Source: an uncultured Clostridia bacterium (GTDB taxonomy: Bacteria; Bacillota; Clostridia; Oscillospirales; Ruminococcaceae). Taken from it: 64,000 bases of DNA. Shown in pieces: positions 1 through 64,000 of the stretch (position 1 is its first letter; each line of letters opens with the position of its first letter). Position numbers and translations under genes: made by a program. The DNA lies in assembly GCA_947630845.1 (NCBI GenBank), contig CANRJB010000006.1, forward strand, positions 1-64,000, given 5' to 3'. A model generated the notes under the pieces. It searched no databases and was not told the DNA's origin. It saw only the letters and a list, made by a program, of their open reading frames with translations.

Positions 1-915
1 GGTAAATTCACCGGTCACGATCCGGAAGGATGCGATCTCATGTCCGTATTTGAACAGATATTTAAGGGCATTTTCCTCATTGCTGTAGTCAACAGAAGTG
101 ATATCAGTCTCTATCATATTGATGAGGGTACGGAAATTTCTGTCCATAGAGGAAACAATATTGTCATAGCCAGTCTCCGGGTCAGAGCCTGCCTGATTGA
201 GCATTTCAGCGATCATGTCGGAAGTCAGCGCAGTCCGTTCGATCTCGCTGTGTTCAAATAACGGATAGGTAACGAGTTTTTCCATCTGTGCCGGGCTGAG
301 TTTCTGGGGGTTGCTGTCATTGACGAAACCGGGCACATTGATCGGCACTTTGTAATGCACGCAGCCGAACATGCTGCAAATTCTCTGGAAGGCATCCGAA
401 TCCAGTATGACATACCGGTCGGACGGGATGCCTGCTTCATTATTGATGGCAGACTGCACAGCCTTGATGCCGTTGTTACGGTAGAACCCGGAGAGGGTAT
501 CCTGTCTGCCGTCCACGACAGCAAGCATATTTTCCGGGAAAGAGAGCAGCACGATCTTCTTTTCTTCCGGCTTGATGCGGGCGATCAGGAAAGTCATGGG
601 GAGGGAGCTGCTGTTTTTGAGCCTTTCTTTCTCTCTCTCTTTCTCTTTTGACATTGTCTCTGTCTCTGCGCTTTCTTCGCCGTTCAGATCCTCCGGCGCA
701 GCACTTGCGGTATTCCCGTTCTCATCGAGAACGAACAGGATGGTCATCGTATCAGCAGCCGTAGGTTTCTGGATACTGGTCTGCATTTTTTTGATCTCAA
801 TATCATCCTTACGGAGCTGTCCGAAATAGAACGCTGCCACGCCGAACGCAAGTATTGCGATCAGCAGTGTGATCAGAAACGGGATGGCGACATGACCGGT
901 TTTCTTTTTAGCCAT
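1..915 (-). CDS. LCP-like (LytR-CpsA-Psr-like) membrane protein, C-terminus outside the window
   Basis: The 305 visible codons start at the ATG at 913-915, behind a good AAGGAGG, and stay open to base 1. A short basic N-terminus (MAKKKTG) precedes one membrane helix (about residues 9-30), a linker, and a highly charged run rich in K/E/R near residues 88-97. The rest follows the LCP fold, with a LLSFPENM strand, the GIPSDRYVILDSDAFQRIC segment and a 'YKVPINVPGF' strand. LCP enzymes attach glycopolymers to peptidoglycan outside the membrane. The usual catalytic 'S-I-P-R-D' reads 'S-F-P-E-N' here, so the arginine is missing and transferase activity is doubtful. The fold assignment is by pattern only. 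Confidence 0.6.
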   Translation of the reverse strand, partial: MAKKKTGHVAIPFLITLLIAILAFGVAAFYFGQLRKDDIEIKKMQTSIQKPTAADTMTILFVLDENGNTASAAPEDLNGEESAETETMSKEKEREKERLKNSSSLPMTFLIARIKPEEKKIVLLSFPENMLAVVDGRQDTLSGFYRNNGIKAVQSAINNEAGIPSDRYVILDSDAFQRICSMFGCVHYKVPINVPGFVNDSNPQKLSPAQMEKLVTYPLFEHSEIERTALTSDMIAEMLNQAGSDPETGYDNIVSSMDRNFRTLINMIETDITSVDYSNEENALKYLFKYGHEIASFRIVTGEFT

Positions 916-977
916 AATGATCCTCCTTATGAAAAGTCCTCTCAGATTATGCGGTGGGGGAAAATTGAAACTGCCCC

Positions 978-1006
978 TTGCATTTTTCGGAGAGAAGTGT
1001 TATAAT
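978..1006 (+). promoter_or_regulatory. Plus-strand sigma-A-type promoter antisense to the flanking genes
   Basis: TTGCAT (978-983), a 17-nt spacer and TATAAT (1001-1006) form a near-consensus promoter. It points right, into the 3' end of a gene encoded on the minus strand. I see no convincing plus-strand gene downstream. Confidence 0.45.
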
Positions 1007-1027
1007 AGTAACATAAACCCTGCCGGG

Positions 1028-1621
1028 TCAGAAACCGGACTGTTCCACGGGCCATTCGCCCGGTCCGGGATAGGGCGGAGCGGTCTGTTTCAGCTTTGCC
1101 TCAATATGACAGTAGGCAAGTCCTTTCTCACGGGCATATTGCAGTGTGCTTGCAGAGCCGGAGCGGCATTGCTGAAAGACAGCGATAATGCCGGAGGAGC
1201 GGTTTACCATATATTGATTGCGCCTGTAGAAGGAATGGTAGTCGTGGTAAGTGCCGTCCAGAATGCGCAGGACATCCACATTGTTCAGCATCATGTCGAG
1301 CCGTTCGAGAGAATATCCTCTGACGTGAAAAAACTCCCGGTAATCATTGCACGGCTGTACGCCGATGACATGCAGACGGGGGTTATCCTTCCGCAGACGG
1401 AACAGATACTCTGCGGCATAGTAGTCGATACCGTCTGCAAGACCTGTATAAAAATGGGTAAAACCGAGGTTCACGGCATGGTCGATATAATAATACAGGG
1501 TCTTGAGCAGCGCATCAAGCTGCGCACCTTGCGGCAGTTTTTCGGGTCTGTGACCTGTAAAGCAGAGCGTGCTTTCCCACGGGGCACCGTCTGAAAGCGG
1601 CTGCTTCCGGAGTTGTGCCAT
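1028..1621 (-). CDS. SLOG-family (DUF1273/YpsA-like) protein
   Basis: This 197-aa protein starts at the ATG (minus strand) at 1621, seven bases after AAGGAGG; an upstream in-frame start would add 22 residues without a ribosome site. The N-terminal 'CFTGHRPEKLP' and the following 'YTGLADGIDYYAAE' are hallmarks of the Rossmann-like SLOG fold of the DUF1273/YpsA group, which includes nucleotide-binding proteins related to DprA and LOG. The cellular role of this group is not settled, and nothing nearby clarifies it. The next gene on the same strand is the LCP-like gene about 110 bp downstream. The gene has its own promoter. Confidence 0.75.
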   Translation of the reverse strand: MAQLRKQPLSDGAPWESTLCFTGHRPEKLPQGAQLDALLKTLYYYIDHAVNLGFTHFYTGLADGIDYYAAEYLFRLRKDNPRLHVIGVQPCNDYREFFHVRGYSLERLDMMLNNVDVLRILDGTYHDYHSFYRRNQYMVNRSSGIIAVFQQCRSGSASTLQYAREKGLAYCHIEAKLKQTAPPYPGPGEWPVEQSGF

Positions 1622-1660
1622 TGTATCGCCTCCTTGAGATGGGTTTTCATAATTATTTTC

Positions 1661-1689
1661 ATTATAGCATATATCGGGAAAAATCACAA
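1661..1689 (-). promoter_or_regulatory. Promoter of the SLOG-family gene
   Basis: On the minus strand, TTGTGA (1684-1689) and TATAAT (1661-1666) are separated by 17 bases, about 40 bases before the ATG. The 314-base gap from 1622 to 1935 holds this promoter, the alr promoter region and a hairpin at 1854-1883. I see no gene in it. Confidence 0.6.
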
Positions 1690-1853
1690 GACATTTCCGT
1701 GATTTTTCTGAAAAAAATTACAGCTCTGTAGCTTATTAGATACCAATTAGACATTTTTTACAGATGATTTTTTCCGGTCTGCGTCACACCGTATACCGGC
1801 ATTATAGCCAATTGCCGTCTCCTGCCATCCTTAACGCTGCGCTCAGCAGCCGG

Positions 1854-1883
1854 ATGCCGATGGGCTTTTGTTTTCATCGGCAT
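1854..1883 (+). repeat. Perfect 9-bp inverted repeat upstream of alr
   Basis: ATGCCGATG (1854-1862) and CATCGGCAT (1875-1883) flank a 12-base pyrimidine-rich loop. The right arm runs into the expected -35 region of the alr promoter, whose TATAAT is at 1903-1908. It could be an operator or a transcribed hairpin. No regulator is indicated. Confidence 0.4.
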
Positions 1884-1935
1884 GAAAGGCAGGAACAGTA
1901 CATATAATAGAGAAACAAAGAAAGAGGGAAAAAAC

Positions 1936-3105
1936 ATGCAGTATCGCCAGCGTGCATGGGCAGAGATCTCATTGGATGCCCTGTCGCATAATGTGAAGGA
2001 GATCTGTCGGCAGCTTTCGCCGCAGACACAGTACTGTGCGGTCGTCAAGGCAGATGCCTACGGGCATGGGGAGGAATTTGTCTGCCGCAGACTCTATGAG
2101 GACGGGGTGCGGTTCTTTGCCGTATCAAGTTTTGAGGAGGCAGTGCGTGTCCGGAAGTGGTGTCCGGAGGGGGAGATCCTGATCTTAGGCTATACCGCAC
2201 CGGAATGTGCGCCGATGCTTGCGGAGAACGATATTTTACAGGCAGTCATTTCAGTTGACCATGCAAGGGCACTGTCTGCCTTTGCCAAGCCCGGCTGTCC
2301 GGTACGCTGCCACATCAAGCTTGACACCGGCATGGGGCGCATCGGTGTCCAGACAGAGGAGGAAGCAGCCTGTCTCTGGGAGCTGGAGACCATTCTGGAG
2401 CTGCCCGGCTTGCAGACAGAGGGGCTGTTCACACACTTTGCCGCTGCCGACGAGGACACACCCGACAGCGTCGCTTATACAGATCATCAGGAGGAGACGC
2501 TCTTCCGCATCGCCGGCGAGCTTCGGGAAAAGGGCGTGGCACTGCGGCATGTACACTGCATGAACAGTGCAGCCGTCTGCTACCGGAACCAGCCCGAAAG
2601 CACGCTTGCAAGAGCCGGTATCATCATGTACGGACTCAAGCCCAATGCGGCACTGGATATGCCGCTTGCGCTGCAACCCGTGCTGTCGCTGCGTTCCCGT
2701 ATCAGCCATATCAAAACGGTCGAACCGGGTACCAGTATCAGCTACGGCAGGACATACTGCACCACAAAGCCCGGGCGTATCGCTACCGTCACCATCGGCT
2801 ATGCCGACGGCTACAGCCGGCAGCTTTCCAACAAGGGCGAAGTGCTTGTCGGGGGAAAGCGTTGTCCTGTGAGGGGCAGGGTCTGCATGGATCAGTTGAT
2901 GATCGACGTGACGGATGCGCCTGCGGCAGAGATCGGCGCAGTGGTGACGCTCATCGGACAGGATGGGGACGAATGCATCACAGCAGATGAAGTGGCATCG
3001 GTCTGCGGCACGATCGGGTATGAGATCGTATGCGGCATTTCCAAGCGTGTGCCGAGACTGTTTCTGGAGGATGGAAAGCTGATCCATGAGGACTGCCTTA
3101 TCTGA
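1936..3105 (+). CDS. alr: Alanine racemase
   Basis: This 389-aa cytoplasmic PLP enzyme interconverts L- and D-alanine for peptidoglycan. The N-terminal 'AVVKADAYGHG' carries the PLP lysine. 'RIGVQ', 'GLFTHFAAADE', 'RAGIIMYGL', 'SYGRTY' and 'CMDQLMIDVT' follow in family order, ending in the usual beta domain. The start is the ATG at 1936, MQYRQRAWAEI, which matches family N-termini; an in-frame ATG at 1882 would add 18 unrelated residues. TATAAT at 1903-1908 is a likely -10 element with a weak -35. It appears to be transcribed alone. Confidence 0.95.
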   Translation: MQYRQRAWAEISLDALSHNVKEICRQLSPQTQYCAVVKADAYGHGEEFVCRRLYEDGVRFFAVSSFEEAVRVRKWCPEGEILILGYTAPECAPMLAENDILQAVISVDHARALSAFAKPGCPVRCHIKLDTGMGRIGVQTEEEAACLWELETILELPGLQTEGLFTHFAAADEDTPDSVAYTDHQEETLFRIAGELREKGVALRHVHCMNSAAVCYRNQPESTLARAGIIMYGLKPNAALDMPLALQPVLSLRSRISHIKTVEPGTSISYGRTYCTTKPGRIATVTIGYADGYSRQLSNKGEVLVGGKRCPVRGRVCMDQLMIDVTDAPAAEIGAVVTLIGQDGDECITADEVASVCGTIGYEIVCGISKRVPRLFLEDGKLIHEDCLI

Positions 3106-3194
3106 TCCGGACATTCTGATACGAATCCTGAAAATAATCGACGCCCGTATATTTTTTTTGTAACGAAATGACTCGGAAGGGCACTAAGTATAAT

Positions 3195-3330
3195 GAGAGT
3201 AATACTGATCTCCTGCCGTCCTGCTGCAACAGGATGACGGGAAAGCTCGCTGCGCAGGCTATGATCGGCTGCGCCGGGAATTGGTATCAGATGAAAACGA
3301 TACATTACTATCTTCTGATGGAGGATGTAC
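3195..3330 (+). ncRNA. Candidate structured 5' leader of the activase gene
   Basis: The leader follows a -10-like TATAAT at 3189-3194. Nested pairings are visible: AGTAAT (3198-3203) with ATTACT (3304-3309), and CTGAT (3205-3209) with ATCAG (3286-3290). They enclose one hairpin closed by CCGTC (3216-3220) and GACGG (3236-3240) and another closed by GCGCAG (3252-3257) and CTGCGC (3269-3274). It resembles a multi-branched regulatory RNA. I do not recognise a known riboswitch class, and the pairing is unsupported by comparison. Confidence 0.3.
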
Positions 3331-6282
3331 ATGAAAACTTATGCACTGGGGATCGATGTCGGCTCTACCACAGTCAAGACAGTGGTCTGTGATGAGCAGG
3401 GCAGCGTTCTGCATTCCGCCTATGAGCGGCATTTTTCAAAAGTAAAGGAGACCGTTGCGGAGCAGATGGAGACTATCGCAGAGAAGTTTCCGGAGGCACA
3501 GTTCCGCACGGCAATGGCTGGATCGGCAGGTCTTGGACTTGCCAATGCATCCGGCATTTCATTCGTGCAGGAAGTCCATGCGGCATTTCTTGCAGTCAAG
3601 GAATTTTATCCGCAGGCAGATACTGTGATCGAGCTGGGCGGTGAGGATGCGAAAATTATTTTCCTGACCGGCGGAGTGGAGCAGCGTATGAACGGCTCAT
3701 GTGCCGGCGGTACGGGGGCATTTATTGACCAGATGGCAACCTTGCTCGGCATCACGGTGGATGAGCTTGATGCCGCTGCGCTCCGGGCAACAAGGACATA
3801 CCCCATCGCTTCACGCTGCGGTGTGTTTGCAAAGTCCGATATCCAGCCGCTGCTCAATCAGGGAGCAGCACGGGAGGATGTGGCAGCAAGTATCTTCCGT
3901 GCAGTCGTTGACCAGACGGTCGCAGGTCTTGCACAGGGCAGGGAGATCAAGGGCAATGTCCTCTTTCTGGGAGGACCGCTGTACTTTCTGAAAGGATTGC
4001 GCAAGGCATTTGTGGATACGCTCGGTCTGACGGAGACACAGGCACTCTTTCCGGAGCAGGCACCTGTCTTTGTGGCACTGGGCAGTGCGCTCTATGCCGA
4101 CCGGAGCAAGGATGCTCCGAAAACTGCACAGCAGCTCCTTGATAAGGTGCGCAACGCCCATGCCGCATCGGATGTTGCCACGGGGGATGTGCTGTTTCAG
4201 TCGAAGGAAGAATATGCGGAGTTTGTAGAGCGGCACAAGCAGTGTGACCTTGCCTTTGCGGATATGCGTACCTATGAGGGCGATGCGTATCTCGGCATTG
4301 ACTCCGGTTCGACTACCACAAAGCTTGTCCTCATCACAGAGGACGGACGGCTGCTGTTCAGCCATTATGCATCCAACGAGGGGCAGCCTCTTGACCGGAT
4401 CGCATCCAAGCTCAGACAGATCTATGCCGAAAAGAATCCGAAGCTGCATATCCGTTCCAGTGCCGTGACCGGCTATGGCGAAGAACTCATCAAGGCAGGG
4501 CTTTCCGTCGATCATGGCATCGTGGAGACTGTTGCCCATTTCAAGGCAGCATCTTTCTTCTGTCCGGATGTGGACTTCATCATCGACATCGGCGGACAGG
4601 ACATCAAGTGTTTCAAGATCAAGAACGGTGCGATCGACAGCATCATGCTCAACGAGGCATGTTCCTCCGGCTGCGGTTCTTTCATCCAGACCTTTGCAAT
4701 GGCAATGGGCTATGACATTGCAGAATTTTCGCAGATGGGATTGTTTGCCAAGCATCCGGTGGAACTCGGCTCACGGTGTACCGTATTCATGAACAGCTCC
4801 GTCAAGCAGGCACAGAAGGACGGTGCGACGGTTGAGGACATCTCCGCCGGACTGTCGGCATCCATCATCAAGAACGCCATCTACAAGGTCATCCGTGCGC
4901 AGAGTGTCGAAGAACTGGGGAAGAATATTGTCGTTCAGGGGGGAACTTTCCTGAATGATGCCGTTCTGCGTTGTTTTGAGCGGGAAATCGGCAGACGTGT
5001 CATCCGTCCGGCAATCTCCGGACTTATGGGTGCATTCGGTGCGGCACTCTATGCAAAGGAATGCGCCGACAAGAAAAGCACGCTGATCTCTCCGGAGGCA
5101 CTGGAGACATTCTCCTATACCTCGAAGAATGTCCGCTGCGGCGGCTGCACGGCAAACTGCCTGCTCAATGTCATCCGTTTTTCGGACGGCGGCAGATTTG
5201 TCTCCGGCAACCGCTGTGAAAAGGGCGCAGGCATCAAACGGGAAAAGGAAGTCCCCGACCTCTGTTCCTATAAATATGACAGCCTGATGCAGCTTGCACA
5301 GAAACAGCCTGCTCATAAGCGTGCAGTCGTGGGACTGCCGATGGTGCTGAATTATTATGAGCTGCTGCCCTTCTGGCACACATTTTTCACACGGCTCGGA
5401 TTTGGCGTGGAGATCTCAGGAGAAAGCGACCGCAAGACCTATTTCAAGGGACAGCATACCATCCCGTCTGATACCGTCTGCTACCCGGCAAAACTTGCTC
5501 ACGGACACATCGAGACACTGCTTGAAAGGAATGTGGACTTTATCTTCTGGCCCTGCATGACCTATAATGTCAAGGAGGCAGACACGGACAATCACTTCAA
5601 CTGCCCTGTCGTTGCCTATTATCCGGAGCTGATGCGTGCCAACCACAGCGGTCTGCATGCAGACAATTTCCTGTATCCCTACCTTGACCTGAACAATCCG
5701 AAACATGTTGTCAGGGTGATGAAAGAGCATCTGAAACGCTACAACATCGGCGGACAGATCGCCGGTGCGGTAGATGCTGCCTATAAAGCACTTGCGGATT
5801 TCCGGAAGGAGATCACTGTCAAGGCGCAGGAGGTCATTGCGCAGGCACGCAGAGAGGGCAGAAAAATTATTGTCCTTGCCGGCAGACCCTATCATCTTGA
5901 CAAAGAGATCAACCACGGCATTCACAAGCTTATCACCAGTCTCGGGATCGCCGTTGTCACAGAGGACAGCGTCGCTGCACTCGGCGATATGCCTGCGCTG
6001 CATGTCCTGAACCAGTGGACATATCACAGCCGTCTGTACCGTGCGGCACAGTATGTCACCACACAGCCCGACATGCAGCTTGTGCAGCTGGTTTCGTTCG
6101 GCTGCGGCATTGATGCCATTACGACCGATGAGGTGCGGAGCATCCTTGAACGTAAGGGAAAACTCTATACACAGCTTAAAATTGACGAGATCAGCAATCT
6201 TGGCGCAGCCAAGATACGCTTGCGCAGTCTGCTGGCGGCAATGAATGGTACGAAGCCTGATCAGAAACGAGAGGAGGGATAG
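3331..6282 (+). CDS. Acyl-CoA dehydratase activase-related protein (two BadF/HgdC ATPase domains plus a DUF2229-like domain)
   Basis: This 983-aa protein has two tandem BadF/BadG/BcrA/BcrD-type ASKHA ATPase domains. Domain 1 starts at 'LGIDVGSTTVKTVV' and carries 'GSCAGGTGAFIDQM' and 'SRCGVFAKSD'. Domain 2 starts near residue 320 at 'LGIDSGSTTTKLV' and carries 'EACSSGCGSFIQ' and 'SRCTVF', the cysteines expected for an iron-sulfur cluster. A DUF2229-like region with 'RCGGCTANC' follows. HgdC-type activases use ATP to push an electron into 2-hydroxyacyl-CoA dehydratases or benzoyl-CoA reductases. The large clostridial form has no proven substrate. The ATG at 3331 has GGAGG at proper spacing. 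The remainder of the usual ~1,400-aa protein is the next gene, one base away. Confidence 0.85.
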   Translation: MKTYALGIDVGSTTVKTVVCDEQGSVLHSAYERHFSKVKETVAEQMETIAEKFPEAQFRTAMAGSAGLGLANASGISFVQEVHAAFLAVKEFYPQADTVIELGGEDAKIIFLTGGVEQRMNGSCAGGTGAFIDQMATLLGITVDELDAAALRATRTYPIASRCGVFAKSDIQPLLNQGAAREDVAASIFRAVVDQTVAGLAQGREIKGNVLFLGGPLYFLKGLRKAFVDTLGLTETQALFPEQAPVFVALGSALYADRSKDAPKTAQQLLDKVRNAHAASDVATGDVLFQSKEEYAEFVERHKQCDLAFADMRTYEGDAYLGIDSGSTTTKLVLITEDGRLLFSHYASNEGQPLDRIASKLRQIYAEKNPKLHIRSSAVTGYGEELIKAGLSVDHGIVETVAHFKAASFFCPDVDFIIDIGGQDIKCFKIKNGAIDSIMLNEACSSGCGSFIQTFAMAMGYDIAEFSQMGLFAKHPVELGSRCTVFMNSSVKQAQKDGATVEDISAGLSASIIKNAIYKVIRAQSVEELGKNIVVQGGTFLNDAVLRCFEREIGRRVIRPAISGLMGAFGAALYAKECADKKSTLISPEALETFSYTSKNVRCGGCTANCLLNVIRFSDGGRFVSGNRCEKGAGIKREKEVPDLCSYKYDSLMQLAQKQPAHKRAVVGLPMVLNYYELLPFWHTFFTRLGFGVEISGESDRKTYFKGQHTIPSDTVCYPAKLAHGHIETLLERNVDFIFWPCMTYNVKEADTDNHFNCPVVAYYPELMRANHSGLHADNFLYPYLDLNNPKHVVRVMKEHLKRYNIGGQIAGAVDAAYKALADFRKEITVKAQEVIAQARREGRKIIVLAGRPYHLDKEINHGIHKLITSLGIAVVTEDSVAALGDMPALHVLNQWTYHSRLYRAAQYVTTQPDMQLVQLVSFGCGIDAITTDEVRSILERKGKLYTQLKIDEISNLGAAKIRLRSLLAAMNGTKPDQKREEG

Positions 6283-6283
6283 T

Positions 6284-7528
6284 ATGGAAATGTTAGACGG
6301 TCATCCGATTTTTACAAAGGAGATGAAGGAGACTCACACCATTCTCATCCCGACCATGCTGCCCATCCAGTTCCGGCTGCTGATCAGCGTGTTTGAAAGC
6401 TACGGCTACAAATGCGAGCTGCTTGAAAATGAATCCCGGAATGTTGTGGATGAGGGCTTGAAGAATGTCCACAATGATACTTGTTATCCTGCACTGCTCG
6501 TCATCGGGCAGTTCATGGATGCCCTCAAAAGCGGAAAATATGACCCCAACCGTGTGGCACTCATGCTGCCGCAGACCGGCGGCGGATGCAGGGCATCAAA
6601 TTATATCTACCTGCTGCGCAAGGCACTGAAGGATACGTTTCCGCAAGTTCCGGTCATTTCGCTGAATTTTGTGGGACTGGAGAGCGACCCCCGGAACGGC
6701 TGGAAAATGACCATGCCCATGATCATCAAGGCGATTTTCAGCATCATCTACGGCGACATGCTCCAGACCCTCTACAACCAGTGCCGCTCCTATGAGCTTG
6801 TCAAGGGCAGCTCTAAGAAAATGCTCGGCAAGTGGATCAAGATCATGGAAAAGGAGCTGCGCAAGGGCAATTTTACCAACACCAAAAAATATTACCGCAG
6901 TATGCTCAGAGACTTTGCCACGATCGAACGTTCTGCTGTACCACGTATCCGTGTGGGGATCGTGGGGGAGATCTATATCAAGTATTCCCCCCTCGGCAAC
7001 AACCATCTGGAGGATTTTCTGATCTCGGAGGGCTGCGAACCTGTTGTGCCGTCCATGCTGGAATTTATCCTCTACTGGTCGTACAACAAGGTCAATGAAG
7101 CAAAGCTCTACGGCACACGTACTGCTGCAACGCCGTTATACAACATGATCTACAAGATGTTCCTTGCAAAGCAGCATGAGGTCATTGACGTGATGAAGGA
7201 GCATGGAGTCTTTGTGCCGCCGCATGATTTCACACACCTGCTTGCATCTGTAAGGCAGTATATCAGTCTCGGTGTCAACATGGGCGAAGGGTGGCTGATC
7301 GCAGCAGAGATGGGCGCATTGGCAGAGAACGGAACGGAGAACATCATCTGTACACAGCCGTTTGGCTGTCTGCCGAACCACATCATCGCCAAGGGCATGA
7401 GCCGTGCTGTCAAGGAACGTTATCCGAATGCCAACATCATTGCCATTGACTATGATCCCGGTGCGACCCGTGTCAATCAGGAAAACCGCATCAAACTCAT
7501 GCTTGCCAATGCACGCATGGCTGACTAA
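6284..7528 (+). CDS. CoA dehydratase-like C-terminal partner of the activase
   Basis: This 414-aa protein begins at the ATG at 6284, one base after the upstream stop, with GAGGAGGG as ribosome site. It corresponds to the C-terminal part of the ~1,400-aa clostridial activase-related proteins and to HgdA/HgdB-like folds. 'MLPQTGGGCRASNYI', 'GEIYIKYSPLGNNHLEDFL' and the terminal 'CTQPFGCLPNHI' are typical cysteine-bearing segments. The two genes surely form one operon, and the products presumably work as one complex. The substrate is unknown. No clear terminator follows before the rplJ promoter. Confidence 0.8.
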   Translation: MEMLDGHPIFTKEMKETHTILIPTMLPIQFRLLISVFESYGYKCELLENESRNVVDEGLKNVHNDTCYPALLVIGQFMDALKSGKYDPNRVALMLPQTGGGCRASNYIYLLRKALKDTFPQVPVISLNFVGLESDPRNGWKMTMPMIIKAIFSIIYGDMLQTLYNQCRSYELVKGSSKKMLGKWIKIMEKELRKGNFTNTKKYYRSMLRDFATIERSAVPRIRVGIVGEIYIKYSPLGNNHLEDFLISEGCEPVVPSMLEFILYWSYNKVNEAKLYGTRTAATPLYNMIYKMFLAKQHEVIDVMKEHGVFVPPHDFTHLLASVRQYISLGVNMGEGWLIAAEMGALAENGTENIICTQPFGCLPNHIIAKGMSRAVKERYPNANIIAIDYDPGATRVNQENRIKLMLANARMAD

Positions 7529-7561
7529 ACACACTTGTTTTAAGAAATATAAGAAAAAGAC

Positions 7562-7590
7562 TTGACAAGCATCCGGAAATGTGTTATAAT
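7562..7590 (+). promoter_or_regulatory. Promoter of rplJ-rplL
   Basis: TTGACA (7562-7567), 17 bases, and TATAAT (7585-7590) are a perfect consensus, as expected for ribosomal protein genes. Confidence 0.85.
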
Positions 7591-7597
7591 AAAAAAG

Positions 7598-7702
7598 TCG
7601 TATTCTAAAGACAGTTGGTGGCGTAAGCCGTAAATCCAGCCGAGGAGTGCAGATGGTTCAGCATTACCATGCTCTCCCTGTGTAAACAAGGAGAGCTTTT
7701 GT
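7598..7702 (+). ncRNA. Ribosomal protein L10 leader with terminator hairpin
   Basis: The region from about 7605 ('AAGACAGTTGGTGGCG') through 'CCGAGGAGTGCAGATGG' has the layout of the Bacillota L10 leader, the RNA to which the L10(L12)4 complex binds. It ends in a hairpin with arms GCTCTCC (7671-7677) and GGAGAGC (7690-7696) followed by TTTTG, which can act as an attenuator. L10 excess would reduce expression of rplJ-rplL. The identification is by position and pattern. Confidence 0.7.
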
Positions 7703-7745
7703 TTCTCCCGATACGATAATTCAGATCATCGGAGGTGAATGTGAA

Positions 7746-8249
7746 ATGCCAAGTGCAAAAGTACTCGAATCAAAGGCAGCAAGAGTCGCAGAGCTTGAAG
7801 AAAAGCTCAAAGGCGCAGCATCGTTTGTGCTTGTTGACTACAAGGGTATCACTGTTGCAGACGATACCGTTCTGCGCCGCAGTCTGCGTGAAGCAAATGT
7901 GGAGTATTTCGTAGAAAAGAACACACTGCTCGGACGTGCGCTGCATAACATCGGTATGGATGATTTCGGCGAAGTTCTGAACGGAACGACCGCTATTGCG
8001 ATCTCCAGAGATGACCAGACTGCCCCGGCAAGTATCTTAGGAAAGTATGCAGAGAAGTCCGAAACCTTCAAATTGAAGGCAGGCTGCGTGGATGGCGAAT
8101 ACTATAACGAAGCGCAGGTAAATGCACTGTCCAAGATCCCGTCCAAGGACATCCTGCTTGCACAGCTCGTTGGTTCCCTTCAGGGACCGATCCAGAAGCT
8201 TGCTGCACTGCTTCAGGCAGTCGTGGACAAGAACGGCGAAGCTGCATAA
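7746..8249 (+). CDS. rplJ: 50S ribosomal protein L10
   Basis: This 167-aa protein anchors the L7/L12 stalk on 23S rRNA. The 'FVLVDYKGITV' segment, 'NTLLGRAL' and 'LLAQLVGSLQGPIQKLAALL' are diagnostic. The ATG at 7746 sits after GGAGGTGA. It lies behind a consensus promoter and an L10-type leader and directly before rplL, the usual pair. Autoregulation by L10 is expected from the leader. Confidence 0.97.
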   Translation: MPSAKVLESKAARVAELEEKLKGAASFVLVDYKGITVADDTVLRRSLREANVEYFVEKNTLLGRALHNIGMDDFGEVLNGTTAIAISRDDQTAPASILGKYAEKSETFKLKAGCVDGEYYNEAQVNALSKIPSKDILLAQLVGSLQGPIQKLAALLQAVVDKNGEAA

Positions 8250-8346
8250 GCTTTTCCGCATCGTTGACAGGAGGACCTGTCCGTCAATGGCATGTACGTG
8301 AACGTGCCGCATCTTAAAATAAAAATTGGAAAAGGAGATCATTATC

Positions 8347-8718
8347 ATGGCATCTGAAAAGACACTCAAGTTTATTGAAGATATCAAGGCTCTCTCTGTT
8401 CTGGAGCTTGCAGAGCTGGTAGAAGCAATTCAGGAAGAATTCGGCGTAACTGCTGCTGTAGCAGCAGCACCGGCAGCAGGTGCAGGTGCAGGCGCAGCCG
8501 AGGAAAAGACAGAATTCGACGTAGTTCTGGCATCCTTCGGTGACAAGAAGATGGGCGTTATCAAGGCTGTCAAGGACGTTCTCGGTCTGGGTCTGAAGGA
8601 AGCAAAGGAAGTTGTAGAGAGCGCACCTAAGACTCTCAAAGAAGGCGTTTCCAAGGCTGAGGCTGAGGAGCTTAAAGCAAAGCTCGAAGAAGCTGGCGCA
8701 ACCATCGAGATCAAGTAA
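8347..8718 (+). CDS. rplL: 50S ribosomal protein L7/L12
   Basis: This 123-aa acidic stalk protein binds translation factors. The N-terminal dimerisation helix ([19 protein letters not shown]) is followed by an Ala/Gly-rich hinge (about residues 37-52) and the globular domain with '[20 protein letters not shown]' and '[12 protein letters not shown]'. The start is the ATG at 8347, giving MASEKTLKF, behind AAAGGAG; an upstream in-frame ATG at 8326 would add seven residues that overlap the ribosome site. It is the last gene of the rplJ operon. Confidence 0.97.
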
Positions 8719-8735
8719 TTATCTGCGATCATACC

Positions 8736-8767
8736 AATTCCCCATGTCGTATGCGGCATGGGGAATT
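8736..8767 (+). terminator. Hairpin terminator after rplL
   Basis: An 11-bp perfect stem, AATTCCCCATG (8736-8746) with CATGGGGAATT (8757-8767), follows the rplL stop. The U-tract is weak. Confidence 0.6.
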
Positions 8768-8780
8768 TATGTACGCAGCA

Positions 8781-8810
8781 AAAGCCTCCGATGCCTTTTG
8801 GCAGAGGGGG
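8781..8810 (-). terminator. Probable terminator of the small-protein operon (minus strand)
   Basis: On the minus strand an imperfect hairpin (CCTC.GCC, loop AAAA, GGC...GGAGG) is followed by CTTTTGC, directly after the stop of the BofA-like gene. Confidence 0.45.
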
Positions 8811-8817
8811 CGATCTG

Positions 8818-9090
8818 TTAGCCTTTGATGAACAGCTCTCCCAACACAGCCAGTGCAGTTCCGGGTATGCCGAGGATCGTGCTGAGCAGCAGATTGGTGG
8901 TGCAGAGTGTCGGTGCAAAACCGATCCCCTCTCCGAACAGATGCAGCAGCACCAATGACATCAGCCCTGTCATGCTTCCGAGCAGAAATGCCCGGATGCG
9001 TTTTTTATGCCGTAAATAAAAGAATAGTGTACATAAGCCCACAAATATCCAGAACAGTGCATAGGTGTGTGCGATCAGAAATTTCATCAT
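8818..9090 (-). CDS. BofA-like (pro-sigma-K processing inhibitor family) membrane protein
   Basis: This 90-aa protein has three hydrophobic segments, at about residues 8-26, 34-52 and 62-86. The C-terminal 'NLLLSTILGIPGTALAVLGELF' matches the 'N...LGIPG' signature of the BofA family. In Bacillus, BofA inhibits the SpoIVFB protease during sporulation. The gene is last of four small genes, with a 14-bp gap from the previous one. An M50 protease of SpoIVFB type lies elsewhere in the window (43019). A role in sigma-K control is plausible but not shown, and annotation as a general small membrane protein is possible. Confidence 0.6.
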   Translation of the reverse strand: MMKFLIAHTYALFWIFVGLCTLFFYLRHKKRIRAFLLGSMTGLMSLVLLHLFGEGIGFAPTLCTTNLLLSTILGIPGTALAVLGELFIKG

Positions 9091-9104
9091 TTTCCCCTTT
9101 CGGT

Positions 9105-9470
9105 TCAGAGCAGGATATATGCCAGTGCCAGAAGCAAGGAGATATCTGCCCCCTCTTTGTATAACAGATAGAGAAGCCCTGCAAGTGCCAGCTTTTCCCC
9201 GTTCCAGTCTTTCAGCAAGTCATTGAGTTCCTTCGGCAAATCAAGCTGCTGTAAGAAACCGTGCGGCTGCTGTGGACGGGAAGAAACGGGCTGCTGATAC
9301 GGTGGAGCAGGGTGACGGACAGGGTCTTCCTGTGAAGCTGCCGGCGGAGGTTCAGAAGCCGGTGCAGTCGGACGATTCTGCATGGGGGCTGCACGCCGCT
9401 GCATCTCACGGGAACGCCGGATCGCATCCTGACGCATGGCATCAAAATTCTGCTGTGCCTGCTGCGGCAT
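9105..9470 (-). CDS. Uncharacterised small protein with proline-rich middle and hydrophobic C-terminus
   Basis: This 121-aa protein has a Gln/Arg-rich N-terminus (MPQQAQQNFDAMRQDAIRRS) and a Pro/Gln-rich disordered middle (about residues 28-70). A conserved-looking C-terminal module contains 'LDLPKELNDLLKDW' and ends in a hydrophobic helix, 'LALAGLLYLLYKEGAD' then 'LLLALAYILL'. I recall proteins with this terminal module in other Clostridia, usually unannotated. It is third in a four-gene minus-strand operon. The tail suggests membrane association. I do not know its function. Confidence 0.7.
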   Translation of the reverse strand: MPQQAQQNFDAMRQDAIRRSREMQRRAAPMQNRPTAPASEPPPAASQEDPVRHPAPPYQQPVSSRPQQPHGFLQQLDLPKELNDLLKDWNGEKLALAGLLYLLYKEGADISLLLALAYILL

Positions 9471-9494
9471 ACAGTCTCCCCCCTTCGGAACAAA

Positions 9495-9875
9495 TTAAAA
9501 TAACTGCTGCAACATTCCGGTTTTCTGCATGGTCTGAAAGACTGCCCACAACTTCATGAGCCGGATCGCCTTGTCGATGCGCTGCTGCCGCCGCTCCCCG
9601 AAATGCGGACGCAATGCAAGCAGCAATGCTGTGTTCTTGTCATTGCCGGTATTCTTCATCAGCTCACCCATTTTCATGAGCATGCCCATATCAAACGGTG
9701 GCATCTCCGGTGAAGAAACTGCCGGCAGAGTCCCGGCAGCAGATGTTTCCTGTTCTTCCGGTATGCTGTTGGGTGTGCCATGCTGGAACATCTGTGCAAG
9801 CTCTGCGATCTGCTGCATACTCTCCGGGTCGGAAAGCACCTCCTGAATTTTGCTCATCATATTTTCATCCATCAT
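9495..9875 (-). CDS. Uncharacterised small protein
   Basis: This 126-aa protein starts MMDENMMSKIQEVLSDPESMQQI. It has a variable Pro/Ser/Glu middle, then a Met-rich amphipathic stretch (MGMLMKMGELMKN) and a basic C-terminal module (LLLALRPHFGERRQQRIDKAIRLMKLW). The first ATG overlaps the previous gene's TGA (ATGA), so translation is coupled. No enzyme motif, signal peptide or clear membrane helix is visible. The C-terminal module resembles short unannotated clostridial proteins I remember. The function is unknown. Confidence 0.7.
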   Translation of the reverse strand: MMDENMMSKIQEVLSDPESMQQIAELAQMFQHGTPNSIPEEQETSAAGTLPAVSSPEMPPFDMGMLMKMGELMKNTGNDKNTALLLALRPHFGERRQQRIDKAIRLMKLWAVFQTMQKTGMLQQLF

Positions 9876-10129
9876 TTACCGCCTGTCAGCTTTGTGTAAA
9901 GTGCCTTTGCCTGCGGCGTACTCATGAGCTTTTCCACCATCTTCGGATTCTGTATCGCCTGATTGAACTTAGCGGCATCGGCAGAATTCATATTCTTCAG
10001 GGCATTGTCAAATCTCCCCTGCTCAAGCTCCTGTTTCAGTTGTTCCGGCGGCATCCCCAACTTCTGACTTACCACCTGCAACAGCCCGTTCAGGTCTTTG
10101 GCATCGGAAAGCTTTTTTCCATTCGTCAT
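9872..10129 (-). CDS. Uncharacterised small protein, first gene of the operon
   Basis: This 85-aa protein starts at the ATG at 10129 (MTNGKKLSDAKDLNGLL), eight bases after AAAGGA; an ATG at 10138 abuts the ribosome site and is less likely. It is mostly helical, with 'LGMPPEQLKQELEQGRFDNALKNMNSADAAKFNQAI' followed by 'NPKMVEKLMSTPQAKALY'. Its modules of helix, Pro-turn and repeated 'N..M' segments are like those of the next gene product. It has no recognised domain, and the function is unknown. Confidence 0.7.
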   Translation of the reverse strand: MTNGKKLSDAKDLNGLLQVVSQKLGMPPEQLKQELEQGRFDNALKNMNSADAAKFNQAIQNPKMVEKLMSTPQAKALYTKLTGGK

Positions 10130-10242
10130 GACGATCATCCTTTCAGGGTTCAGAATAAAATGGTTCAGGACCGGACAGCACGGTACATGACCGGGAAACC
10201 GCTGTACAGATTAAAATTTATGGAAAATTTGTTTGAATGGTA

Positions 10243-10271
10243 TTGTATTTTTTTCTGAGATATGATATAAT
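10243..10271 (+). promoter_or_regulatory. Promoter of the phosphodiesterase gene
   Basis: TTGTAT (10243-10248) and TATAAT (10266-10271) are 17 bases apart, about 30 bases before the ATG. Confidence 0.7.
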
Positions 10272-10303
10272 AAAGAGTATCGGAATGGAAAGGAGGGATG
10301 ATG

Positions 10304-10798
10304 ATGAAGATCGTGGTCATGTCGGATTCTCACGGCAGTTACGCTGCGCTCAGAAAGGCTTTGCAGATGCATGAAGATGCTGACCTCTTTTTCCATCTTG
10401 GCGACGGAGAACATGAGGTACACCTTGCTGCGCAGACGTTTCCGTGGTTTGCCGGAAAGCTGTATTACATAAAGGGCAATTGTGATTTTGGTCATGAGAT
10501 CGACCCGGCTCACCGGCAGCTTACGCTGACACTTCCCTTCGGACACCGCATCTTTGCGGCGCATGGTGACCGTTTTCAGGTGAAATACGGCACATCACGC
10601 ATGGCTTATGAAGCCCGGAAGGAACAGGCAGATATCCTGCTGTACGGGCACACCCATGTCAGGGACTGCCGCTATGAGGACGGACTTTACATCATCAACC
10701 CCGGCAGTCTTGGCTGTCCGAGAGACGGAAAGCCGCCGTCCTATGCCGTCATCAGTGTGTCGGAAAAGGGGATCCTTGCGAATCCGGTCAACCTGTAG
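10304..10798 (+). CDS. YfcE/MJ0936-family metallophosphodiesterase
   Basis: This 164-aa cytoplasmic protein has the calcineurin-like metal ligands in order: 'MSDSHG', 'FHLGDGEHE', 'IKGNCD' (family: GNCD/GNH), 'AAHGDRF' and 'LYGHTHV'. The terminal 'NPGSLGCPRDGKPPSYAVI' is typical of the YfcE subgroup, which hydrolyses model phosphodiesters; the physiological substrate is unknown. Three ATGs lie in tandem after AAAGGAGG. The third (10304) best fits the spacing and the MKIVVMSDSHG N-terminus of relatives. It has its own promoter. Confidence 0.9.
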   Translation: MKIVVMSDSHGSYAALRKALQMHEDADLFFHLGDGEHEVHLAAQTFPWFAGKLYYIKGNCDFGHEIDPAHRQLTLTLPFGHRIFAAHGDRFQVKYGTSRMAYEARKEQADILLYGHTHVRDCRYEDGLYIINPGSLGCPRDGKPPSYAVISVSEKGILANPVNL

Positions 10799-10867
10799 CT
10801 GCTCCTGTTCCCTTTCTATACTATGCGTCAGTGACCCGGAAGTTGCTGTCCGGAGGTGATTTTTCTT

Positions 10868-13327
10868 ATGAACAGACCGCTCTCCCTCAGAAGAGACAGC
10901 GGTGAACGATATGGAATGGCGTTCGGATTGGGGTTTCTCTGTCTGATGGTGATCCTGCTGCCGCTGCTTGTGATAGACAAGGGCTATTTCATTTATTATG
11001 GTGATTTCAACTCACAGCAGCTCCCGTTCTATGCCCATGCCAATGATGTAGTGCGCAGCGGCGGACTGTTCGGATGGGACTGGGGGACAGATCTTGGAAG
11101 CAGCTTTTTAGGGTCGTATGCATTTTATCTGTCAGGGAGTCCGTTTTTCTGGCTGACGGTACTGTTGCCGGAGCGATGGGTGCTTTATGCCATTCCATGG
11201 CTGTTGAGCCTGAAACATGGCATTGCTTCGCTGACAGCTTACTGCTACATCCGCCGCTTTGTGGAAAACCGGAATGCAGCACTGATCGGCGGACTGCTGT
11301 ATGCCTTTTCGGGATTTCAGCTGTTCAATCTGTTTTTCAACCATTTTCAGGATGTCACTGCTTTCTTTCCGCTGCTCCTGATCGCCATGGAGGAGCTGGT
11401 CAACAACAATCGCCGTGGTTGGTTTGCGTTATGTACGGCACTGATGGCGATCATCAACTACTTCTTCTTTACCGGGCAGGTGGTGTTCTGCATCCTGTAT
11501 TTCATTGTCCGTCTGCGGTGCAGGGATTTCCGCATAGACTGGAAAAAATTTGCAGCTCTTGCTATGGAGGCAGTCATCGGCGTATGCATTGCGGCAGTGG
11601 TACTCATGCCGGCAGCACTGGCAATTCTGGCAAATGAACGGGTGTCAAGCAGTTTCACCGGACAGGGCTTTGTCTTTTACAGCGATAAGACACGCATCCT
11701 GCGCATCATCCAGAGTTTCTTCATGATACCCGACAACCCTGCACGTCCGAATCTGTTCGGGACGGATTACGGAAAGTGGGCATCCATCGGCGGTTATCTG
11801 CCGCTGTTCTCCATGACGGGCGTGATCGCCTTTATGAGCAGCCGGAAAAAGCATTGGGCGACCGGACTGATATGGATCTGTATCCTGTGCGCATTCGTGC
11901 CGGTGCTGAACAGTGCATTCTACATGCTCAATTCCTCCTACTATGCAAGATGGTTCTATATGCCCATTCTCATCATGGCAATGATGACAGCCTATGCACT
12001 GGACAACAAGGAAATGCGCTGGAAACCGGGACTCATCGCCTGTCTGGGGATGCTGATCGCATTCGGACTGATCTCCTTGCTGCCCACGAAGGGAGACGAC
12101 GGCAATATGGTATTCTTCCAATTTGCAGAGCGTCCGTCGATCTTCTGGCTGGAACTGGCGATCTGTCTGCTCTTCTGGCTGGGGACATATCTGCTTGCCC
12201 TGAAACGCAGGGAGGGAAGGAACTGTTTACAGAGTGCCCTCTTCATGACGATCGCCGCCTGCCTGATCTGCACCGGAACGGTAGTCTGCTACGGCAAGCT
12301 TGACAGGACAACTTCCGGAAATTACCGTGACCAAGCCATCCACGGCAGCGAGCATCTGCACATTTCCTATGAGACGGATGATGCCGGTTTCTTCCGGGTG
12401 GATATGTCAGAGAACTATGACAATTACCCCATGTTCTGGGGACTGTCGTCCATGCGCTGTTTCCAGAGCGTGGTAGACCCGTCCATCATGGAATTTTATG
12501 ACAGCATCGGCATCACAAGGGATGTGGCATCCCGTGCGGACACTTCCTATTATACACTGCGTGGACTGTTTTCCGTGAAGTACTATTTTGATAAGGTGAA
12601 GGATGACATGCCGGAGCTGAAATTGCCGGGCTTTACTTTCCTGCGTGAGGAAAATGGTTTCCGCATCTATCAGAATGACTACTATATCCCGATGGGCTTT
12701 CCATACGATTATTATGTGACTCCACAGGAGATGAAGGGCAAGACAGATCTTGCAAAGTCCTCGATGCTTATCCATGCACTGGTGCTTGATGAGGAGCAGG
12801 CGGAACGATACCGTGATATCATCACGAAGGCAGATGGCAGCGTGCCGTCGGAGGAGGAATACCTTCTTGAATGTCAGAAACATGCCGGCGAGGCATGCGG
12901 AAATTTCCGGTATGACAGCAAGGGATTTTCGGCAGAGATCACGCTCGATACGCCGAAACTGGTATTTTTCAGCGTCCCCTACAGCAGCGGCTGGACGGCA
13001 GAGGTCAACGGCGATCCGGTCGATGTGGAAAAGGTTTCCAACGGCTTCATGGCAGTGCGCTGTGAGTCCGGACAGAATACAATTTCGTTCTGTTATGCGC
13101 TGCCGGGACTGCGGTACGGTGCAATGATCTCCATCGGGGGACTGGTGCTTCTGGGGCTGTATCTGATGTTGGCAAAGCGGCTGTTTTTACCTGTGTGCGG
13201 CAGGCGAACCCATAGCTACGATTATGTGCCGTCCGCAGGCATCCGTGCAGCGCATGCGTATACACACTATCTGAAACGGCATACTGATAAAGAGAAGGGA
13301 GAAGATCACAATGGCACATCTGTATGA
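10868..13327 (+). CDS. YfhO-family polytopic membrane protein
   Basis: This 819-aa protein has a short basic N-terminus and then about a dozen hydrophobic segments spread over residues 18-470. A large extracytoplasmic region rich in Y/D/F (about 490-730) and one C-terminal helix (LRYGAMISIGGLVLLGLYLML) follow. The early loop 'YYGDFNSQQLPFYAHANDVVRSG' carries the acidic GT-C-like motif of YfhO proteins, which are linked to modifying lipoteichoic acid or surface polymers with sugars. The substrate here is unknown. The ATG at 10868 has GGAGGTG at eight to ten bases; an in-frame GTG at 10856 overlaps that site. The 3' end overlaps the NUDIX gene by 17 bases. Confidence 0.85.
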   Translation: MNRPLSLRRDSGERYGMAFGLGFLCLMVILLPLLVIDKGYFIYYGDFNSQQLPFYAHANDVVRSGGLFGWDWGTDLGSSFLGSYAFYLSGSPFFWLTVLLPERWVLYAIPWLLSLKHGIASLTAYCYIRRFVENRNAALIGGLLYAFSGFQLFNLFFNHFQDVTAFFPLLLIAMEELVNNNRRGWFALCTALMAIINYFFFTGQVVFCILYFIVRLRCRDFRIDWKKFAALAMEAVIGVCIAAVVLMPAALAILANERVSSSFTGQGFVFYSDKTRILRIIQSFFMIPDNPARPNLFGTDYGKWASIGGYLPLFSMTGVIAFMSSRKKHWATGLIWICILCAFVPVLNSAFYMLNSSYYARWFYMPILIMAMMTAYALDNKEMRWKPGLIACLGMLIAFGLISLLPTKGDDGNMVFFQFAERPSIFWLELAICLLFWLGTYLLALKRREGRNCLQSALFMTIAACLICTGTVVCYGKLDRTTSGNYRDQAIHGSEHLHISYETDDAGFFRVDMSENYDNYPMFWGLSSMRCFQSVVDPSIMEFYDSIGITRDVASRADTSYYTLRGLFSVKYYFDKVKDDMPELKLPGFTFLREENGFRIYQNDYYIPMGFPYDYYVTPQEMKGKTDLAKSSMLIHALVLDEEQAERYRDIITKADGSVPSEEEYLLECQKHAGEACGNFRYDSKGFSAEITLDTPKLVFFSVPYSSGWTAEVNGDPVDVEKVSNGFMAVRCESGQNTISFCYALPGLRYGAMISIGGLVLLGLYLMLAKRLFLPVCGRRTHSYDYVPSAGIRAAHAYTHYLKRHTDKEKGEDHNGTSV

Positions 13328-13859
13328 AAAGACCCTTGACAGCACAGTACTGTACGACGGCAAGGTCATTCGGGTGGAAAAGGACAATGTCCTGCTGGAG
13401 GACGGCACACAGGCGATCCGGGAAGTCGTGCGGCATCCGGGCGGTGTCTGCGTGCTTGCGCTGACGGACAAAGAGGAGCTGCTGGTCGTGCGGCAGTTCC
13501 GGTATCCGTATCGGGAGGTCACGATCGAGCTGCCTGCCGGAAAATTAGAATACGGAGAAGATCCGGAGACATGCGGCAGAAGGGAGCTGCTTGAGGAATG
13601 CGGCTGCACACCGGAACGCTTTACCTACCTCGGCAAGCTCTACCCGACAACAGCCTACAATACGGAGATCATCCGCATCTTTCTGGCAGAGGGGCTGCAT
13701 TTCGGAGAGCGGTCACTGGATGACGAAGAATTTCTTGATGTGGAGCGCATTCCGTTTGACAGGGCACTGGAGATGGTGCTTAACGATGAGATCCCCGATT
13801 CCAAGACACAGATCGCCATCCTGAAATATGCAGCGATAAAAAAACAGGGAACGGTCTGA
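13311..13859 (+). CDS. NUDIX hydrolase, ADP-ribose pyrophosphatase type
   Basis: This 182-aa protein has a complete Nudix box around residues 77-99. It reads GKLEYGEDPETCGRRELLEE, then C, with the G-x5-E-x7-RE-x2-EE spacing, preceded by 'IELPAGK'. Such enzymes split ADP-ribose to AMP and ribose-5-phosphate. The start overlaps the end of the YfhO-like gene and has GAGAAGGGAGAAG upstream. The last codons lie inside a hairpin that serves as terminator for the convergent spoVG gene. Confidence 0.9.
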   Translation: MAHLYEKTLDSTVLYDGKVIRVEKDNVLLEDGTQAIREVVRHPGGVCVLALTDKEELLVVRQFRYPYREVTIELPAGKLEYGEDPETCGRRELLEECGCTPERFTYLGKLYPTTAYNTEIIRIFLAEGLHFGERSLDDEEFLDVERIPFDRALEMVLNDEIPDSKTQIAILKYAAIKKQGTV

Positions 13860-13867
13860 CCGTTCCC
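13839..13867 (-). terminator. Terminator of spoVG, inside the NUDIX gene's 3' end
   Basis: Arms GGGAACGGTC (13847-13856) and GACCGTTCCC (13858-13867) form a near-perfect palindrome spanning the NUDIX stop codon. Read on the minus strand the stem is followed by TG and seven T residues, a strong terminator for spoVG. On the plus strand no U-tract follows. Confidence 0.8.
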
Positions 13868-13893
13868 CCGATACCATGGGTATGCTGTTGATG

Positions 13894-14211
13894 TTACTCG
13901 CTTCCCATAGCAGCACTTTCTGCTGCTGCGTTTTCCTGTGCTTCGACTTCCATGAGAGCAAGATGTTTGCTGTAGGCATCCAGAATGGATTCCTCGATCA
14001 TCTTGCGCCCTTCCGGCATAATGGGATGTACAATATCCCGGAACATGCCGTTTTCATCTTTGCGGCTCGGCATTGCGATGAAAAGACGTTCATCACCCTG
14101 CACAACTTTGATGTCATGCACAGCAAGCGTGTGGTCGATCGTGATAGAGACAACTGCTCTGAGACGTCCCTCCGTGATGACCTTACGGATTTTGATGTCT
14201 GTGATTTCCAT
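13894..14211 (-). CDS. spoVG: Septation/regulatory protein SpoVG
   Basis: This 105-aa protein begins MEITDIKIRKV and has the SpoVG core 'AVVSITIDHTLAVHDIKVVQG' and 'LFIAMPSRKDENGMFRDIVHPI', nearly family consensus. SpoVG binds DNA or RNA, and in Bacillus it affects septation during sporulation and many virulence or cell-wall genes. It has GAGGAGGT upstream of the ATG. The gene is single and convergent with the NUDIX gene. The Ala/Glu-rich tail is variable, as usual. Confidence 0.95.
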   Translation of the reverse strand: MEITDIKIRKVITEGRLRAVVSITIDHTLAVHDIKVVQGDERLFIAMPSRKDENGMFRDIVHPIMPEGRKMIEESILDAYSKHLALMEVEAQENAAAESAAMGSE

Positions 14212-14366
14212 GGTTTTCTTTTACCTCCTCTGGATTACGCTCTGTATCGGATGCAAGTTTCCGGAATCCCTGTACAAAGCAGGAAACACGGTATCCGTAA
14301 CAGTGCATTATATCCTTAGTATAATCCAAATATATGAATAAATTGATAAGAAATCAGGTGTATTTT

Positions 14367-15791
14367 ATGAATAAATCAATATTAGACGGAAAAGAACACA
14401 TCCATTTTATCGGGATCGGTGGTTCCGGGATGTATCCTCTTGCGCAGATCCTTCATGCAAAGGGATATTACCTCACAGGTTCGGACAACAATGAGACGGA
14501 CACCTTGCAGGCAGTCCGGAATATGGGTATCCCCGTCATGCTCGGACAGAGAGCGGAGAATATCGAGGGTGCCGACCTGATCGTCCATACCGCTGCCATC
14601 ATGGCAGACAATCCGGAGCTGATCGCTGCAAAGGCATCAGGTGTGCCGGTACTTGAGCGCAGCGAGCTGCTCGGACTGGTGAGCAGCTGGTACGACAACG
14701 CCGTCTGTGTCTCCGGTACACATGGAAAAACGACGACCACTGCCATGATCACACAGATCCTCTGTGAGGCAGGCATTGATCTCTCCGCTTTCATCGGCGG
14801 CAAGCTCCCTATCATCCACGGGAGCGGCTGTGCCGGGACAAGTGATATCTTTGTCTGTGAGTCCTGTGAATTTGTGGACACATTCCTGAAACTCTTTCCG
14901 GACACAGCCATCGTGCTGAATATTGATGCCGACCATCTGGACTATTTCGGGACGGTGGAGAACATCATCCGGTCTTTCCACAAATTCTGCGAAATGGCAT
15001 CAAAGGCTGTCATCTACAACGGCGACGATGCTAATACCCTGAAAGCGGTAGAAGGCATTGAGGGAAAGAAGATGATCTCCTTCGGCTATGGGGAACAGAA
15101 TGACTACCGGGCAACGGATGTCTGTCATCTGACCGGAGCAGGCACAAGCTATACGGTTCAGAAAAATGGCAAAACGATGGGCAGCATCTTCTTAGCTGTG
15201 CCGGGTGAACACAATGTACTCAATTCCCTTGCAGCAGTGGCAGCCTGTGATGAACTGGGGCTGAATTTTGACCTGATCCGCAAGGGCTTGCAGAATTTCC
15301 GGGGCGCAGGCAGACGCTTTGAGATCAAGGGTGTTGTCAATGGCATTACCATTGCCGATGATTATGCCCACCATCCGACCGAACTGACCGCAACACTGCG
15401 TGCGGCAAAGGAAATGGACTACAAACGGGTCATTGCCGTGTTCCAGCCCTTCACCTTCTCCAGAACGGTGCAGCACTTAGAGGAATTTGCCGAGGCACTC
15501 TCCATTGCCGACATTGCCGTACTCACGGATATCATGGGTTCGAGAGAAAAGAATACCTACGGCATCTATACCCGGAATTTAGCGGAGATCATGGATAATG
15601 CCGTTTACTTTCCGCAGGAAGAAACGGCTGAGTATACTGATGAACGGAAATACCAGAATTTTGAGGATGTGTGCCGTTATGTCACAGAACATGCGCAGGA
15701 TGGTGATCTTGTCCTGACTATGGGCTGCGGCGATATCAATAAAGTGGCAAAGATGATACTTGAAGCACTGGAAAAGGAGGCATTACAATGA
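14367..15791 (+). CDS. murC: UDP-N-acetylmuramate--L-alanine ligase
   Basis: This 474-aa cytoplasmic Mur ligase adds L-alanine to UDP-MurNAc. The N-terminal 'HFIGIGGSGMYPLA' binds the UDP-sugar, 'GTHGKTTT' is the ATP P-loop, and 'DYAHHPTEL' and the C-terminal 'TMGCGDINKV' are family motifs. The ATG at 14367 is preceded by CAGGTG; an ATG at 14334 would add 11 residues without a good ribosome site. A TATAAT at 14320-14325 is a possible -10. The 3' end overlaps lexA by four bases (ATGA). Confidence 0.95.
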   Translation: MNKSILDGKEHIHFIGIGGSGMYPLAQILHAKGYYLTGSDNNETDTLQAVRNMGIPVMLGQRAENIEGADLIVHTAAIMADNPELIAAKASGVPVLERSELLGLVSSWYDNAVCVSGTHGKTTTTAMITQILCEAGIDLSAFIGGKLPIIHGSGCAGTSDIFVCESCEFVDTFLKLFPDTAIVLNIDADHLDYFGTVENIIRSFHKFCEMASKAVIYNGDDANTLKAVEGIEGKKMISFGYGEQNDYRATDVCHLTGAGTSYTVQKNGKTMGSIFLAVPGEHNVLNSLAAVAACDELGLNFDLIRKGLQNFRGAGRRFEIKGVVNGITIADDYAHHPTELTATLRAAKEMDYKRVIAVFQPFTFSRTVQHLEEFAEALSIADIAVLTDIMGSREKNTYGIYTRNLAEIMDNAVYFPQEETAEYTDERKYQNFEDVCRYVTEHAQDGDLVLTMGCGDINKVAKMILEALEKEALQ

Positions 15792-16381
15792 AATCACAGC
15801 GAGCAGATGAGATATATGATTTTATCCGGGACTATATGAAAAGTGAGATCATTGCACCGTCAGTCCGGGAGATCTGTGAGGGAGTGGGCATACGCTCCAC
15901 CTCTACAGTACACCGTTATCTTCACTATCTTGAGGAAACCGGCAGGATACGCATGTCTGCCGGCAAGAACAGAGCCATTGTTCTTGTATCCGACAACAAT
16001 GACGAAGCACAGGGCATTCCGCTTGTGGGTACGGTCGCAGCCGGTGTGCCGATCACGGCGATCGAGAACATCACGGATTATGTCAGCTTTCTGCCGTCCA
16101 GACATTATGACGGGGAACTGTTTGCGCTGCGTGTCCGTGGGGAGAGCATGATCAACATCGGCATTTATGACGGGGATATCGTCATTGTGGAACAGACACC
16201 GGTCGCTGAAAACGGAGAAGTGGTCGTGGCACTTGTGGACAGGAGCGAGGCAACGGTCAAGACCTTCTATAAAGAGGACAGACATTACCGGTTACAGCCG
16301 GAAAATGATGAAATGGAACCCATTATTGTGGAGGAAGTGGAGATATTGGGGAGAGTTGTATCTCTCATCCGCTATTTCTGA
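15788..16381 (+). CDS. lexA: SOS repressor LexA
   Basis: This 197-aa repressor-protease has an N-terminal winged helix ('IAPSVREICEGVGIRSTSTVHRYL') followed by a peptidase S24 domain. The self-cleavage bond is A85-G86 ('VAAGVPI'), with catalytic S120 ('GESM') and K158 ('ATVK'). RecA filaments trigger cleavage and derepress DNA-repair genes. The start overlaps the murC stop (ATGA), so expression is coupled to murC. In many Bacillota lexA has its own autoregulated promoter. I see no clear operator directly upstream. Confidence 0.96.
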   Translation: MKSQRADEIYDFIRDYMKSEIIAPSVREICEGVGIRSTSTVHRYLHYLEETGRIRMSAGKNRAIVLVSDNNDEAQGIPLVGTVAAGVPITAIENITDYVSFLPSRHYDGELFALRVRGESMINIGIYDGDIVIVEQTPVAENGEVVVALVDRSEATVKTFYKEDRHYRLQPENDEMEPIIVEEVEILGRVVSLIRYF

Positions 16382-16414
16382 TGCGATTACATACAGGAGA
16401 AAGGAAGTTGTGTT

Positions 16415-16774
16415 ATGGTGAACAAGGTAAAGGTAGTCATTTTGGGAAAGGAGTATGTGCTGCAAACGGAAGAAGCACCGAACTATGTCTATGGGCTTGC
16501 AAGGACACTTGAAGCCCGTATCCGGGAGAATATGGACAAGGGCGCATCCCAGTATACGGCAGCTATCATGACCTCCCTTTCGGCACTTGATGACCTGAAC
16601 AAATCCAAGGCACACCTTGATCAGATCAGTGACCAGACAAAGGAATATGTGGACGATGCCGGACGTGCCCGTATTGAACGGGATGCAGCTCTGAAAGAGA
16701 TCGAGGTACTCAAATCCAAGGTGGCACAGCTCGAAAATACCCTTAAACTCCGGAAACTCAAGGACAACACCTGA
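16415..16774 (+). CDS. zapA: Cell division protein ZapA
   Basis: This 119-aa protein matches the ZapA layout. A beta-rich N-terminal domain (VVILGKEYVLQTEEAPNYV) is followed by a long C-terminal coiled coil (about residues 65-112, 'DAALKEIEVLKSKVAQLENTLKL'). ZapA bundles FtsZ filaments at the division ring. It has AAAGGAAG upstream. Its stop (TGA) overlaps the next ATG by one base, so it is co-translated with the U32 gene. Confidence 0.85.
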   Translation: MVNKVKVVILGKEYVLQTEEAPNYVYGLARTLEARIRENMDKGASQYTAAIMTSLSALDDLNKSKAHLDQISDQTKEYVDDAGRARIERDAALKEIEVLKSKVAQLENTLKLRKLKDNT

Positions 16775-18786
16775 TGCAGCCTGAGATCCTTGCGCCGGCA
16801 GGGAGCATGGAGTCCCTCGTGGCAGCACTTCGCTGCGGTGCGGATGCGGTCTATGTGGGCGGCACGATGTATTCGGCAAGGGGCAATGCAGTCAATTTTG
16901 ACCTTGCCGCATTACAGGAAGCCTCATCGCTTTGCAGACTTTATGGAGCAAAGCTGCATCTTGCAGTCAATACCCTTCTGACGGACAGTGAGCTGCCGGA
17001 ATTTATGCGGTATATGGAGCAGGCTGCACCTTTGGTGGATGCATGCATCGTGCAGGACTTCGGTGTGCTGCGGATGCTGCATGAGGGCTTTCCCGACATG
17101 CCTCTCCATGCCTCCACGCAGATGAGCATCCACACCCCTGAAGGCGTGATGCAGGCAGCAGCACTGGGCTGCAATCGAGTTGTGGCAGCAAGGGAACTGT
17201 GTGCAGAGCAGCTTGCGGCACTGTGCAGACTGCCTGTGGAGATAGAGGTATTTGTGCATGGGGCATTGTGCATGTCGGTATCGGGGCAGTGCAGCTTTTC
17301 GGCACTGGTCGGCGGACGCAGTGCCAACCGTGGGCAATGCGCACAGGCATGCCGCCTTCCGTGGCATACACCGGATGGGAATGCCCCGGCTGCCCTGTCG
17401 CTCAGGGACAACTGTCTTGTGCAGCATACGGATGCACTGCGGCGGATGGGGGTCACTTCATTCAAGATCGAAGGCAGGATGAAGCGTCCGGAATATGTTG
17501 CAGCAGCAGTGACGGCACTCAGAACCGCACTGGACGGCAATGCCCCCGACCTTGCAGTCCTGCAGGCAGTCTTTTCAAGGAGCGGCTTTACAGATGCCTA
17601 CTTCACCGGAACGAAACAGGATATGTTCGGTTTCCGGCGGAAAGAAGATGTGCTTGCCGGACAGACAGTGTTGGGGGAGCTTGCGGCATTGTACCGGAAG
17701 CCACGTACGGTTACGGGACTGACATTTTCCATGCAGCTCCATGAAGGGCAGCCATCAGCACTGACCGCATCCGACCGTGAGGGACATGCAGTGACGGTAC
17801 AGGGCGATATCCCGGAGAGGGCACAGAAACTGCCGTTCGACACACAGCGGCTTGCAAGGAGTCTGCAAAAATTAGGGGATACGGTCTATGTCTGCGATGG
17901 CGTGGAACTGAACGATCCGGATGGACTGATGCTGACAGCGGCACAGTGCAATGCCCTGCGGCGTGAGGCAGCAGCGCAGATGGATGCGCTCCGGATACAG
18001 CTGCATACGCCGCTATGCCGCATTGCTCCGGTATCAGAACCCGTGGCAATGCCGGTAAAGCCGACGGTACGTGATCGTATCCACATCCGTACACAGGAGC
18101 AGCTTACAGCAGCAGGGGACAGCATCGTCTGTCTGCCTGTACACATGGCAATGCAGTGTGAGCCGAAACTGTCGGAATGGGTCGAAGCCCCCCGCATCAT
18201 TGCGAACGAGGAGGCTTACAGAAACAGGTTGACTATTCTCCGGGAAAAGGGCTATGGGCATCTTCTCTGCCACAATCTGGCAGATATCCGCATCGGAAAG
18301 GCACTTGGCTATGCGCTGCACGGCGGTTTCGGGCTGAATGTTACGAACCGGCAGACAGTGCAGTCCCTGAAGGAGATGGGCTTGCAGGATGTGACGGCAT
18401 CCATCGAACTGCGGATGCGCAGCATCTGTCAGATGGGCGATGTCCTGCCGGTGGGAGCGATCGTGTACGGCAGACTGCCGATGATGCTGTTCCGGGTGTG
18501 TCCGATTCAGGCACAGGAGGGCTGCCGGAAGGAACACTGTTACCTGACAGACCGTACGGGCAGAAGATTTCCCCTGCTTTGCAGCGGAGCGTATCAGGAA
18601 CTGGTAAATGCGGAGCTGCTGTGGATCGCCGGGAAGAACATGGATGGGCTTGCATACCGGGATCATTATCTGACGGAAGAAACATCCGATGAGATCACGG
18701 CACTGCTGTATGCCTACCGGACAGGCAGCGGTGCTGCGCCGGAACACAGGACAAGCGGTGCATATTATAAGGGAGGACTGCAATGA
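16774..18786 (+). CDS. U32-family protein with DUF3656-like domain (RlhA/TrhP-related)
   Basis: This 670-aa protein begins 'EILAPAGSMESLVAALRCGADAVYVGG', the U32 signature. It has the conserved cysteine segment 'VHGALCMSVSGQCSFSA', 'GRSANRGQCAQACRLPW' (residues about 164-205) and 'SFKIEGRMKRPEYVA'. Length and the middle domain resemble RlhA, the 23S rRNA C2501 hydroxylation factor, more than a protease; TrhP-type tRNA hydroxylation is the alternative. It overlaps zapA by one base and dut by four, all in the murC operon. Confidence 0.85.
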   Translation: MQPEILAPAGSMESLVAALRCGADAVYVGGTMYSARGNAVNFDLAALQEASSLCRLYGAKLHLAVNTLLTDSELPEFMRYMEQAAPLVDACIVQDFGVLRMLHEGFPDMPLHASTQMSIHTPEGVMQAAALGCNRVVAARELCAEQLAALCRLPVEIEVFVHGALCMSVSGQCSFSALVGGRSANRGQCAQACRLPWHTPDGNAPAALSLRDNCLVQHTDALRRMGVTSFKIEGRMKRPEYVAAAVTALRTALDGNAPDLAVLQAVFSRSGFTDAYFTGTKQDMFGFRRKEDVLAGQTVLGELAALYRKPRTVTGLTFSMQLHEGQPSALTASDREGHAVTVQGDIPERAQKLPFDTQRLARSLQKLGDTVYVCDGVELNDPDGLMLTAAQCNALRREAAAQMDALRIQLHTPLCRIAPVSEPVAMPVKPTVRDRIHIRTQEQLTAAGDSIVCLPVHMAMQCEPKLSEWVEAPRIIANEEAYRNRLTILREKGYGHLLCHNLADIRIGKALGYALHGGFGLNVTNRQTVQSLKEMGLQDVTASIELRMRSICQMGDVLPVGAIVYGRLPMMLFRVCPIQAQEGCRKEHCYLTDRTGRRFPLLCSGAYQELVNAELLWIAGKNMDGLAYRDHYLTEETSDEITALLYAYRTGSGAAPEHRTSGAYYKGGLQ

Positions 18787-19220
18787 AGCTGTTATTCAAA
18801 AAATTGCATGATAAGGCGATCTTACCGCAGCGTGCCACAGCACAGAGCGCAGGGGCAGACCTGTGTGCCTGTCTGGATGCACCGGTAACGATACTGCCGG
18901 GAGAGACGGTGATGATACCGCTCGGTCTGACCTGTCAGCCATCAGAACCGGATGTGGTACTGCTCATTTTCCCAAGATCGGGTCTGTCGTCGAAACATGG
19001 CATCACGCTTGCCAATGCGGTGGGTGTGGTGGACAGCGATTACCGGGGCGAATGGATGGTACCGCTGCACCATATCGGAACAGAACCATTTACGATAGAA
19101 TACGGAATGCGTGTGGCACAGCTTGTGGTGATGCCAGTGCTGTTTCCGGAGATCATAGAGACAGATACCGTTGATGAAACGGCAAGAGGCGAAGGCGGCT
19201 TCGGGTCAAGTGGGGTATGA
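18783..19220 (+). CDS. dut: dUTP diphosphatase
   Basis: This 145-aa trimeric enzyme removes dUTP and supplies dUMP. The five motifs are visible: 'SAGADLCA', 'FPRSGLSSKHGITL', 'GVVDSDYRGEW', 'GMRVAQLVV' and the C-terminal 'RGEGGFGSSG'. The start overlaps the U32 stop by four bases (ATGA) behind GGGAGGA. A short spacer separates it from the DUF4321-like gene. Confidence 0.95.
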   Translation: MKLLFKKLHDKAILPQRATAQSAGADLCACLDAPVTILPGETVMIPLGLTCQPSEPDVVLLIFPRSGLSSKHGITLANAVGVVDSDYRGEWMVPLHHIGTEPFTIEYGMRVAQLVVMPVLFPEIIETDTVDETARGEGGFGSSGV

Positions 19221-19310
19221 TCTTCATCACCCTGCCCGACAGGATGACAGGAAAACGCCTGAGGGACGCAGGGTATCAGCATGATTTTATAAAGAAAAGA
19301 AGGAGTCAAC

Positions 19311-19571
19311 ATGAAAAAAGGACTGTTGATGTTTGCATTGGTGATGAGTGCTGTATTCGTAGGGAATACGATCGGAGAGGCATCACTTGCATCGGAAGGG
19401 ATGAGCTGGCTGGGGCAGACATATGTGGTGGGGCTTGCGCCCTTTGATGTAGATCTGCATTTATGCGTGCTGACATTCGGATTGCAGTTCAAGGTGTGCA
19501 TTGCTGAGGTGCTGATGATACTGGTAGCATTGTTCACATATCCAAAGCTATCCAAGATGATTTTTGGATGA
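19311..19571 (+). CDS. DUF4321-like small membrane protein
   Basis: This 86-aa protein has an N-terminal hydrophobic helix (residues 4-20) and a second one near the C-terminus ('VCIAEVLMILVALFTY'). Between them lies 'LASEGMSWLGQTYVVGLAPFDVDLHLCVLTFG', which fits the DUF4321 pattern. Family members are short membrane proteins often found next to shape genes; the function is unknown. AAGGAG is well placed before the ATG. It lies between dut and the mreB promoter. Confidence 0.65.
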   Translation: MKKGLLMFALVMSAVFVGNTIGEASLASEGMSWLGQTYVVGLAPFDVDLHLCVLTFGLQFKVCIAEVLMILVALFTYPKLSKMIFG

Positions 19572-19637
19572 TTTTGACGTTTTTCTGGGTGGTCTTGACC
19601 GGAATTTCATGGCATACATAAAAATTCAGAAAAAACC

Positions 19638-19666
19638 TTGTTTCTTATCGGAAATGATGGTATAAT
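19638..19666 (+). promoter_or_regulatory. Promoter of mreB-mreC-mreD-mrdA
   Basis: TTGTTT (19638-19643) and TATAAT (19661-19666) are 17 bases apart, about 60 bases before mreB. Confidence 0.65.
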
Positions 19667-19725
19667 AATGAGAGACTGCTATGCTGAAACAGTATATTCA
19701 GAGAGAGAGATAGAGGAGGAGCGTC

Positions 19726-20751
19726 ATGTTTACAAAGGATATCGGTATTGATCTCGGTACTGCAAATACACTGGTCTATATGCGGGGGAAGGGCATTGTG
19801 CTGCGTGAACCTTCCGTCGTTGCCGTCAACACACGCACAGAAAAGGCACGCTATGTCGGAAAGGATGCCAAACAGGTCATTGGCAGGACACCCGGCTCTA
19901 TCGTAGCGGTGCGTCCTCTGAAAGAGGGAGTCATTGCAGATTTTGACCTGACGATTACCATGCTTCAGGAATTTATCCACAAGGCATTGAAGGGCAGGAT
20001 CTTTACCAAAGCAAGAGTCACGATCTGCATCCCGTCAGGTGTGACCCCCGTCGAACGCAATGCCGTCCGGGAAGCTGCGGAAAAGGCAGGCGCACGTCAT
20101 CCGGTTTTCATCGTGGAAGAACCGATGGCGGCTGCCATCGGGGCAGGACTGCCGACCACAGAACCGACCGGCAGCATGATCGTGGACATCGGCGGCGGTA
20201 CGAGTGAGGTGGCAGTGGTGTCGCTGGGGGGCATCGTGACATCCCGTTCCGTGCGGTGTGCCGGAGATTCCTTCGATCAGGCGATCATGAACTATGTAAA
20301 GAAAAAATACAATCTGCTCATCGGCGAGCGTTCCGCAGAGGAGATCAAGCTCAGCATCGGTTCGGCATTTCCCAGTGAGAAAGAGGAAAAACTGGAGATC
20401 AAAGGCAGAAACCTGCTCAATGGCTTGCCGGAAAATGTTACAGTCACCTCAACAGAGATACGGGATGCAATGGCAGAGCCGCTTTCGAGAATCATTGATG
20501 CCGTCAAGACTACGCTTGAGGAAACACCGCCGGAGCTGTCCGCAGACATCATTGATCAGGGCATTACCCTTGCCGGGGGCGGCGCACTCCTGCGGGGCTT
20601 GGACAAACTCATCAACCGGGAGACAGGAATGCCCGTGTATATTGCCGAATTTCCGCTTGACTGCGTAGCGGAGGGTGCAGGCAAGGTCATGGAGAACATG
20701 GACAAGTATCAGGATACACTTGTGGAATATCTGAAATATTATGAGAAATAG
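19726..20751 (+). CDS. mreB: Rod-shape protein MreB (actin homologue)
   Basis: This 341-aa cytoskeletal ATPase begins 'DIGIDLGTANTLVYMRGKGIVLREPSVVA', the phosphate-1 loop and family signature. 'MIVDIGGGTSEVAVVSLGGIV' is phosphate-2, and 'GITLAGGGALLRGLD' is the adenosine motif. MreB filaments position the elongation complex that inserts cell wall along the sidewall. It is followed by mreC, mreD and mrdA in the classical order. Mbl or MreBH paralogy cannot be resolved from sequence alone. Confidence 0.95.
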   Translation: MFTKDIGIDLGTANTLVYMRGKGIVLREPSVVAVNTRTEKARYVGKDAKQVIGRTPGSIVAVRPLKEGVIADFDLTITMLQEFIHKALKGRIFTKARVTICIPSGVTPVERNAVREAAEKAGARHPVFIVEEPMAAAIGAGLPTTEPTGSMIVDIGGGTSEVAVVSLGGIVTSRSVRCAGDSFDQAIMNYVKKKYNLLIGERSAEEIKLSIGSAFPSEKEEKLEIKGRNLLNGLPENVTVTSTEIRDAMAEPLSRIIDAVKTTLEETPPELSADIIDQGITLAGGGALLRGLDKLINRETGMPVYIAEFPLDCVAEGAGKVMENMDKYQDTLVEYLKYYEK

Positions 20752-20780
20752 GAAAAGTAATTCCGGAAAGGAGGCGGCAG

Positions 20781-21641
20781 ATGGGAAATTTTCTGAAGAG
20801 TACCCGGTTTCGGGTGATCCTCTGCATCATTGCACTGCTTGTCGGCGTGATGGTCTATGCGGTATCGGTCGGCGGCTATACCATCAGTGGGATCGGACTG
20901 TTCAACAGCATTGCCGCCCCTTTTCAGAAGGCATCCAATGCCATTTCAGAGCGTGTGGAATACCTGCTGAACCTCTACAGCAATGCAGAGTATCACTATG
21001 AGCAGAACAAGGCACTGCGTGAGGAGATCGCCGAGCTGAACGAGGAGCTTGCTGACTATGAGCAGACGAAGGAACGTCTTGAGGAACTGGAGGCATTTGT
21101 CGGCATCAAGGAGGAGCATGAGGACTATACCTATTCTGCGCCCTGTGAGGTCGTGGGCTATGTGACGAACGACCCGTTCGGGGCATTTATCATAGATGCC
21201 GGGACACACGATGGCATTGATCTCTATGACCCCGTAGTCACAGATCTGGGACTGGTGGGGATGGTGACAGAGGTCGGACAGGATACGGCAACAGTCACGA
21301 CCATCCTCTCACCGGAGCTTTCGGTCGCTGCCTATTGCAGCACCACAAGAGATCAGGGCGTGCTGACCGGCAGTGTTTCTCTGGCAATGGACGGGCTTTG
21401 CAGTCTGCAATATCTGGATAAGGACACAGCTTTGAAGAAGAACCGTGTCATCCTGACATCCGGAGAAAATGGATTTTTCCCGAAGGGCTATGTCATCGGC
21501 TATGTGCAGTCGGTGCAGAGCGATGCATCCGGTATGACATGCAATGCCATTATAGAGCCGGCAGCAGACCTTGCCAACCCCGGCATGGTCGTTGTCATCA
21601 CCGATTTCAGCGGAAAAGAGGAATACAATGAGGCAGAATAA
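20781..21641 (+). CDS. mreC: Rod-shape determining protein MreC
   Basis: This 286-aa protein has one N-terminal membrane helix (about residues 11-30). A coiled coil follows (about residues 70-110, 'EQNKALREEIAELNEELADYE'), then the extracytoplasmic beta-domain with 'VGYVTNDPFGAFIIDAGTHDGI', 'VGMVTEVG' and 'GVLTGS'. MreC links MreB to the PBP2/RodA synthase. AAAGGAGGC precedes the start. The 3' end overlaps mreD by 14 bases. Confidence 0.93.
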   Translation: MGNFLKSTRFRVILCIIALLVGVMVYAVSVGGYTISGIGLFNSIAAPFQKASNAISERVEYLLNLYSNAEYHYEQNKALREEIAELNEELADYEQTKERLEELEAFVGIKEEHEDYTYSAPCEVVGYVTNDPFGAFIIDAGTHDGIDLYDPVVTDLGLVGMVTEVGQDTATVTTILSPELSVAAYCSTTRDQGVLTGSVSLAMDGLCSLQYLDKDTALKKNRVILTSGENGFFPKGYVIGYVQSVQSDASGMTCNAIIEPAADLANPGMVVVITDFSGKEEYNEAE

Positions 21642-22185
21642 AGAAACATCACGGTATTATCTGAAGCAGACGATACAATGGGCAGCATTTGCCCTGCTGA
21701 TGTTTATATGCTTTGTACTGGAGACAGCCGGGAGTTTTGTCAAGCCGCTGCTGCTGATACCGTTGGTGCTTTGTATTGCGGCACGCACGGGGGAGATACA
21801 GGCGATGGCAGTTGGTGTGTTCGGAGGATTGCTGATGGACATTGCCTGTGGAAAGCTGCTGGGGTACAATGCAATATGGATGGTGATATGCTGCGTGACA
21901 GTATCTTTGCTGCACAGCTATCTGCTCCGGGACAAACTGTTGAACATACTGCTTCTGACGGCTGTCTGTGCAGGGATACAGGGCTATCTGGATTTTGTGT
22001 TTTACTATGCGATATGGGAGCATGAGGATGTTTCGCTTATCTACATGAAAATCATGCTGCCGAGCAGCATCATGACACTGATCTCAGCCATACCGCTGTT
22101 TTTCATTGTCAGATGGATCGCACGTCTTTGCGGCAACCGGAGAACGTATGAGCTTGAGAAAACCATCATGCTGAATTATCAATAA
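21628..22185 (+). CDS. mreD: Rod-shape determining protein MreD
   Basis: This 185-aa polytopic protein has about five hydrophobic segments and the MreD-typical 'GVFGGLLMDIACGKLLGYNAI'. The ATG at 21628, MRQNKETS, lies inside the mreC 3' end behind AAAAGAGGAA. The position between mreC and mrdA supports the call, since MreD sequences diverge strongly. It likely helps assemble the elongasome. Confidence 0.88.
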   Translation: MRQNKETSRYYLKQTIQWAAFALLMFICFVLETAGSFVKPLLLIPLVLCIAARTGEIQAMAVGVFGGLLMDIACGKLLGYNAIWMVICCVTVSLLHSYLLRDKLLNILLLTAVCAGIQGYLDFVFYYAIWEHEDVSLIYMKIMLPSSIMTLISAIPLFFIVRWIARLCGNRRTYELEKTIMLNYQ

Positions 22186-22197
22186 GGAGAATCGGAG

Positions 22198-24204
22198 ATG
22201 CGGACGGTTTCGGATTATATCAAAATGGCACTTGCGGCACTTCTTGTGTTAGTAAGTGCGATCTTTTGCACACTGCGGCTGATGAAGGTGCAGGTCGTCA
22301 ATACAGAGGCGTACAAAAAGGATGAAATCGTCACGAGTACCTATACACAGAAAATTTCGGCGACCCGTGGTGAGATCGTGGATGCAGCGGGAACGGTCAT
22401 TGTCAGCAATCATGTGACGTATGCAGTCGTGATCGACCAGAAGAACTTTCCGGCAGAGAATGCAAAGAGCAATGACATCCTGCTGCGCATTACAGAGATA
22501 CTGACGGATGCCGGAGTCGTCTGGGAGGACACGCTGCCGATCTCCATGAAAGAGCCCTACACCTTTCTTGCCGATGTGGAAGAAAGCGAACTGGACAAAA
22601 TGAAAGATAAGATCGGTGTCAATGCCTATGCCACGGCAGATAACTGCATGGCTGTGCTTTGTGAGAACTATGAGATATCGGAGGATTTTACCCCCGGACA
22701 GCAGCGGCGCATTGCAGGCATCCGGTATACGATGCTTGACGATGATTTTTCAATGTCCAATCGTTTCCGTCTGGCAACAAATCTGCCGAAGCGAACCGTG
22801 ACGGAGCTGTCGGAGTTAGGGCTTCTTTTACAGGGTGTGAGCATAGAGCAGGTACCTGTGCGGTATATCGAAGTGGGCGACATTGTCCCCCATGAGATCG
22901 GCACGACAGGACCGATCTATGCGGAAAATGCGGATGAATATCTTGCAAAGGGCTATGACCTTGATGCGATCGTGGGTATCAGCGGACTGGAAAAGGCGAT
23001 GGAACCCGAATTGCAGGGAAAAGACGGTGTGCGCACCATGACCTTTGAGAATGGCATTGCCGTGTCTGATGAGATCACGGAGGAGGTGCAGGCAGGGCAC
23101 ACCATACAGCTCACGGTCAACGGCGAATTTCAGAGGGGCTTGCAGGAAATACTGGACAACTTCCTGAACACCTACTACAGCTACAGCGGCGTGAAGGATG
23201 AAAACGGCGTACCGCAGCAGGGCGGCGCACTGGTGGTGCTTGATGCACAGACGGGTGCGATCTTAGGGGAGGTGACTGCCCCGACCTATGACCTGACTGC
23301 CTACAGCGAGAATTACGAGGAGCTGAGCAAGGATGCCGGGAATCCGCTCTTTAACCGGGCGACGATGGGTCTGTACCGTCCCGGTTCGACCTTCAAGACC
23401 ATCACGGCGACTGCCGGATTGAATGAAGGTGAGGTGACGGGCAGCACATCCTTCTACTGTGACGGCACCTATCACTTCATGGATCACACCTACCGCTGCA
23501 CAGGGCATCATAATTATATTGCCGTTGCACCGGCATTGAGGGTGTCATGCAATGCCTATTTCTATGAGCTGTCAAGGCGGCTGACGATCGACAAGATCGA
23601 GGAATATGCCACACTTTACGGCATCGGACAGCACACAGGCATAGAAACCGTTGACAGAGCCGGTTATATGGCAACGCCGGAGACATACCGTGAACTTGGG
23701 CTGGACTGGACAGTAGGACAGGTTTTGCAGGCAGGCATCGGTAACGGTGAAACGATGGTCACCCCCTTGCAGCTTGCCTGTGTTGCCAACACCATCGCCA
23801 ATGAGGGCGTGCGCTATGAGCCGTATCTGGTGGACAGCGTGTGGGATTACAACATGGAGGAATGCATCAAAAAAACCGAGCCGACCATTGCAGCGCAGAT
23901 CAGGCTGAAGAATGAATCTGTTTATAAATTTGTGGAATCCGGCATGATACAGGCATCCGGCAACGGATTTCCCGGCAAGTATTCGCTGACCAATCTGGGC
24001 TACAGCATCGCCATCAAGACCGGTACGCCGCAGGTGAGCAGCCGTGTGCAGGACTCCGTCTTTATCGGCTATGCACCGACAGATGAACCGAAGATCGCTT
24101 TTGCAGGAATCGTGGAGGGCGGTGAGTATTCCAAGTATATGATCCGGAGCATTTTAGAGCTTTACGAGGAAGTGTACGGAGGTATGTACGAAGACTCACA
24201 GTGA
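22198..24204 (+). CDS. mrdA: Penicillin-binding protein 2 (elongation transpeptidase)
   Basis: This 668-aa protein has a short cytoplasmic tail, one membrane helix (about residues 9-30), a dimerisation/pedestal domain ('ATRGEIVDAAGTVIVSN') and a transpeptidase domain. Catalytic S397 and K400 lie in 'PGSTFKT', with 'SCN' (S-x-N) and 'KTGT' downstream in order. It cross-links peptidoglycan for sidewall growth and is the beta-lactam target. It closes the mre operon; ribosome site AAGGAG. A vancomycin- or sporulation-type PBP is less likely given the context. Confidence 0.93.
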   Translation: MRTVSDYIKMALAALLVLVSAIFCTLRLMKVQVVNTEAYKKDEIVTSTYTQKISATRGEIVDAAGTVIVSNHVTYAVVIDQKNFPAENAKSNDILLRITEILTDAGVVWEDTLPISMKEPYTFLADVEESELDKMKDKIGVNAYATADNCMAVLCENYEISEDFTPGQQRRIAGIRYTMLDDDFSMSNRFRLATNLPKRTVTELSELGLLLQGVSIEQVPVRYIEVGDIVPHEIGTTGPIYAENADEYLAKGYDLDAIVGISGLEKAMEPELQGKDGVRTMTFENGIAVSDEITEEVQAGHTIQLTVNGEFQRGLQEILDNFLNTYYSYSGVKDENGVPQQGGALVVLDAQTGAILGEVTAPTYDLTAYSENYEELSKDAGNPLFNRATMGLYRPGSTFKTITATAGLNEGEVTGSTSFYCDGTYHFMDHTYRCTGHHNYIAVAPALRVSCNAYFYELSRRLTIDKIEEYATLYGIGQHTGIETVDRAGYMATPETYRELGLDWTVGQVLQAGIGNGETMVTPLQLACVANTIANEGVRYEPYLVDSVWDYNMEECIKKTEPTIAAQIRLKNESVYKFVESGMIQASGNGFPGKYSLTNLGYSIAIKTGTPQVSSRVQDSVFIGYAPTDEPKIAFAGIVEGGEYSKYMIRSILELYEEVYGGMYEDSQ

Positions 24205-24266
24205 CCATAAGATGGCAATTGGTGATGCAGACATCAGTCAGATCATCAGGGATCGTATCAGAAAAT

Positions 24267-24290
24267 GCCCCCTGCATGTTGGCAGGGGGC
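24267..24290 (-). terminator. Convergent terminator between mrdA and the C39-like gene
   Basis: A 9-bp stem, GCCCCCTGC (24267-24275) with GCAGGGGGC (24282-24290), has a six-base loop. On the minus strand it is followed by ATTTTC, and on the plus strand by TGTTAT, so it mainly serves the minus-strand gene. Confidence 0.7.
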
Positions 24291-24298
24291 TGTTATGC

Positions 24299-24994
24299 TT
24301 ATAGCGAAAATTTCCACAATGCCTTGATCTGCGGCAGCAGCACTTCCAATTCCCATGCATGGGAGCTGCGATCGGGGCTGTTCGGGTCATTGAGCAGGAC
24401 TCTGCCGCCTGCATCGAGTCCACGTAGGACAAGCAGATGACCGCCCTTTGTAAAATCTCCCGGACGCATGGAAGCGATCATGGGAGTTTGGGGGGTAAGA
24501 CCGTTCTGTATGTAGTCCATGCTGATGCTGCCTTCTTCCACAGAAAGCCCCAGCAGCGGCGCACCCTCTGTAAACAGATCCCATGATGTCCCGACACCTG
24601 TCTCATACCATCCATGCATCTCTGAAAAATTCGCCATCGTGCCCGGATCATAGCTTGTATCGCCGGTCAGACCGACCATGACCATCGACAGCGAAGTCGG
24701 ACCGCAGCCGGCATTACCGATCCAGCCATCTCCATAGGGCTGGTATCCCCAGCGTGTATCCCACTGGAGAAAGAGCGGAATGCATCCCTTCGTCACCTCA
24801 TCTGAAAGAGAAACAGAATGTTTCTTGTCATGCTCCTGCGGATATGCCTGCACGAAGGGGGCAGCTTCCGGATAGTCTGCAGCAAAGTCAAGCAGTTCCT
24901 GTGGAATTTCCTCCTGTTCCGGACGCATCCGGAGATACCCTGTACAGCAAATGACGGACAGTACGATCAGTATAATGATTGCCTTTCTTTGCAA
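24299..24994 (-). CDS. C39-like peptidase domain protein, membrane-anchored or secreted
   Basis: This protein of about 231 aa has a signal or anchor helix right after the start ('AIIILIVLSVICCTG'). A papain-like peptidase_C39_2 domain follows, with catalytic Cys in 'GNAGCGPTSLSMVM', His in 'GGHLLVLRGLD' and the N/D of 'LLNDPNSP'. Such proteins are extracellular and may cleave peptides or wall material; the substrate is unknown. The TTG at 24994 lies eight bases after AGGAGG; the GTG at 25003 overlaps that site. It faces the 74-aa gene across a shared regulatory region. Confidence 0.75.
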   Translation of the reverse strand: MQRKAIIILIVLSVICCTGYLRMRPEQEEIPQELLDFAADYPEAAPFVQAYPQEHDKKHSVSLSDEVTKGCIPLFLQWDTRWGYQPYGDGWIGNAGCGPTSLSMVMVGLTGDTSYDPGTMANFSEMHGWYETGVGTSWDLFTEGAPLLGLSVEEGSISMDYIQNGLTPQTPMIASMRPGDFTKGGHLLVLRGLDAGGRVLLNDPNSPDRSSHAWELEVLLPQIKALWKFSL

Positions 24995-25041
24995 TGGATC
25001 CACCTCCTATACGATTCTATGCCGGTATACCTGACTATGCC

Positions 25042-25070
25042 ATTATACCACATGCATCAGGAGAGAACAA
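25042..25070 (-). promoter_or_regulatory. Promoter of the C39-like gene
   Basis: On the minus strand TTGTTC (25065-25070) and TATAAT (25042-25047) are 17 bases apart. Confidence 0.65.
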
Positions 25071-25080
25071 GGGAATTAAA

Positions 25081-25114
25081 CAAATCATAATCACATTTAA
25101 GCAAATCATAATCA
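25081..25114. repeat. 13-bp direct repeat between two divergent promoters
   Basis: CAAATCATAATCA occurs at 25081-25093 and again at 25102-25114, exactly 21 bases apart (two helical turns). It lies between the -35 elements of the divergent C39-like and 74-aa genes, so it may bind a regulator as a dimer of dimers. Confidence 0.5.
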
Positions 25115-25119
25115 TTCAC

Positions 25120-25148
25120 TTGTTTTTTCGGATGATCTGTGCTATAAT
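25120..25148 (+). promoter_or_regulatory. Promoter of the 74-residue gene
   Basis: TTGTTT (25120-25125), 17 bases, and TATAAT (25143-25148). Confidence 0.65.
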
Positions 25149-25242
25149 AAACTATATGACCGTCAGCGGCAGTCATTCCGGAAGCAGGGAAGTCAACCAT
25201 TCCGGGAAACCGTATCACAGTACAGAAAAGGAGGTAGAACGC

Positions 25243-25467
25243 ATGAATCCGATGACATTGCTGCATCTGAAACCCATGTTTGAGCAATTCCGGGAGCGGC
25301 ATCCGAAGTTTGTACAATTCTTCGGCTATGCAGGTACCCATCTGAAAGAGGATGCCCTGCTTGAGATCAGCATTACGGATGCAGACGGCAAGAAGATCGT
25401 CACCAATATCCGTCTCACGCAGGAGGATATTGAGCTTGGCAATCAGCTGCTTGAACTGATGAAATAA
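25243..25467 (+). CDS. Small conserved-looking protein of unknown function
   Basis: This 74-aa protein reads MNPMTLLHLKPMFEQFRERH, then an aromatic core 'KFVQFFGYAG', then a beta-rich 'LEISITDADGKKIVTNIRL' and an acidic end. The ATG at 25243 has AAAGGAGGT at ideal spacing and its own promoter. I recall similar short proteins in other Ruminococcaceae without assigned function. No signal peptide, metal site or DNA-binding motif is visible. It stands alone on the plus strand between minus-strand genes. Confidence 0.75.
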   Translation: MNPMTLLHLKPMFEQFRERHPKFVQFFGYAGTHLKEDALLEISITDADGKKIVTNIRLTQEDIELGNQLLELMK

Positions 25468-25473
25468 GACGAC

Positions 25474-25507
25474 TCTCTGCCATCTTATGTCTATAGGATG
25501 GCAGAGA
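25474..25507 (+). terminator. Hairpin after the 74-residue gene
   Basis: TCTCTGCCATC (25474-25484) pairs perfectly with GATGGCAGAGA (25497-25507) over a 12-base loop. No U-tract follows, so termination is less certain. Confidence 0.45.
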
Positions 25508-25544
25508 ACCGTATAGGGCGGCAAACAGCATACCTGTGAAAAAA

Positions 25545-25577
25545 TTCCCATCATCCGAAAGAAACGGATGATGGGAA
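25545..25577 (-). terminator. Terminator of the obg-mrnC-yebC-abrB-like operon
   Basis: A 13-bp perfect stem, TTCCCATCATCCG (25545-25557) with CGGATGATGGGAA (25565-25577), has a seven-base loop. On the minus strand it is followed by TTTT and more T residues. Confidence 0.85.
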
Positions 25578-25584
25578 ACTGGCA

Positions 25585-25833
25585 TTAGTTTGTCATGTTC
25601 CTGATCTGCAGCAGGCAGTTGCGGCAGACCTTCTTATCCTGAAAGTCGACCAGATCGTCCATGCCATTGCAAAGGATACAGCTTAGCTGGCTTTTCTGCA
25701 ACACAATATTCTCGCCGTCCAGAAAGATCTGCAAGTAATCATTCTGGTGAATATTAAGCGATTTTCTCAGCTCTTTCGGCAGGACGAATCTGCCGAGAGA
25801 ATCGATACGTCTGAAGATACCTGTACTTTTCAT
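25585..25833 (-). CDS. AbrB/SpoVT-type transcription regulator with a four-cysteine C-terminus
   Basis: This 82-aa protein has an N-terminal swapped-hairpin AbrB domain ('GIFRRIDSLGRFVLPKELRKSLNI') and a C-terminal part with C52-x2-C55 and C70-x2-C73, a likely zinc site. Clostridial AbrB-like transition-state regulators of this size share the pattern. Its target genes are unknown. GGAGGT precedes the ATG. It is the last gene behind yebC, with a 23-base gap and a strong terminator after it. Confidence 0.88.
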   Translation of the reverse strand: MKSTGIFRRIDSLGRFVLPKELRKSLNIHQNDYLQIFLDGENIVLQKSQLSCILCNGMDDLVDFQDKKVCRNCLLQIRNMTN

Positions 25834-25856
25834 GTTGTCAACCTCCTGTAAGATTA

Positions 25857-26588
25857 TTATTCATCATCCATTTCCCAGTTGTGAAACACATTCTGGACAT
25901 CATCATTTTCTTCCAGATGATCAAGCAGATTCTGCATTTTTTTCACATCATCCGGATCTTCAAGCCGTGTGTAGGTAGAGGGGATCTTCTCTGCCTCTGC
26001 GGAAAGGACATTATAGCCCTTTGCAGTCAGTGCCTCACGCATAGCGTGTACCTGTGTGGGATCGCATTCCATGACAATGGTTTCCTCCTCGACCGTCAGG
26101 TCATCGCCGCCGCAGTCAAAGCAGTCCTCCATCGCCGTATCTTCATCAATGCCGGTATTCTCCACCACAACAATGCCCTTGTCTGAAAACAGGAACGACA
26201 CGCATCCGCTTGTTCCCAAGTTTCCGCCGAACTTGTCGAAATAGTGCCGCACATCACCGGCAGTGCGGTTCTTGTTGTCGGTCAGGCATTCGACGATCAC
26301 AGCCACGCCCGATGGTCCGTACCCCTCATAGACCATAGACTCGTAGTTATTCTTGCTGCCTTCACCGGATGCCTTTTTGATGAGACGATCAATGTTTTCG
26401 TTCGGAACATTATTGGACTTCGCTTTTGCAATCAGGTCACGAAGCTTTGCATTATTATTCGGGTCAGGACCGCCTTCCTTGATGCAGACGATCATTTCCC
26501 GTCCGATCTTGGTGAAGATCTTAGCCTTGACAGCATCTGTCGCTTCCTTTTTGCGTTTGATGTTATTCCATTTGGAATGTCCGGACAT
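25857..26588 (-). CDS. yebC: YebC/PmpR (TACO1) family protein
   Basis: This 243-aa protein begins 'MSGHSKWNNIKRKKEATDAVKAKIF' and has 'NVPNENIDRLIKKASGE' and 'YEGYGPSGVAVIVECLTDNKNRT', all near consensus. YebC proteins are known as transcription regulators (PmpR) and, for some members, as factors that relieve ribosome stalling; which applies here is not shown. AAAGGAG precedes the ATG. The acidic C-terminal end ('ENDDVQNVFHNWEMDDE') is typical. It lies in the obg operon. Confidence 0.95.
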   Translation of the reverse strand: MSGHSKWNNIKRKKEATDAVKAKIFTKIGREMIVCIKEGGPDPNNNAKLRDLIAKAKSNNVPNENIDRLIKKASGEGSKNNYESMVYEGYGPSGVAVIVECLTDNKNRTAGDVRHYFDKFGGNLGTSGCVSFLFSDKGIVVVENTGIDEDTAMEDCFDCGGDDLTVEEETIVMECDPTQVHAMREALTAKGYNVLSAEAEKIPSTYTRLEDPDDVKKMQNLLDHLEENDDVQNVFHNWEMDDE

Positions 26589-26606
26589 GTTATCACTCCT
26601 TTACTT

Positions 26607-27017
26607 TTATTTCATATTTTGTAGAATGCCGTCACGCTGTCTCCAGATAGCAGAGAAGAGTGTTTCGAGCCGTTCTCTGTCTCCTGTGAGATGCAGGTAG
26701 CCGAACACGCTCTCCAGTCCGGTTGCTGCCCGGTAATCTGCCGGGTCGGCATGTTTAGAGGGTGTTCCGCCGGCATTTCTGCCCCGTTGATAGACAGCCT
26801 GTTCTGCCGGGGTGAATGTCTCCATCAGGAGCGCAGCAGCACCTGACTGAAAGGCAGCACAGACGAACTGCACTTTTTTATCGTGAAGTTTCTGTGCGGA
26901 GGTATTGCCTTCGAGCATCACCGCCGAACGCACCATCAGCTCATAGACGCTGTCGCCCAGAAAAGCCAGTGCAAGCGGACTGTACTGCCTTGCCGCAGTT
27001 TCCGGTAAGCTGTCCAT
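26607..27017 (-). CDS. mrnC: Mini-ribonuclease III
   Basis: This 136-aa protein has an RNase III-like domain without a double-strand RNA-binding domain. 'SPLALAFLGDSVYELMVR' carries the catalytic acidic residue, and 'RGRNAGGTPSKHADPADYRAATGLESVFGYLHL' the second cluster. MrnC matures 23S rRNA in Bacillota. The ATG at 27017 (MDSLPETAARQYS) sits after AGGTGAT, four bases past the obg stop; an upstream in-frame start lies inside obg. It is co-transcribed with obg. Confidence 0.9.
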   Translation of the reverse strand: MDSLPETAARQYSPLALAFLGDSVYELMVRSAVMLEGNTSAQKLHDKKVQFVCAAFQSGAAALLMETFTPAEQAVYQRGRNAGGTPSKHADPADYRAATGLESVFGYLHLTGDRERLETLFSAIWRQRDGILQNMK

Positions 27018-27021
27018 AGTA

Positions 27022-28299
27022 TCACCTGACAAAATCAAATTCAAGCCCGTAGAGATTCACTGTATCTCCTTCTTCGATACCCATTTCTTCGAGTTTCCCG
27101 ATGATACCGCTTGACCGCAGCACTCTCTGGAAATATTGCAGAGAGGAATAGTCCTCCATGTTGACCGTCCGGAGGATGGGTTCGAGCCAGACCGCATCCA
27201 CATAGTAGACACCGTCCTCCACCTCGATTCGGAAATCCTTCCGGTTGGTGACTTTCCGCAGAAATTCCTCCTGCGAGATGGGCTGTGCCTCGTACACCTT
27301 TACCGGCGGCAGCCCGGCAAGTGTTTCGGCAATGGCATTCATCAGCGGCTTTGTACCCTCTGTGGTAGCTGCCGAGATGACGAAGAAGGGAAGTCCTCTC
27401 TCCTCCATATAGCTCCGCAGAGCTGCAAGCTGTTCCTCTGTTGCCAGATCGGATTTATTTGCCGCAACGATCTGCGGACATTCCGCAAGCTGTTCACTGA
27501 AATTGGCAAGCTCCTGATTGATCTTCTCAAAATCCCCGATCGGGTCACGCCCTTCCGAGCCAGCCGCATCCAGTACATGCACGATCAGCCTGCATCGCTC
27601 CACATGCCGCAGGAACTCATGTCCGAGCCCCACGCCTTCACTTGCGCCCTCAATGAGTCCCGGAATGTCCGCCATGACGAACGACCGCTCATCATCGAGT
27701 CTCACCACACCGAGTACAGGTGTCAGTGTTGTAAAATGGTAGTTGGCAATTTTCGGCTTTGCGGCACTGACGACGGAGATCAGCGTAGATTTGCCCACAT
27801 TCGGGAAACCGACCAGCCCCACATCTGCCAGCAGTTTCAGCTCCAGCGTGACTTCAAATTCCTCACCCGGAAAGCCCGGTTTTGCAAAGCGTGGGATCTG
27901 TCTTGTGGACGTGGCGAAGTGCTGGTTTCCCTTGCCGCCCCTGCCGCCGGCTGCAAGGATATGCGGTTCATCGTCGGACATATCCGCCATGATGCGTCCG
28001 CTTTCAGTCTCACGGATGAGTGTGCCACGGGGGACTTTCACGATGAGGTCATCGGCACTTTTGCCCGTACAGCGGTTGCCGCTGCCATTTTCGCCGTTTT
28101 CGGCAATGAATTTATGTTTGAAGCGGAAGTCGATCAGAGAGGACAGCCCGTCATCCACCACAAAGACCACATTGCCGCCTCTGCCGCCGTCACCCCCGTC
28201 AGGACCTCCGGCTGCGACATATTTTTCACGATGGAAGGAAACCGCACCATCGCCGCCGTTACCGGCTTTGATCCTGATTTTCGCTTTATCTACGAACAT
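27022..28299 (-). CDS. obg: GTPase Obg
   Basis: This 425-aa GTPase for 50S assembly and stress control has an N-terminal glycine-rich Obg fold ('AGNGGDGAVSFHREK', 'GGPDGGDGGRGG'). The G domain follows, with P-loop 'GFPNVGKSTL', 'DIPGLIEGA' and 'NKSD', and then an OCT-type C-terminus ('GIEEGDTVNLYGLEFDF'). The ATG at 28299 (MFVDKAKIRI) has GGGAGG at six bases; an ATG at 28305 abuts it. It heads the operon, separated from rpmA by a terminator. Confidence 0.96.
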   Translation of the reverse strand: MFVDKAKIRIKAGNGGDGAVSFHREKYVAAGGPDGGDGGRGGNVVFVVDDGLSSLIDFRFKHKFIAENGENGSGNRCTGKSADDLIVKVPRGTLIRETESGRIMADMSDDEPHILAAGGRGGKGNQHFATSTRQIPRFAKPGFPGEEFEVTLELKLLADVGLVGFPNVGKSTLISVVSAAKPKIANYHFTTLTPVLGVVRLDDERSFVMADIPGLIEGASEGVGLGHEFLRHVERCRLIVHVLDAAGSEGRDPIGDFEKINQELANFSEQLAECPQIVAANKSDLATEEQLAALRSYMEERGLPFFVISAATTEGTKPLMNAIAETLAGLPPVKVYEAQPISQEEFLRKVTNRKDFRIEVEDGVYYVDAVWLEPILRTVNMEDYSSLQYFQRVLRSSGIIGKLEEMGIEEGDTVNLYGLEFDFVR

Positions 28300-28355
28300 G
28301 AACATCCTCCCATATGACACATTGTCAATTTCCTGACATACAAAAAGTAAAGAAA

Positions 28356-28386
28356 AACCGGGCTATCCCGTAAGTCCAGCCCGGTT
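28356..28386 (-). terminator. Terminator after rpmA
   Basis: On the minus strand AACCGGGCT (28378-28386) and AGCCCGGTT (28356-28364) flank a 13-base loop, and TTTCTTT follows. It separates rplU-prp-rpmA from obg. Confidence 0.75.
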
Positions 28387-28445
28387 CACACTATTCAGGG
28401 CAGAAGCTGCCCACCCCAGTCAGCACTATGACTGCGGCAAGCTGC

Positions 28446-28724
28446 TTAGTCTGCGTAAACGCTGACCTTCTTGCGGTCACGGCCCCAACGTTCAAATCTG
28501 ACTCTGCCGTCTACTTTTGCAAACAGCGTGTCATCAGAGCCGATACCTACGCCCTCGCCGGGATGGATGTGTGTACCACGCTGACGAACGAGGATGTTGC
28601 CGGCAGTAACGAACTGACCGTCAGCACGCTTGACGCCGAGTCTCTTGGATTCAGAGTCACGTCCGTTCTTTGTGGAACCCATACCTTTCTTATGTGCAAA
28701 AAACTGCATATCGATCCTGAGCAT
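28446..28724 (-). CDS. rpmA: 50S ribosomal protein L27 (precursor form)
   Basis: This 92-aa protein begins [14 protein letters not shown]. In Bacillota, L27 carries a short N-terminal extension that the protease Prp removes after the 'FF' residues, exposing a peptide near the peptidyl-transfer centre. That sequence is present and the Prp gene is directly upstream. The body '[22 protein letters not shown]' and '[17 protein letters not shown]' is consensus. GGAGGTG precedes the ATG. It is the last gene of a three-gene operon. Confidence 0.97.
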
Positions 28725-28727
28725 TGT

Positions 28728-29042
28728 CTACACCTCCATAATTTGTATTCTGATCGTCCCCGGATAATCTTCCGAGAGACATTCAAGATGCAGGAGCATT
28801 CCCCTGAGCAGTCTGCTGCCGTTCTCATCCGGACGGCTAAGCTGTATTGACACAGCATTGTCCGCCGTACTGACATCTGCCTGTAAGCCGAAGATTTCAG
28901 TAATGAGGTTGGCAGAGAGCTGCACTGCTGACGAGACCGCCGCACAGACGATATCCTCCCCTGCATCTGCGTACCCTGCATGTCCGCTCACACGGATGCC
29001 GCAGAGTTTGCCGTTCTTTTTTGCAAAGACAGCGTTGATCAT
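28728..29042 (-). CDS. prp: Ribosomal-processing cysteine protease Prp
   Basis: This 104-aa protein is the YsxB/Prp family enzyme that trims pre-L27. Catalytic H21 and C33 are in '[20 protein letters not shown]', the exact family motif. It overlaps rplU by four bases and sits three bases before rpmA, the standard L21-Prp-L27 order. The L27 substrate has the matching cleavage site. Confidence 0.95.
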
Positions 29043-29350
29043 GCGTTGATGGCTTCGATCTGGACTTGCGTATAGGGCTGTCTGTGACCCATCTTACGCT
29101 TTTCGCCCTTCTTGGGCTTATAGGTGAAGACAGTGATCTTCTTGCCCTTGCCGTTTTTGAGTACCTTAGCGGAAACAGCCGCACCCTCCACATAGGGAGT
29201 GCCGACCTTGATCCCCTCATCCGTACCCACAGCAACGACCTTGTCGAAGGTAACAGCCGCATCAGCCTCCACGTTCAGCTTTTCGATGAAGACGATATCG
29301 CCCTCCTGAACACGAACCTGCTTGCCGCCTGTTTCGATGACTGCGTACAT
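29039..29350 (-). CDS. rplU: 50S ribosomal protein L21
   Basis: This 103-aa protein begins [18 protein letters not shown] and ends '[16 protein letters not shown]', with the basic '[19 protein letters not shown]' loop of L21 between. The ATG at 29350 has GGCAGGTG upstream; a start 25 residues earlier would run into the leader. It heads rplU-prp-rpmA. Confidence 0.96.
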
Positions 29351-29430
29351 ATTCTGGCACCTGCCTTTCCATAAACTCGCTGTGACGGGCGGCGGACTGT
29401 TCCGCACTTGCCATGCCCCACACATGCGGC
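29351..29430 (-). ncRNA. Ribosomal protein L21 leader
   Basis: The ~80-base transcribed leader has CCGCA pairing with TGCGG around a 'TGTGTGGGGCATGGCAAG' loop. It ends in 'CAGCGAGTTTATGGAAAGGCAGGTGCCAG', a layout I associate with the Bacillota L21 leader. It lies directly before rplU and after a strong promoter. The class assignment is from memory. Confidence 0.55.
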
Positions 29431-29436
29431 TATATT

Positions 29437-29465
29437 ATTTTAACATATCACAGCATCGTTGTCAA
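29437..29465 (-). promoter_or_regulatory. Promoter of rplU-prp-rpmA
   Basis: On the minus strand TTGACA (29460-29465), 17 bases, and TAAAAT (29437-29442). Confidence 0.8.
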
Positions 29466-29588
29466 GTCTATTTTGAAAAAATCGTCGTTTTGCTCAAAAA
29501 ATGGAAGCAATGTCATAGCGTTCTCCCTCAGGCATGTGTTTTTGCATGAGGGCAGGGCAAGATGGGTGTGCCGCATCCGGAAAATGAA

Positions 29589-29621
29589 ACTGTCCCCCTC
29601 CGCTGCCGGGAGAGGGACAGT
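29589..29621 (-). terminator. Terminator of the 61-residue gene
   Basis: On the minus strand ACTGTCCC.CTCC pairs with GGAG.GGGACAGT around a six-base loop, followed by TTCATTTTCC. Confidence 0.6.
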
Positions 29622-29626
29622 ACCGT

Positions 29627-29812
29627 TCATATCTGCGGTGCAAACGGCGGCAGCCATGGGAGAACATCCTGATAGCTTTCTCGTTCGTCCTTATCGGGTC
29701 TGCCGGAAGGGATCAGTCCGGTCATTTCCGTGACGGAAGCCCCCGTCAGGATCTCCTCAGGCTGTTCCGGATCGTCGTCGTCCGGGTCGTGGTAAACTGG
29801 CATCTCTGACAT
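29627..29812 (-). CDS. Small acidic protein of unknown function
   Basis: This 61-aa protein starts MSEMPVYHDPDDDDPEQPEE and ends in the aromatic/proline-rich 'YQDVLPWLPPFAPQI'. AAAGGAG lies eight bases before the ATG, and a terminator follows the stop, so it is probably a real single-gene transcript. The low-complexity DDDD segment makes homology calls unreliable. No known domain is visible. A 15-bp palindrome lies about 20 bases upstream of the start. Confidence 0.6.
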   Translation of the reverse strand: MSEMPVYHDPDDDDPEQPEEILTGASVTEMTGLIPSGRPDKDERESYQDVLPWLPPFAPQI

Positions 29813-29833
29813 CGCAAAAACTCCTTTCCTCTA

Positions 29834-29848
29834 CAGACCGGCGGTCTG
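29834..29848. repeat. 15-bp palindrome upstream of the 61-residue gene
   Basis: CAGACCG (29834-29840), one base, CGGTCTG (29842-29848). It lies in the leader of the minus-strand gene and could be an operator or a hairpin. Confidence 0.4.
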
Positions 29849-29924
29849 CTGATGGAATTAGCATGACCAGAGCGTCCCGGATTATGCATTATGCAGAAAG
29901 ACTGGAAAAAAATTCGGAATACAC

Positions 29925-29953
29925 TTGATTTTTTAATACAGATATGGTATACT
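29925..29953 (+). promoter_or_regulatory. Promoter of yicC-gmk-rpoZ-priA
   Basis: TTGATT (29925-29930), 17 bases, and TATACT (29948-29953). Confidence 0.65.
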
Positions 29954-30001
29954 AATATAATTGGAGCGTGTGCGGTATGCAACAGAAAGGAAGTGTGACA
30001 A

Positions 30002-30934
30002 ATGCTGAAAAGTATGACCGGCTACGGCAGAGCGCAGGAACAGATCGGCGGCAGGGAGATCCTTGCCGAATTCAAGTCAGTCAACTCCCGGTATCTTGAA
30101 CAGAATGTCCGCATCAGCCGGAATTATACCTACCTCGAAGAGGATCTCAAAGCCCTCGCCAAGACACAAGTGTCCAGAGGAAAGCTTGAGATCGCCGTGT
30201 CGGTGACGCTTGTGGAGGGGAAGAAGGCAGATATCCACGTCAACGAGGAGATCGTCCGTGGCTATCTTGATGCCATGAAGGCATATAATGAGAATGCCGA
30301 TGATGAATACTATCTTGACCCGGACGGCTGTTTCTACAGCGACCCGGAGGGATTGATGAGCGACAAGATGCGATGGGCAACCATCGTGCAGCTCCCGGAT
30401 GTGTTCCGTGTGGAGAAACCGCAGGAGGATGAGGAGGAGATCCGCAGGGCAGTGCTGAGCGTGGCAGAGAAGGCACTTGCGGCGTTTGTCGTGATGCGTG
30501 AAACGGAAGGACAGCGTCTGCGTGAGGATATCCAGAGCAGGCTTGCACTCATCGAGAGCCATGTCTCCCTGATCGAGGCAGATGCCCCGGCACTGACGGA
30601 GAAGTACCGGGAACGTCTGTATACACGCATTGCCGACCTTCTGGGGGGCACAGGGATCGACGAGCAGCGCATCCTGACGGAAGCAGCCATATTCTCGGAA
30701 AAGACGGCTGTGGATGAGGAGACTGTCCGCCTGCGCAGCCATGTCGCACAGATGCGTGATATGCTGTCGGCAGACGGGAGCGTAGGACGGAAGCTTGATT
30801 TTCTGGTGCAGGAGATGAACCGTGAGGTCAACACCATCGGATCGAAGGTACAGGACATTGCCATAACATCGGTCGTGGTGGAGATGAAGTCCGAGATCGA
30901 AAAGATACGGGAACAGATACAGAACATAGAGTAG
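30002..30934 (+). CDS. yicC: YicC/YloC-family endoribonuclease
   Basis: This 310-aa protein begins 'MLKSMTGYGRAQ' and has 'EFKSVNSRYLEQNVRI', 'VSRGKLEIAVSV' and the C-terminal 'LDFLVQEMNREVNTIGSKVQDI...VEMKSEIEKIREQIQNIE', all consensus YicC. E. coli YicC cleaves RNA; the Bacillus orthologue is YloC. AAAGGAAG precedes the ATG. It heads the conserved yicC-gmk-rpoZ-priA block of Bacillota. Confidence 0.93.
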   Translation: MLKSMTGYGRAQEQIGGREILAEFKSVNSRYLEQNVRISRNYTYLEEDLKALAKTQVSRGKLEIAVSVTLVEGKKADIHVNEEIVRGYLDAMKAYNENADDEYYLDPDGCFYSDPEGLMSDKMRWATIVQLPDVFRVEKPQEDEEEIRRAVLSVAEKALAAFVVMRETEGQRLREDIQSRLALIESHVSLIEADAPALTEKYRERLYTRIADLLGGTGIDEQRILTEAAIFSEKTAVDEETVRLRSHVAQMRDMLSADGSVGRKLDFLVQEMNREVNTIGSKVQDIAITSVVVEMKSEIEKIREQIQNIE

Positions 30935-30957
30935 CATACGGAGAGGAGTGAAGAACC

Positions 30958-31530
30958 ATGAAGAGAGGAAAGCTGATCGTGGTTTCCGCACCGTCCGGAT
31001 GCGGCAAGGGTACGATACTGGGACAGGTGATGAAGGACGGCAGGTACTACTACTCTGTCTCTGCCACCACACGCAGACCCCGTGAGGGAGAGCAGGACGG
31101 CGTACACTACCGGTTTCTGGAACGTGCAGAATTTGAGCGGCTTGTGGCAGAGGGGGCGTTTTTAGAGCATGCGGAATTTTGCGGCAACTGCTACGGTACG
31201 CTGACAGCCCCCATTGAGAGCCATCTTGCACAGGGGCAGCATGTCATTCTGGAGATCGAGGTGCAGGGGGCGATGCAGATACGGTCACAGCGTCCGGATG
31301 CAGTGTTTGTGTTCATTGCGCCGCCATCACTGGAGACGCTCCGGGAACGGCTGACGAACCGTGGGACGGAAACAGCGGAGGTCATTGCCGAACGTGTGGC
31401 ACAGGCAGAACGTGAACTTGCGCTGATGCCGCAGTATGATTATTGTGTTGTAAATGATGTTCTGGAGGATGCGGTCGCTGATTTCCGTGCGATCGTCCGT
31501 GCAGAAGAACTGAAAACCGAACAGAGATAA
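30958..31530 (+). CDS. gmk: Guanylate kinase
   Basis: This 190-aa enzyme phosphorylates GMP to GDP. The P-loop is 'APSGCGKGT', and the GMP-binding region 'SVSATTRRPREGEQDGVHYRFL' and 'FLEHAEFCGNCYGT' follow. 'EIEVQGAMQIRSQRPDAVFVFI' matches the family core. It lies 23 bases after yicC with AGAGGAG upstream, in the usual order before rpoZ. Confidence 0.96.
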   Translation: MKRGKLIVVSAPSGCGKGTILGQVMKDGRYYYSVSATTRRPREGEQDGVHYRFLERAEFERLVAEGAFLEHAEFCGNCYGTLTAPIESHLAQGQHVILEIEVQGAMQIRSQRPDAVFVFIAPPSLETLRERLTNRGTETAEVIAERVAQAERELALMPQYDYCVVNDVLEDAVADFRAIVRAEELKTEQR

Positions 31531-31545
31531 GAAAGGAAGATCACA

Positions 31546-31764
31546 ATGTTAAGACCCGCTATTACGCAGATGATCACCAAGAACGAGAGCTGCTATTCCC
31601 TTGTTATCGGCGTTGCCAAGCGTGCAAGGGAGATCGCTGATGAGCTGTATAACAACGATCAGATACTGGAAGAAAAGCCCGTGAAGACCGCAGTGGACGA
31701 ATTTGCCAGAGGCGAATACAAGATCGTGGAAGCTTCTGCCGACGACAAGAGCGTGCTGCAATAA
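31546..31764 (+). CDS. rpoZ: RNA polymerase omega subunit
   Basis: This 72-aa subunit stabilises RNA polymerase. 'MITKNESCYSLVIGVAKRAREI' and 'EKPVKTAVDEFARGEYKIVE' are the conserved omega segments. It lies 15 bases after gmk, and its TAA is followed at once by the presumed GTG start of priA. Confidence 0.93.
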   Translation: MLRPAITQMITKNESCYSLVIGVAKRAREIADELYNNDQILEEKPVKTAVDEFARGEYKIVEASADDKSVLQ

Positions 31765-34203
31765 GTGGAAGTGCAGAAGGTCGCTGCCGTTGCGGTCCAT
31801 GCGGCAGCATATCCGATGGATCGGCTGTATCACTATCTGATACCGCCGGGGCTGTACCGGGAGGAGCTGACAGGCTGTCGGGCAGTTGTCCCGTTCGGAA
31901 GGGGAAACCGCACCTGTGTGGGCATGATCGTCTCTGTGATGCCGATCAGGGCAGAGCAGGAGGGAAAGCTGAAATCCATCCGTGCGGTGGCAGATGAAAG
32001 CCCTGTCATGAATGAGGAGCAGCTCATACTGCTGCATTGGCTGCGTGAGAATACATTTTGCAGCTATTTCGATGCCATCCGGACACTTGTGCCGACGGCA
32101 CTCCAGCTGCGTGTGCAGGAGCATTATACTTTGCTCAACGGCGGAAGCACAGAGGCACTTTCACAGGAAGCCTTGCAGATGCTTGCCTTTCTGCGTCATG
32201 CAAAGAACAGGAAGGAGTTTGATGCCATCCTGAAGGACTGCGAAACGCCCGGCAAGATACAGGCAAGAGATGAGCTGATGCAAGCCGGCATCCTCGGACA
32301 GACGGCAGACATCCGGCAGGTCAGGGAAAAGACCATCCGCATGGTGCGGCTCACATGGGATCACAACAGCCCGATGGCATTTACCCCCAAACAGCAGCAG
32401 GTACTCAGTGCCTTGCAGGAATTCGGGGAGATCGCCGAAAAGGAACTTTGCTATATTTGCAGCGTCACGGATGCTGTGGTAAAAAAACTTGCAAAGCAGG
32501 GTGTTGTGGAACGGTATGAGCTTGTGCCGGAGGAGGAGCTGCCGGACATCCCGGCAATGCAGCCGCCGGTGCTTTCCGAAGAACAGCAGGCAGTGTATGA
32601 CAAAGTCGCACCGGCTCTCAGGACGGATACGCCGGATTGCTTTCTGCTGCACGGCGTGACGGGCAGCGGCAAGACTGCCGTGTTCGATGCCCTCATTGAA
32701 GAAACGCTGCGTCTGGGCAAAGCGGTACTCATGCTGCTGCCGGAGATCGGACTGACACCGCAGGTCGTGCGCCGTTTTTCCGCACGGTTCGGAAACCGCA
32801 TTGCCGTCGTCCACAGCGGACTGCCGCTCCGGGAGCGCAAGCGTTCCTATGCACGTGCGGCATCCGGCGAAGCGGATATCGTCATCGGCACACGCAGTGC
32901 CGTATTCACCCCCATGAAACGCATCGGGCTGATCATTATGGATGAAGAAGGGGAGCGTTCCTATAAATCCGACAAAGCTCCCCGTTATGATACCATACAG
33001 GTAGCAAAGCAGCGTTGCAGATACCATGGTGCAGTGCTGCTGCCGGCATCTGCAACGCCGACGATCGAAACGTATTACAATGCCCTGAAAGGAAACTGCA
33101 CCCTGTTGCAGATGAAAAAACGCTACGGGGATGTGCCGCTTCCGGCAGTGGAGATCATCAACATGGCAGATGAACGGCAGAACGGCAATGATTCCGGCTT
33201 CAGCACAGTGCTGCACGATGCCATCCGGGAGAACCTTGACCGGGGCGAGCAGACCATTCTGCTCCTCAATCGCAGGGGATTCCATACGGTCATCAGCTGC
33301 TGCATCTGCAACCAGCCTGTCTACTGCAAGAATTGTTCTGTCCCCATGACTTTCCACAAGACCGACGGGATGCTGCACTGCCATTACTGCGGTTCGGTAC
33401 AGCCGATGCCGGAGAAATGCCCGTCCTGCGGCGGAGAACATCTGCGGCGGATGGGATTCGGGACACAGCGTCTTGAGGATGAGCTGGCTTCTCGCTTTCC
33501 GGATGCACGCATCCTGCGGATGGATGCCGACACGACCGGATCACGCCATGCCTATGAACGGGGCTTTGAGGCGTTCCGGAACAAGGAATATGACATCATG
33601 CTCGGCACGCAGATGATCGGCAAGGGACTGGATTTCCCGGATGTGACGCTTGTGGGTGTCATGAGTGTGGACAAGGCACTGTTTTCCGGAGATTTCCGGA
33701 GCTATGAACGCACCTTTTCCCTGATCGCACAGGTCGTCGGCAGAGGAGGCAGGGGCGATAAACCGGGACGTGCGGTTTTGCAGACATTCCTGCCCGATCA
33801 CTATGTGCTGCGTCTGGCAGCGGCACAGGATTATGAGGGCTTCTGCCGGGAAGAACTTGCCATCCGGAAAACGCTGTTGTTTCCACCGTTCTGCGACATC
33901 TGCGTGATCGGGTTTCAGGCACTGCGTGAAGGCGATGCACAGGAAGCGGCATATGCTTTTGTGGAATGCATGAAGCAGACGCTGGCACTCCGGCAGGAGA
34001 AGCTGCCGCTGCGTGTGCTTGGACCTGTTCCGTGTACCTATCACAAGCTCGGCGGTCAATTCCGCTGGCGTATCATCATCAAATGTAAAAACACCCATGC
34101 CTTCCGGGAATTTCTCCGGGATACGATGCTGCGTGCGGCAGGTGTCCGGGAGATCGCAAGAGTACATTTCTATGCCGACATGAACGGAAGCACCGGAATA
34201 TGA
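31765..34203 (+). CDS. priA: Primosomal replication-restart helicase PriA
   Basis: This 812-aa protein has a 3'BD-like N-terminus ('VAAVAVHAAAYPMDRLYHYLIP') and a helicase core with Walker A 'GVTGSGKT' at residues 297-304. Motif II is 'DEEG' at residues 393-396, and a zinc-binding cysteine cluster follows ('CCICNQPVYCKNC', 'CHYC', 'CPSC'), then 'GTQMIGKGLDFP' and 'QVVGRGGRG'. Most PriA proteins have DEEH and 'GPRYHARD'; here it reads DEEG and 'APRYDTIQ'. The start is uncertain: GTG at 31765, directly after the rpoZ stop, or GTG at 31771, and neither has a good ribosome site. Confidence 0.93.
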   Translation: MEVQKVAAVAVHAAAYPMDRLYHYLIPPGLYREELTGCRAVVPFGRGNRTCVGMIVSVMPIRAEQEGKLKSIRAVADESPVMNEEQLILLHWLRENTFCSYFDAIRTLVPTALQLRVQEHYTLLNGGSTEALSQEALQMLAFLRHAKNRKEFDAILKDCETPGKIQARDELMQAGILGQTADIRQVREKTIRMVRLTWDHNSPMAFTPKQQQVLSALQEFGEIAEKELCYICSVTDAVVKKLAKQGVVERYELVPEEELPDIPAMQPPVLSEEQQAVYDKVAPALRTDTPDCFLLHGVTGSGKTAVFDALIEETLRLGKAVLMLLPEIGLTPQVVRRFSARFGNRIAVVHSGLPLRERKRSYARAASGEADIVIGTRSAVFTPMKRIGLIIMDEEGERSYKSDKAPRYDTIQVAKQRCRYHGAVLLPASATPTIETYYNALKGNCTLLQMKKRYGDVPLPAVEIINMADERQNGNDSGFSTVLHDAIRENLDRGEQTILLLNRRGFHTVISCCICNQPVYCKNCSVPMTFHKTDGMLHCHYCGSVQPMPEKCPSCGGEHLRRMGFGTQRLEDELASRFPDARILRMDADTTGSRHAYERGFEAFRNKEYDIMLGTQMIGKGLDFPDVTLVGVMSVDKALFSGDFRSYERTFSLIAQVVGRGGRGDKPGRAVLQTFLPDHYVLRLAAAQDYEGFCREELAIRKTLLFPPFCDICVIGFQALREGDAQEAAYAFVECMKQTLALRQEKLPLRVLGPVPCTYHKLGGQFRWRIIIKCKNTHAFREFLRDTMLRAAGVREIARVHFYADMNGSTGI

Positions 34204-34225
34204 AGAAAAGAGGATCGCAGAGAAC

Positions 34226-34696
34226 ATGGCAACAAGAAGAATTGTGACAAAGACAGACCCGATCCTGCATACCAAGTGCAGACCGGTAGAGAAATTTGAT
34301 AAAAAGCTGCATCAACTGCTTGACGACATGAAGGAGACACTTTACAAGGCGCAGGGTCTTGGACTTGCTGCGCCGCAGGTGGGCATCCGCAGACGGCTTG
34401 CAGTGATCGACGTGCAGGAGGGGGACGGGCTGATCGAGCTGATCAACCCGGAAGTTCTGGCAACAAGCGGTTCACAGCGTGATGTGGAAGGCTGTCTGTC
34501 GTGTCCGGACGAATGGGGCTATGTCGTCCGTCCGTACAAATGTACCGTGCGTGCGCAGGACAGAAACGGGGCATACTATGAACTGGAACTGGAAGGTCTG
34601 GGCGCAAGATGTGCGCTGCATGAGATCGACCATCTGGACGGGAAACTGTTTCTGGATCTGGTGGATGAATTTGTGGATCTTTCGGAAGAGGAGTAA
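34226..34696 (+). CDS. def: Peptide deformylase
   Basis: This 156-aa metalloenzyme removes N-formyl from new proteins. The three motifs are 'GLGLAAPQVG', 'EGCLSCP' (metal Cys) and 'HEIDHLDG' (HExxH). The second motif has Cys before Pro instead of the common Val/Ile, a tolerated position. It pairs with fmt, three bases downstream. The ATG at 34226 follows GAAAAGAGGATCG. Confidence 0.95.
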   Translation: MATRRIVTKTDPILHTKCRPVEKFDKKLHQLLDDMKETLYKAQGLGLAAPQVGIRRRLAVIDVQEGDGLIELINPEVLATSGSQRDVEGCLSCPDEWGYVVRPYKCTVRAQDRNGAYYELELEGLGARCALHEIDHLDGKLFLDLVDEFVDLSEEE

Positions 34697-34699
34697 GCC

Positions 34700-35626
34700 A
34701 TGAAGATCGTATTTATGGGAACACCGGCATTTGCCGTACCGATACTGACAGCCCTTGAGGGCGCAGGGCATGATGTGGCAGCTGTGTTCACGCAGCCCGA
34801 TAAGCCCAATGGCAGGAAGATGAAGCTCGTCTATTCGCCGGTGAAAAAGCAGGCACTTTCGCATGGTATCACCGTGTTCCAGCCGGAATCGCTGCGTAAG
34901 GGTGAAGATGCGGAGAAGTCGCTTGCCGTGTTGCAGGAACTCCAGCCGGACTGCATCGTGGTGGCAGCCTATGGGCAGATCCTGCCGAAGTGTATACTGG
35001 AGCTGCCGGAATACGGATGCATCAATGTCCATGCCTCGCTGCTGCCGAAGTACCGGGGTGCTGCCCCCATTCAGCACTGTCTGCTCAACGGGGAACAGGA
35101 GAGCGGCGTGACCATCATGCAGATGGCAGAGGGACTGGATACGGGCGATATGCTGTTGCAGAAGCGCATTCCGGTCGGTGAGGATGAGACGGCGGATGAA
35201 TTGCATGACCGCCTTGCTGCACTTGGCGCAGAACTGACCTTGCAGGCACTGGACGGACTTGCTGCCGGAACGATCACGCCGGTACCGCAGGAGGAAGCGC
35301 AGTCCTGTTATGCATCCATGATCCGCAAAAACATGTCGGCACTTGATTTTACCAAGACGGCAGCAGAGCTGCACAGGATCATCTGCGGACTGACGGGCTT
35401 TACCATGCTTGAGGGCAAACGCCTGAAGGTCTGCCGCAGTCATGTCTGTCCGGGGACGGGCAATGCTCCCATAGGTACGGTCACAGATCCGGAGACTTTT
35501 ACTGTACAGTGCGGAGAAGGTACGCTCCTGACATTCAGGGAAGTGCAGCTTGAGGGCAGCAAGCGCATGCCTGTTGATGCATTCCTGCGTGGAAAACGCC
35601 TTGAAAAGGGGATACAGCTCGGGTGA
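34700..35626 (+). CDS. fmt: Methionyl-tRNA formyltransferase
   Basis: This 308-aa enzyme formylates initiator Met-tRNA. It begins 'MKIVFMGTPAFAVPIL' and has the catalytic 'NVHASLLPKYRGAAPIQH' and 'GVTIMQMAEGLDTGDML', then a C-terminal OB-like domain with 'VPVDAFLRG' in variant form. Ribosome site GAAGAGGAG. It overlaps rsmB (A of TGA shared with ATG). Confidence 0.96.
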   Translation: MKIVFMGTPAFAVPILTALEGAGHDVAAVFTQPDKPNGRKMKLVYSPVKKQALSHGITVFQPESLRKGEDAEKSLAVLQELQPDCIVVAAYGQILPKCILELPEYGCINVHASLLPKYRGAAPIQHCLLNGEQESGVTIMQMAEGLDTGDMLLQKRIPVGEDETADELHDRLAALGAELTLQALDGLAAGTITPVPQEEAQSCYASMIRKNMSALDFTKTAAELHRIICGLTGFTMLEGKRLKVCRSHVCPGTGNAPIGTVTDPETFTVQCGEGTLLTFREVQLEGSKRMPVDAFLRGKRLEKGIQLG

Positions 35627-36897
35627 TGGAAAGCGCAAGATCACTTGCTGTCAGACTCCTGATGCGCACCTTTGAGGAGGGCGGCTATTCCCATCTGCTG
35701 CTGCGGCAGACACTCGATGCATCCGGACTTTCGCCGCAGGACAGGGGACTGTGTACGATGCTTTATCAGGGCACGGCAGCAAGGATGCTGACACTCCGGC
35801 ACATCGTTTCCCTGTACAGCAAGCGTCCGCCGGAAAAACTCGATGCACCGGTGCGGTACATCCTGTATCTGGGACTGTATCAGCTGTTGTACTGCGACCG
35901 CATTCCGGACAGTGCGGCAGTGAACGAGAGTGTAAAGCTCACGGGGCAATTCCGGGTAAAGAGCGCATCGGGGTTGGTGAACTATGTACTCCGGCAATTT
36001 CTCCGTGACGGCAGACAGTATCCGGTGACGGCTGATCTGTGGCAGTCGGCAGTGCTGCGGTATTCCGTACCGGAGGAGCTGCTGCGGACAGTTGCAGAGG
36101 AACGGGGATGGGAATTTGCGGAGCAGTTTTTTGCGGATGCACTGCTGCCTGCGCCGTGTACGGTACGGCTGAACACACTGCGTGCAACGGCAGAAGAAAT
36201 TGCAGATCTGCATCCGCAGAAATGCAGCACGGAGGGATGCTTTCAGGTGGAAACACCGGACATCACCGGTACAGAGCCGTTCCGGAAGGGACTGCTCCAT
36301 GTAGAGGATGAAGCATCACAGCTCTGTGTGCAGATGCTTGCACCGCAGCCGGGGGAGACGGTACTCGATGTCTGTGCTGCGCCGGGCGGCAAAAGCTTCA
36401 CCATTGCCGAACAGATGCAGGATGAAGGGCATGTGTATGCGTTCGATCTGCATCCGCAGAGGGCAGAGCTGATCCGGAAGGGTGCAGCACGTCTCGGATT
36501 GCAATGTATAACGGCAGATGTGCAGGATGCGACAGTGCGCCGGGAGGACATGCCCATGGCAGACCGCATTCTCTGTGATGTGCCATGTTCCGGACTGGGA
36601 GTCATCCGCCGCAAGCCGGAGATCCGGTACAAGCCGCTGAAGACATTCCGGGAGCTGCCGGAAATGCAGTACCGGATCATGGAGACGGCATCACAGTATC
36701 TGAAACCGGGGGGCGTACTGGTATACTCCACCTGTACGATCCTGCGGACGGAGGATGAAGCGGTCGTGGAGCGGTTCTTACGGGCGCATCCGGAATTTTC
36801 ACCGGAACAGATGCGTCTGCTGCCGGATGAGAAGCACCGCTGCGACGGTTTTTTTGCCGCAAGGCTTGTAAAGGAGGGACAGCATGGAACAGCGTGA
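35626..36897 (+). CDS. rsmB: 16S rRNA m5C967 methyltransferase
   Basis: This 423-aa protein has an N-terminal NusB-like helical domain ('LSPQDRGLCTMLYQGT') and a Fmu/NOL1 SAM methyltransferase domain. The latter has 'VLDVCAAPGGKSFTIAE', 'ILCDVPCSGLGVIRRKPEIRYK' (catalytic Cys) and 'LVYSTCTI' (second Cys). The ATG at 35626 overlaps the fmt TGA; an adjacent GTG at 35623 is possible. The 3' end overlaps rlmN by 14 bases. Confidence 0.94.
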   Translation: MESARSLAVRLLMRTFEEGGYSHLLLRQTLDASGLSPQDRGLCTMLYQGTAARMLTLRHIVSLYSKRPPEKLDAPVRYILYLGLYQLLYCDRIPDSAAVNESVKLTGQFRVKSASGLVNYVLRQFLRDGRQYPVTADLWQSAVLRYSVPEELLRTVAEERGWEFAEQFFADALLPAPCTVRLNTLRATAEEIADLHPQKCSTEGCFQVETPDITGTEPFRKGLLHVEDEASQLCVQMLAPQPGETVLDVCAAPGGKSFTIAEQMQDEGHVYAFDLHPQRAELIRKGAARLGLQCITADVQDATVRREDMPMADRILCDVPCSGLGVIRRKPEIRYKPLKTFRELPEMQYRIMETASQYLKPGGVLVYSTCTILRTEDEAVVERFLRAHPEFSPEQMRLLPDEKHRCDGFFAARLVKEGQHGTA

Positions 36898-37936
36898 CAT
36901 CCTGTCCATGACACTGCCGGAATTACAGGCAGCAGTGACGGCACTCGGCGAGCCGAAGTACCGTGCCGGACAGATCTACCGTGCGCTGCATGTCCGGAAG
37001 GTGAAAAGCTTTGCTGAAATGTTGGACATACCTTCCAAACTGCGTGCAGAATTGGAGACGCTTTTTTGTATAAAAAGTCTATTTGTATCCCGAAAGCTTG
37101 CATCTTCGCTGGATGATACGGTAAAATATTTATATAGGCTTTCTGACGGACAGTTTGTCGAGACGGTGCTGATGCATTATCATCACGGATGGCGGCTGTG
37201 TCTCTCCACACAGGTGGGGTGCAAGATGGGCTGTGCGTTCTGTGCGTCAGCCATTGCCGGATATATCCGTGACCTGACACCTTCCGAAATGCTGCTCCAG
37301 ATCGACGAGACAGAACGGGATGCAGGGGTGAGCATTTCCGGATTGGTGCTGATGGGCATCGGAGAGCCTATGGATAATGCTGACAATGTGATGCGCTTTC
37401 TGGAGCTGCTCTCCGACAAGGATGGCAGACAGATGAGCCTGCGGCATGTAACACTGTCCACATGCGGCATCGTACCGGGTATCCGGGCACTTGCCGACAG
37501 GAGAATGGGACTGACCCTTGCTGTGTCGCTGCACAGTGCCACAGACACCGGACGCAGCCGCATCATGCCGGTCAACCGCCGCTATCCGCTTCAGGAGCTG
37601 ATGGAGGCATGCCGGTACTATTTTGAGACAACAGGACGGCGTGTGACATTCGAGTATGCCGTCATGGAAGGTGAAAACGACAGCAGCAGAGATGCTGCGG
37701 CACTTGCGTCCTTATTGAAAGGCACAGCGGCGCATGTCAACCTGATCCCCGTCAACAGCGTGAGGGAACGCAGCTACCATGCCACAAGGCAGGCAGCACA
37801 TGCATTTCTGCAAAAGCTGGAACGGCTGGGGGTACATGCCACTGTCCGGCGGACGCTCGGTGCGGATATCGAGGCGGCATGTGGGCAGCTGCGAAGGGAT
37901 GCCCAGCAGCCGTCAGTTTACGGTGAAAAGAGGTGA
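36884..37936 (+). CDS. rlmN: 23S rRNA (A2503-C2)/tRNA (A37-C2) methyltransferase RlmN
   Basis: This 350-aa radical-SAM enzyme has the iron-sulfur motif C-x3-C-x2-C in 'QVGCKMGCAFCAS', plus 'LVLMGIGEPMDNADNVMRF', 'LSTCGIVPGI' and 'LAVSLHSAT'. The C-terminal 'ADIEAACGQLR' carries the second catalytic Cys. The start lies inside rsmB behind AAAGGAGG. It is followed after four bases by prpC. Confidence 0.96.
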   Translation: MEQRDILSMTLPELQAAVTALGEPKYRAGQIYRALHVRKVKSFAEMLDIPSKLRAELETLFCIKSLFVSRKLASSLDDTVKYLYRLSDGQFVETVLMHYHHGWRLCLSTQVGCKMGCAFCASAIAGYIRDLTPSEMLLQIDETERDAGVSISGLVLMGIGEPMDNADNVMRFLELLSDKDGRQMSLRHVTLSTCGIVPGIRALADRRMGLTLAVSLHSATDTGRSRIMPVNRRYPLQELMEACRYYFETTGRRVTFEYAVMEGENDSSRDAAALASLLKGTAAHVNLIPVNSVRERSYHATRQAAHAFLQKLERLGVHATVRRTLGADIEAACGQLRRDAQQPSVYGEKR

Positions 37937-37940
37937 GATC

Positions 37941-38681
37941 ATGCAGTGCTGGTTCATATCGGATATCGGACTTGTGCGTGAGGAAAATCAGGACAAGGTC
38001 GAGGCACAGGAATTCGGCGGCGGGATACTTGCTGCCGTGTGTGACGGCATGGGCGGCGAGCGCAACGGCAGACAGGCAAGTGAAATTGCCGTGCGTGAGC
38101 TGTTTGACCGGTTCCGTACAGGCTACCGCAGCGGTATGAATGCGGAGGAAATGCGTGCGCTGCTGCTCTCATCTGTTTCTGCTGCAAACACCGTCGTCTA
38201 CACGACGGCACGGATGGATTACAAGAGCTATGGCATGGGTACGACCTGCGTGGCAGCCTATGTAGAGCCGGGCTGGATCTCCATCGCCAATGTGGGGGAC
38301 AGCCGTGCCTACCTTGTCGAGGAGGGCACGATACGGCAGCTGACCCGTGACCATACGGTCGTCAACATGCTCTTGCAGCAGGGCAAGATCACACGGGAAG
38401 AGATGAAGACCCACCCACAGCGCAATATGCTGACGAGAGCCGTAGGCGTGGAACGTGTGGTGAGTCCGGATTATTATCGTGTCCCATGCAAGGAAAATTT
38501 CGTGCTGCTGCTCTGTTCGGACGGACTGTCCGGCTGCTGCACCGATACGGAGATGCTTGGCATCCTCCGGAAACATCCCTATGCGGATGTGCCGCAGATC
38601 CTTGTGCAGCTTGCACTGCAAAAGGGCGGCAGGGACAATATTTCTCTTGCTCTTGTCACTGACCAGAGGGAAACCGAATAG
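37941..38681 (+). CDS. prpC: PP2C-type Ser/Thr protein phosphatase
   Basis: This 246-aa phosphatase reads 'SDIGLVREENQDKVEAQE' at its N-terminus, then 'AAVCDGMGGERNG' and 'ISIANVGDSRAYLVEEGTIRQLTRDHT'. The metal-binding aspartates of 'LLLCSDGLSG' and 'GGRDNISLALV' come last. It reverses the modifications made by the kinase directly downstream. The ATG at 37941 has AAGAGGTGA upstream; an in-frame start inside rlmN would add 54 unrelated residues. Confidence 0.95.
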   Translation: MQCWFISDIGLVREENQDKVEAQEFGGGILAAVCDGMGGERNGRQASEIAVRELFDRFRTGYRSGMNAEEMRALLLSSVSAANTVVYTTARMDYKSYGMGTTCVAAYVEPGWISIANVGDSRAYLVEEGTIRQLTRDHTVVNMLLQQGKITREEMKTHPQRNMLTRAVGVERVVSPDYYRVPCKENFVLLLCSDGLSGCCTDTEMLGILRKHPYADVPQILVQLALQKGGRDNISLALVTDQRETE

Positions 38682-38733
38682 CGGCAACGCTGTTCTTTCA
38701 AATATCACCAAATAAATAAGGCTGGAGGTAACA

Positions 38734-40977
38734 ATGGATAAGTTTATTGGTAAAAAGCTTGACGGCAGATATGAGATCACGGAACTGATCGGTGTCGGCG
38801 GCATGGCGGATGTCTATAAGGCAAACGACATTGTCGAGAACAAATTGGTCGCCGTCAAGATCCTCAAGCGGGAATTTGCTGAAAATGAGGAATTCCTGCG
38901 TCGTTTCCGGAATGAGTCCAAGGCGATCGCTCTGCTTTCTCATCCGAATATCGTCAAGGTCTATGACGTTGGCTTTTCAGATAAGCTGCAATATATCGTC
39001 ATGGAGTACATTGACGGCATCACTCTGAAGGAATATATTGACAACGAAAAGGTGCTGACATGGAAGGATTCCGTCCATTTCATCATTCAGGTGCTGCGTG
39101 CTTTGCAGCATGCGCATGACCGGGGTATCGTTCACCGTGATATCAAGCCGCAGAACATCATGCTCTTCACCGACGGCACGATCAAGGTCATGGACTTCGG
39201 CATTGCCAAATTTGCCCGTGATGACGGCAGGACGGCAAACGATCAGGCGATCGGTACCGTCCACTACATCAGCCCCGAACAGGCAAGAGGCGATGAGACT
39301 GATGAAAAGAGCGACATCTATTCTGTCGGTGTCATGCTCTATGAGATGCTCACCGGACAGAAGCCCTTCGATACGGACAATCCCATCACCGTTGCCGTGA
39401 TGCACATGCAGAGTACGCCGGAGCGTCCCCGTGCCATCAATCCGAACATCCCGGCAGGTCTTGAAGAGATCATCATGCGTGCGATGGAGAAGGATGCCGA
39501 GAACCGTTATCAGACAGCCTCTGACATGATCCGTGACATCGAAGCATTCAAGGCAAACAATAACATCACCTTCGGCTACTATACCGAGGATACCGGCGAG
39601 GAAGAACCGGAGCCGGATACGCCCACACAGTACTTTTCTGCTCCCACCCCATCTGCACAGCCGCAGAAAGGCGGACGCAGGGATGACTACTATGACGACG
39701 ATGACGATGAGTACTATGACGATGGCGATGACGACGACGAGTATTACGATGATGATGACGATGATGATGACGACGAAGAAGAAGAGGAAGGCGAGTCCCG
39801 TTCTCTGTTTGTGCCGGTCATGACAGCGGTCACGATCGCATTCATCGTAGTTGCCGTGTTCTTTGTGATCTGGCTGATCAAGAACGTGATCACCGAAACC
39901 GGCATCAACAAGCAGCAGTATATGATGCCTGATCTGGTCGGCATGGATTACTATGAGGCAAAGGATACCTACCAGTATCTTGATATCCAGATCAAGGAAA
40001 CAGAATATTCCACCTATCCGAAGGATGTCATCTATGAGCAGGATATTCCGGTCGATGACCCCGTCACCACAGGACAGACCATCTATGTCAATGTCAGTCT
40101 GGGTGTCAGCACGGTAGAAGTGCCGGATGTCAAGGGCTATCAGTATGACTATGCTGTAAAGGTACTTGAACAGCTTGGATTTGTGCCGGATATGCAGTAT
40201 GAGTTAAGCTCTGACGGCACAGAAGCCAACTTTGTCATCCGTACCGAGCCGGGTCCGGGTGAAGAAGCAGAGTCCGGTTCTACCATCACGGTTTATGTTT
40301 CCAAGGGTATGAATACTGATTCTGTGGAAGTACCGGATCTTGTCGGCGAAGATATCGAGAATGCGACCAAGCTCTGCGACTTCTATGGATTAGAGATCAA
40401 TGCGCTCTACGAGCCGTCGCTGGAGGAAGAGGGCATCATCTTTGAACAGAGCATCGAACCGGGTGAATTTGTGGATGCCGGTACGGTGATTGACCTGCAC
40501 ATTTCCAACGGTGAAGACCCGACCGGTACAGTACAATTCAAGATGTCGATTCCGGAAAAAGCACAGGGACGTTTCTCGTTCGACTTCTTTGATGAGAACG
40601 GCGGATCGGTAAACAGCTCGACCTTTAACCCGAGCTTCTCAAGGACGATCTCTGTGGATGTGACGGGTACAGGCACGCAGAAGATCGTGGTCTATGTCAA
40701 CAATGAAAACACACATGAATCCGCAGAGATGGGTGTCTATAACTTCGACTTTGCAAACGGCACTTACACCAAGGTGAAGGAGAACATCAACGAAGCATTC
40801 GAGAGCATCGGCGCATTCGGAGAGGAATCGACGGAAGCACCGACCGAAGCACCGCCTACCGAAGCACCTCCTACAGAAGCACCGCCTACCGAAGCACCGC
40901 CGCAGACCGAAGCACCTCCGCAGACGGAACCACCGGCTGAGCAGACACTCGAACCGCCTCCGGCACCGGTTGCGTAA
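38734..40977 (+). CDS. prkC: PASTA-domain Ser/Thr protein kinase (PrkC/Stk1 type)
   Basis: This 747-aa membrane kinase senses muropeptides and regulates wall growth or germination in relatives. The P-loop 'GVGGMADVY' ends at Y28; K42, HRD (134-136) and DFG (154-156) are intact. An extreme Asp/Glu/Tyr-rich stretch (about 317-353) precedes one membrane helix (about 361-386). Three PASTA repeats (about 395-600) follow, then a beta-rich domain of about 85 residues. The tail is made of 'TEAPP' repeats. The kinase and PASTA parts are standard; the acidic linker and tail are unusual. The partner phosphatase is upstream. Confidence 0.95.
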   Translation: MDKFIGKKLDGRYEITELIGVGGMADVYKANDIVENKLVAVKILKREFAENEEFLRRFRNESKAIALLSHPNIVKVYDVGFSDKLQYIVMEYIDGITLKEYIDNEKVLTWKDSVHFIIQVLRALQHAHDRGIVHRDIKPQNIMLFTDGTIKVMDFGIAKFARDDGRTANDQAIGTVHYISPEQARGDETDEKSDIYSVGVMLYEMLTGQKPFDTDNPITVAVMHMQSTPERPRAINPNIPAGLEEIIMRAMEKDAENRYQTASDMIRDIEAFKANNNITFGYYTEDTGEEEPEPDTPTQYFSAPTPSAQPQKGGRRDDYYDDDDDEYYDDGDDDDEYYDDDDDDDDDEEEEEGESRSLFVPVMTAVTIAFIVVAVFFVIWLIKNVITETGINKQQYMMPDLVGMDYYEAKDTYQYLDIQIKETEYSTYPKDVIYEQDIPVDDPVTTGQTIYVNVSLGVSTVEVPDVKGYQYDYAVKVLEQLGFVPDMQYELSSDGTEANFVIRTEPGPGEEAESGSTITVYVSKGMNTDSVEVPDLVGEDIENATKLCDFYGLEINALYEPSLEEEGIIFEQSIEPGEFVDAGTVIDLHISNGEDPTGTVQFKMSIPEKAQGRFSFDFFDENGGSVNSSTFNPSFSRTISVDVTGTGTQKIVVYVNNENTHESAEMGVYNFDFANGTYTKVKENINEAFESIGAFGEESTEAPTEAPPTEAPPTEAPPTEAPPQTEAPPQTEPPAEQTLEPPPAPVA
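40835..40966 (+). repeat. Tandem TEAPP-coding repeats at the prkC 3' end
   Basis: Repeated 12- to 15-base units encode 'TEAPPTEAPP' and 'QTEAPP'. The tail is extracellular if the membrane topology is standard, and is probably wall-spanning or disordered. Confidence 0.75.
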
Positions 40978-41861
40978 TGAAGGAAATGACAACGGAAGCG
41001 TATCATTTGATCATCAAATCCATCAGGGGACTCTGCACTGTAGTGTCCCCTGATGGCATTTGTGGGGACTATCCGGCACGGGGCATTCTGCGCAGACGAG
41101 GACAGGAGCCGTATGTCGGAGATCATGTGCGGATAGAGGACGGCGCAATCGCAGAGGTACTTCCGAGGAAGAATGAGCTGATCCGTCCGCCGCTTGCGAA
41201 TCTTGACCAGCTTTGCTTTGTGGTGTCGATGTGTGAGCCGCAGCCGAATCTGCGTCTGCTGGACAAATTCATAGCCGTGTCGGCATACAAGCAGATCAGA
41301 CCGCTGCTGCTGCTGACAAAGATAGATCTTGCAGGCTATGACATGATCTATCAGCTCTACAGCTCGATCGGCATACCGATCCTGCCGGTCGATTATCAGA
41401 ATGCAGCATCGCTGGATGCTGTACGGGCAGCATTGCAGGGGAAGGTAAGTGCCCTGACCGGCAACACGGGCGCAGGCAAGTCCACGCTCCTCAATGCCCT
41501 TGACAGCAGTCTTGGACTTGCAACAGGGGAGATCAGCCAGAAACTCGGACGGGGCAGGCATACCACACGTCATGCACAGCTCTTTCCGCTTGCCGGAGGG
41601 GGATATATTGCCGATACACCGGGATTTTCGACATTTGATACCATGCGGTATGCCGTCATCCGGAAGGAAGAACTTGCGGACTGCTTTGCGGAGTTTGCGC
41701 CGTATACGGACAAGTGCCGGTTTCACGACTGTGCGCACGTCTGCGAAAAAGGCTGTGCTGTGCTGCAAGCTGTGAAGGACGGGCATATTCCGGAATCGAG
41801 ACATAAGAGCTATTGTGAGATGTACGAAGAAGCGAAACAGATCAGGGAGTGGGAGTTATGA
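40977..41861 (+). CDS. rsgA: Ribosome-associated circularly permuted GTPase RsgA
   Basis: This 294-aa protein assists 30S maturation. It has an N-terminal OB fold, then G4 'LLLTKIDLAGY' before G1 'GNTGAGKST', the permuted order, and 'GRHTTRHAQLF', 'DTPGFS'. A C-terminal zinc site follows ('CRFHDCAHVCEKGCAV'). The ATG overlaps the prkC stop by one base, and its TGA overlaps thiN by four. The context matches the Bacillus prpC-prkC-cpgA order. Confidence 0.95.
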   Translation: MKEMTTEAYHLIIKSIRGLCTVVSPDGICGDYPARGILRRRGQEPYVGDHVRIEDGAIAEVLPRKNELIRPPLANLDQLCFVVSMCEPQPNLRLLDKFIAVSAYKQIRPLLLLTKIDLAGYDMIYQLYSSIGIPILPVDYQNAASLDAVRAALQGKVSALTGNTGAGKSTLLNALDSSLGLATGEISQKLGRGRHTTRHAQLFPLAGGGYIADTPGFSTFDTMRYAVIRKEELADCFAEFAPYTDKCRFHDCAHVCEKGCAVLQAVKDGHIPESRHKSYCEMYEEAKQIREWEL

Positions 41862-42502
41862 CCGGCAGAGAACCGGCACACAGGCTATGCATTGTGATCG
41901 CAGGCGGCGATGTGAACGAGCAGATCATTCACCCGGAAGAGGCACTTGTGGTCTGTGCAGATTGTGGCTATCGTTACGCAAGGGCGCAGGGCATCAGACC
42001 GGATGCGATCGTGGGGGATTTTGACTCATGGACGGAGGAACTGCCCGAAGGGGTGGAGCTTGTGCAGCATCCGCCGGAAAAGGATGATACGGATACATGG
42101 CTTGCGATCGAATATGGAAAGGCGCAGGGCTGTGAGGAGTTTATGATCTTCGGAGCATTCGGGGGAGAACGCATTGACCATGCTGTTGCAAATCTCCAGC
42201 TTCTGCACCGGATGGCAGCAGAGGGAATGAACGGAAGGTGCTGTTACAGGAAGCAGAGCATGTTTGTACATGATTTCTCACGCAGGCATGAACTGAAGCT
42301 GAGTCTTGGGGAGCGTGCAGGATTTTCTTTGTTCTCCCTGACGGATGTCTGCACGGATGTGTCCATTGAGAATGCAAAATATCCGCTGTCCCATGCGGAA
42401 CTCCGGAATCACTGTCCGCTTGGTGTCAGCAATGAAGCAGCAGAGGGCTGTGACCATGTTGTCATCACAGCAAGTACCGGCATGATGCTGGTGGTGATAT
42501 GA
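41858..42502 (+). CDS. thiN: Thiamine pyrophosphokinase
   Basis: This 214-aa enzyme converts thiamine to thiamine diphosphate. 'VVCADCGYRYARAQGIRPDAIVGDFDSW' and 'HPPEKDDTDTWLAIEYG' are the ATP/substrate motifs, and 'IFGAFGGERIDHAVANLQLL' follows. The ATG overlaps the rsgA stop (ATGA). It is followed by spoVM, as in Bacillus. The rpe gene found between them in Bacillus is absent. Confidence 0.92.
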   Translation: MTGREPAHRLCIVIAGGDVNEQIIHPEEALVVCADCGYRYARAQGIRPDAIVGDFDSWTEELPEGVELVQHPPEKDDTDTWLAIEYGKAQGCEEFMIFGAFGGERIDHAVANLQLLHRMAAEGMNGRCCYRKQSMFVHDFSRRHELKLSLGERAGFSLFSLTDVCTDVSIENAKYPLSHAELRNHCPLGVSNEAAEGCDHVVITASTGMMLVVI

Positions 42503-42563
42503 CATGCACCGAATCCCTGAAACGGCATATACTACAGTATACCAATTCAGGAGGGTGATACTT

Positions 42564-42650
42564 ATGAAGATCGTTGTCATCAAAAGTCCGAAACTGCTGT
42601 CCGGTGTGTTCCGGCTGATATTTCATATCAAAAAAGAGGACTGTGAGTGA
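42564..42650 (+). CDS. spoVM: Stage V sporulation protein SpoVM (28 aa)
   Basis: The 28-aa product starts MKIVVIKSPKLLSGVF and ends in a charged tail. Bacillus SpoVM is a 26-aa amphipathic peptide starting MKFYTIKLPKFLGGI; the I-K-x-P-K-x-L/F-x-G pattern with the key proline at position 9 is kept. SpoVM marks the convex forespore membrane for coat assembly. GGAGGGTG precedes the ATG. The place after thiN is the same as in Bacillus, which makes the call firm despite the size. Confidence 0.9.
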   Translation: MKIVVIKSPKLLSGVFRLIFHIKKEDCE

Positions 42651-42661
42651 ATCCTGAGAAT

Positions 42662-42695
42662 GAGAGAAATGCCGCATGCATTTCTCTCTTTTCTT
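42662..42695 (+). terminator. Terminator after spoVM
   Basis: GAGAGAAATGC (42662-42672) pairs perfectly with GCATTTCTCTC (42678-42688) over a five-base loop, followed by TTTTCTT. It closes the long prpC-spoVM operon. Confidence 0.9.
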
Positions 42696-42728
42696 ATGCA
42701 TAGGATGGAACAGAAAGGAGTGGAACGC

Positions 42729-43028
42729 ATGGAAGATGTCATTGTCGAAATTCCGCAGCCGTCAGAGGAAACCCCATGGGAACCGCCTGTCCTGAAAACC
42801 GAGGTTCATGAGGGAAAGCCGGAAAAGAAAGACGTACAGAGTGCGGCAGATGTGTTTTTTATGCAGTATGTGATCTGCATTCTGGTGTTGACGCTGCTGC
42901 TGGTGATACGGCTGTATGATGAGGAACTGTTCCGGGATGTGACAAACACGTTCAGTGAACGGATGCATGCGCCTTCTGTGCCGTGGGCAGAAAATCTGGT
43001 ACAGATCGTGAGGGGACTTTGGAGCTAA
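42729..43028 (+). CDS. Small single-pass membrane protein, partner of the M50 protease
   Basis: This 99-aa protein has an acidic proline-rich cytoplasmic N-terminus (about residues 1-40) and one hydrophobic helix ('MQYVICILVLTLLLVIRLY', about 45-65). A short C-terminal part follows. The ATG at 42729 has AAAGGAG. It overlaps the M50 gene, so the two are co-translated. Position and topology recall SpoIVFA before SpoIVFB, but sequence similarity is not evident. The function is inferred from context only. Confidence 0.7.
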   Translation: MEDVIVEIPQPSEETPWEPPVLKTEVHEGKPEKKDVQSAADVFFMQYVICILVLTLLLVIRLYDEELFRDVTNTFSERMHAPSVPWAENLVQIVRGLWS

Positions 43029-43573
43029 GATGCGGAGGCTGCCGGATCGTGGTGGATTTCGGATTTCCGGCAATGGCGGCAGTGCTGTTCCTTTGGGGAG
43101 ACGGCGACATGCTGACAAGGCTGATGGCAGTCTGTATGCTGCATGAGCTGGGGCATGGTCTGGCGATGTGGGCGACCCGTGCCGGTGTCAGGGAGATACG
43201 CTTCTATGCCGCCGGGATGCAGATGCGGACGAATCCCTTCTTTCTGACTGTGCCGCAGCTCCTTTGCATTTATGTGAGCGGTCCTGCGGTCAATCTGCTG
43301 TTTGCATTCCTGCTGCGGCATCAGGATACCGGAACGGCAGCACTGCATCTGTGCATGGGGTGTTTCAATCTGCTGCCGTTCCGGATGCTGGATGGTGGGG
43401 CAGCACTCGAATGTCTGTGGGAGGACAAGCCGGGGATACAGCGTGTCCGGCAGGTGTTCTGTACGCTGCTGGCGGCTGCGGCGGCGGTGTGTCTCTGGGC
43501 GTGGAAGGTGCAGAATCCTGCGCTGTATCTGATGGCAGCTTATCTGGGAGCTGCGGAGTGGATAGGCACTTGA
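43019..43573 (+). CDS. M50-family site-2 protease (SpoIVFB-like)
   Basis: This intramembrane zinc protease of about 184 aa has 'MLHELGHGLAMWA' (HExxH) and 'CFNLLPFRMLDGG' (N-x2-P-x3-LDG) in separate helices. It lacks PDZ or CBS domains, so it is the compact SpoIVFB type. The start is uncertain. The TTG at 43019 after GAGGGG gives 'MELRCGGCRIVVDFGF', which resembles relatives; GTG at 43049 is possible. In sporulators this protease activates sigma-K, and a BofA-like gene lies at 8818. The substrate here is unknown. Confidence 0.82.
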   Translation: MELRCGGCRIVVDFGFPAMAAVLFLWGDGDMLTRLMAVCMLHELGHGLAMWATRAGVREIRFYAAGMQMRTNPFFLTVPQLLCIYVSGPAVNLLFAFLLRHQDTGTAALHLCMGCFNLLPFRMLDGGAALECLWEDKPGIQRVRQVFCTLLAAAAAVCLWAWKVQNPALYLMAAYLGAAEWIGT

Positions 43574-43598
43574 CAAAGCATTGCCATTATGATAGAAT
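43570..43598 (+). promoter_or_regulatory. Promoter before the small ORF and radical-SAM genes
   Basis: TTGACA (43570-43575), 17 bases, and TAGAAT (43593-43598). Transcription would begin about 10 bases before the start region of the 38-codon ORF. Confidence 0.7.
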
Positions 43599-43616
43599 TA
43601 TCGTAAAGGCGGTGAG

Positions 43617-43733
43617 CTGCTGTTCTTTACAGAACATTCTACCCGAACGCACAAGCCGCTTCTGCGTGTGACGGATACGCTTGAAAACCGTGAAAAGTAC
43701 GCTGCATTTCTGAATAAGGATGAAAAAGAATAA
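43617..43733 (+). CDS. Possible 38-residue protein with CTG start or damaged start
   Basis: An open frame with protein-like composition runs to the TAA at 43731. It starts LLFFTEHSTRTHKPLLRV and ends KYAAFLNKDEKE. It begins after AAAGGCGGTGAG, but no ATG, GTG or TTG is in frame; the nearest candidates are CTG at 43617 and 43620. A GTG at 43612 is out of frame by one base, so one extra G would restore a normal start. It sits directly behind a strong promoter and ends one base before the likely start of the next gene. It may be a short protein, a frameshifted gene or a leader peptide. Confidence 0.4.
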   Translation: MLFFTEHSTRTHKPLLRVTDTLENREKYAAFLNKDEKE

Positions 43734-43734
43734 C

Positions 43735-45567
43735 ATGAAGAAGAAACTGGAATCTTTTTTGCTTGATGTGCAAAAACCGTCACGCTACTGCGGCGGTGAA
43801 GTCGGGCAGATCGTAAAGGACAAGGAAAAGGTGGACGTGCGGTTTGCGTTCTGCTTTCCGGATATCTATGATGTGGGCATGTCGCACCTTGGGATGAAGA
43901 TCCTCTATTCGCTCATCAATGAGCGTGAGAATTACTGGTGCGAACGTGTCTTTGCGCCGTGGCAGGATATGGAGGAGATCATGCGCAGAGAGGGCATTCC
44001 GCTCTATGCGCTCGAGAGTCTTGATCCGGTGAAGGAATTTGATTTTGTCGGCTTTACGCTGCAATATGAGATGTCCTACACAACAATTCTCAATATGCTT
44101 GATCTTGCAGGTATTCCCATCTGGCAGAGGGAACGGGGCGAGAACATTGCGCCGATGGTGGTGGCAGGAGGACCTTGCTGCTGCAATCCCGAACCGTTGG
44201 CAGATTTTTTTGATCTGTTTATTTTGGGAGAGGGCGAAGAAGTCAATCTGGAGCTGATGGACTTATACCGTGACATGCGTGACAGAGGTGCGTCACGTTC
44301 GGAATTTCTGAGGGCAGCCGCACAGATCGAGGGCATCTATGTGCCGTCGCTGTACGATGTGGCATACCATGCAGACGGCACAGTAAAGTCGGTCACGCCG
44401 CAGGGACATGCACCTGCTGTTGTGAGAAAGCGTGTGATCGTTGACTTTGACAAGGTGTACTATCCGGAACAGGTCGTCGTGCCGTTCATCGAGATCGTGC
44501 ATGACAGGGTGTCGGTCGAGGTGCTGCGTGGCTGCATCAGGGGCTGCCGGTTCTGTCAGGCAGGCTTTTTATACCGACCGTTCCGGGAAAAATCGCCGGA
44601 AACCATCTGTGCAGAGGGCAGGGCATTGTGTGAGCATTCCGGCTATGATGAGCTGTCGCTCTCATCGCTGAGTACCTCCGATCATTCCCGTCTGGAGGAA
44701 ACGCTTGATGAGATGCTGACCTATACGGCACAGCGGCATATCAACCTGTCGCTGCCGTCCTTGCGTGTGGACAACTTTTCGCAGTCAGTGCTGGATAAGA
44801 TCACAGCCGTCCGCAAGAGCGGACTGACCTTTGCGCCCGAAGCAGGCACACAGCGTCTGCGTGATGTCATCAACAAGAATGTCACGGAGGAAGAACTCAT
44901 GCGCACCTGCAAGATCGCCTTTGACGGGGGCTATACACAGGTGAAGCTCTACTTCATGATGGGACTGCCGACGGAAACGGATGATGATATTGTGGGAATT
45001 GCTGACCTTGCGCAAAAAGTGGTGGATCTGTTTTATGACATGCCCGACCGGGCAAAGGGAAAGCTGCAAGTGAGCATCAGTGCGGCGACATTTGTCCCGA
45101 AGCCGTTCACACCGTTTGAATTTGAGCCGCAGATGGAGAAGGAAGAGATCCTCCGCCGTCAGGAGATCCTGCGCAGGGCTGTGAAGTCGAAGAGGGTCAG
45201 AGTCAGCATGCATGTATCCGATGTCAGCCAGATAGAAGCGGTACTGGCACGAGGTGACAGACGGCTTGGGCGTGTGCTGTATGAGGTATGGAAAAACGGC
45301 GGACATCTTGATAGCTGGGAGGAGTATTTTGATGCCGGACGCTGGTATGCGGCATTTGAGACATGCGGACTTGATCCGGCATTCTATGCTAACCGCAGGA
45401 GGGACTATGAGGAAGTCATGCCGTGGGATCATATTGACTACATGGTGTCGAAGCAGTTTCTCATCCGTGAGAACGAGAAGGCACATGCCGGCGTGATCAC
45501 GCCGACGTGCAGGGAGCAATGCGCCGGCTGTGGTGCAAACAGTTGTCTGGGGAGGGCATGCTTTTGA
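43735..45567 (+). CDS. TIGR03960-family B12-binding/radical-SAM protein
   Basis: This protein of about 610 aa has an N-terminal B12-binding-like fold ('FPDIYDVGMSHLGMKILYSLIN') and a radical-SAM core with C-x3-C-x2-C in 'RGCIRGCRFCQAG'. A cysteine-rich end ('EQCAGCGANSCLGRACF') closes it. Family members pair with TIGR03936, as here. The reaction is not established. The ATG at 43735 directly follows the small ORF's stop, suggesting coupling; ATG 43720 would add five residues. Confidence 0.9.
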   Translation: MKKKLESFLLDVQKPSRYCGGEVGQIVKDKEKVDVRFAFCFPDIYDVGMSHLGMKILYSLINERENYWCERVFAPWQDMEEIMRREGIPLYALESLDPVKEFDFVGFTLQYEMSYTTILNMLDLAGIPIWQRERGENIAPMVVAGGPCCCNPEPLADFFDLFILGEGEEVNLELMDLYRDMRDRGASRSEFLRAAAQIEGIYVPSLYDVAYHADGTVKSVTPQGHAPAVVRKRVIVDFDKVYYPEQVVVPFIEIVHDRVSVEVLRGCIRGCRFCQAGFLYRPFREKSPETICAEGRALCEHSGYDELSLSSLSTSDHSRLEETLDEMLTYTAQRHINLSLPSLRVDNFSQSVLDKITAVRKSGLTFAPEAGTQRLRDVINKNVTEEELMRTCKIAFDGGYTQVKLYFMMGLPTETDDDIVGIADLAQKVVDLFYDMPDRAKGKLQVSISAATFVPKPFTPFEFEPQMEKEEILRRQEILRRAVKSKRVRVSMHVSDVSQIEAVLARGDRRLGRVLYEVWKNGGHLDSWEEYFDAGRWYAAFETCGLDPAFYANRRRDYEEVMPWDHIDYMVSKQFLIRENEKAHAGVITPTCREQCAGCGANSCLGRACF

Positions 45568-46208
45568 AGGACTACCGTATCGTCTTTGAAAAAACGGGAC
45601 GGATGATATATATTTCCCACCTTGATCTGAACCGCTGTATGCTGCGTGCGGTGAGACGTTCGGGTCTGCCGGCATGGTATACGGAGGGGTTTCATCCGCA
45701 TTTGTATCTGATGTTTCCGCTGGCATTGTCGCTGGGGACGGAGAGTGTGTGCGAGGCGATGGACATCCGCCTGACGGAGGAGATGCCGGAGGAGGAGATA
45801 TGCATGCACCTGAACGCAGCACTTCCGGAGGGACTGCATGCCCATGACGTGCATACGCCGCAGTATATGACAAAGGATATCGGCAGCGCACGCTATGAAG
45901 TCATCCTGCAAGGAGAGGGGCTGTCGGAGGCATGGGAGACATTTCTGGCACAGGAGCAGATCATAGCCCCGAAGCATACCAAAAAAGGCATGAAGGACAT
46001 TGACATCCGTCCTATGCTGACCACCGAGGAGATGCACACAGAGGGAGACAAGCTTATCCTGACACTTCGCCTGCCTGCCGGGAACGAGAGAAACCTGAAT
46101 GTGGGGGTAGTGCTAAGTGCGTTCGGAAAGCACGCAGATAAGCCTTTTTTGACAAAAAAAGTGTGCCGGACAAAAATTTTTTGCATAAATGGGGAAGAAT
46201 TTTTCTGA
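45558..46208 (+). CDS. TIGR03936-family (DUF2344) radical-SAM-associated protein
   Basis: This protein of about 216 aa has 'RIVFEKTGRMIYISHLDLNRCMLRAVRRSGLPAWYTEGFHPH', the family signature. In some genomes it is fused to the C-terminus of TIGR03960 proteins; here it is a separate gene overlapping the upstream stop. The start is ATG 45558 or TTG 45564. The TTG has the better distance (eight bases) from GGAGG. It presumably acts with the upstream radical-SAM enzyme in an unknown modification. Confidence 0.9.
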   Translation: MLLKDYRIVFEKTGRMIYISHLDLNRCMLRAVRRSGLPAWYTEGFHPHLYLMFPLALSLGTESVCEAMDIRLTEEMPEEEICMHLNAALPEGLHAHDVHTPQYMTKDIGSARYEVILQGEGLSEAWETFLAQEQIIAPKHTKKGMKDIDIRPMLTTEEMHTEGDKLILTLRLPAGNERNLNVGVVLSAFGKHADKPFLTKKVCRTKIFCINGEEFF

Positions 46209-46214
46209 AAACAC

Positions 46215-46243
46215 TTGCATTTTTTCCCGAAATGTGATATGAT
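46215..46243 (+). promoter_or_regulatory. Promoter of rplS
   Basis: TTGCAT (46215-46220), 17 bases, and TATGAT (46238-46243). Confidence 0.65.
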
Positions 46244-46249
46244 AGAAAA

Positions 46250-46435
46250 GCATTTGAAATCCGTCCGGGTCACTGTGCCCGGATGAGGGTTAATGCCGTA
46301 AGACATTAAATCGTTTCATCCTCTGGCGTGAGCTATTCTGTGAAGGTAAGGAGCAGCACGGCAGCAGTCCGTATGTGCTGAGTGCGGACAGTGGGCGGCG
46401 TGTATGAAGAAGCGGAAATTCAGGAGGTAAAGAAA
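46250..46435 (+). ncRNA. Ribosomal protein L19 leader (structured 5' region)
   Basis: About 185 transcribed bases precede rplS. Hairpins are visible at TCCGGG (46264-46269) with CCCGGA (46278-46283), at AATG...CATT (46292-46307), and around AGCACGG with CCGTATGTGCT. Bacillota often have an L19 leader that mediates autoregulation. Length and position fit, but the class was not tested by alignment. Confidence 0.45.
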
Positions 46436-46777
46436 ATGGATGCATTGAAACTCATCAGCGAAGCAAGCATGAAGCAGGACGTTCCTGCCGTAGAGATCGG
46501 TGATACCGTCAAGGTACACGTCCGCATCAAGGAGGGCGACAAGAGCCGTATTCAGGTGTTCGAGGGTACTGTCATTGCCAAGAAGCACGGCGGCATCAGT
46601 GAGACTTTTACGGTCAGACGTGTGGCACATGGCTGCGGTATCGAGCGTGTGTTCCCGCTGCACTCCCCTGTTGTTGACAAGGTAGAGCTGGTAAGACACG
46701 GTAAAGTACGCAGAGCAAAGCTCTACTATCTGCGTGACAGAGTCGGTAAGGCTGCCAAGGTCAAGGAACAGCTTTAA
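46436..46777 (+). CDS. rplS: 50S ribosomal protein L19
   Basis: This 113-aa protein sits at the subunit interface. '[26 protein letters not shown]', '[26 protein letters not shown]' and '[33 protein letters not shown]' are consensus. The ATG at 46436 has AGGAGGT; an upstream frame start lies in the leader. It is followed by a terminator-like hairpin and lepB. Confidence 0.97.
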
Positions 46778-46807
46778 GACTCTGAGGAAAGGCAAGTGTA
46801 CAGATGC

Positions 46808-46842
46808 AGGAGGCAAGTCAGCTTGTCTCTTGCCTCTTGTTC
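46808..46842 (+). terminator. Hairpin between rplS and lepB
   Basis: GAGGCAAG (46810-46817) pairs with CTTGCCTC (46829-46836), followed by TTGTTC and, later, TTTTTT. It probably limits readthrough into lepB. Confidence 0.55.
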
Positions 46843-46886
46843 ATCTTGCTTTTTTGCTATCTTTATGAAGGAAAGGCGGAGTGGCT

Positions 46887-47615
46887 ATGGAAGATACGCA
46901 GATGCAGCAGACAGCAGAACTGTCAGACGGGACAGAGACTGCCGCAGAAAAAACAGACAGCGTGGAAGAGACTGCCGCAGCGGAAGCGGAGGAAACTGCT
47001 GCACCGCAGAAGAAAATTTCAATATTTAATGAAGTGATAGAGATTCTGGAAAGCATGTTAGTCCCTGCCTTTGTCATCCTGCTGCTGTTCAGCTATCTGA
47101 TGCGTCCGGTGACAGTGGATGGCAGATCCATGGTGCCGACGCTGCACGATCAGGACAGACTGCTGATGTACCGGCTGTTCTATACCCCGGAGCAGGGAGA
47201 TATCGTGGTCGTCAGCGACTACGGCGGCAATGTGCTTGATGGAAACGGCAATGTAGTGCCGAGCGGCTATTCTCTTGATGAAAATCTGATCAAGCGTGTG
47301 ATCGCTGTGGGGGGACAGAAGCTTGAGGTCAGAAGTGCGGAAGGTGCGGTCTATGTGGACGATGTGCGTCTGGACGAGCCGTATATCCATGAACTGACCA
47401 TGACAGACGACAGAGCGTTCAACTATCCGATCACCATTCCGGAGGGCTATGTCTTTGTGATGGGCGACAACCGCAACCATTCCACAGACAGCCGCAGCGT
47501 GAGCGTAGGTCTGGTAAAGGAGGAGAACATACTCGGCAGAGCCTACTTCCGGTATCGTGCGATGCCGGATACGGTGGAAGATCTGCCGAAAGGGAAGCTC
47601 GGCTTTCTTCACTGA
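46887..47615 (+). CDS. lepB: Signal peptidase I, first copy
   Basis: This 242-aa type I signal peptidase has an acidic Thr/Ala/Glu-rich cytoplasmic N-terminus (about residues 1-48) and one membrane helix. The catalytic serine is S81 in 'GRSMVPTL', and the lysine is K136 in 'IKRVIAVGG'. Box E 'GYVFVMGDNRNHSTDSRSVG-like' follows. It cuts signal peptides from exported proteins. The ATG at 46887 is after AAAGGCGGAG. A second copy lies 17 bases downstream. Confidence 0.94.
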   Translation: MEDTQMQQTAELSDGTETAAEKTDSVEETAAAEAEETAAPQKKISIFNEVIEILESMLVPAFVILLLFSYLMRPVTVDGRSMVPTLHDQDRLLMYRLFYTPEQGDIVVVSDYGGNVLDGNGNVVPSGYSLDENLIKRVIAVGGQKLEVRSAEGAVYVDDVRLDEPYIHELTMTDDRAFNYPITIPEGYVFVMGDNRNHSTDSRSVSVGLVKEENILGRAYFRYRAMPDTVEDLPKGKLGFLH

Positions 47616-47632
47616 GTGCCGGAGGAGAGAGC

Positions 47633-48244
47633 ATGAGGGAATATGTGCGTTTTACAAAGAACAAGACGGTACACGGGCTGATCGGCATGCTGTTGGATGT
47701 GGTGGAATATGCGCTGCTGTCGCTGTTCTGCATCATACTGCTTTGTATCTATGTGTTCCGTTTTGCGACAGTGCAGGGGGACTCCATGCTTCCGACACTT
47801 GAGGAGGGCAACCAGCTTCTGGTGAATGCCCTCGACATGCATCCGGAATGCGGAGATATCATCATCATAGATGCACAGCGTGCAGGACTGCTGCGCAAGG
47901 AAACCGGTGAGCCGTACCAGATCGACGGACTGCACAAGGTCATCGTCAAGCGTGTGGTCGCAGTGGAGGGACAGACACTTGAGCTGGATTTTGACAAGGG
48001 TCTTGTCTACCGGGATGGCGTTGTGTTGGATGAGCCGTACTGCAACACCATGACCACTGCGCCCGCAGTCAATGCAGCGTTCAAGTACCCGATGACCATC
48101 CCGAAGGGCTATGTGTTCGTGATGGGGGATAACCGGGCAGTGTCAATGGACAGCCGCTACAGTGATGTGGGGCTTGTGCCGGTGACGGAGATCGAGGGGA
48201 AGGTGGTCTTCCGGCTGCGTCCGGAATTTGGCTCGCTGAGTTAG
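47633..48244 (+). CDS. Signal peptidase I, second copy
   Basis: This 203-aa protein has one membrane helix (about residues 18-42), catalytic S51 in 'GDSMLPTL', K106 in 'VKRVVAVEG' and 'VFVMGDNRAVSMDSR'. It lacks the acidic N-terminal tail of the upstream copy, and the two differ through most of the length, so duplication is not recent. CGGAGGAGA precedes the ATG. Different substrate preference is possible but not shown. Confidence 0.94.
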   Translation: MREYVRFTKNKTVHGLIGMLLDVVEYALLSLFCIILLCIYVFRFATVQGDSMLPTLEEGNQLLVNALDMHPECGDIIIIDAQRAGLLRKETGEPYQIDGLHKVIVKRVVAVEGQTLELDFDKGLVYRDGVVLDEPYCNTMTTAPAVNAAFKYPMTIPKGYVFVMGDNRAVSMDSRYSDVGLVPVTEIEGKVVFRLRPEFGSLS

Positions 48245-48253
48245 GAGGACACA

Positions 48254-49132
48254 ATGTCAGAAATACAGATCGGCAGCATCCAATGGTTTCCCGGTCATAT
48301 GACAAAGACAAAGCGAATGATCGCAGCGAATTTGTCTCTTGTGGACGGTGTGGCCGTGCTGCTTGATGCAAGGATCCCACAGAGCAGCTGTAATCCGGAT
48401 CTGACGGCACTGATGCAGGGAAAGCCCTGCATGCTGCTGCTCAACAAGGCAGATACCGCAGACCCCGATATGACCGCACGCTGGGTACAGTATTACAGGA
48501 CACAGGGTATCCCGGCAATGTCGGCAGACTGTGTGAGCGGCAGGGGGCTGAAACAATTCCTGCCGTTTGTCAGGGAGCAGCTGCTGAAGGAATTGGTTGA
48601 AAAATGGAAAAAATCCGGCATGGTCGGCAGACCTGTGCGGCTGATGGTCGTGGGCATCCCGAATGTGGGCAAGTCCTCATTTATCAACAAAATGGCAGGC
48701 ACAAAACGTGCGAAGGCAGAGGACAGACCCGGTGTCACCCGGACAAAGCAATGGGTGCGCATAGACGAGGGGACGGAATTTCTCGATATGCCCGGTGTGC
48801 TTGCCCCGAAGCTGCATGACCAGCAGGCAGCACTCCGGCTTGCCTTTACGGGTGCGATCCGTGACCAGATACTGGATGTGGAGGCACTTGCCATGTTGCT
48901 GCTTGCATATCTGCATGAGAGGTATCCGCAGTCACTTCTTGACCGGTATCGTCTGCAAACGGAGGAGACGGATGGAGATGTGCTGCTTGAGCTGGTCGGC
49001 AGGAAGCGTGGTATGCTGCTGCCGGGCGGCGTGGTGGACACGGAACGTGCGGCAGCGACAGTCCTCGATGATTTCCGTGGCGGAAAACTGGGCAGAATTA
49101 CGTTGGAGATGCCCCCGAAAAAGGAGGCATGA
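48254..49132 (+). CDS. rbgA: Ribosome biogenesis GTPase RbgA (YlqF)
   Basis: This 292-aa permuted GTPase acts in late 50S assembly. It begins 'IQWFPGHMTKTKRMI' and has G4 'LLNKADTAD' before G1 'GIPNVGKSSFINKMAG', and 'RPGVTRTKQW' and 'LDMPGVLAP' follow. AGGAGG precedes the ATG. It ends overlapping the leader of rnhB. The order rplS-(lepB)-rbgA-rnhB-yraN is typical of Bacillota. Confidence 0.95.
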   Translation: MSEIQIGSIQWFPGHMTKTKRMIAANLSLVDGVAVLLDARIPQSSCNPDLTALMQGKPCMLLLNKADTADPDMTARWVQYYRTQGIPAMSADCVSGRGLKQFLPFVREQLLKELVEKWKKSGMVGRPVRLMVVGIPNVGKSSFINKMAGTKRAKAEDRPGVTRTKQWVRIDEGTEFLDMPGVLAPKLHDQQAALRLAFTGAIRDQILDVEALAMLLLAYLHERYPQSLLDRYRLQTEETDGDVLLELVGRKRGMLLPGGVVDTERAAATVLDDFRGGKLGRITLEMPPKKEA

Positions 49133-49134
49133 TC

Positions 49135-49755
49135 ATGCGTCAGGATACCTTGATGCGCCGGCAGGCGATGCTGGACTATGACAAGCAGGTATATGCTGTG
49201 CATGGTGTGTTCTGCGGTGTGGATGAAGCAGGGCGTGGACCGCTTGCCGGGGATGTGTATGCGGCAGCGGTGATACTGGGCGAAAACCACGGCATTGAAG
49301 GGCTGGACGACAGCAAGAAACTCTCGGAAAAGAGACGGGAGGAGCTGTTTGATGAGATCCGGGAAAAGGCGCAGGCATGGTGCGTTGCGACTGCAAGTAT
49401 TGCGGAAATTGAAGAAATGAACATCCTACAGGCAGCACTGCTTGCCATGCAGCGTGCGGTGCAGGGATTGTCGGTGCAGCCGGCATATCTGCTGGTGGAC
49501 GGGAACAAGTCGCCGTCGCTTGCCATACCGTGTGAAACGGTCATCAAGGGAGATGCCACGAGCGCAAGCATTGCGGCAGCATCCATCATGGCAAAAGTTG
49601 CCCGTGACCGCTATATGACGGAGCAGGCAAAGTACTATCCGCAGTACGGCTTTGAAAAGCACAAGGGCTATGGCACAGCGGAGCATAGGGCAGCCATTCT
49701 GCAATACGGAGCATGTCCGCTCCACAGACCGTCTTTCCTTACCAAGATCTTATGA
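49135..49755 (+). CDS. rnhB: Ribonuclease HII
   Basis: This 206-aa enzyme removes RNA from RNA-DNA hybrids. 'CGVDEAGRGPLAG' holds the first acidic pair, 'LDDSKKLSEKRRE' the second element and 'LLVDGN' the third. 'KVARDRYM' and 'YGFEKHKGYGTAEH' follow. The ATG at 49135 lies seven bases after AGGAGG; the ATG at 49129 is too close. It overlaps yraN by four bases. Confidence 0.95.
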   Translation: MRQDTLMRRQAMLDYDKQVYAVHGVFCGVDEAGRGPLAGDVYAAAVILGENHGIEGLDDSKKLSEKRREELFDEIREKAQAWCVATASIAEIEEMNILQAALLAMQRAVQGLSVQPAYLLVDGNKSPSLAIPCETVIKGDATSASIAAASIMAKVARDRYMTEQAKYYPQYGFEKHKGYGTAEHRAAILQYGACPLHRPSFLTKIL

Positions 49756-50138
49756 AGACCACAGAAAAGGGAAAGATGGGTGAGGATGCTGTGTGCCGCT
49801 ATCTTGAAGCAAGGGGCTACACCATCCGGGACAGGAATTTTCGCATACATGGCGGCGAACTGGACATCGTGGCATCGAGGAACGATGAGTTATGCTTTGT
49901 TGAAGTCAAGACAAGGCGTGCCGGTTCGCAGGAACACGGTGATGAAGCGGTGGACAGCCGTAAACAGCGGCTCATCATACGGGCAGCATATGCCTACTGT
50001 GAGCAGCTTGGCATTGCCGAGGAGGAGTGGTATATCCGCTATGATATAGCGTCCGTGACGGTATGGCAGGGACGGGAAGCGGATATTGACTATCTGGAAA
50101 ATGCGTTCGATGAGAGCGATTTTCCGTCATCCTATTGA
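49752..50138 (+). CDS. yraN: YraN-family (UPF0102) nuclease-fold protein
   Basis: This 128-aa protein has the restriction-endonuclease-like pattern 'GKMGEDAVCRYLEARGYTIRDRNFR', 'GELDIVASRNDELCFVEVKTR' (E-x-K), and 'VDSRKQRLIIRAA'. The family's biological role is unclear. The ATG at 49752 overlaps the rnhB stop (ATGA). Confidence 0.92.
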   Translation: MKTTEKGKMGEDAVCRYLEARGYTIRDRNFRIHGGELDIVASRNDELCFVEVKTRRAGSQEHGDEAVDSRKQRLIIRAAYAYCEQLGIAEEEWYIRYDIASVTVWQGREADIDYLENAFDESDFPSSY

Positions 50139-50179
50139 TATCAGATGAATATGATTGCGCATGGAAGGAAGATGATCGT

Positions 50180-51676
50180 ATGCATTACAGGAGTACACGG
50201 GACAGCAGTCTGCACGTAACAAGTGCTGAGGCGATCGCACAGGGCATTTCCGCAGAGGGAGGTCTTTTCATTCCGTCAGAGATACCGGTGATCACAATGG
50301 AAGAACTGAAGGCACTTGCAGAGATGCGTTATGCAGAGCGTGCGGATGTGGTGTTCGGGAAGTTTCTGACGGACTTTACGCCGGAGGAGATACATGCCTG
50401 CACAACGGGGGCGTATCATACAAAGAATTTTGATACTGAAGACATTGCCTGTCTGACAAAGGCTTATGGCAATGCGCAGATTTTAGAGCTATGGCACGGA
50501 CCGACCTGTGCCTTCAAGGACATGGCATTGCAGATTCTGCCCTATCTGCTGACCACATCCCTGAAAAAGAACGGTGAGGACAAGAAAGTCGTCATCCTCG
50601 TGGCAACGTCCGGTGATACCGGAAAGGCTGCGCTGGAGGGCTTTAAGGATGTGCCCGGTACGCAGATCATGGTATTCTATCCGGAACACGGAGTGTCCAC
50701 CATGCAGAAGCGTCAGATGGCAGTGCAGGAGGGCAGCAATGTGGCTGTCTGCGCACTGGAGGGCAATTTTGATGATTGTCAGAACGGCGTGAAGCTCATC
50801 TTCACCGACCCTGCCGTCAAGGAACGCCTTGCCGGAAACGGCATGATGTTCTCCTCGGCAAATTCCATCAACTGGGGCAGACTTGCACCGCAAATCGTGT
50901 ACTATGTCTCCGCCTATGCAGAAATGGCTAAGCGTGGGGATATCGCATGGGGCGAGACGATCAATGCTGCCGTGCCGACCGGTAACTTCGGCAACATCCT
51001 TGCGGCATACTATGCAAAGAACATGGGTGTGCCGATCGGGAAGCTCATCTGTGCTTCCAACATCAACAATGTCCTGACGGATTTCATTGAGACAGGAGTC
51101 TATGACAGAAACCGAAAATTCTATGCGACCTGCTCTCCGTCCATGGATATCCTCATTTCGAGCAATCTGGAACGTCTGCTCTATCTGCTGACGGATGGTG
51201 ATGACGCACAGATCCGTGACTGGTTCGGGAAACTTGCCGCAGAGGGACGCTATGAGGTGACGGCAGAGATCAAGGAAAAATTGCAGAAGGATTTTGCTGC
51301 CGGTTTCTGTGATGATGCCGAAACGAAGCAGACCATCCGGGAATTCCGTGAGCGTTATGGCTACACCTGCGACACCCACACGGCTGTGGCAGTGAAGGTT
51401 TATCTGGATTATGTGAAGAAGACAGGCGATACCACAAGAACACTGATCGCCTCAACCGCAAGCCCCTATAAATTCAGCGCAAGCGTGTTGGATGCGATCG
51501 AGGGCGTGCAGGATACAGCAGATGAATATGCACTGGTAGAGCGGCTTGGTGAAGTGTCGGGGCTGCCGGTTCCGGAGTCGCTTGCGGCACTGAAAGATAA
51601 GCCCGTGCGTTTCAGCGAAGTCATCCGGAAGAATGACATGGAAGCCTATGTACTTGGACAGCTTGGCATCGTCTGA
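50180..51676 (+). CDS. thrC: Threonine synthase
   Basis: This 498-aa PLP enzyme makes threonine from O-phosphohomoserine. It starts 'MHYRSTRDSSLHVTSAEAI' and 'GLSAEGGLFIP'-like; the PLP lysine is in 'LWHGPTCAFKDMALQ'. 'ATSGDTGKAAL' is the phosphate loop, and 'NINNVLTDFI' follows. The ATG at 50180 has GGAAGGAAG upstream. It is directly followed by the phosphoesterase gene without a gap. Confidence 0.94.
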   Translation: MHYRSTRDSSLHVTSAEAIAQGISAEGGLFIPSEIPVITMEELKALAEMRYAERADVVFGKFLTDFTPEEIHACTTGAYHTKNFDTEDIACLTKAYGNAQILELWHGPTCAFKDMALQILPYLLTTSLKKNGEDKKVVILVATSGDTGKAALEGFKDVPGTQIMVFYPEHGVSTMQKRQMAVQEGSNVAVCALEGNFDDCQNGVKLIFTDPAVKERLAGNGMMFSSANSINWGRLAPQIVYYVSAYAEMAKRGDIAWGETINAAVPTGNFGNILAAYYAKNMGVPIGKLICASNINNVLTDFIETGVYDRNRKFYATCSPSMDILISSNLERLLYLLTDGDDAQIRDWFGKLAAEGRYEVTAEIKEKLQKDFAAGFCDDAETKQTIREFRERYGYTCDTHTAVAVKVYLDYVKKTGDTTRTLIASTASPYKFSASVLDAIEGVQDTADEYALVERLGEVSGLPVPESLAALKDKPVRFSEVIRKNDMEAYVLGQLGIV

Positions 51677-52366
51677 ATGAGCCTGTTTGTACTCGGAGAC
51701 ACCCATCTGTCATTCGGCGTGCCGGCAAAGCCGATGGATATTTTCAGCGGTTGGGAGAATTATCAGACTCTGCTTGAAGAAAACTGGCGGCGTACCGTCA
51801 TGCCGGAGGATACTGTCGTGCTTGCCGGTGATATCTCATGGGGGATGGATCTGAAGGAGGCAAGGGCAGACTTTGCCTTTCTTCATGCCCTTCCCGGACA
51901 GAAGATCATCCTCAAAGGCAACCATGACTACTGGTGGAATTCCATGAAGAAAATGACGGATTTTTTTGCAGAGAACGGCTTTGACACCTTGCACATCCTC
52001 CACAACAACTGCTATGCCTACGGGGAGTACGGGATCTGCGGTACGAGGGGATGGGTGAACATGCCCGGCGAAACGCAGGATGCCAAAGTGATGGCAAGGG
52101 AGCAGCAGCGTCTGCATGTTTCGCTGTCGGCGGCACAGGCACAGGGACTGACTCCGATCGTCTTTCTGCACTATCCGCCGGTTTTCTGGGACAGCCGGAA
52201 TGAACTGATGCTGTCGGAGCTGTATGCATTCGGGGTGAAGGACTGCTACTACGGGCATCTGCACGGAAAATCCCATGCAAGAGCTGCAAAAGGATGGGAA
52301 AACGGCATCTGTTATCATCTGATTTCTGGTGATTATTTACAATTTTTACCGGAAAAGGTGCTGTGA
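51677..52366 (+). CDS. Calcineurin-like metallophosphoesterase
   Basis: This 229-aa protein has the metal-site series 'LGDTHL', 'LAGDISWGMD', 'LKGNHDYWW', 'FLHYPPVFW' and 'YYGHLHGKSH'. It belongs to a clostridial group similar in part to other small phosphoesterases; the substrate is unknown. The ATG follows the thrC TGA immediately, so the two share a transcript. Confidence 0.88.
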   Translation: MSLFVLGDTHLSFGVPAKPMDIFSGWENYQTLLEENWRRTVMPEDTVVLAGDISWGMDLKEARADFAFLHALPGQKIILKGNHDYWWNSMKKMTDFFAENGFDTLHILHNNCYAYGEYGICGTRGWVNMPGETQDAKVMAREQQRLHVSLSAAQAQGLTPIVFLHYPPVFWDSRNELMLSELYAFGVKDCYYGHLHGKSHARAAKGWENGICYHLISGDYLQFLPEKVL

Positions 52367-52506
52367 ATTTGTGAGGAGTTTAGAAGTCTGCCCGGAAATG
52401 GAAAAATATATAGAAAAATTCCGGCAGATATGCTATAATAAATTGTATGTGTATTATATGAATACAGCTTCCGATGGAAGTTGAATATCGTCTGGAGGAT
52501 CTGAAA

Positions 52507-53847
52507 ATGAGTTTGAAATCAACGACAAGAACAGAAGTCAATACGGTGGAAATGGTTTTTGAGGTAGGACCGGAAGATTTTGAGGCTGCGGTCGAGAGAG
52601 CTTACCAGAAAAATCGGCGGAATATCTCTATCCCCGGTTTCCGCAGAGGTAAGGTCACAAGGAAAATGGCAGAGATGCGCATGGGTCAGGGTGTGTTCTA
52701 TGAAGATGCACTCAATGACCTGATCAACCGTGAGCTGACTCCTGAACTGATGAAGGCAGACTTTGAGCTGGTTGACCGTCCTGCTGTGGATGCGGAGAAG
52801 ATCAGCAAGGAAGAGGGCGTGACTTTCAAGGTGATCTGCATCACAAAGCCGGATGTCAAGCTGGAAAACTACAAGGGCATCCATGTCTCCAAAACCAACA
52901 GAGTGGTCACCGATGATGACGTGAAGGTACAGCTTGATCTGCTGCGCCAGAGAAATGCAAGACTGGTGTCTGTTGATGACAGACCTGCACAGATGGGCGA
53001 TGAAGTCAATATTGACTTTGAGGGCTTCTTCGGCGATGAGCCGTTTGAAGGCGGCAAGGGGGATTCCTTCCCGCTGAAGCTGGGCAGCGGTCAGTTTATT
53101 CCGGGCTTTGAAGATCAGATCGTCGGCAAGTCCGTTGGCGAAGAATTTGATGTCAATGTGGTCTTCCCGGAGAACTACCAGATGGAGGACTATGCCAATA
53201 AAGAGGCTGTCTTTAAGTGCAAGCTGAATGATATTACCATTGAGGAGCTGCCGGAGGCAGATGATGAATTTATTCAGGATGCCACTGATTTTGATACGCT
53301 TGATGCCTATATGGAGGCAACCAGAAAAGACCTTGAGGAACAGGCTGTACGGGATGCAGAAACGGCGTTTGAGAACAGCGTGATGCAGGCACTGATCCAG
53401 ATGGTGGATGTGCCGGTACCGAATGTGATGTATGAACACAGGATCGATTCCATCGTGCAGAACTTTGAGCAGATGCTGAGTCAGCAGGGAATCAGTCTGG
53501 ATATGTATCTCCAGTACACCGGTATGGATGTGGATGATTTCCGTGAAACCAACCGTGACCGTGCTGTCAATGAGGTCAAGCTCCGCCTTGCACTCGAAAG
53601 CATTGCAAAGCAGGAGGAGCTGCAAGTGTCTGACGAGGAAATCGATGCAGAGCTTCAGAAGCTTGCAGATGGCAATCATCTCTCTCTTGATGAGGTCAAG
53701 CGTCGTATCCCGATGGAGGACTACATCATGGATCTGCGTGTCACCAAGGCGATCCAATTCGTCAAGGACAATGCAGTTATCACGGAAGAAGCCCCGGCTG
53801 AGGATGCGCCGGCAGAGGATGCACCAGCTGAGGAAACTGCTGAATAA
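52507..53847 (+). CDS. tig: Trigger factor
   Basis: This 446-aa ribosome-bound chaperone has an N-terminal ribosome-binding domain with 'FRRGKVTRKMAEMRMG' (family signature GFRxGK). A PPIase FKBP-type domain follows (about 150-245, 'GDEVNIDFEGFFGDEPFEGG'), then the helical C-terminal domain. The last 20 residues are 'AEDAPAEDAPAEE' repeats. The ATG at 52507 (MSLKSTTRTEV) follows TGGAGG. A TATAAT at 52434-52439 with a weak -35 probably drives it. It starts the proteostasis block. Confidence 0.95.
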   Translation: MSLKSTTRTEVNTVEMVFEVGPEDFEAAVERAYQKNRRNISIPGFRRGKVTRKMAEMRMGQGVFYEDALNDLINRELTPELMKADFELVDRPAVDAEKISKEEGVTFKVICITKPDVKLENYKGIHVSKTNRVVTDDDVKVQLDLLRQRNARLVSVDDRPAQMGDEVNIDFEGFFGDEPFEGGKGDSFPLKLGSGQFIPGFEDQIVGKSVGEEFDVNVVFPENYQMEDYANKEAVFKCKLNDITIEELPEADDEFIQDATDFDTLDAYMEATRKDLEEQAVRDAETAFENSVMQALIQMVDVPVPNVMYEHRIDSIVQNFEQMLSQQGISLDMYLQYTGMDVDDFRETNRDRAVNEVKLRLALESIAKQEELQVSDEEIDAELQKLADGNHLSLDEVKRRIPMEDYIMDLRVTKAIQFVKDNAVITEEAPAEDAPAEDAPAEETAE

Positions 53848-53945
53848 GCTCGATAAAAAGACAGAAAAAGACAGAAACATGGGCGGACGCTTGTTCGCTC
53901 ATGCTTTATATGCCGATGTACCGGCAGAAGAAAGGATGAAGGCGA

Positions 53946-54548
53946 ATGTTTGGCGAAATGAATGCACTCGTACCCTATGTTGTGGAACAGACGAGCCGGG
54001 GGGAACGTTCCTACGATATCTTCTCCCGTCTGCTCAATGACCGGATCATCATGCTGTGTGACCAGATCAATGATGCGACCGCAAGTCTGGTCGTAGCGCA
54101 GCTTCTGTATCTGGAAAGTCAGGATCCCGAGAAGGACATTTCCCTCTATCTCAACAGCCCCGGCGGTGTCATTACAGCCGGCATGGCGATCTATGATACG
54201 ATGCAGTATATCAAGTGCGATGTGTCCACCATCTGCATCGGCATGGCTGCATCTATGGGTTCGTTCCTGCTGACCGCAGGTGCGCCGGGTAAGCGTTTCG
54301 CACTGCCGAACAGTGAGATCATGATTCACCAGCCGCTGCTTTCAGGCGGACTTTCCGGGCAGTGTACAGACATCAAGATCCATTCCGATCACCTCGTCAG
54401 AACCCGTCAGCACCTGAATGAGCTGCTTGCAAAGCATACCGGTCAGAGTCTGAAAACGATCGAACGGGATACTGAGCGTGACAACTTCATGACTGCCGAG
54501 GAGGCACAGAAATACGGTCTGATCGACAAGGTCATCACAAAGAGGTAA
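53946..54548 (+). CDS. clpP: ATP-dependent Clp protease proteolytic subunit
   Basis: This 200-aa serine protease subunit has the catalytic Ser103 in 'GMAASMGSF', His in 'EIMIHQP' and the conserved 'YLNSPGG'. '[22 protein letters not shown]' is the propeptide junction. The start at 53946 follows AAGG; MNALVPY at 53958 is an alternative. It is the usual partner of clpX, six bases downstream. Confidence 0.96.
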
Positions 54549-54554
54549 GAGCAG

Positions 54555-55826
54555 ATGGCAGAATTTAACTATTTCAAGATCTGTAACTTCTGCGGCAAGG
54601 GCGAAGATAAGGTCATGAGCATGTTCTCTGCCGGGATGTACCACATCTGCGATGAATGTGTGTGTACCTGCTATGACATGCTGTTCGGGTCATCCTCCGG
54701 CAGGCATAAGGAAACCAAGCCGGATGAGGAGAAGAAAAAGAAAAAACAATTCAAGCTCATGCGTCCGTCGGAGATGAAGAGCATCCTTGACCAGTATGTG
54801 GTCGGACAGGAGCAGGCAAAGATTGCCCTGTCAGTTTCCGTGTACAACCATTATAAGCGCATCCTGAGTGAGGATGACGGTTCGGAGGTCGAGCTGCAAA
54901 AGAGCAATGTACTGCTGCTCGGACCGACCGGCGTCGGCAAGACCTTCCTTGCACAGACGCTTGCCAAGGTGCTTGAGGTGCCGTTTGCCATTGCGGATGC
55001 AACAACAGTCACAGAGGCAGGCTATGTCGGCGATGATGTGGAGAATGTGCTGCTGCGTCTGATACAGGCGGCTGACTTTGATATTGAGGCGGCAGAGCGT
55101 GGCATCATCTATATTGATGAGATCGACAAGATCGCACGCAAGTCGGAAAATACGTCCCTGACAAGGGATGTTTCCGGTGAGGGTGTGCAGCAGGCTTTGC
55201 TGAAGATCGTCGAAGGGACGATCGCCAATGTCCCCCCACAGGGCGGCAGAAAACATCCGACACAGGAATGCTTACAGATCAATACCAAGAACATTCTCTT
55301 TATCTGCGGCGGTGCATTTGATGGACTGGAACGTGTGATCCAGAAGCGTTTGCAGCCGTCTGCACTGGGATTCGGGGCAGATGTTGTCTCTAAGGACAAG
55401 CAGATGGAAAATATCTTCTCCCGGGCACTTCCACAGGATCTGGTGAAATTCGGCATGGTGCCAGAACTTGTCGGCAGAATGCCGATCATCACGGCACTTG
55501 ACCAGCTTGATGAGGATGCACTCGTGCGCATCCTGACAGAGCCGAAAAATGCACTCCTCAAACAGTATGTCAAGCTGTTCAGCTATGATGATGTTCGGCT
55601 TGAGGTCGAGGAATCCGCTCTGATCGAGATCGCAAAGCGTGCAATTGCACAGAAAAGCGGTGCAAGAGGTCTGCGTGCCATCATGGACGGTATTCTCATG
55701 GAGTCGATGTTCAACCTGCCGACTTATGGAAATATCGGAAAGGTGACCATCACGAAGGAATGTGTGACCGGCGATGCCAAGCCCATGCTGACCGACCGGC
55801 GGAACAAAGTCGTGAAGGCATGGTAA
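54555..55826 (+). CDS. clpX: ATP-dependent Clp protease ATPase subunit ClpX
   Basis: This 423-aa unfoldase has an N-terminal C4 zinc domain ('[10 protein letters not shown]', 'CDECV'), Walker A 'GPTGVGKT', '[13 protein letters not shown]' and '[13 protein letters not shown]' (pore loop region). It feeds substrates to ClpP. AGAGGTAAGAGC precedes the ATG. A terminator and palindrome separate it from lon. Confidence 0.97.
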
Positions 55827-55841
55827 ACAACAGGAACACAG

Positions 55842-55880
55842 GCAAGAAACAGGGCAGCTTGTTTCTTGCTTTCTTGTACT
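55842..55880 (+). terminator. Terminator after clpX
   Basis: GCAAGAAACA (55842-55851) pairs with TGTTTCTTGC (55860-55869), followed by TTTCTTGT. Confidence 0.75.
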
Positions 55881-55984
55881 GATACTGAGATAAGTCCGGC
55901 ATTGTCTGCCGGGGGGAAGATGGGCAGGAATTCCTGTTCTCATAGATGAATAGGGTATGAGGTTCTGCACCCTATAATTACCGC

Positions 55985-56013
55985 TTGATTTTTGTGAGGA
56001 AATGGTGTATAAT
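55985..56013 (+). promoter_or_regulatory. Promoter of lon
   Basis: TTGATT (55985-55990), 17 bases, and TATAAT (56008-56013). A perfect 12-bp palindrome, CAGGAATTCCTG, lies upstream at 55925-55936. No CtsR- or HrcA-type site was recognised. Confidence 0.7.
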
Positions 56014-56063
56014 GAAAGACAAGCAGGGAGCAGGGATGTTCACTTGCTGGAATGGAGGTAATT

Positions 56064-58454
56064 ATGCCGGAACGCAAAAAACGAACGGAAATATTGCCGA
56101 TCGTCCCGATGCGTGGGACAGTGGCTTTTCCGCATATGATCATGCATTTTGATGTGGCAAGAGAGATGTCAGTGAATGCCATAGAAGAAGCACTGCGCCG
56201 TGACAGAAGGCTGTTCCTTGTGGCACAGAGGGATGTTCTCTGTGAGTCTCCCGAAGGGGATGACCTGTTCCATGTGGGTGTCATTGCGGAGATCAAGCAG
56301 ACACTCCGGACACAGGATGATACTATCCGCATTCTTGTGGAGGGTGTGGCAAAAGCAAGGACACATGCATTTGAAATGGAGGACGGCATCCTCTTTGCTG
56401 AGGTGAGCCGCATGGTGCAGAGCCGCCGTGCCATTTATGATGAAGTGGAGATGGAAGCACTTATCCGGGCAGTAAAGGATGTTTACGAACGCTATGCCCG
56501 GATGTTTCCGAGGATGCCGAGAGAGATTCTGGTGTCCGTGATGTGTCAGGACGACCCGGCAAAGCTCTTTGAGGAGATCGTGTTCAATACCATGATCGAC
56601 TTCAAGGAGAAACAGAAATTATTGGAGGAAAGTGACCTGTATCTGCGGTTACAGATGCTGTACAGCATCCTGACCACAGAGACGATGGTGCTGGAGACTG
56701 AAAAGGAAATTCACGAACGGACACAGGAAAACATTGATCAGGGACAGCGTGAGTATTTTCTGCGTGAGCAGCTGCGTGTCATCTCCAATCAGCTCCGGGA
56801 AGAGACTGGAGAGGAGGAGCCGCTTGACAGTGACAGCTATGCCGAACGCATCATGGCACTGCACCTTTCGGAGGAAAGCGAGGCAAAACTTCTCAAAGAG
56901 GCAGCCCGTCTGAACCAGATGCCGCCGGCATCACAGGAGGCATATGTCATCACGAGTTATCTGGACACCGTGCTTGATCTTCCGTGGAATGAACTCACGG
57001 ATGAGCGTGTTGATCTTGCCAAAGCAGAAAAGATACTGGATGCCGATCATTATGGGCTGAAAAAGGTGAAGGAACGCATTCTTGAAAGCCTTGCTGTCCG
57101 GGTGCTGAACCCTGAGCTGAAAGGGCAGATCCTGTGTTTGGTCGGACCGCCCGGAATTGGGAAATCATCCATCGGACGCTCCATTGCCGGGGCGATCGGC
57201 AGAAAGTTTGCAAGGGTGTCACTGGGCGGCGTACATGATGAAGCGGATATCCGGGGACACCGCAAGACTTATATCGGAGCAATGCCCGGACGCATCATGG
57301 CAGCACTGACACAGGCAGGCACACGTGATCCTGTCATTCTGCTCGATGAGCTGGACAAGATGGGCAGTGACTACAAGGGCGACCCGTCATCCGCATTGCT
57401 TGAAGTACTGGATGCGGAGCAGAATGACACGTTCTGTGATCACTACATAGAAGTGCCGTTTGATCTGAGCAGGGTCATGTTTGTGGCGACGGCGAATACG
57501 CTGGACAATATCCCTGCGCCGCTGCGTGACAGGATGGAGATCATCGAACTGACGAGCTACACCCGGGAAGAAAAATTCCAGATCGCCAAGCGTCATCTGG
57601 GCAAAAAGCAGCTTGCGGCACATGGTCTGAAACCGACACAGTGCCGGATAGAGGATGCGGCGATCTATGACATGATCGATGCCTATACGAAGGAGGCAGG
57701 TGTCCGGAATCTGGAACGTACCATCGGTACGGTCTGCCGGAAGGCAGCAAAAGCCATTGCATCCGGTGAGCGCAAGCGTGTGTCCGTCAAGCAGAAAGAC
57801 CTGATATCGCTGCTCGGCGCACCGAAATATCTGCCGGATGCGCAGAGCAAGGAGAATACTGTCGGACTGGTCAATGGTCTGGCATGGACAGCAGTCGGCG
57901 GTGTGCTGATGCCGCTCGAAGCACTGGTACTGGAAGGTACGGGGAAAATTGAGATCACCGGCTCACTCGGCAATGTGATGCAGGAGAGCGCAAAGCTTGC
58001 GGTCAGCTATGCACGCAGCGTGGCAAAAGAATACGGCATTCAACCGGATTTTTATCAGAAGAAGGACTTGCATATCCATGCACCCGAAGGTGCAGTCCCG
58101 AAAGACGGACCTTCTGCCGGCGTGACAATGGCAACAGCACTGATCTCGGCATTGTCTGGCATTCCGGTACGGTCGGATGTGGCAATGACGGGCGAGATCA
58201 CGCTGCACGGCAGGGTGATGCCCATCGGCGGACTGCGTGAAAAATCCATGGCAGCCTACAAAGCAGGCATCACGACAGTCCTCATTCCGGCAGAGAATGT
58301 GCCGGATCTGGACGAAGTGGAGGATATTGTCAAGGAGCGTATCACTTTCATCCCCGTCAGGACACTGGCAGAGGTACTGGATACGGCACTTGAAAAGCCG
58401 AAACGCTCTGTGATGACAAAGAAGAACGCAGCAGCACAGACTGTCTGTGTCTGA
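56064..58454 (+). CDS. lon: ATP-dependent protease Lon
   Basis: This 796-aa AAA+ protease has an N-terminal substrate domain ('[20 protein letters not shown]'), Walker A 'GPPGIGKSS', Walker B '[10 protein letters not shown]' and a C-terminal protease domain. The catalytic Ser is in '[14 protein letters not shown]', and the Lys lies downstream ('[12 protein letters not shown]'). It degrades misfolded and regulatory proteins. The ATG at 56064 follows GGAGG; an ATG four codons earlier is part of the ribosome site. Confidence 0.96.
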
Positions 58455-58463
58455 GGAGAGACT

Positions 58464-59057
58464 ATGAATTTTCAGAATGCGGCATTTGCACTGTCATGCG
58501 GCAAGCTGTCACAGCTCCCCACGCCGGAGCGGATGGAATTTGCCTTCCTTGGCAGGTCGAATGTCGGAAAATCAACCTTGATCAACAAGCTTGTCGGAAG
58601 AAAGTCGCTCGCAAGAGTGAGCGGCGTTCCCGGCAAGACGGCGACCATCAACTTCTATCAGACCGATGCAGTCTATCTTGTCGATCTGCCGGGGTATGGC
58701 TATGCCAAGACCTCTAAGTCAGAACAGGAACGTCTGCGCCGGCTCATCGGGGGATATCTCCGGGCAGACCGGGATCTGCGGCTTGCAGTACAGCTCATTG
58801 ACATGCGGCATGCACCGTCGGCAGAGGATGTCGCCATGACGAATCTGCTCATTGATGAAGAGATCCCGTTCATTATCGTTTTCACGAAGGCAGACAAGCT
58901 CAACCGCACGGAACGTACAAAGCGCATGGCTGCGTTTGTGGATGAGATACCCTGTTTTGCGGATATTCATGCCATCCCGTTTTCCTCTGTGACACAGGAG
59001 GGGCTGGAGGTACTGCGTGATGTCATTGCAGACATTGCAGAAGAAGAGATGCCCTGA
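58464..59057 (+). CDS. engB: Ribosome biogenesis GTP-binding protein EngB (YsxC/YihA)
   Basis: This 197-aa GTPase for 50S assembly has P-loop 'GRSNVGKSTL', 'VDLPGYGYAK' and 'VFTKADKL'. It lies nine bases after lon with GAGGAGA upstream. The stop codon sits in the left arm of a terminator. The tig-clpP-clpX-lon-engB order is the classical Bacillus arrangement. Confidence 0.96.
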   Translation: MNFQNAAFALSCGKLSQLPTPERMEFAFLGRSNVGKSTLINKLVGRKSLARVSGVPGKTATINFYQTDAVYLVDLPGYGYAKTSKSEQERLRRLIGGYLRADRDLRLAVQLIDMRHAPSAEDVAMTNLLIDEEIPFIIVFTKADKLNRTERTKRMAAFVDEIPCFADIHAIPFSSVTQEGLEVLRDVIADIAEEEMP

Positions 59058-59074
59058 CGTTTGTCAGGGCATTT
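59051..59074 (+). terminator. Terminator of engB overlapping its stop codon
   Basis: GCCCTGAC (59051-59058) pairs with GTCAGGGC (59063-59070), followed by ATTTTC. The TGA stop is in the left arm. Confidence 0.8.
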
Positions 59075-59139
59075 TCAACAAATAACAGTGAAGGAATTTG
59101 TTCAGTTTTCCTGCATTTTCAGTTTTTTTGCAAAAGCAC

Positions 59140-59168
59140 TTTACTTTTACACGATAATGTGCTAAAAT
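59140..59168 (+). promoter_or_regulatory. Promoter of the yerC-like gene
   Basis: TTTACT (59140-59145), 17 bases, and TAAAAT (59163-59168). Confidence 0.5.
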
Positions 59169-59205
59169 ATAAGTCGGAGATATACTTCCCGGAGGAGGTA
59201 ACGAT

Positions 59206-59523
59206 ATGAAACGGAGAAAAATGAAACCGTCCGCTCTGGACGAATTGTATGACGCTGTTCTGTGTCTAAAAACAAAGGAAGAGTGCAAAGCATTTTTTGA
59301 AGACCTGTGTACCGTGCTTGAGCTTCAGACGCTTTCACAGCGGCTTCAGGTCGCAAAGCTGCTTCGGTCGAATAAGGTGTACAATGATATCGTCGCTGCT
59401 ACCGGCGCAAGCACTGCTACCATTAGCCGTGTGAACCGTTCACCCGGCGAAGGGTATGACATCGTGTTCAGCCGGTTGGGGCATGAAACCGTTTCTGATA
59501 ATCCCGGAGAAGAGCAGGAGTAG
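59206..59523 (+). CDS. YerC/YecD-family TrpR-like DNA-binding protein
   Basis: This 105-aa protein has the TrpR-like helices 'CKAFFEDLCTVLELQTLSQRLQVAKLL' and the helix-turn-helix 'VYNDIVAATGASTATISRVNRSPGEGYD'. Family proteins are small cytoplasmic regulators of unknown target. GGAGGAGGT precedes the ATG. It is transcribed alone, between engB and hup. Confidence 0.88.
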   Translation: MKRRKMKPSALDELYDAVLCLKTKEECKAFFEDLCTVLELQTLSQRLQVAKLLRSNKVYNDIVAATGASTATISRVNRSPGEGYDIVFSRLGHETVSDNPGEEQE

Positions 59524-59636
59524 TCCGGTCATTGGTCCGAAACAGGAAACTTTTCCGGGATTTTCTATGAATTAGCTAAATTTGCGCATCAATATGACCA
59601 AAAAATCTGCACATACACCAATTTTTCCGAAAATCC

Positions 59637-59665
59637 TTGACAAATCGGCGAAAATCGGATATAAT
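59637..59665 (+). promoter_or_regulatory. Promoter of hup
   Basis: TTGACA (59637-59642), 17 bases, and TATAAT (59660-59665): full consensus. Confidence 0.88.
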
Positions 59666-59704
59666 ACATATATATTATTTATTTCTAAATGGAGGATTTT
59701 CATT

Positions 59705-59980
59705 ATGAAAAAAACAGAACTGATTCAGGCTGTTGCCGAAAAGACAGGCAAGTCCAAGAAGGAAGCAGGCGTGTTTGTGGATGCAGTATTTGAAAGCATT
59801 CAGGAAGCTCTGGTAGCCGGCGATAAGGTTTCACTGACAGGATTTGGTGTATTTGAGGTTCGTGAGCGTGCTGCAAAGCAGTGCAAGAATCCCCGTACTC
59901 ATGAGATGCAGGAAGTCCCGGCATGCAAGGCTCCGGCATTCAAGGCTGGTAAGAATCTGAAAGAGTCTGTAAATCAGTAA
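59705..59980 (+). CDS. hup: DNA-binding protein HU
   Basis: This 91-aa histone-like protein reads MKKTELIQAVAEKTGKSKKEA, 'DKVSLTGFGVFEVRERAAKQCKNPRTHE' and 'KAPAFKAGKNLKESVN'. The arm region 'NPRTHEMQEVPA' replaces the usual NPQTG. It bends and compacts DNA. It has a consensus promoter, TGGAGG before the ATG, and a strong bidirectional terminator after it. A frame start upstream at 59582 is not used. Confidence 0.96.
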   Translation: MKKTELIQAVAEKTGKSKKEAGVFVDAVFESIQEALVAGDKVSLTGFGVFEVRERAAKQCKNPRTHEMQEVPACKAPAFKAGKNLKESVNQ

Positions 59981-59994
59981 GCGTTGAATTGATG

Positions 59995-60030
59995 AAAAAA
60001 ACCACAGCATTCAGTTGCTGTGGTTTTTTT
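59995..60030. terminator. Bidirectional terminator between hup and pflA
   Basis: AAAAAACCACAGCA pairs with TGCTGTGGTTTTTT over a six-base loop. A-tracts and T-tracts on both sides serve hup (plus) and the pfl operon (minus). Confidence 0.92.
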
Positions 60031-60757
60031 GTATATGTCTGCGGATGCCGTTGAGGATGTGCAGGCGTGCCTGCTGTGCGGCTTCCTGCGTGGCAGGAGG
60101 GGTGTCGGCGAGGGGGTAGGGAATGCCAAGGGCAGCATATTTGGGTTTGCCCATGTCGTGATAAGGCAGGCAGTCCACGGCTTTCAGCGTTTTCAGCCCC
60201 CCGATACATTCTCCGAGCCGTTCCTGCTCGTCCGCATCATCCGTCCAGCCCGGCACAATGACATGCCGGATCCACAGAGGGATGCCCCTGTCACTGCAAT
60301 GTGCTGCAAATGCAAGGATCGTCCCGTTGCTGTGTCCGGTCAGGGAGCGGTGACGGTCGTCATCAATATGCTTGATGTCGAGCATCACGAGGTCGGTCAC
60401 ATTCAGTACCGTATCCGTCTCTTCCGGATGGGACGGGTCATAGCAGATGCCGGAGGTATCCAGACAGGTGTGGATGCCCCTTTCTTTTGCTGCCCGGAAC
60501 AGTGCTGCAAGGAATGCTGTCTGAAGCAAGGGTTCGCCGCCGGTTGCGGTGATGCCGCCGTTTTTGTAAAATTCCTTGTTCCGCTCATATTGCCGCAGCA
60601 GCTCCTCCACCGTCACGGGCTTGCCCCTTCCCTCCCATGTATCGGGGTTATGGCAGTACAGACAGCGCATCGGACATCCCTGAAAGAAGATGACGAACCG
60701 GATGCCCGGTCCGTCAACAGTTCCGAAAGATTCGATCGAATGGATAAAACCGGTCAT
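60011..60757 (-). CDS. pflA: Pyruvate formate-lyase activating enzyme
   Basis: This 248-aa radical-SAM enzyme generates the glycyl radical. '[26 protein letters not shown]' contains C-x3-C-x2-C, and '[13 protein letters not shown]' and 'LDTSG' follow. The ATG overlaps the upstream glycyl-radical gene by four bases, so the activator is made together with its substrate domain. The operon starts at the pfl promoter (63343-63371). The 3' end runs into the shared terminator. Confidence 0.95.
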
Positions 60758-60993
60758 ATTTTGTTGTGGAAGGTACGGGAGATGACATCGTCCTGCTGTT
60801 CTTTTGTGAGTTTTGTGAAGTTGACCGCATAGCCGGACACCCTTACTGTGAGCTGCGGATACTGTTCCGGATGTGCCTGTGCATCAAGCAAAGTCTCCCG
60901 GTTGAACACATTCACATTCAGATGGTGTCCGCCCTTCTGTACATAGCCGTCAAGCATGGTGACAAGATTATCGATCTGCTGTTGACTTTCCAT
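60754..60993 (-). CDS. Stand-alone glycyl-radical domain of pyruvate formate-lyase
   Basis: This 79-aa protein matches the last ~70 residues of PFL: '[20 protein letters not shown]', '[20 protein letters not shown]' and the radical loop 'RVSGYAV' with G54. It ends '[17 protein letters not shown]'. It resembles E. coli GrcA/YfiD in size and role but is closer to the true PFL C-terminus. AAGGAGG lies at ideal spacing before the ATG, so it is a genuine separate gene, not a frameshift product. The main subunit upstream lacks this domain, so the product is probably required for activity. Confidence 0.9.
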
Positions 60994-61056
60994 GATAAGT
61001 CCTCCTTATCGCATTTTGTATAGTGTGGTCTGCCAATGTTGGCATTCATGGTATTT

Positions 61057-61236
61057 CTACTCATCCATTTCCGCATTTGGTATCGCACAAGCTCCCTTTG
61101 GGGAGCATTCTGTGCTGTTGACGGTATGGATGACTGTCTGCTCTCCGGTTTGCAGATTGACATGCTGCGTGCCGGATGCAAATAACTCGTCAAGCATGGC
61201 AGCCAGTTCCTCTGCCTGTTCGTTTTCATTCTTCAT
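61057..61236 (-). CDS. 59-residue protein between the PFL subunit genes, unknown function
   Basis: This 59-aa protein starts [20 protein letters not shown], continues '[19 protein letters not shown]' and ends in a two-cysteine acidic tail ('[17 protein letters not shown]'). AAGGTG precedes the ATG, which lies inside the pflB end (11-base overlap). The '[16 protein letters not shown]' part resembles '[16 protein letters not shown]' of the glycyl-radical domain gene that follows, but the radical loop is missing. It may be a decayed partial duplicate or a small partner protein. Confidence 0.6.
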
Positions 61237-63310
61237 GAGCATCACCTTCTGCATTCTGCAAGATCGCTTCAAGATCAGGTTCTCCCGCAAAGACTGCCGT
61301 GTTCTTGCCGAGCGCATCCGGCACGATGGAGAAGGTATTGGAGATACCGTCCTGTGCATGGCGGAACGGCAGCTTTGCCACCGATGCAAGCGAAGCCACT
61401 GCGCCGCTGGAATCCCGTCCGTGCATGGGATTTGCACCCGGTGCAAGCGGTACGCCCTGTTTTCTGCCGTCGGGGGTGCTGCCCGTCTTTTTGCCGTAGA
61501 CCACATTGGAAGTGATGGTCAGGATGGACATGGTCGGCACGCTGTCCCGGTAGGTGTGGTGTTTGCGTATCTTGTCCATGAACGTCCGCACGATCCAGAC
61601 AGCGATCTCATCCACCCGGTCGTCATCATTGCCATACTTCGGGAAATCACCCTCTGTCTCATAGTCCACAACGATGCCGTTTTCATCCCGGATGCACTTT
61701 ACCTTTGCATATTTGATGGCACTCAGCGAATCCGCTGCCACCGAAAGCCCGGCGATACCGGTCGCAAAATAACGTTTCACATCCCGGTCATGCAGTGCCA
61801 TTTGCAGCCGTTCATAGCTGTATTTGTCGTGCATGAAATGGATGATGTTCAGGGTGTTGACATAAAGCCCTGCCAGCCATTCCATCATCTGGTCGTACTT
61901 GTCGATCACATCGTCATAGTCCAGATACTCCCCCTCCACAGGGCGGTACTTCGGACCCACCTGCACCTTCATGACCTCGTCAACACCGCCGTTGATGGCG
62001 TAGAGCAGACATTTTGCAAGGTTCGCCCTTGCTCCGAAGAACTGCATCTCCTTGCCTACACGCATGGACGATACACAGCAGGCGATCGCATAATCATCCC
62101 CATGTATGACACGCATCATGTCGTCGTTCTCATACTGGATGGATGAGGTACGGATGGACATCTTGGCGCAGAACCTCTTGAAATTCTGCGGCAGGCGGGT
62201 CGACCAGAGGATGGTCATATTTGGCTCGGGGGCAGTACCTAAGTTGTTGAGGGTGTTGAGATAGCGGAAAGAAGTTTTTGTCACCATGTGCTGTCCGTCC
62301 ACCGATACACCGCCGATGGATTCCGTCACCCATGTCGGGTCGCCGGAAAAGAGAGCGTTATAGTCGGGTGTGCGTGCGAATTTCACCATCCGCAGCTTCA
62401 TGATGAAGTGGTCGATCAGCTCCTGTGCTTCTGATTCCGTGATCAGTCCCTTTTGCAGGTCACGTTCGAGATAGATGTCTAAAAAAGTCGAGGTGCGTCC
62501 GAGGGACATTGCTGCGCCGTTCTGTTCCTTGACGGCAGCAAGGTAGCCGAAATACAGCCACTGCACTGCCTCCTGTGCCGTTGCGGCAGGACGGGAGATG
62601 TCGAAGCCGTAGATTTTGCCAAGTTCCTTCAGCTCATGCAGGGCGTTGATCTGTTCGGACAGCTCCTCACGCAGACGGATGTTCTCCGAAGTCATGCGGA
62701 CAAAATGTGTAGCCTTCTGGTGTTCCTTGTCCTCGATGAGCCTGTCCACGCCGTAGAGTGCCACTCTGCGGTAGTCGCCGATGATGCGTCCTCTGCCGTA
62801 AGCATCCGGAAGTCCGGTCAGGATGGCAGATTTCCGGGCAAGCCGCATTTCTGGAGTATAGGCATCGAAAACGCCCTGATTGTGGGTCTTGCGGTATTTT
62901 GTAAAAACCTCCACGATCTGTGGATCGACCTCATAGCCATATGCCTTGCAAGCCTGCTGTGCCATGCGGATACCGCCGAACGGCTGCAAGGCACGTTTGA
63001 AGGGCTTGTCCGTCTGCAAGCCGACAATTCGTTCCAGTTTCTGATTTAGATAGCCTGCGCCGTGAGATGTGATGGTGGAGACGATTTTTGTGTCCATGTC
63101 CAGCACGCCTCCGGCTTCACGCTCCTGCCGGGACAGCTCCATGACCTGTTCCCAGAGTGTTTTTGTCGCATCGGTCGGTCCTTCCAGAAAGCTTTCATCT
63201 CCGTCATAGGGAGTGAAATTTTTCTGGATGAAGTCACGTACATTGATGGAAGAGTTGCTCCATCTGCCGGGTGTGAAGCCCTCCCATTCCTTTGCAAGAT
63301 CTGTATTCAT
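61226..63310 (-). CDS. pflB: Pyruvate formate-lyase large subunit lacking the glycyl-radical domain
   Basis: This 694-aa protein covers almost all of PFL. '[14 protein letters not shown]' and the catalytic C411-C412 in '[20 protein letters not shown]' are present, and '[26 protein letters not shown]' and '[17 protein letters not shown]' follow. Full PFL continues with about 60-70 more residues carrying the radical Gly; here it stops at 'NAEGDAHEE'. The missing part is a separate gene downstream, and 694 plus 79 equals a full-length enzyme. With formate acetyltransferase activity it would turn pyruvate and CoA into acetyl-CoA and formate. Confidence 0.93.
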
Positions 63311-63342
63311 ACCATCAGCCCTTTCTCTGTGGTGATACTTTT

Positions 63343-63371
63343 ATCATACTACATTTCCCACGATTTGTCAA
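63343..63371 (-). promoter_or_regulatory. Promoter of the pfl operon
   Basis: On the minus strand TTGACA (63366-63371), 17 bases, and TATGAT (63343-63348). Confidence 0.85.
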
Positions 63372-63436
63372 ATCTATGTTGCCATGGTTCACGAAAAAGC
63401 ATACATCATAAACAGGATTGCCGGATACACTTGGTT

Positions 63437-64000
63437 TTATTCGGAGCAATTGATTTGCAGATTTTTCCGAATGATTTGTGCATCACTTCTGGTATAAAAT
63501 GTGCTGCGTCCTGTTCCATGTCTGACAAGCGATCCCTGTTCTATCAGCTGCCTGATCGCATTTTCCACGGAAGCCTTGCTGAGTGTCGGACAAAGCTCCA
63601 TGACTTCTCTCTTTGTAAACTTCCCGATCTTATTGCAGACGGCACGACGCACCATCTCGATCGCAGACAGCTTCTCATCAACCATCGCCACACGCTCCTC
63701 GAAGTCACGGTATGCAGCAAGAATGGTCTGCAACAGATACTTGATAAAAGGCGTGGGATCTTCTGCGTTTTCCGTCCAGCCTTTCTGACACTGCTCCAAA
63801 GCATCGTAGTAAAGGTTCTTGTTCTTTGCGATCTTACTTTCAAGGGAGATATACCTACCGATCACATAACCAGAACGGTACAGCAACAGTGTTGTCAGCA
63901 GTCGGCTCATCCTGCCGTTACCATCGTTAAACGGGTGTATGCAGAGAAAATCATGAATGAACACAGGTATCAGAAGCAAAGCGTCAAGCTCCTGCGTATC
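63437..64000 (-). CDS. Fic-domain protein, N-terminus outside the window
   Basis: The 187 visible C-terminal residues contain the Fic motif 'HPFNDGNGRMSR' (His for AMP transfer) near the window edge. A winged-helix-like tail follows ('IGKFTKREVMELCPTLSKASVENAIRQLIEQGSLVRHGTGRSTFYTR'). This is the common Fic-plus-winged-helix class, which AMPylates or regulates targets; partner and substrate are unknown. The regulatory alpha-inhibitor, if any, would be in the missing N-terminus. No terminator was recognised after the stop. Confidence 0.85.
   Translation of the reverse strand, partial: DTQELDALLLIPVFIHDFLCIHPFNDGNGRMSRLLTTLLLYRSGYVIGRYISLESKIAKNKNLYYDALEQCQKGWTENAEDPTPFIKYLLQTILAAYRDFEERVAMVDEKLSAIEMVRRAVCNKIGKFTKREVMELCPTLSKASVENAIRQLIEQGSLVRHGTGRSTFYTRSDAQIIRKNLQINCSE

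Follow-up and report, generated by a model that had tools for sequence, protein, structure and literature searches.

The window analysed here is a 64,000-nucleotide stretch of an uncultured Clostridia bacterium of the Ruminococcaceae (GenBank assembly GCA_947630845.1, contig CANRJB010000006.1, positions 1 to 64,000), whose genome assembly is 2.03 Mb in size and 91.8% complete. Near the end of the window, four adjacent genes on the minus strand encode the parts of a pyruvate formate-lyase (PFL) and a radical SAM activating enzyme (Table 1). The PFL core contains the cysteine pair C411/C412 in the context ..IACCVSS.., and its tail past ALGK is free of cysteine. The end of the core gene overlaps the middle gene by 11 bases, and an AGAAGG sequence lies 8 bases 5' of the middle-gene ATG. 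The radical gene is preceded by an AAGGAGG ribosome site and encodes the motif RVSGYAV, with Gly54 as its glycine; its stop codon overlaps the pflA start by 4 bases (ATGA, 60757-60754). The pflA product matched TIGR02493 with 293.5 bits (cut-off 231.75). The first-pass annotation of this DNA had described a large subunit with the CC pair that ends before the radical domain, and a separate RVSGYAV gene with its own ribosome site and a pflA overlap; the coordinates, lengths and features of both agree with ours. It had read the locus as a two-part system and missed the middle ORF; the system consists of two parts plus a cysteine element.

Table 1. Genes of the PFL locus and two other open reading frames of the window.
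Feature	Position	Strand	Length	Basis or remark
PFL core (split)	61226..63310	(-)	694 aa	TIGR01255 and PF02901 match
Middle gene	61057..61236	(-)	59 aa	putative docking arm, then cysteine motif; relatives in an alignment of 53
Glycyl-radical subunit, GrcA3 type	60754..60993	(-)	79 aa	NF038360 and PF01228 match
pflA, radical SAM activating enzyme	60011..60757	(-)	248 aa	TIGR02493 match
ORF upstream of the core gene	63437..63979	(-)		motif HPFNDGNGR, which we take to resemble a Fic motif; no match in NCBIfam (E up to 1e-10)
B12-binding radical SAM protein	43720..45567	(+)		uncharacterised family TIGR03960, 989.9 bits

The core and the 79-aa protein complement each other along the PFL-1 model TIGR01255. 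The core passed the threshold of this model with 1136.3 bits (cut-off 994.2) and covered positions 1-665 of 744, with the radical domain absent from the same chain, and the 79-aa protein covered positions 658-743. The two parts thus sum to a full PFL, as had been proposed. The 79-aa protein aligned to residues 683-756 of E. coli PFL and scored 85.6 bits against PF01228, the 106 positions of which are divided into 2-50 and 46-106. It is not an unknown protein: with 167.8 bits (cut-off 158) it is a member of NF038360, the NCBIfam family 'autonomous glycyl radical cofactor GrcA3'. It did not reach the thresholds of TIGR04365 (YfiD/GrcA; 96.7 bits, cut-off 170) and of the GrcA2 model (106.3 bits, cut-off 145). 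The AlphaFold model of the core had a mean pLDDT of 71.4 and was poor near the active site and past residue 655.

The split was then followed through related genomes with NF038360. In the own family of the source organism (396 genomes), 84 genomes scored above the cut-off, all with short frames of 81-161 aa, and 2 further genomes just under the cut-off also had short frames. The best-scoring fused PFL reached 149 (G122, 799 aa). A class-wide sample of 291 genomes yielded 16 genomes above the cut-off and 2 just below it; all 18 radical genes were short frames, and they were distributed over 10 family codes, the own family among them. Among 78 genomes around a Gastranaerophilales record, 16 scored above the cut-off, all with short frames, and 5 others had fused frames. 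Named genomes were also scanned, with the small protein as the query; of the 550 relatives, the best 80 were kept, and all of these were split (80/80). The titles of these included Ruminococcus flavefaciens, Ruminococcus sp. YE71, Lachnoclostridium phytofermentans, Holdemania, Erysipelotrichaceae, Gastranaerophilales and Melainabacteria. Records without a MAG label were also split, namely Ruminococcus sp. YE71, Lachnoclostridium phytofermentans KNHs2131, Lachnoclostridium sp. An118 and Holdemania sp. Marseille-P2844.

For the comparison of loci, 85 split loci of the family, the window and the 80 named loci were combined to 166, which left 155 after removal of 11 duplicates; one fused family locus was also taken besides the 85 split ones. 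The split that the first-pass annotation had suggested searching for is therefore present in 155 distinct loci. RVSGYAV was found in all radical proteins (155/155) and ACCVSS in 148 cores of this set, and a pflA-like gene lay at most 1.3 kb downstream in 96 of the 155 loci. An SD-like site was present 5' of 158 of 165 radical genes. A frameshift or assembly artefact was rejected as the source of the split, because the same breakpoint occurs in 155 loci of differing sequence and SD-like sites stand before the radical genes. One locus (L217) has a GrcA3 gene and no core gene on its 8.2-kb stretch, and another (L126; G190 contig 19) has one in-frame TAG inside the core gene.

The radical protein could be either a subunit of the core or a spare part for another PFL, and these alternatives differ in whether a second PFL is present. 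In the source genome, PF02901 matched this core only, and no PF01228 domain was found beyond the two pieces. Of the 86 split genomes in the family, 80 were searched with TIGR01255, and 72 of these 80 are at least 90% complete. Among the matches listed in order of E-value, a full-length second PFL-1 was present in one of these genomes (G381, an 807-aa frame) and absent from the other 79. In G233 and G376, the core itself was fragmented in this search. The other matches listed were split parts, or weak matches of ~97-136 bits in frames of 828-861 aa, which we took for other glycyl radical enzymes. In two split genomes outside the family (G683 and G690), an arm match lay within 763- and 792-aa frames, and a fused relative may also be present there. 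Since no second PFL was found among the matches listed for 79 of the 80 split family genomes, the radical protein is a subunit there and not a spare. As far as genomes can tell, the radical domain is thus a separate gene and an obligatory subunit within the family, in line with the earlier claim of obligatory separation; the second intact PFL that would have contradicted this claim was found neither in the source genome nor in those 79. A reading in which the shortened core is undergoing decay and the small protein is a spare part, as YfiD/GrcA is in E. coli, for an intact PFL encoded at another site draws on the NCBI family name 'autonomous glycyl radical cofactor' and on G381, which has a fused PFL too, but it is very improbable and, within the family, was rejected on the second-PFL search, the more so as the GrcA (96.7) and GrcA2 (106.3) scores fail their cut-offs (170 and 145), the core is conserved and the breakpoint is identical.

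Relatives of the middle gene occupy the same place, between the core and the radical gene, in most split loci. An alignment of 53 middle proteins gave the consensus PxELAxLIDxLMxxGxGHxNI...VxTVxSTDCxGxxGACxQPTE, in which D18, G24 and C52 are invariant (numbering of the 61-aa reading from 61242). An Asp or Glu commonly stands before the first cysteine. Profile comparison (hhalign) aligned residues 5-34 of the middle protein with residues 2-31 of GrcA3 over 30 columns, with a probability of 92.8 and an E-value of 4.1e-7. Individual middle proteins pointed in the same direction: at E up to 0.1, NF038360 was matched by 19 of the 53 (best 4e-6) and PF01228 weakly by 4 of the 53 (best 0.0088), and the middle protein of the window, as a single sequence, scored 13.2 against PF01228, under the cut-off of 22.2. 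Judged from these alignments, the first half of the middle protein is homologous to the arm of the PF01228 radical domain, and to the arm only. The RVSGYA-type glycine loop is missing in the alignment of 53, with the cysteine motif in its place.

The second half of the middle protein had no convincing relative in Pfam, NCBIfam or the PDB. The PDB hits obtained with the middle profile, troponin C and BMP-2 among them (best E 0.059), appear to be chance matches, a PHROGs search with the middle protein was negative, and no known metal-site or Fe-S small-subunit family of Pfam or NCBIfam was matched. AlphaFold predicted a helix at residues 6-22 and strands at 27-31 and 37-41 (mean pLDDT 71.6); the Cys end was poorly defined in this model. 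For 50 pairs that are close in the radical gene, some of which repeat duplicate loci, the pooled dN/dS of the middle gene was 0.25; for looser, more distant pairs, the median was 0.55, and 96% of 323 pairs were below 1. By this measure, the middle gene is maintained by selection.

As a control, the middle profile was searched in 60 chosen genomes. It matched in full in all genomes with a middle gene (15/15) and in three of the four genomes without a local element. In the tail-type genomes (11/11) and in 8 of the 30 fused-PFL genomes, the match was to the radical-domain arm alone; no separate middle-type gene was found by this search in the 30 fused-PFL or the 11 tail-type genomes. A chance ORF is rejected by the conserved position and motif, the arm homology, the dN/dS values and the absence from these controls. 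The middle proteins constitute a conserved small gene family that no Pfam or NCBIfam model covers.

The cysteine element is not always carried by a gene of its own. Locus classes were assigned by regular expressions for 154 loci (the 155 distinct loci minus L217, which has no core on its stretch). In 104 of these, the middle gene lies between the core and the radical gene, and the core tail has no cysteine. In another 44, there is no middle gene, and the cysteines form a tail of the core, with motifs such as DCACCEPN, CSTGACATPTLFEGLD, GCCEG and the like. The middle gene lies past the radical gene in one locus (L183) and elsewhere in the genome in four (G190, G111, G288 and G177), the relocated gene of G177 being a weak match (E 4e-5). 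In the last locus (L208), neither a middle gene nor a Cys tail was found in 1.2 Mb of its genome. A middle gene and a Cys tail never occurred together in the operon (0/154). One locus (L187), called tail-type by the script, was reassigned manually to the class with a middle gene, since its core frame continues into that of the middle gene, probably through an assembly frameshift. Three loci (L198, L218 and L221) have a CGCC motif in the core, followed by an extension of ~20-30 residues (..YMTPLI..).

The cysteine counts of the core tails followed the same division. Tails of the middle-gene class contained 0 cysteines in 2198 residues, against 24.6 expected from the core frequency, and those of the tail class contained 109 in 1407 residues, against 15.8 expected (L187 was still counted in the tail class). 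At least two cysteines were present in the element of every locus that has one (153/153); the number ranged from two to five and was exactly two in 69 loci, and the smallest spacing between cysteines varied from 0 to 8 residues. The tail types are without the arm, and what all types share is the cysteines. To judge from these loci, the Cys element itself is retained, and what varies is its carrier, either a protein of its own or the core tail.

Fused PFLs served as the reference for the history of the split form. In 30 fused PFLs (L004-L033), the stretch from LGK to the arm was free of cysteine. Among the fused enzymes, the 799-aa PFL of G122 (L149, contig 4) is closest to the split ones, with 77.5% core identity; it carries an insert with CDNC before the arm, as if it were a re-fused split enzyme or an intermediate. 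In an unrooted FastTree phylogeny of 181 core sequences (413 columns), in which the fused rows come from one family, one branch with a support of 96 separated the split from the fused cores. Parsimony gave 7 changes between the middle-gene and tail types, at least 6 of which are forced by well-supported branches. Given this sampling of the fused rows and the lack of a root, the tree is compatible with a single origin of the split form but does not prove it.

Taken together, we consider it likely that the locus encodes a split PFL in which the radical subunit is obligatory and a Cys partner is regularly present. In this working model, the core would supply the barrel and the cysteine pair, and the Cys element, whether middle protein or core tail, would accompany the core. 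We infer that the parts form a complex: the N-terminal arm of GrcA3 (helix plus beta strand) would dock onto the core, and GrcA3 would receive the radical from PflA on Gly54 and present it to the core cysteine pair. The arm and the loop would move as a unit, because the cut precedes the whole arm and GrcA3 starts with it.

The E. coli enzyme offers a partial precedent. According to PMC8683613 and PMC12338860, its radical loop swings out to reach the activating enzyme and then returns to a position beside the active-site cysteine, oxygen cuts the protein at G734, and YfiD/GrcA can supply the radical in trans. In PMC12338860 (Table 1 therein), E. coli PflB G734A gave formate only with GrcA present, so that a core can function in vivo when the radical protein is provided separately. 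By analogy with YfiD/GrcA as described there and in PMC8683613, the previously suggested repair of oxygen damage by exchange of a small protein is plausible. On the other hand, PMC8683613 reports for E. coli PFL cut at 695 that YfiD binding was below detection and that activation was 32-fold less than that of oxygen-cleaved PFL, with wild-type activity once activated. If E. coli is a guide, such poor binding and activation speak against easy assembly; the natural cut of the split enzymes lies earlier, before the whole arm.

For the Cys element, the reading that we find most likely, although with less than even confidence, is that its dithiol occupies the core or its vicinity while the radical subunit is away, or encounters a misplaced radical, and would thereby act as a reversible quench or as a shield against oxygen cleavage. 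We favour a dithiol near the active site or the radical because the element persists when it moves from one carrier to another and because two thiols are enough, without a fixed distance between them.

Alternatively, the element could bind a metal, as an iron-sulfur or zinc site, and stabilise the open barrel edge or pass electrons. At least two cysteines, often three, in 153 of 153 loci, and the Asp or Glu that commonly stands before the first of them, are consistent with this. There is also a precedent among glycyl radical enzymes: 4-hydroxyphenylacetate decarboxylase and benzylsuccinate synthase have Fe-S small subunits. We regard metal binding as unlikely, since 69 of the 153 elements have exactly two cysteines and the smallest spacing over all elements varies from 0 to 8, a pattern not expected of a rigid site with four ligands (although the core or a dimer could contribute some of them), and no known metal-site family was matched. 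Two thiols with variable spacing would agree more readily with a dithiol that acts on the active site or the radical than with rigid metal coordination. Equally doubtful is a role of the element as a recognition or assembly part that guides GrcA3 or PflA to the core, with structural cysteines. GrcA3 is without a YfiD-like N-terminal half, so that something else may replace that half, and the middle protein has the radical-domain arm; however, what all types share is the cysteines and not the arm, which the tail types do not have.

Returning to the dithiol, the arm of the middle protein suggests where it may act: because the middle protein carries this arm, it may enter the slot of the radical subunit. 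A more specific version, which we hold to be possible but rather improbable, is that the middle protein is a decoy that inserts the docking arm of a radical domain into the barrel and brings the dithiol to the site of the radical glycine. Cells could then exchange the radical subunit for a thiol subunit and so convert the enzyme from an armed to an oxygen-proof form and back, and in other lineages the same dithiol would be tied to the core as a tail.

Compared with PflB (TIGR01255; E. coli structures 1h16 and 2pfl), the radical domain is here a separate gene and a cysteine element is added. The 79-aa protein shares its organisation, a separate chain with a radical loop, an arm strand and a C-terminal helix, with YfiD/GrcA of E. 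coli and with Y06I of phage T4; however, those proteins are spares for a complete PFL, whereas the radical protein here is the only one found. GrcA3 begins with the arm, whereas YfiD has an N-terminal half that is disordered (PMC8683613). The name of the GrcA3 family says autonomous cofactor, but its member here is the sole radical domain of the sole PFL found, and the NF038360 model leaves the middle gene uncovered. The middle protein resembles the Fe-S small subunits HpdC and BssB/BssC in that it is small, carries cysteines and has its gene next to that of a glycyl radical enzyme, but differs from them in that it is akin to a radical-domain arm and that two cysteines suffice.

In the PDB, the core of the window matched two entries named 'Formate acetyltransferase', 38la (687 aa) and 38lb (739 aa), with an E-value of 0, and no radical-domain query matched them. 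They are PFL cores without the radical domain, either as a natural split or as a construct, and others seem to work on such cores. In a VIA-align search (library to 2026-04-08), 38la and 38lb were not among the 50 matches listed. Among the papers listed in searches of the open-licence PMC literature, none dealt with a natural split PFL, GrcA3 or a Cys partner. With the separate radical protein already in NCBIfam as GrcA3 and cores without a radical domain in the PDB, the split is not wholly new; the Cys partner and the either/or rule of its carrier are new.

PFL handles much of the carbon flow in fermenting gut bacteria, and its weak point is oxygen cleavage at the radical glycine. Our findings suggest that proteins annotated as 'GrcA3' in genomes are subunits rather than spares. 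The Cys element has persisted although it moved several times from gene to tail or the reverse, and, if the decoy reading is true, the middle protein would serve a glycyl radical enzyme as a subunit devoted to the quenching of its radical. The split enzymes provide naturally separable parts for EPR and mixing experiments, with which the storage, quenching and renewal of the glycyl radical become testable.
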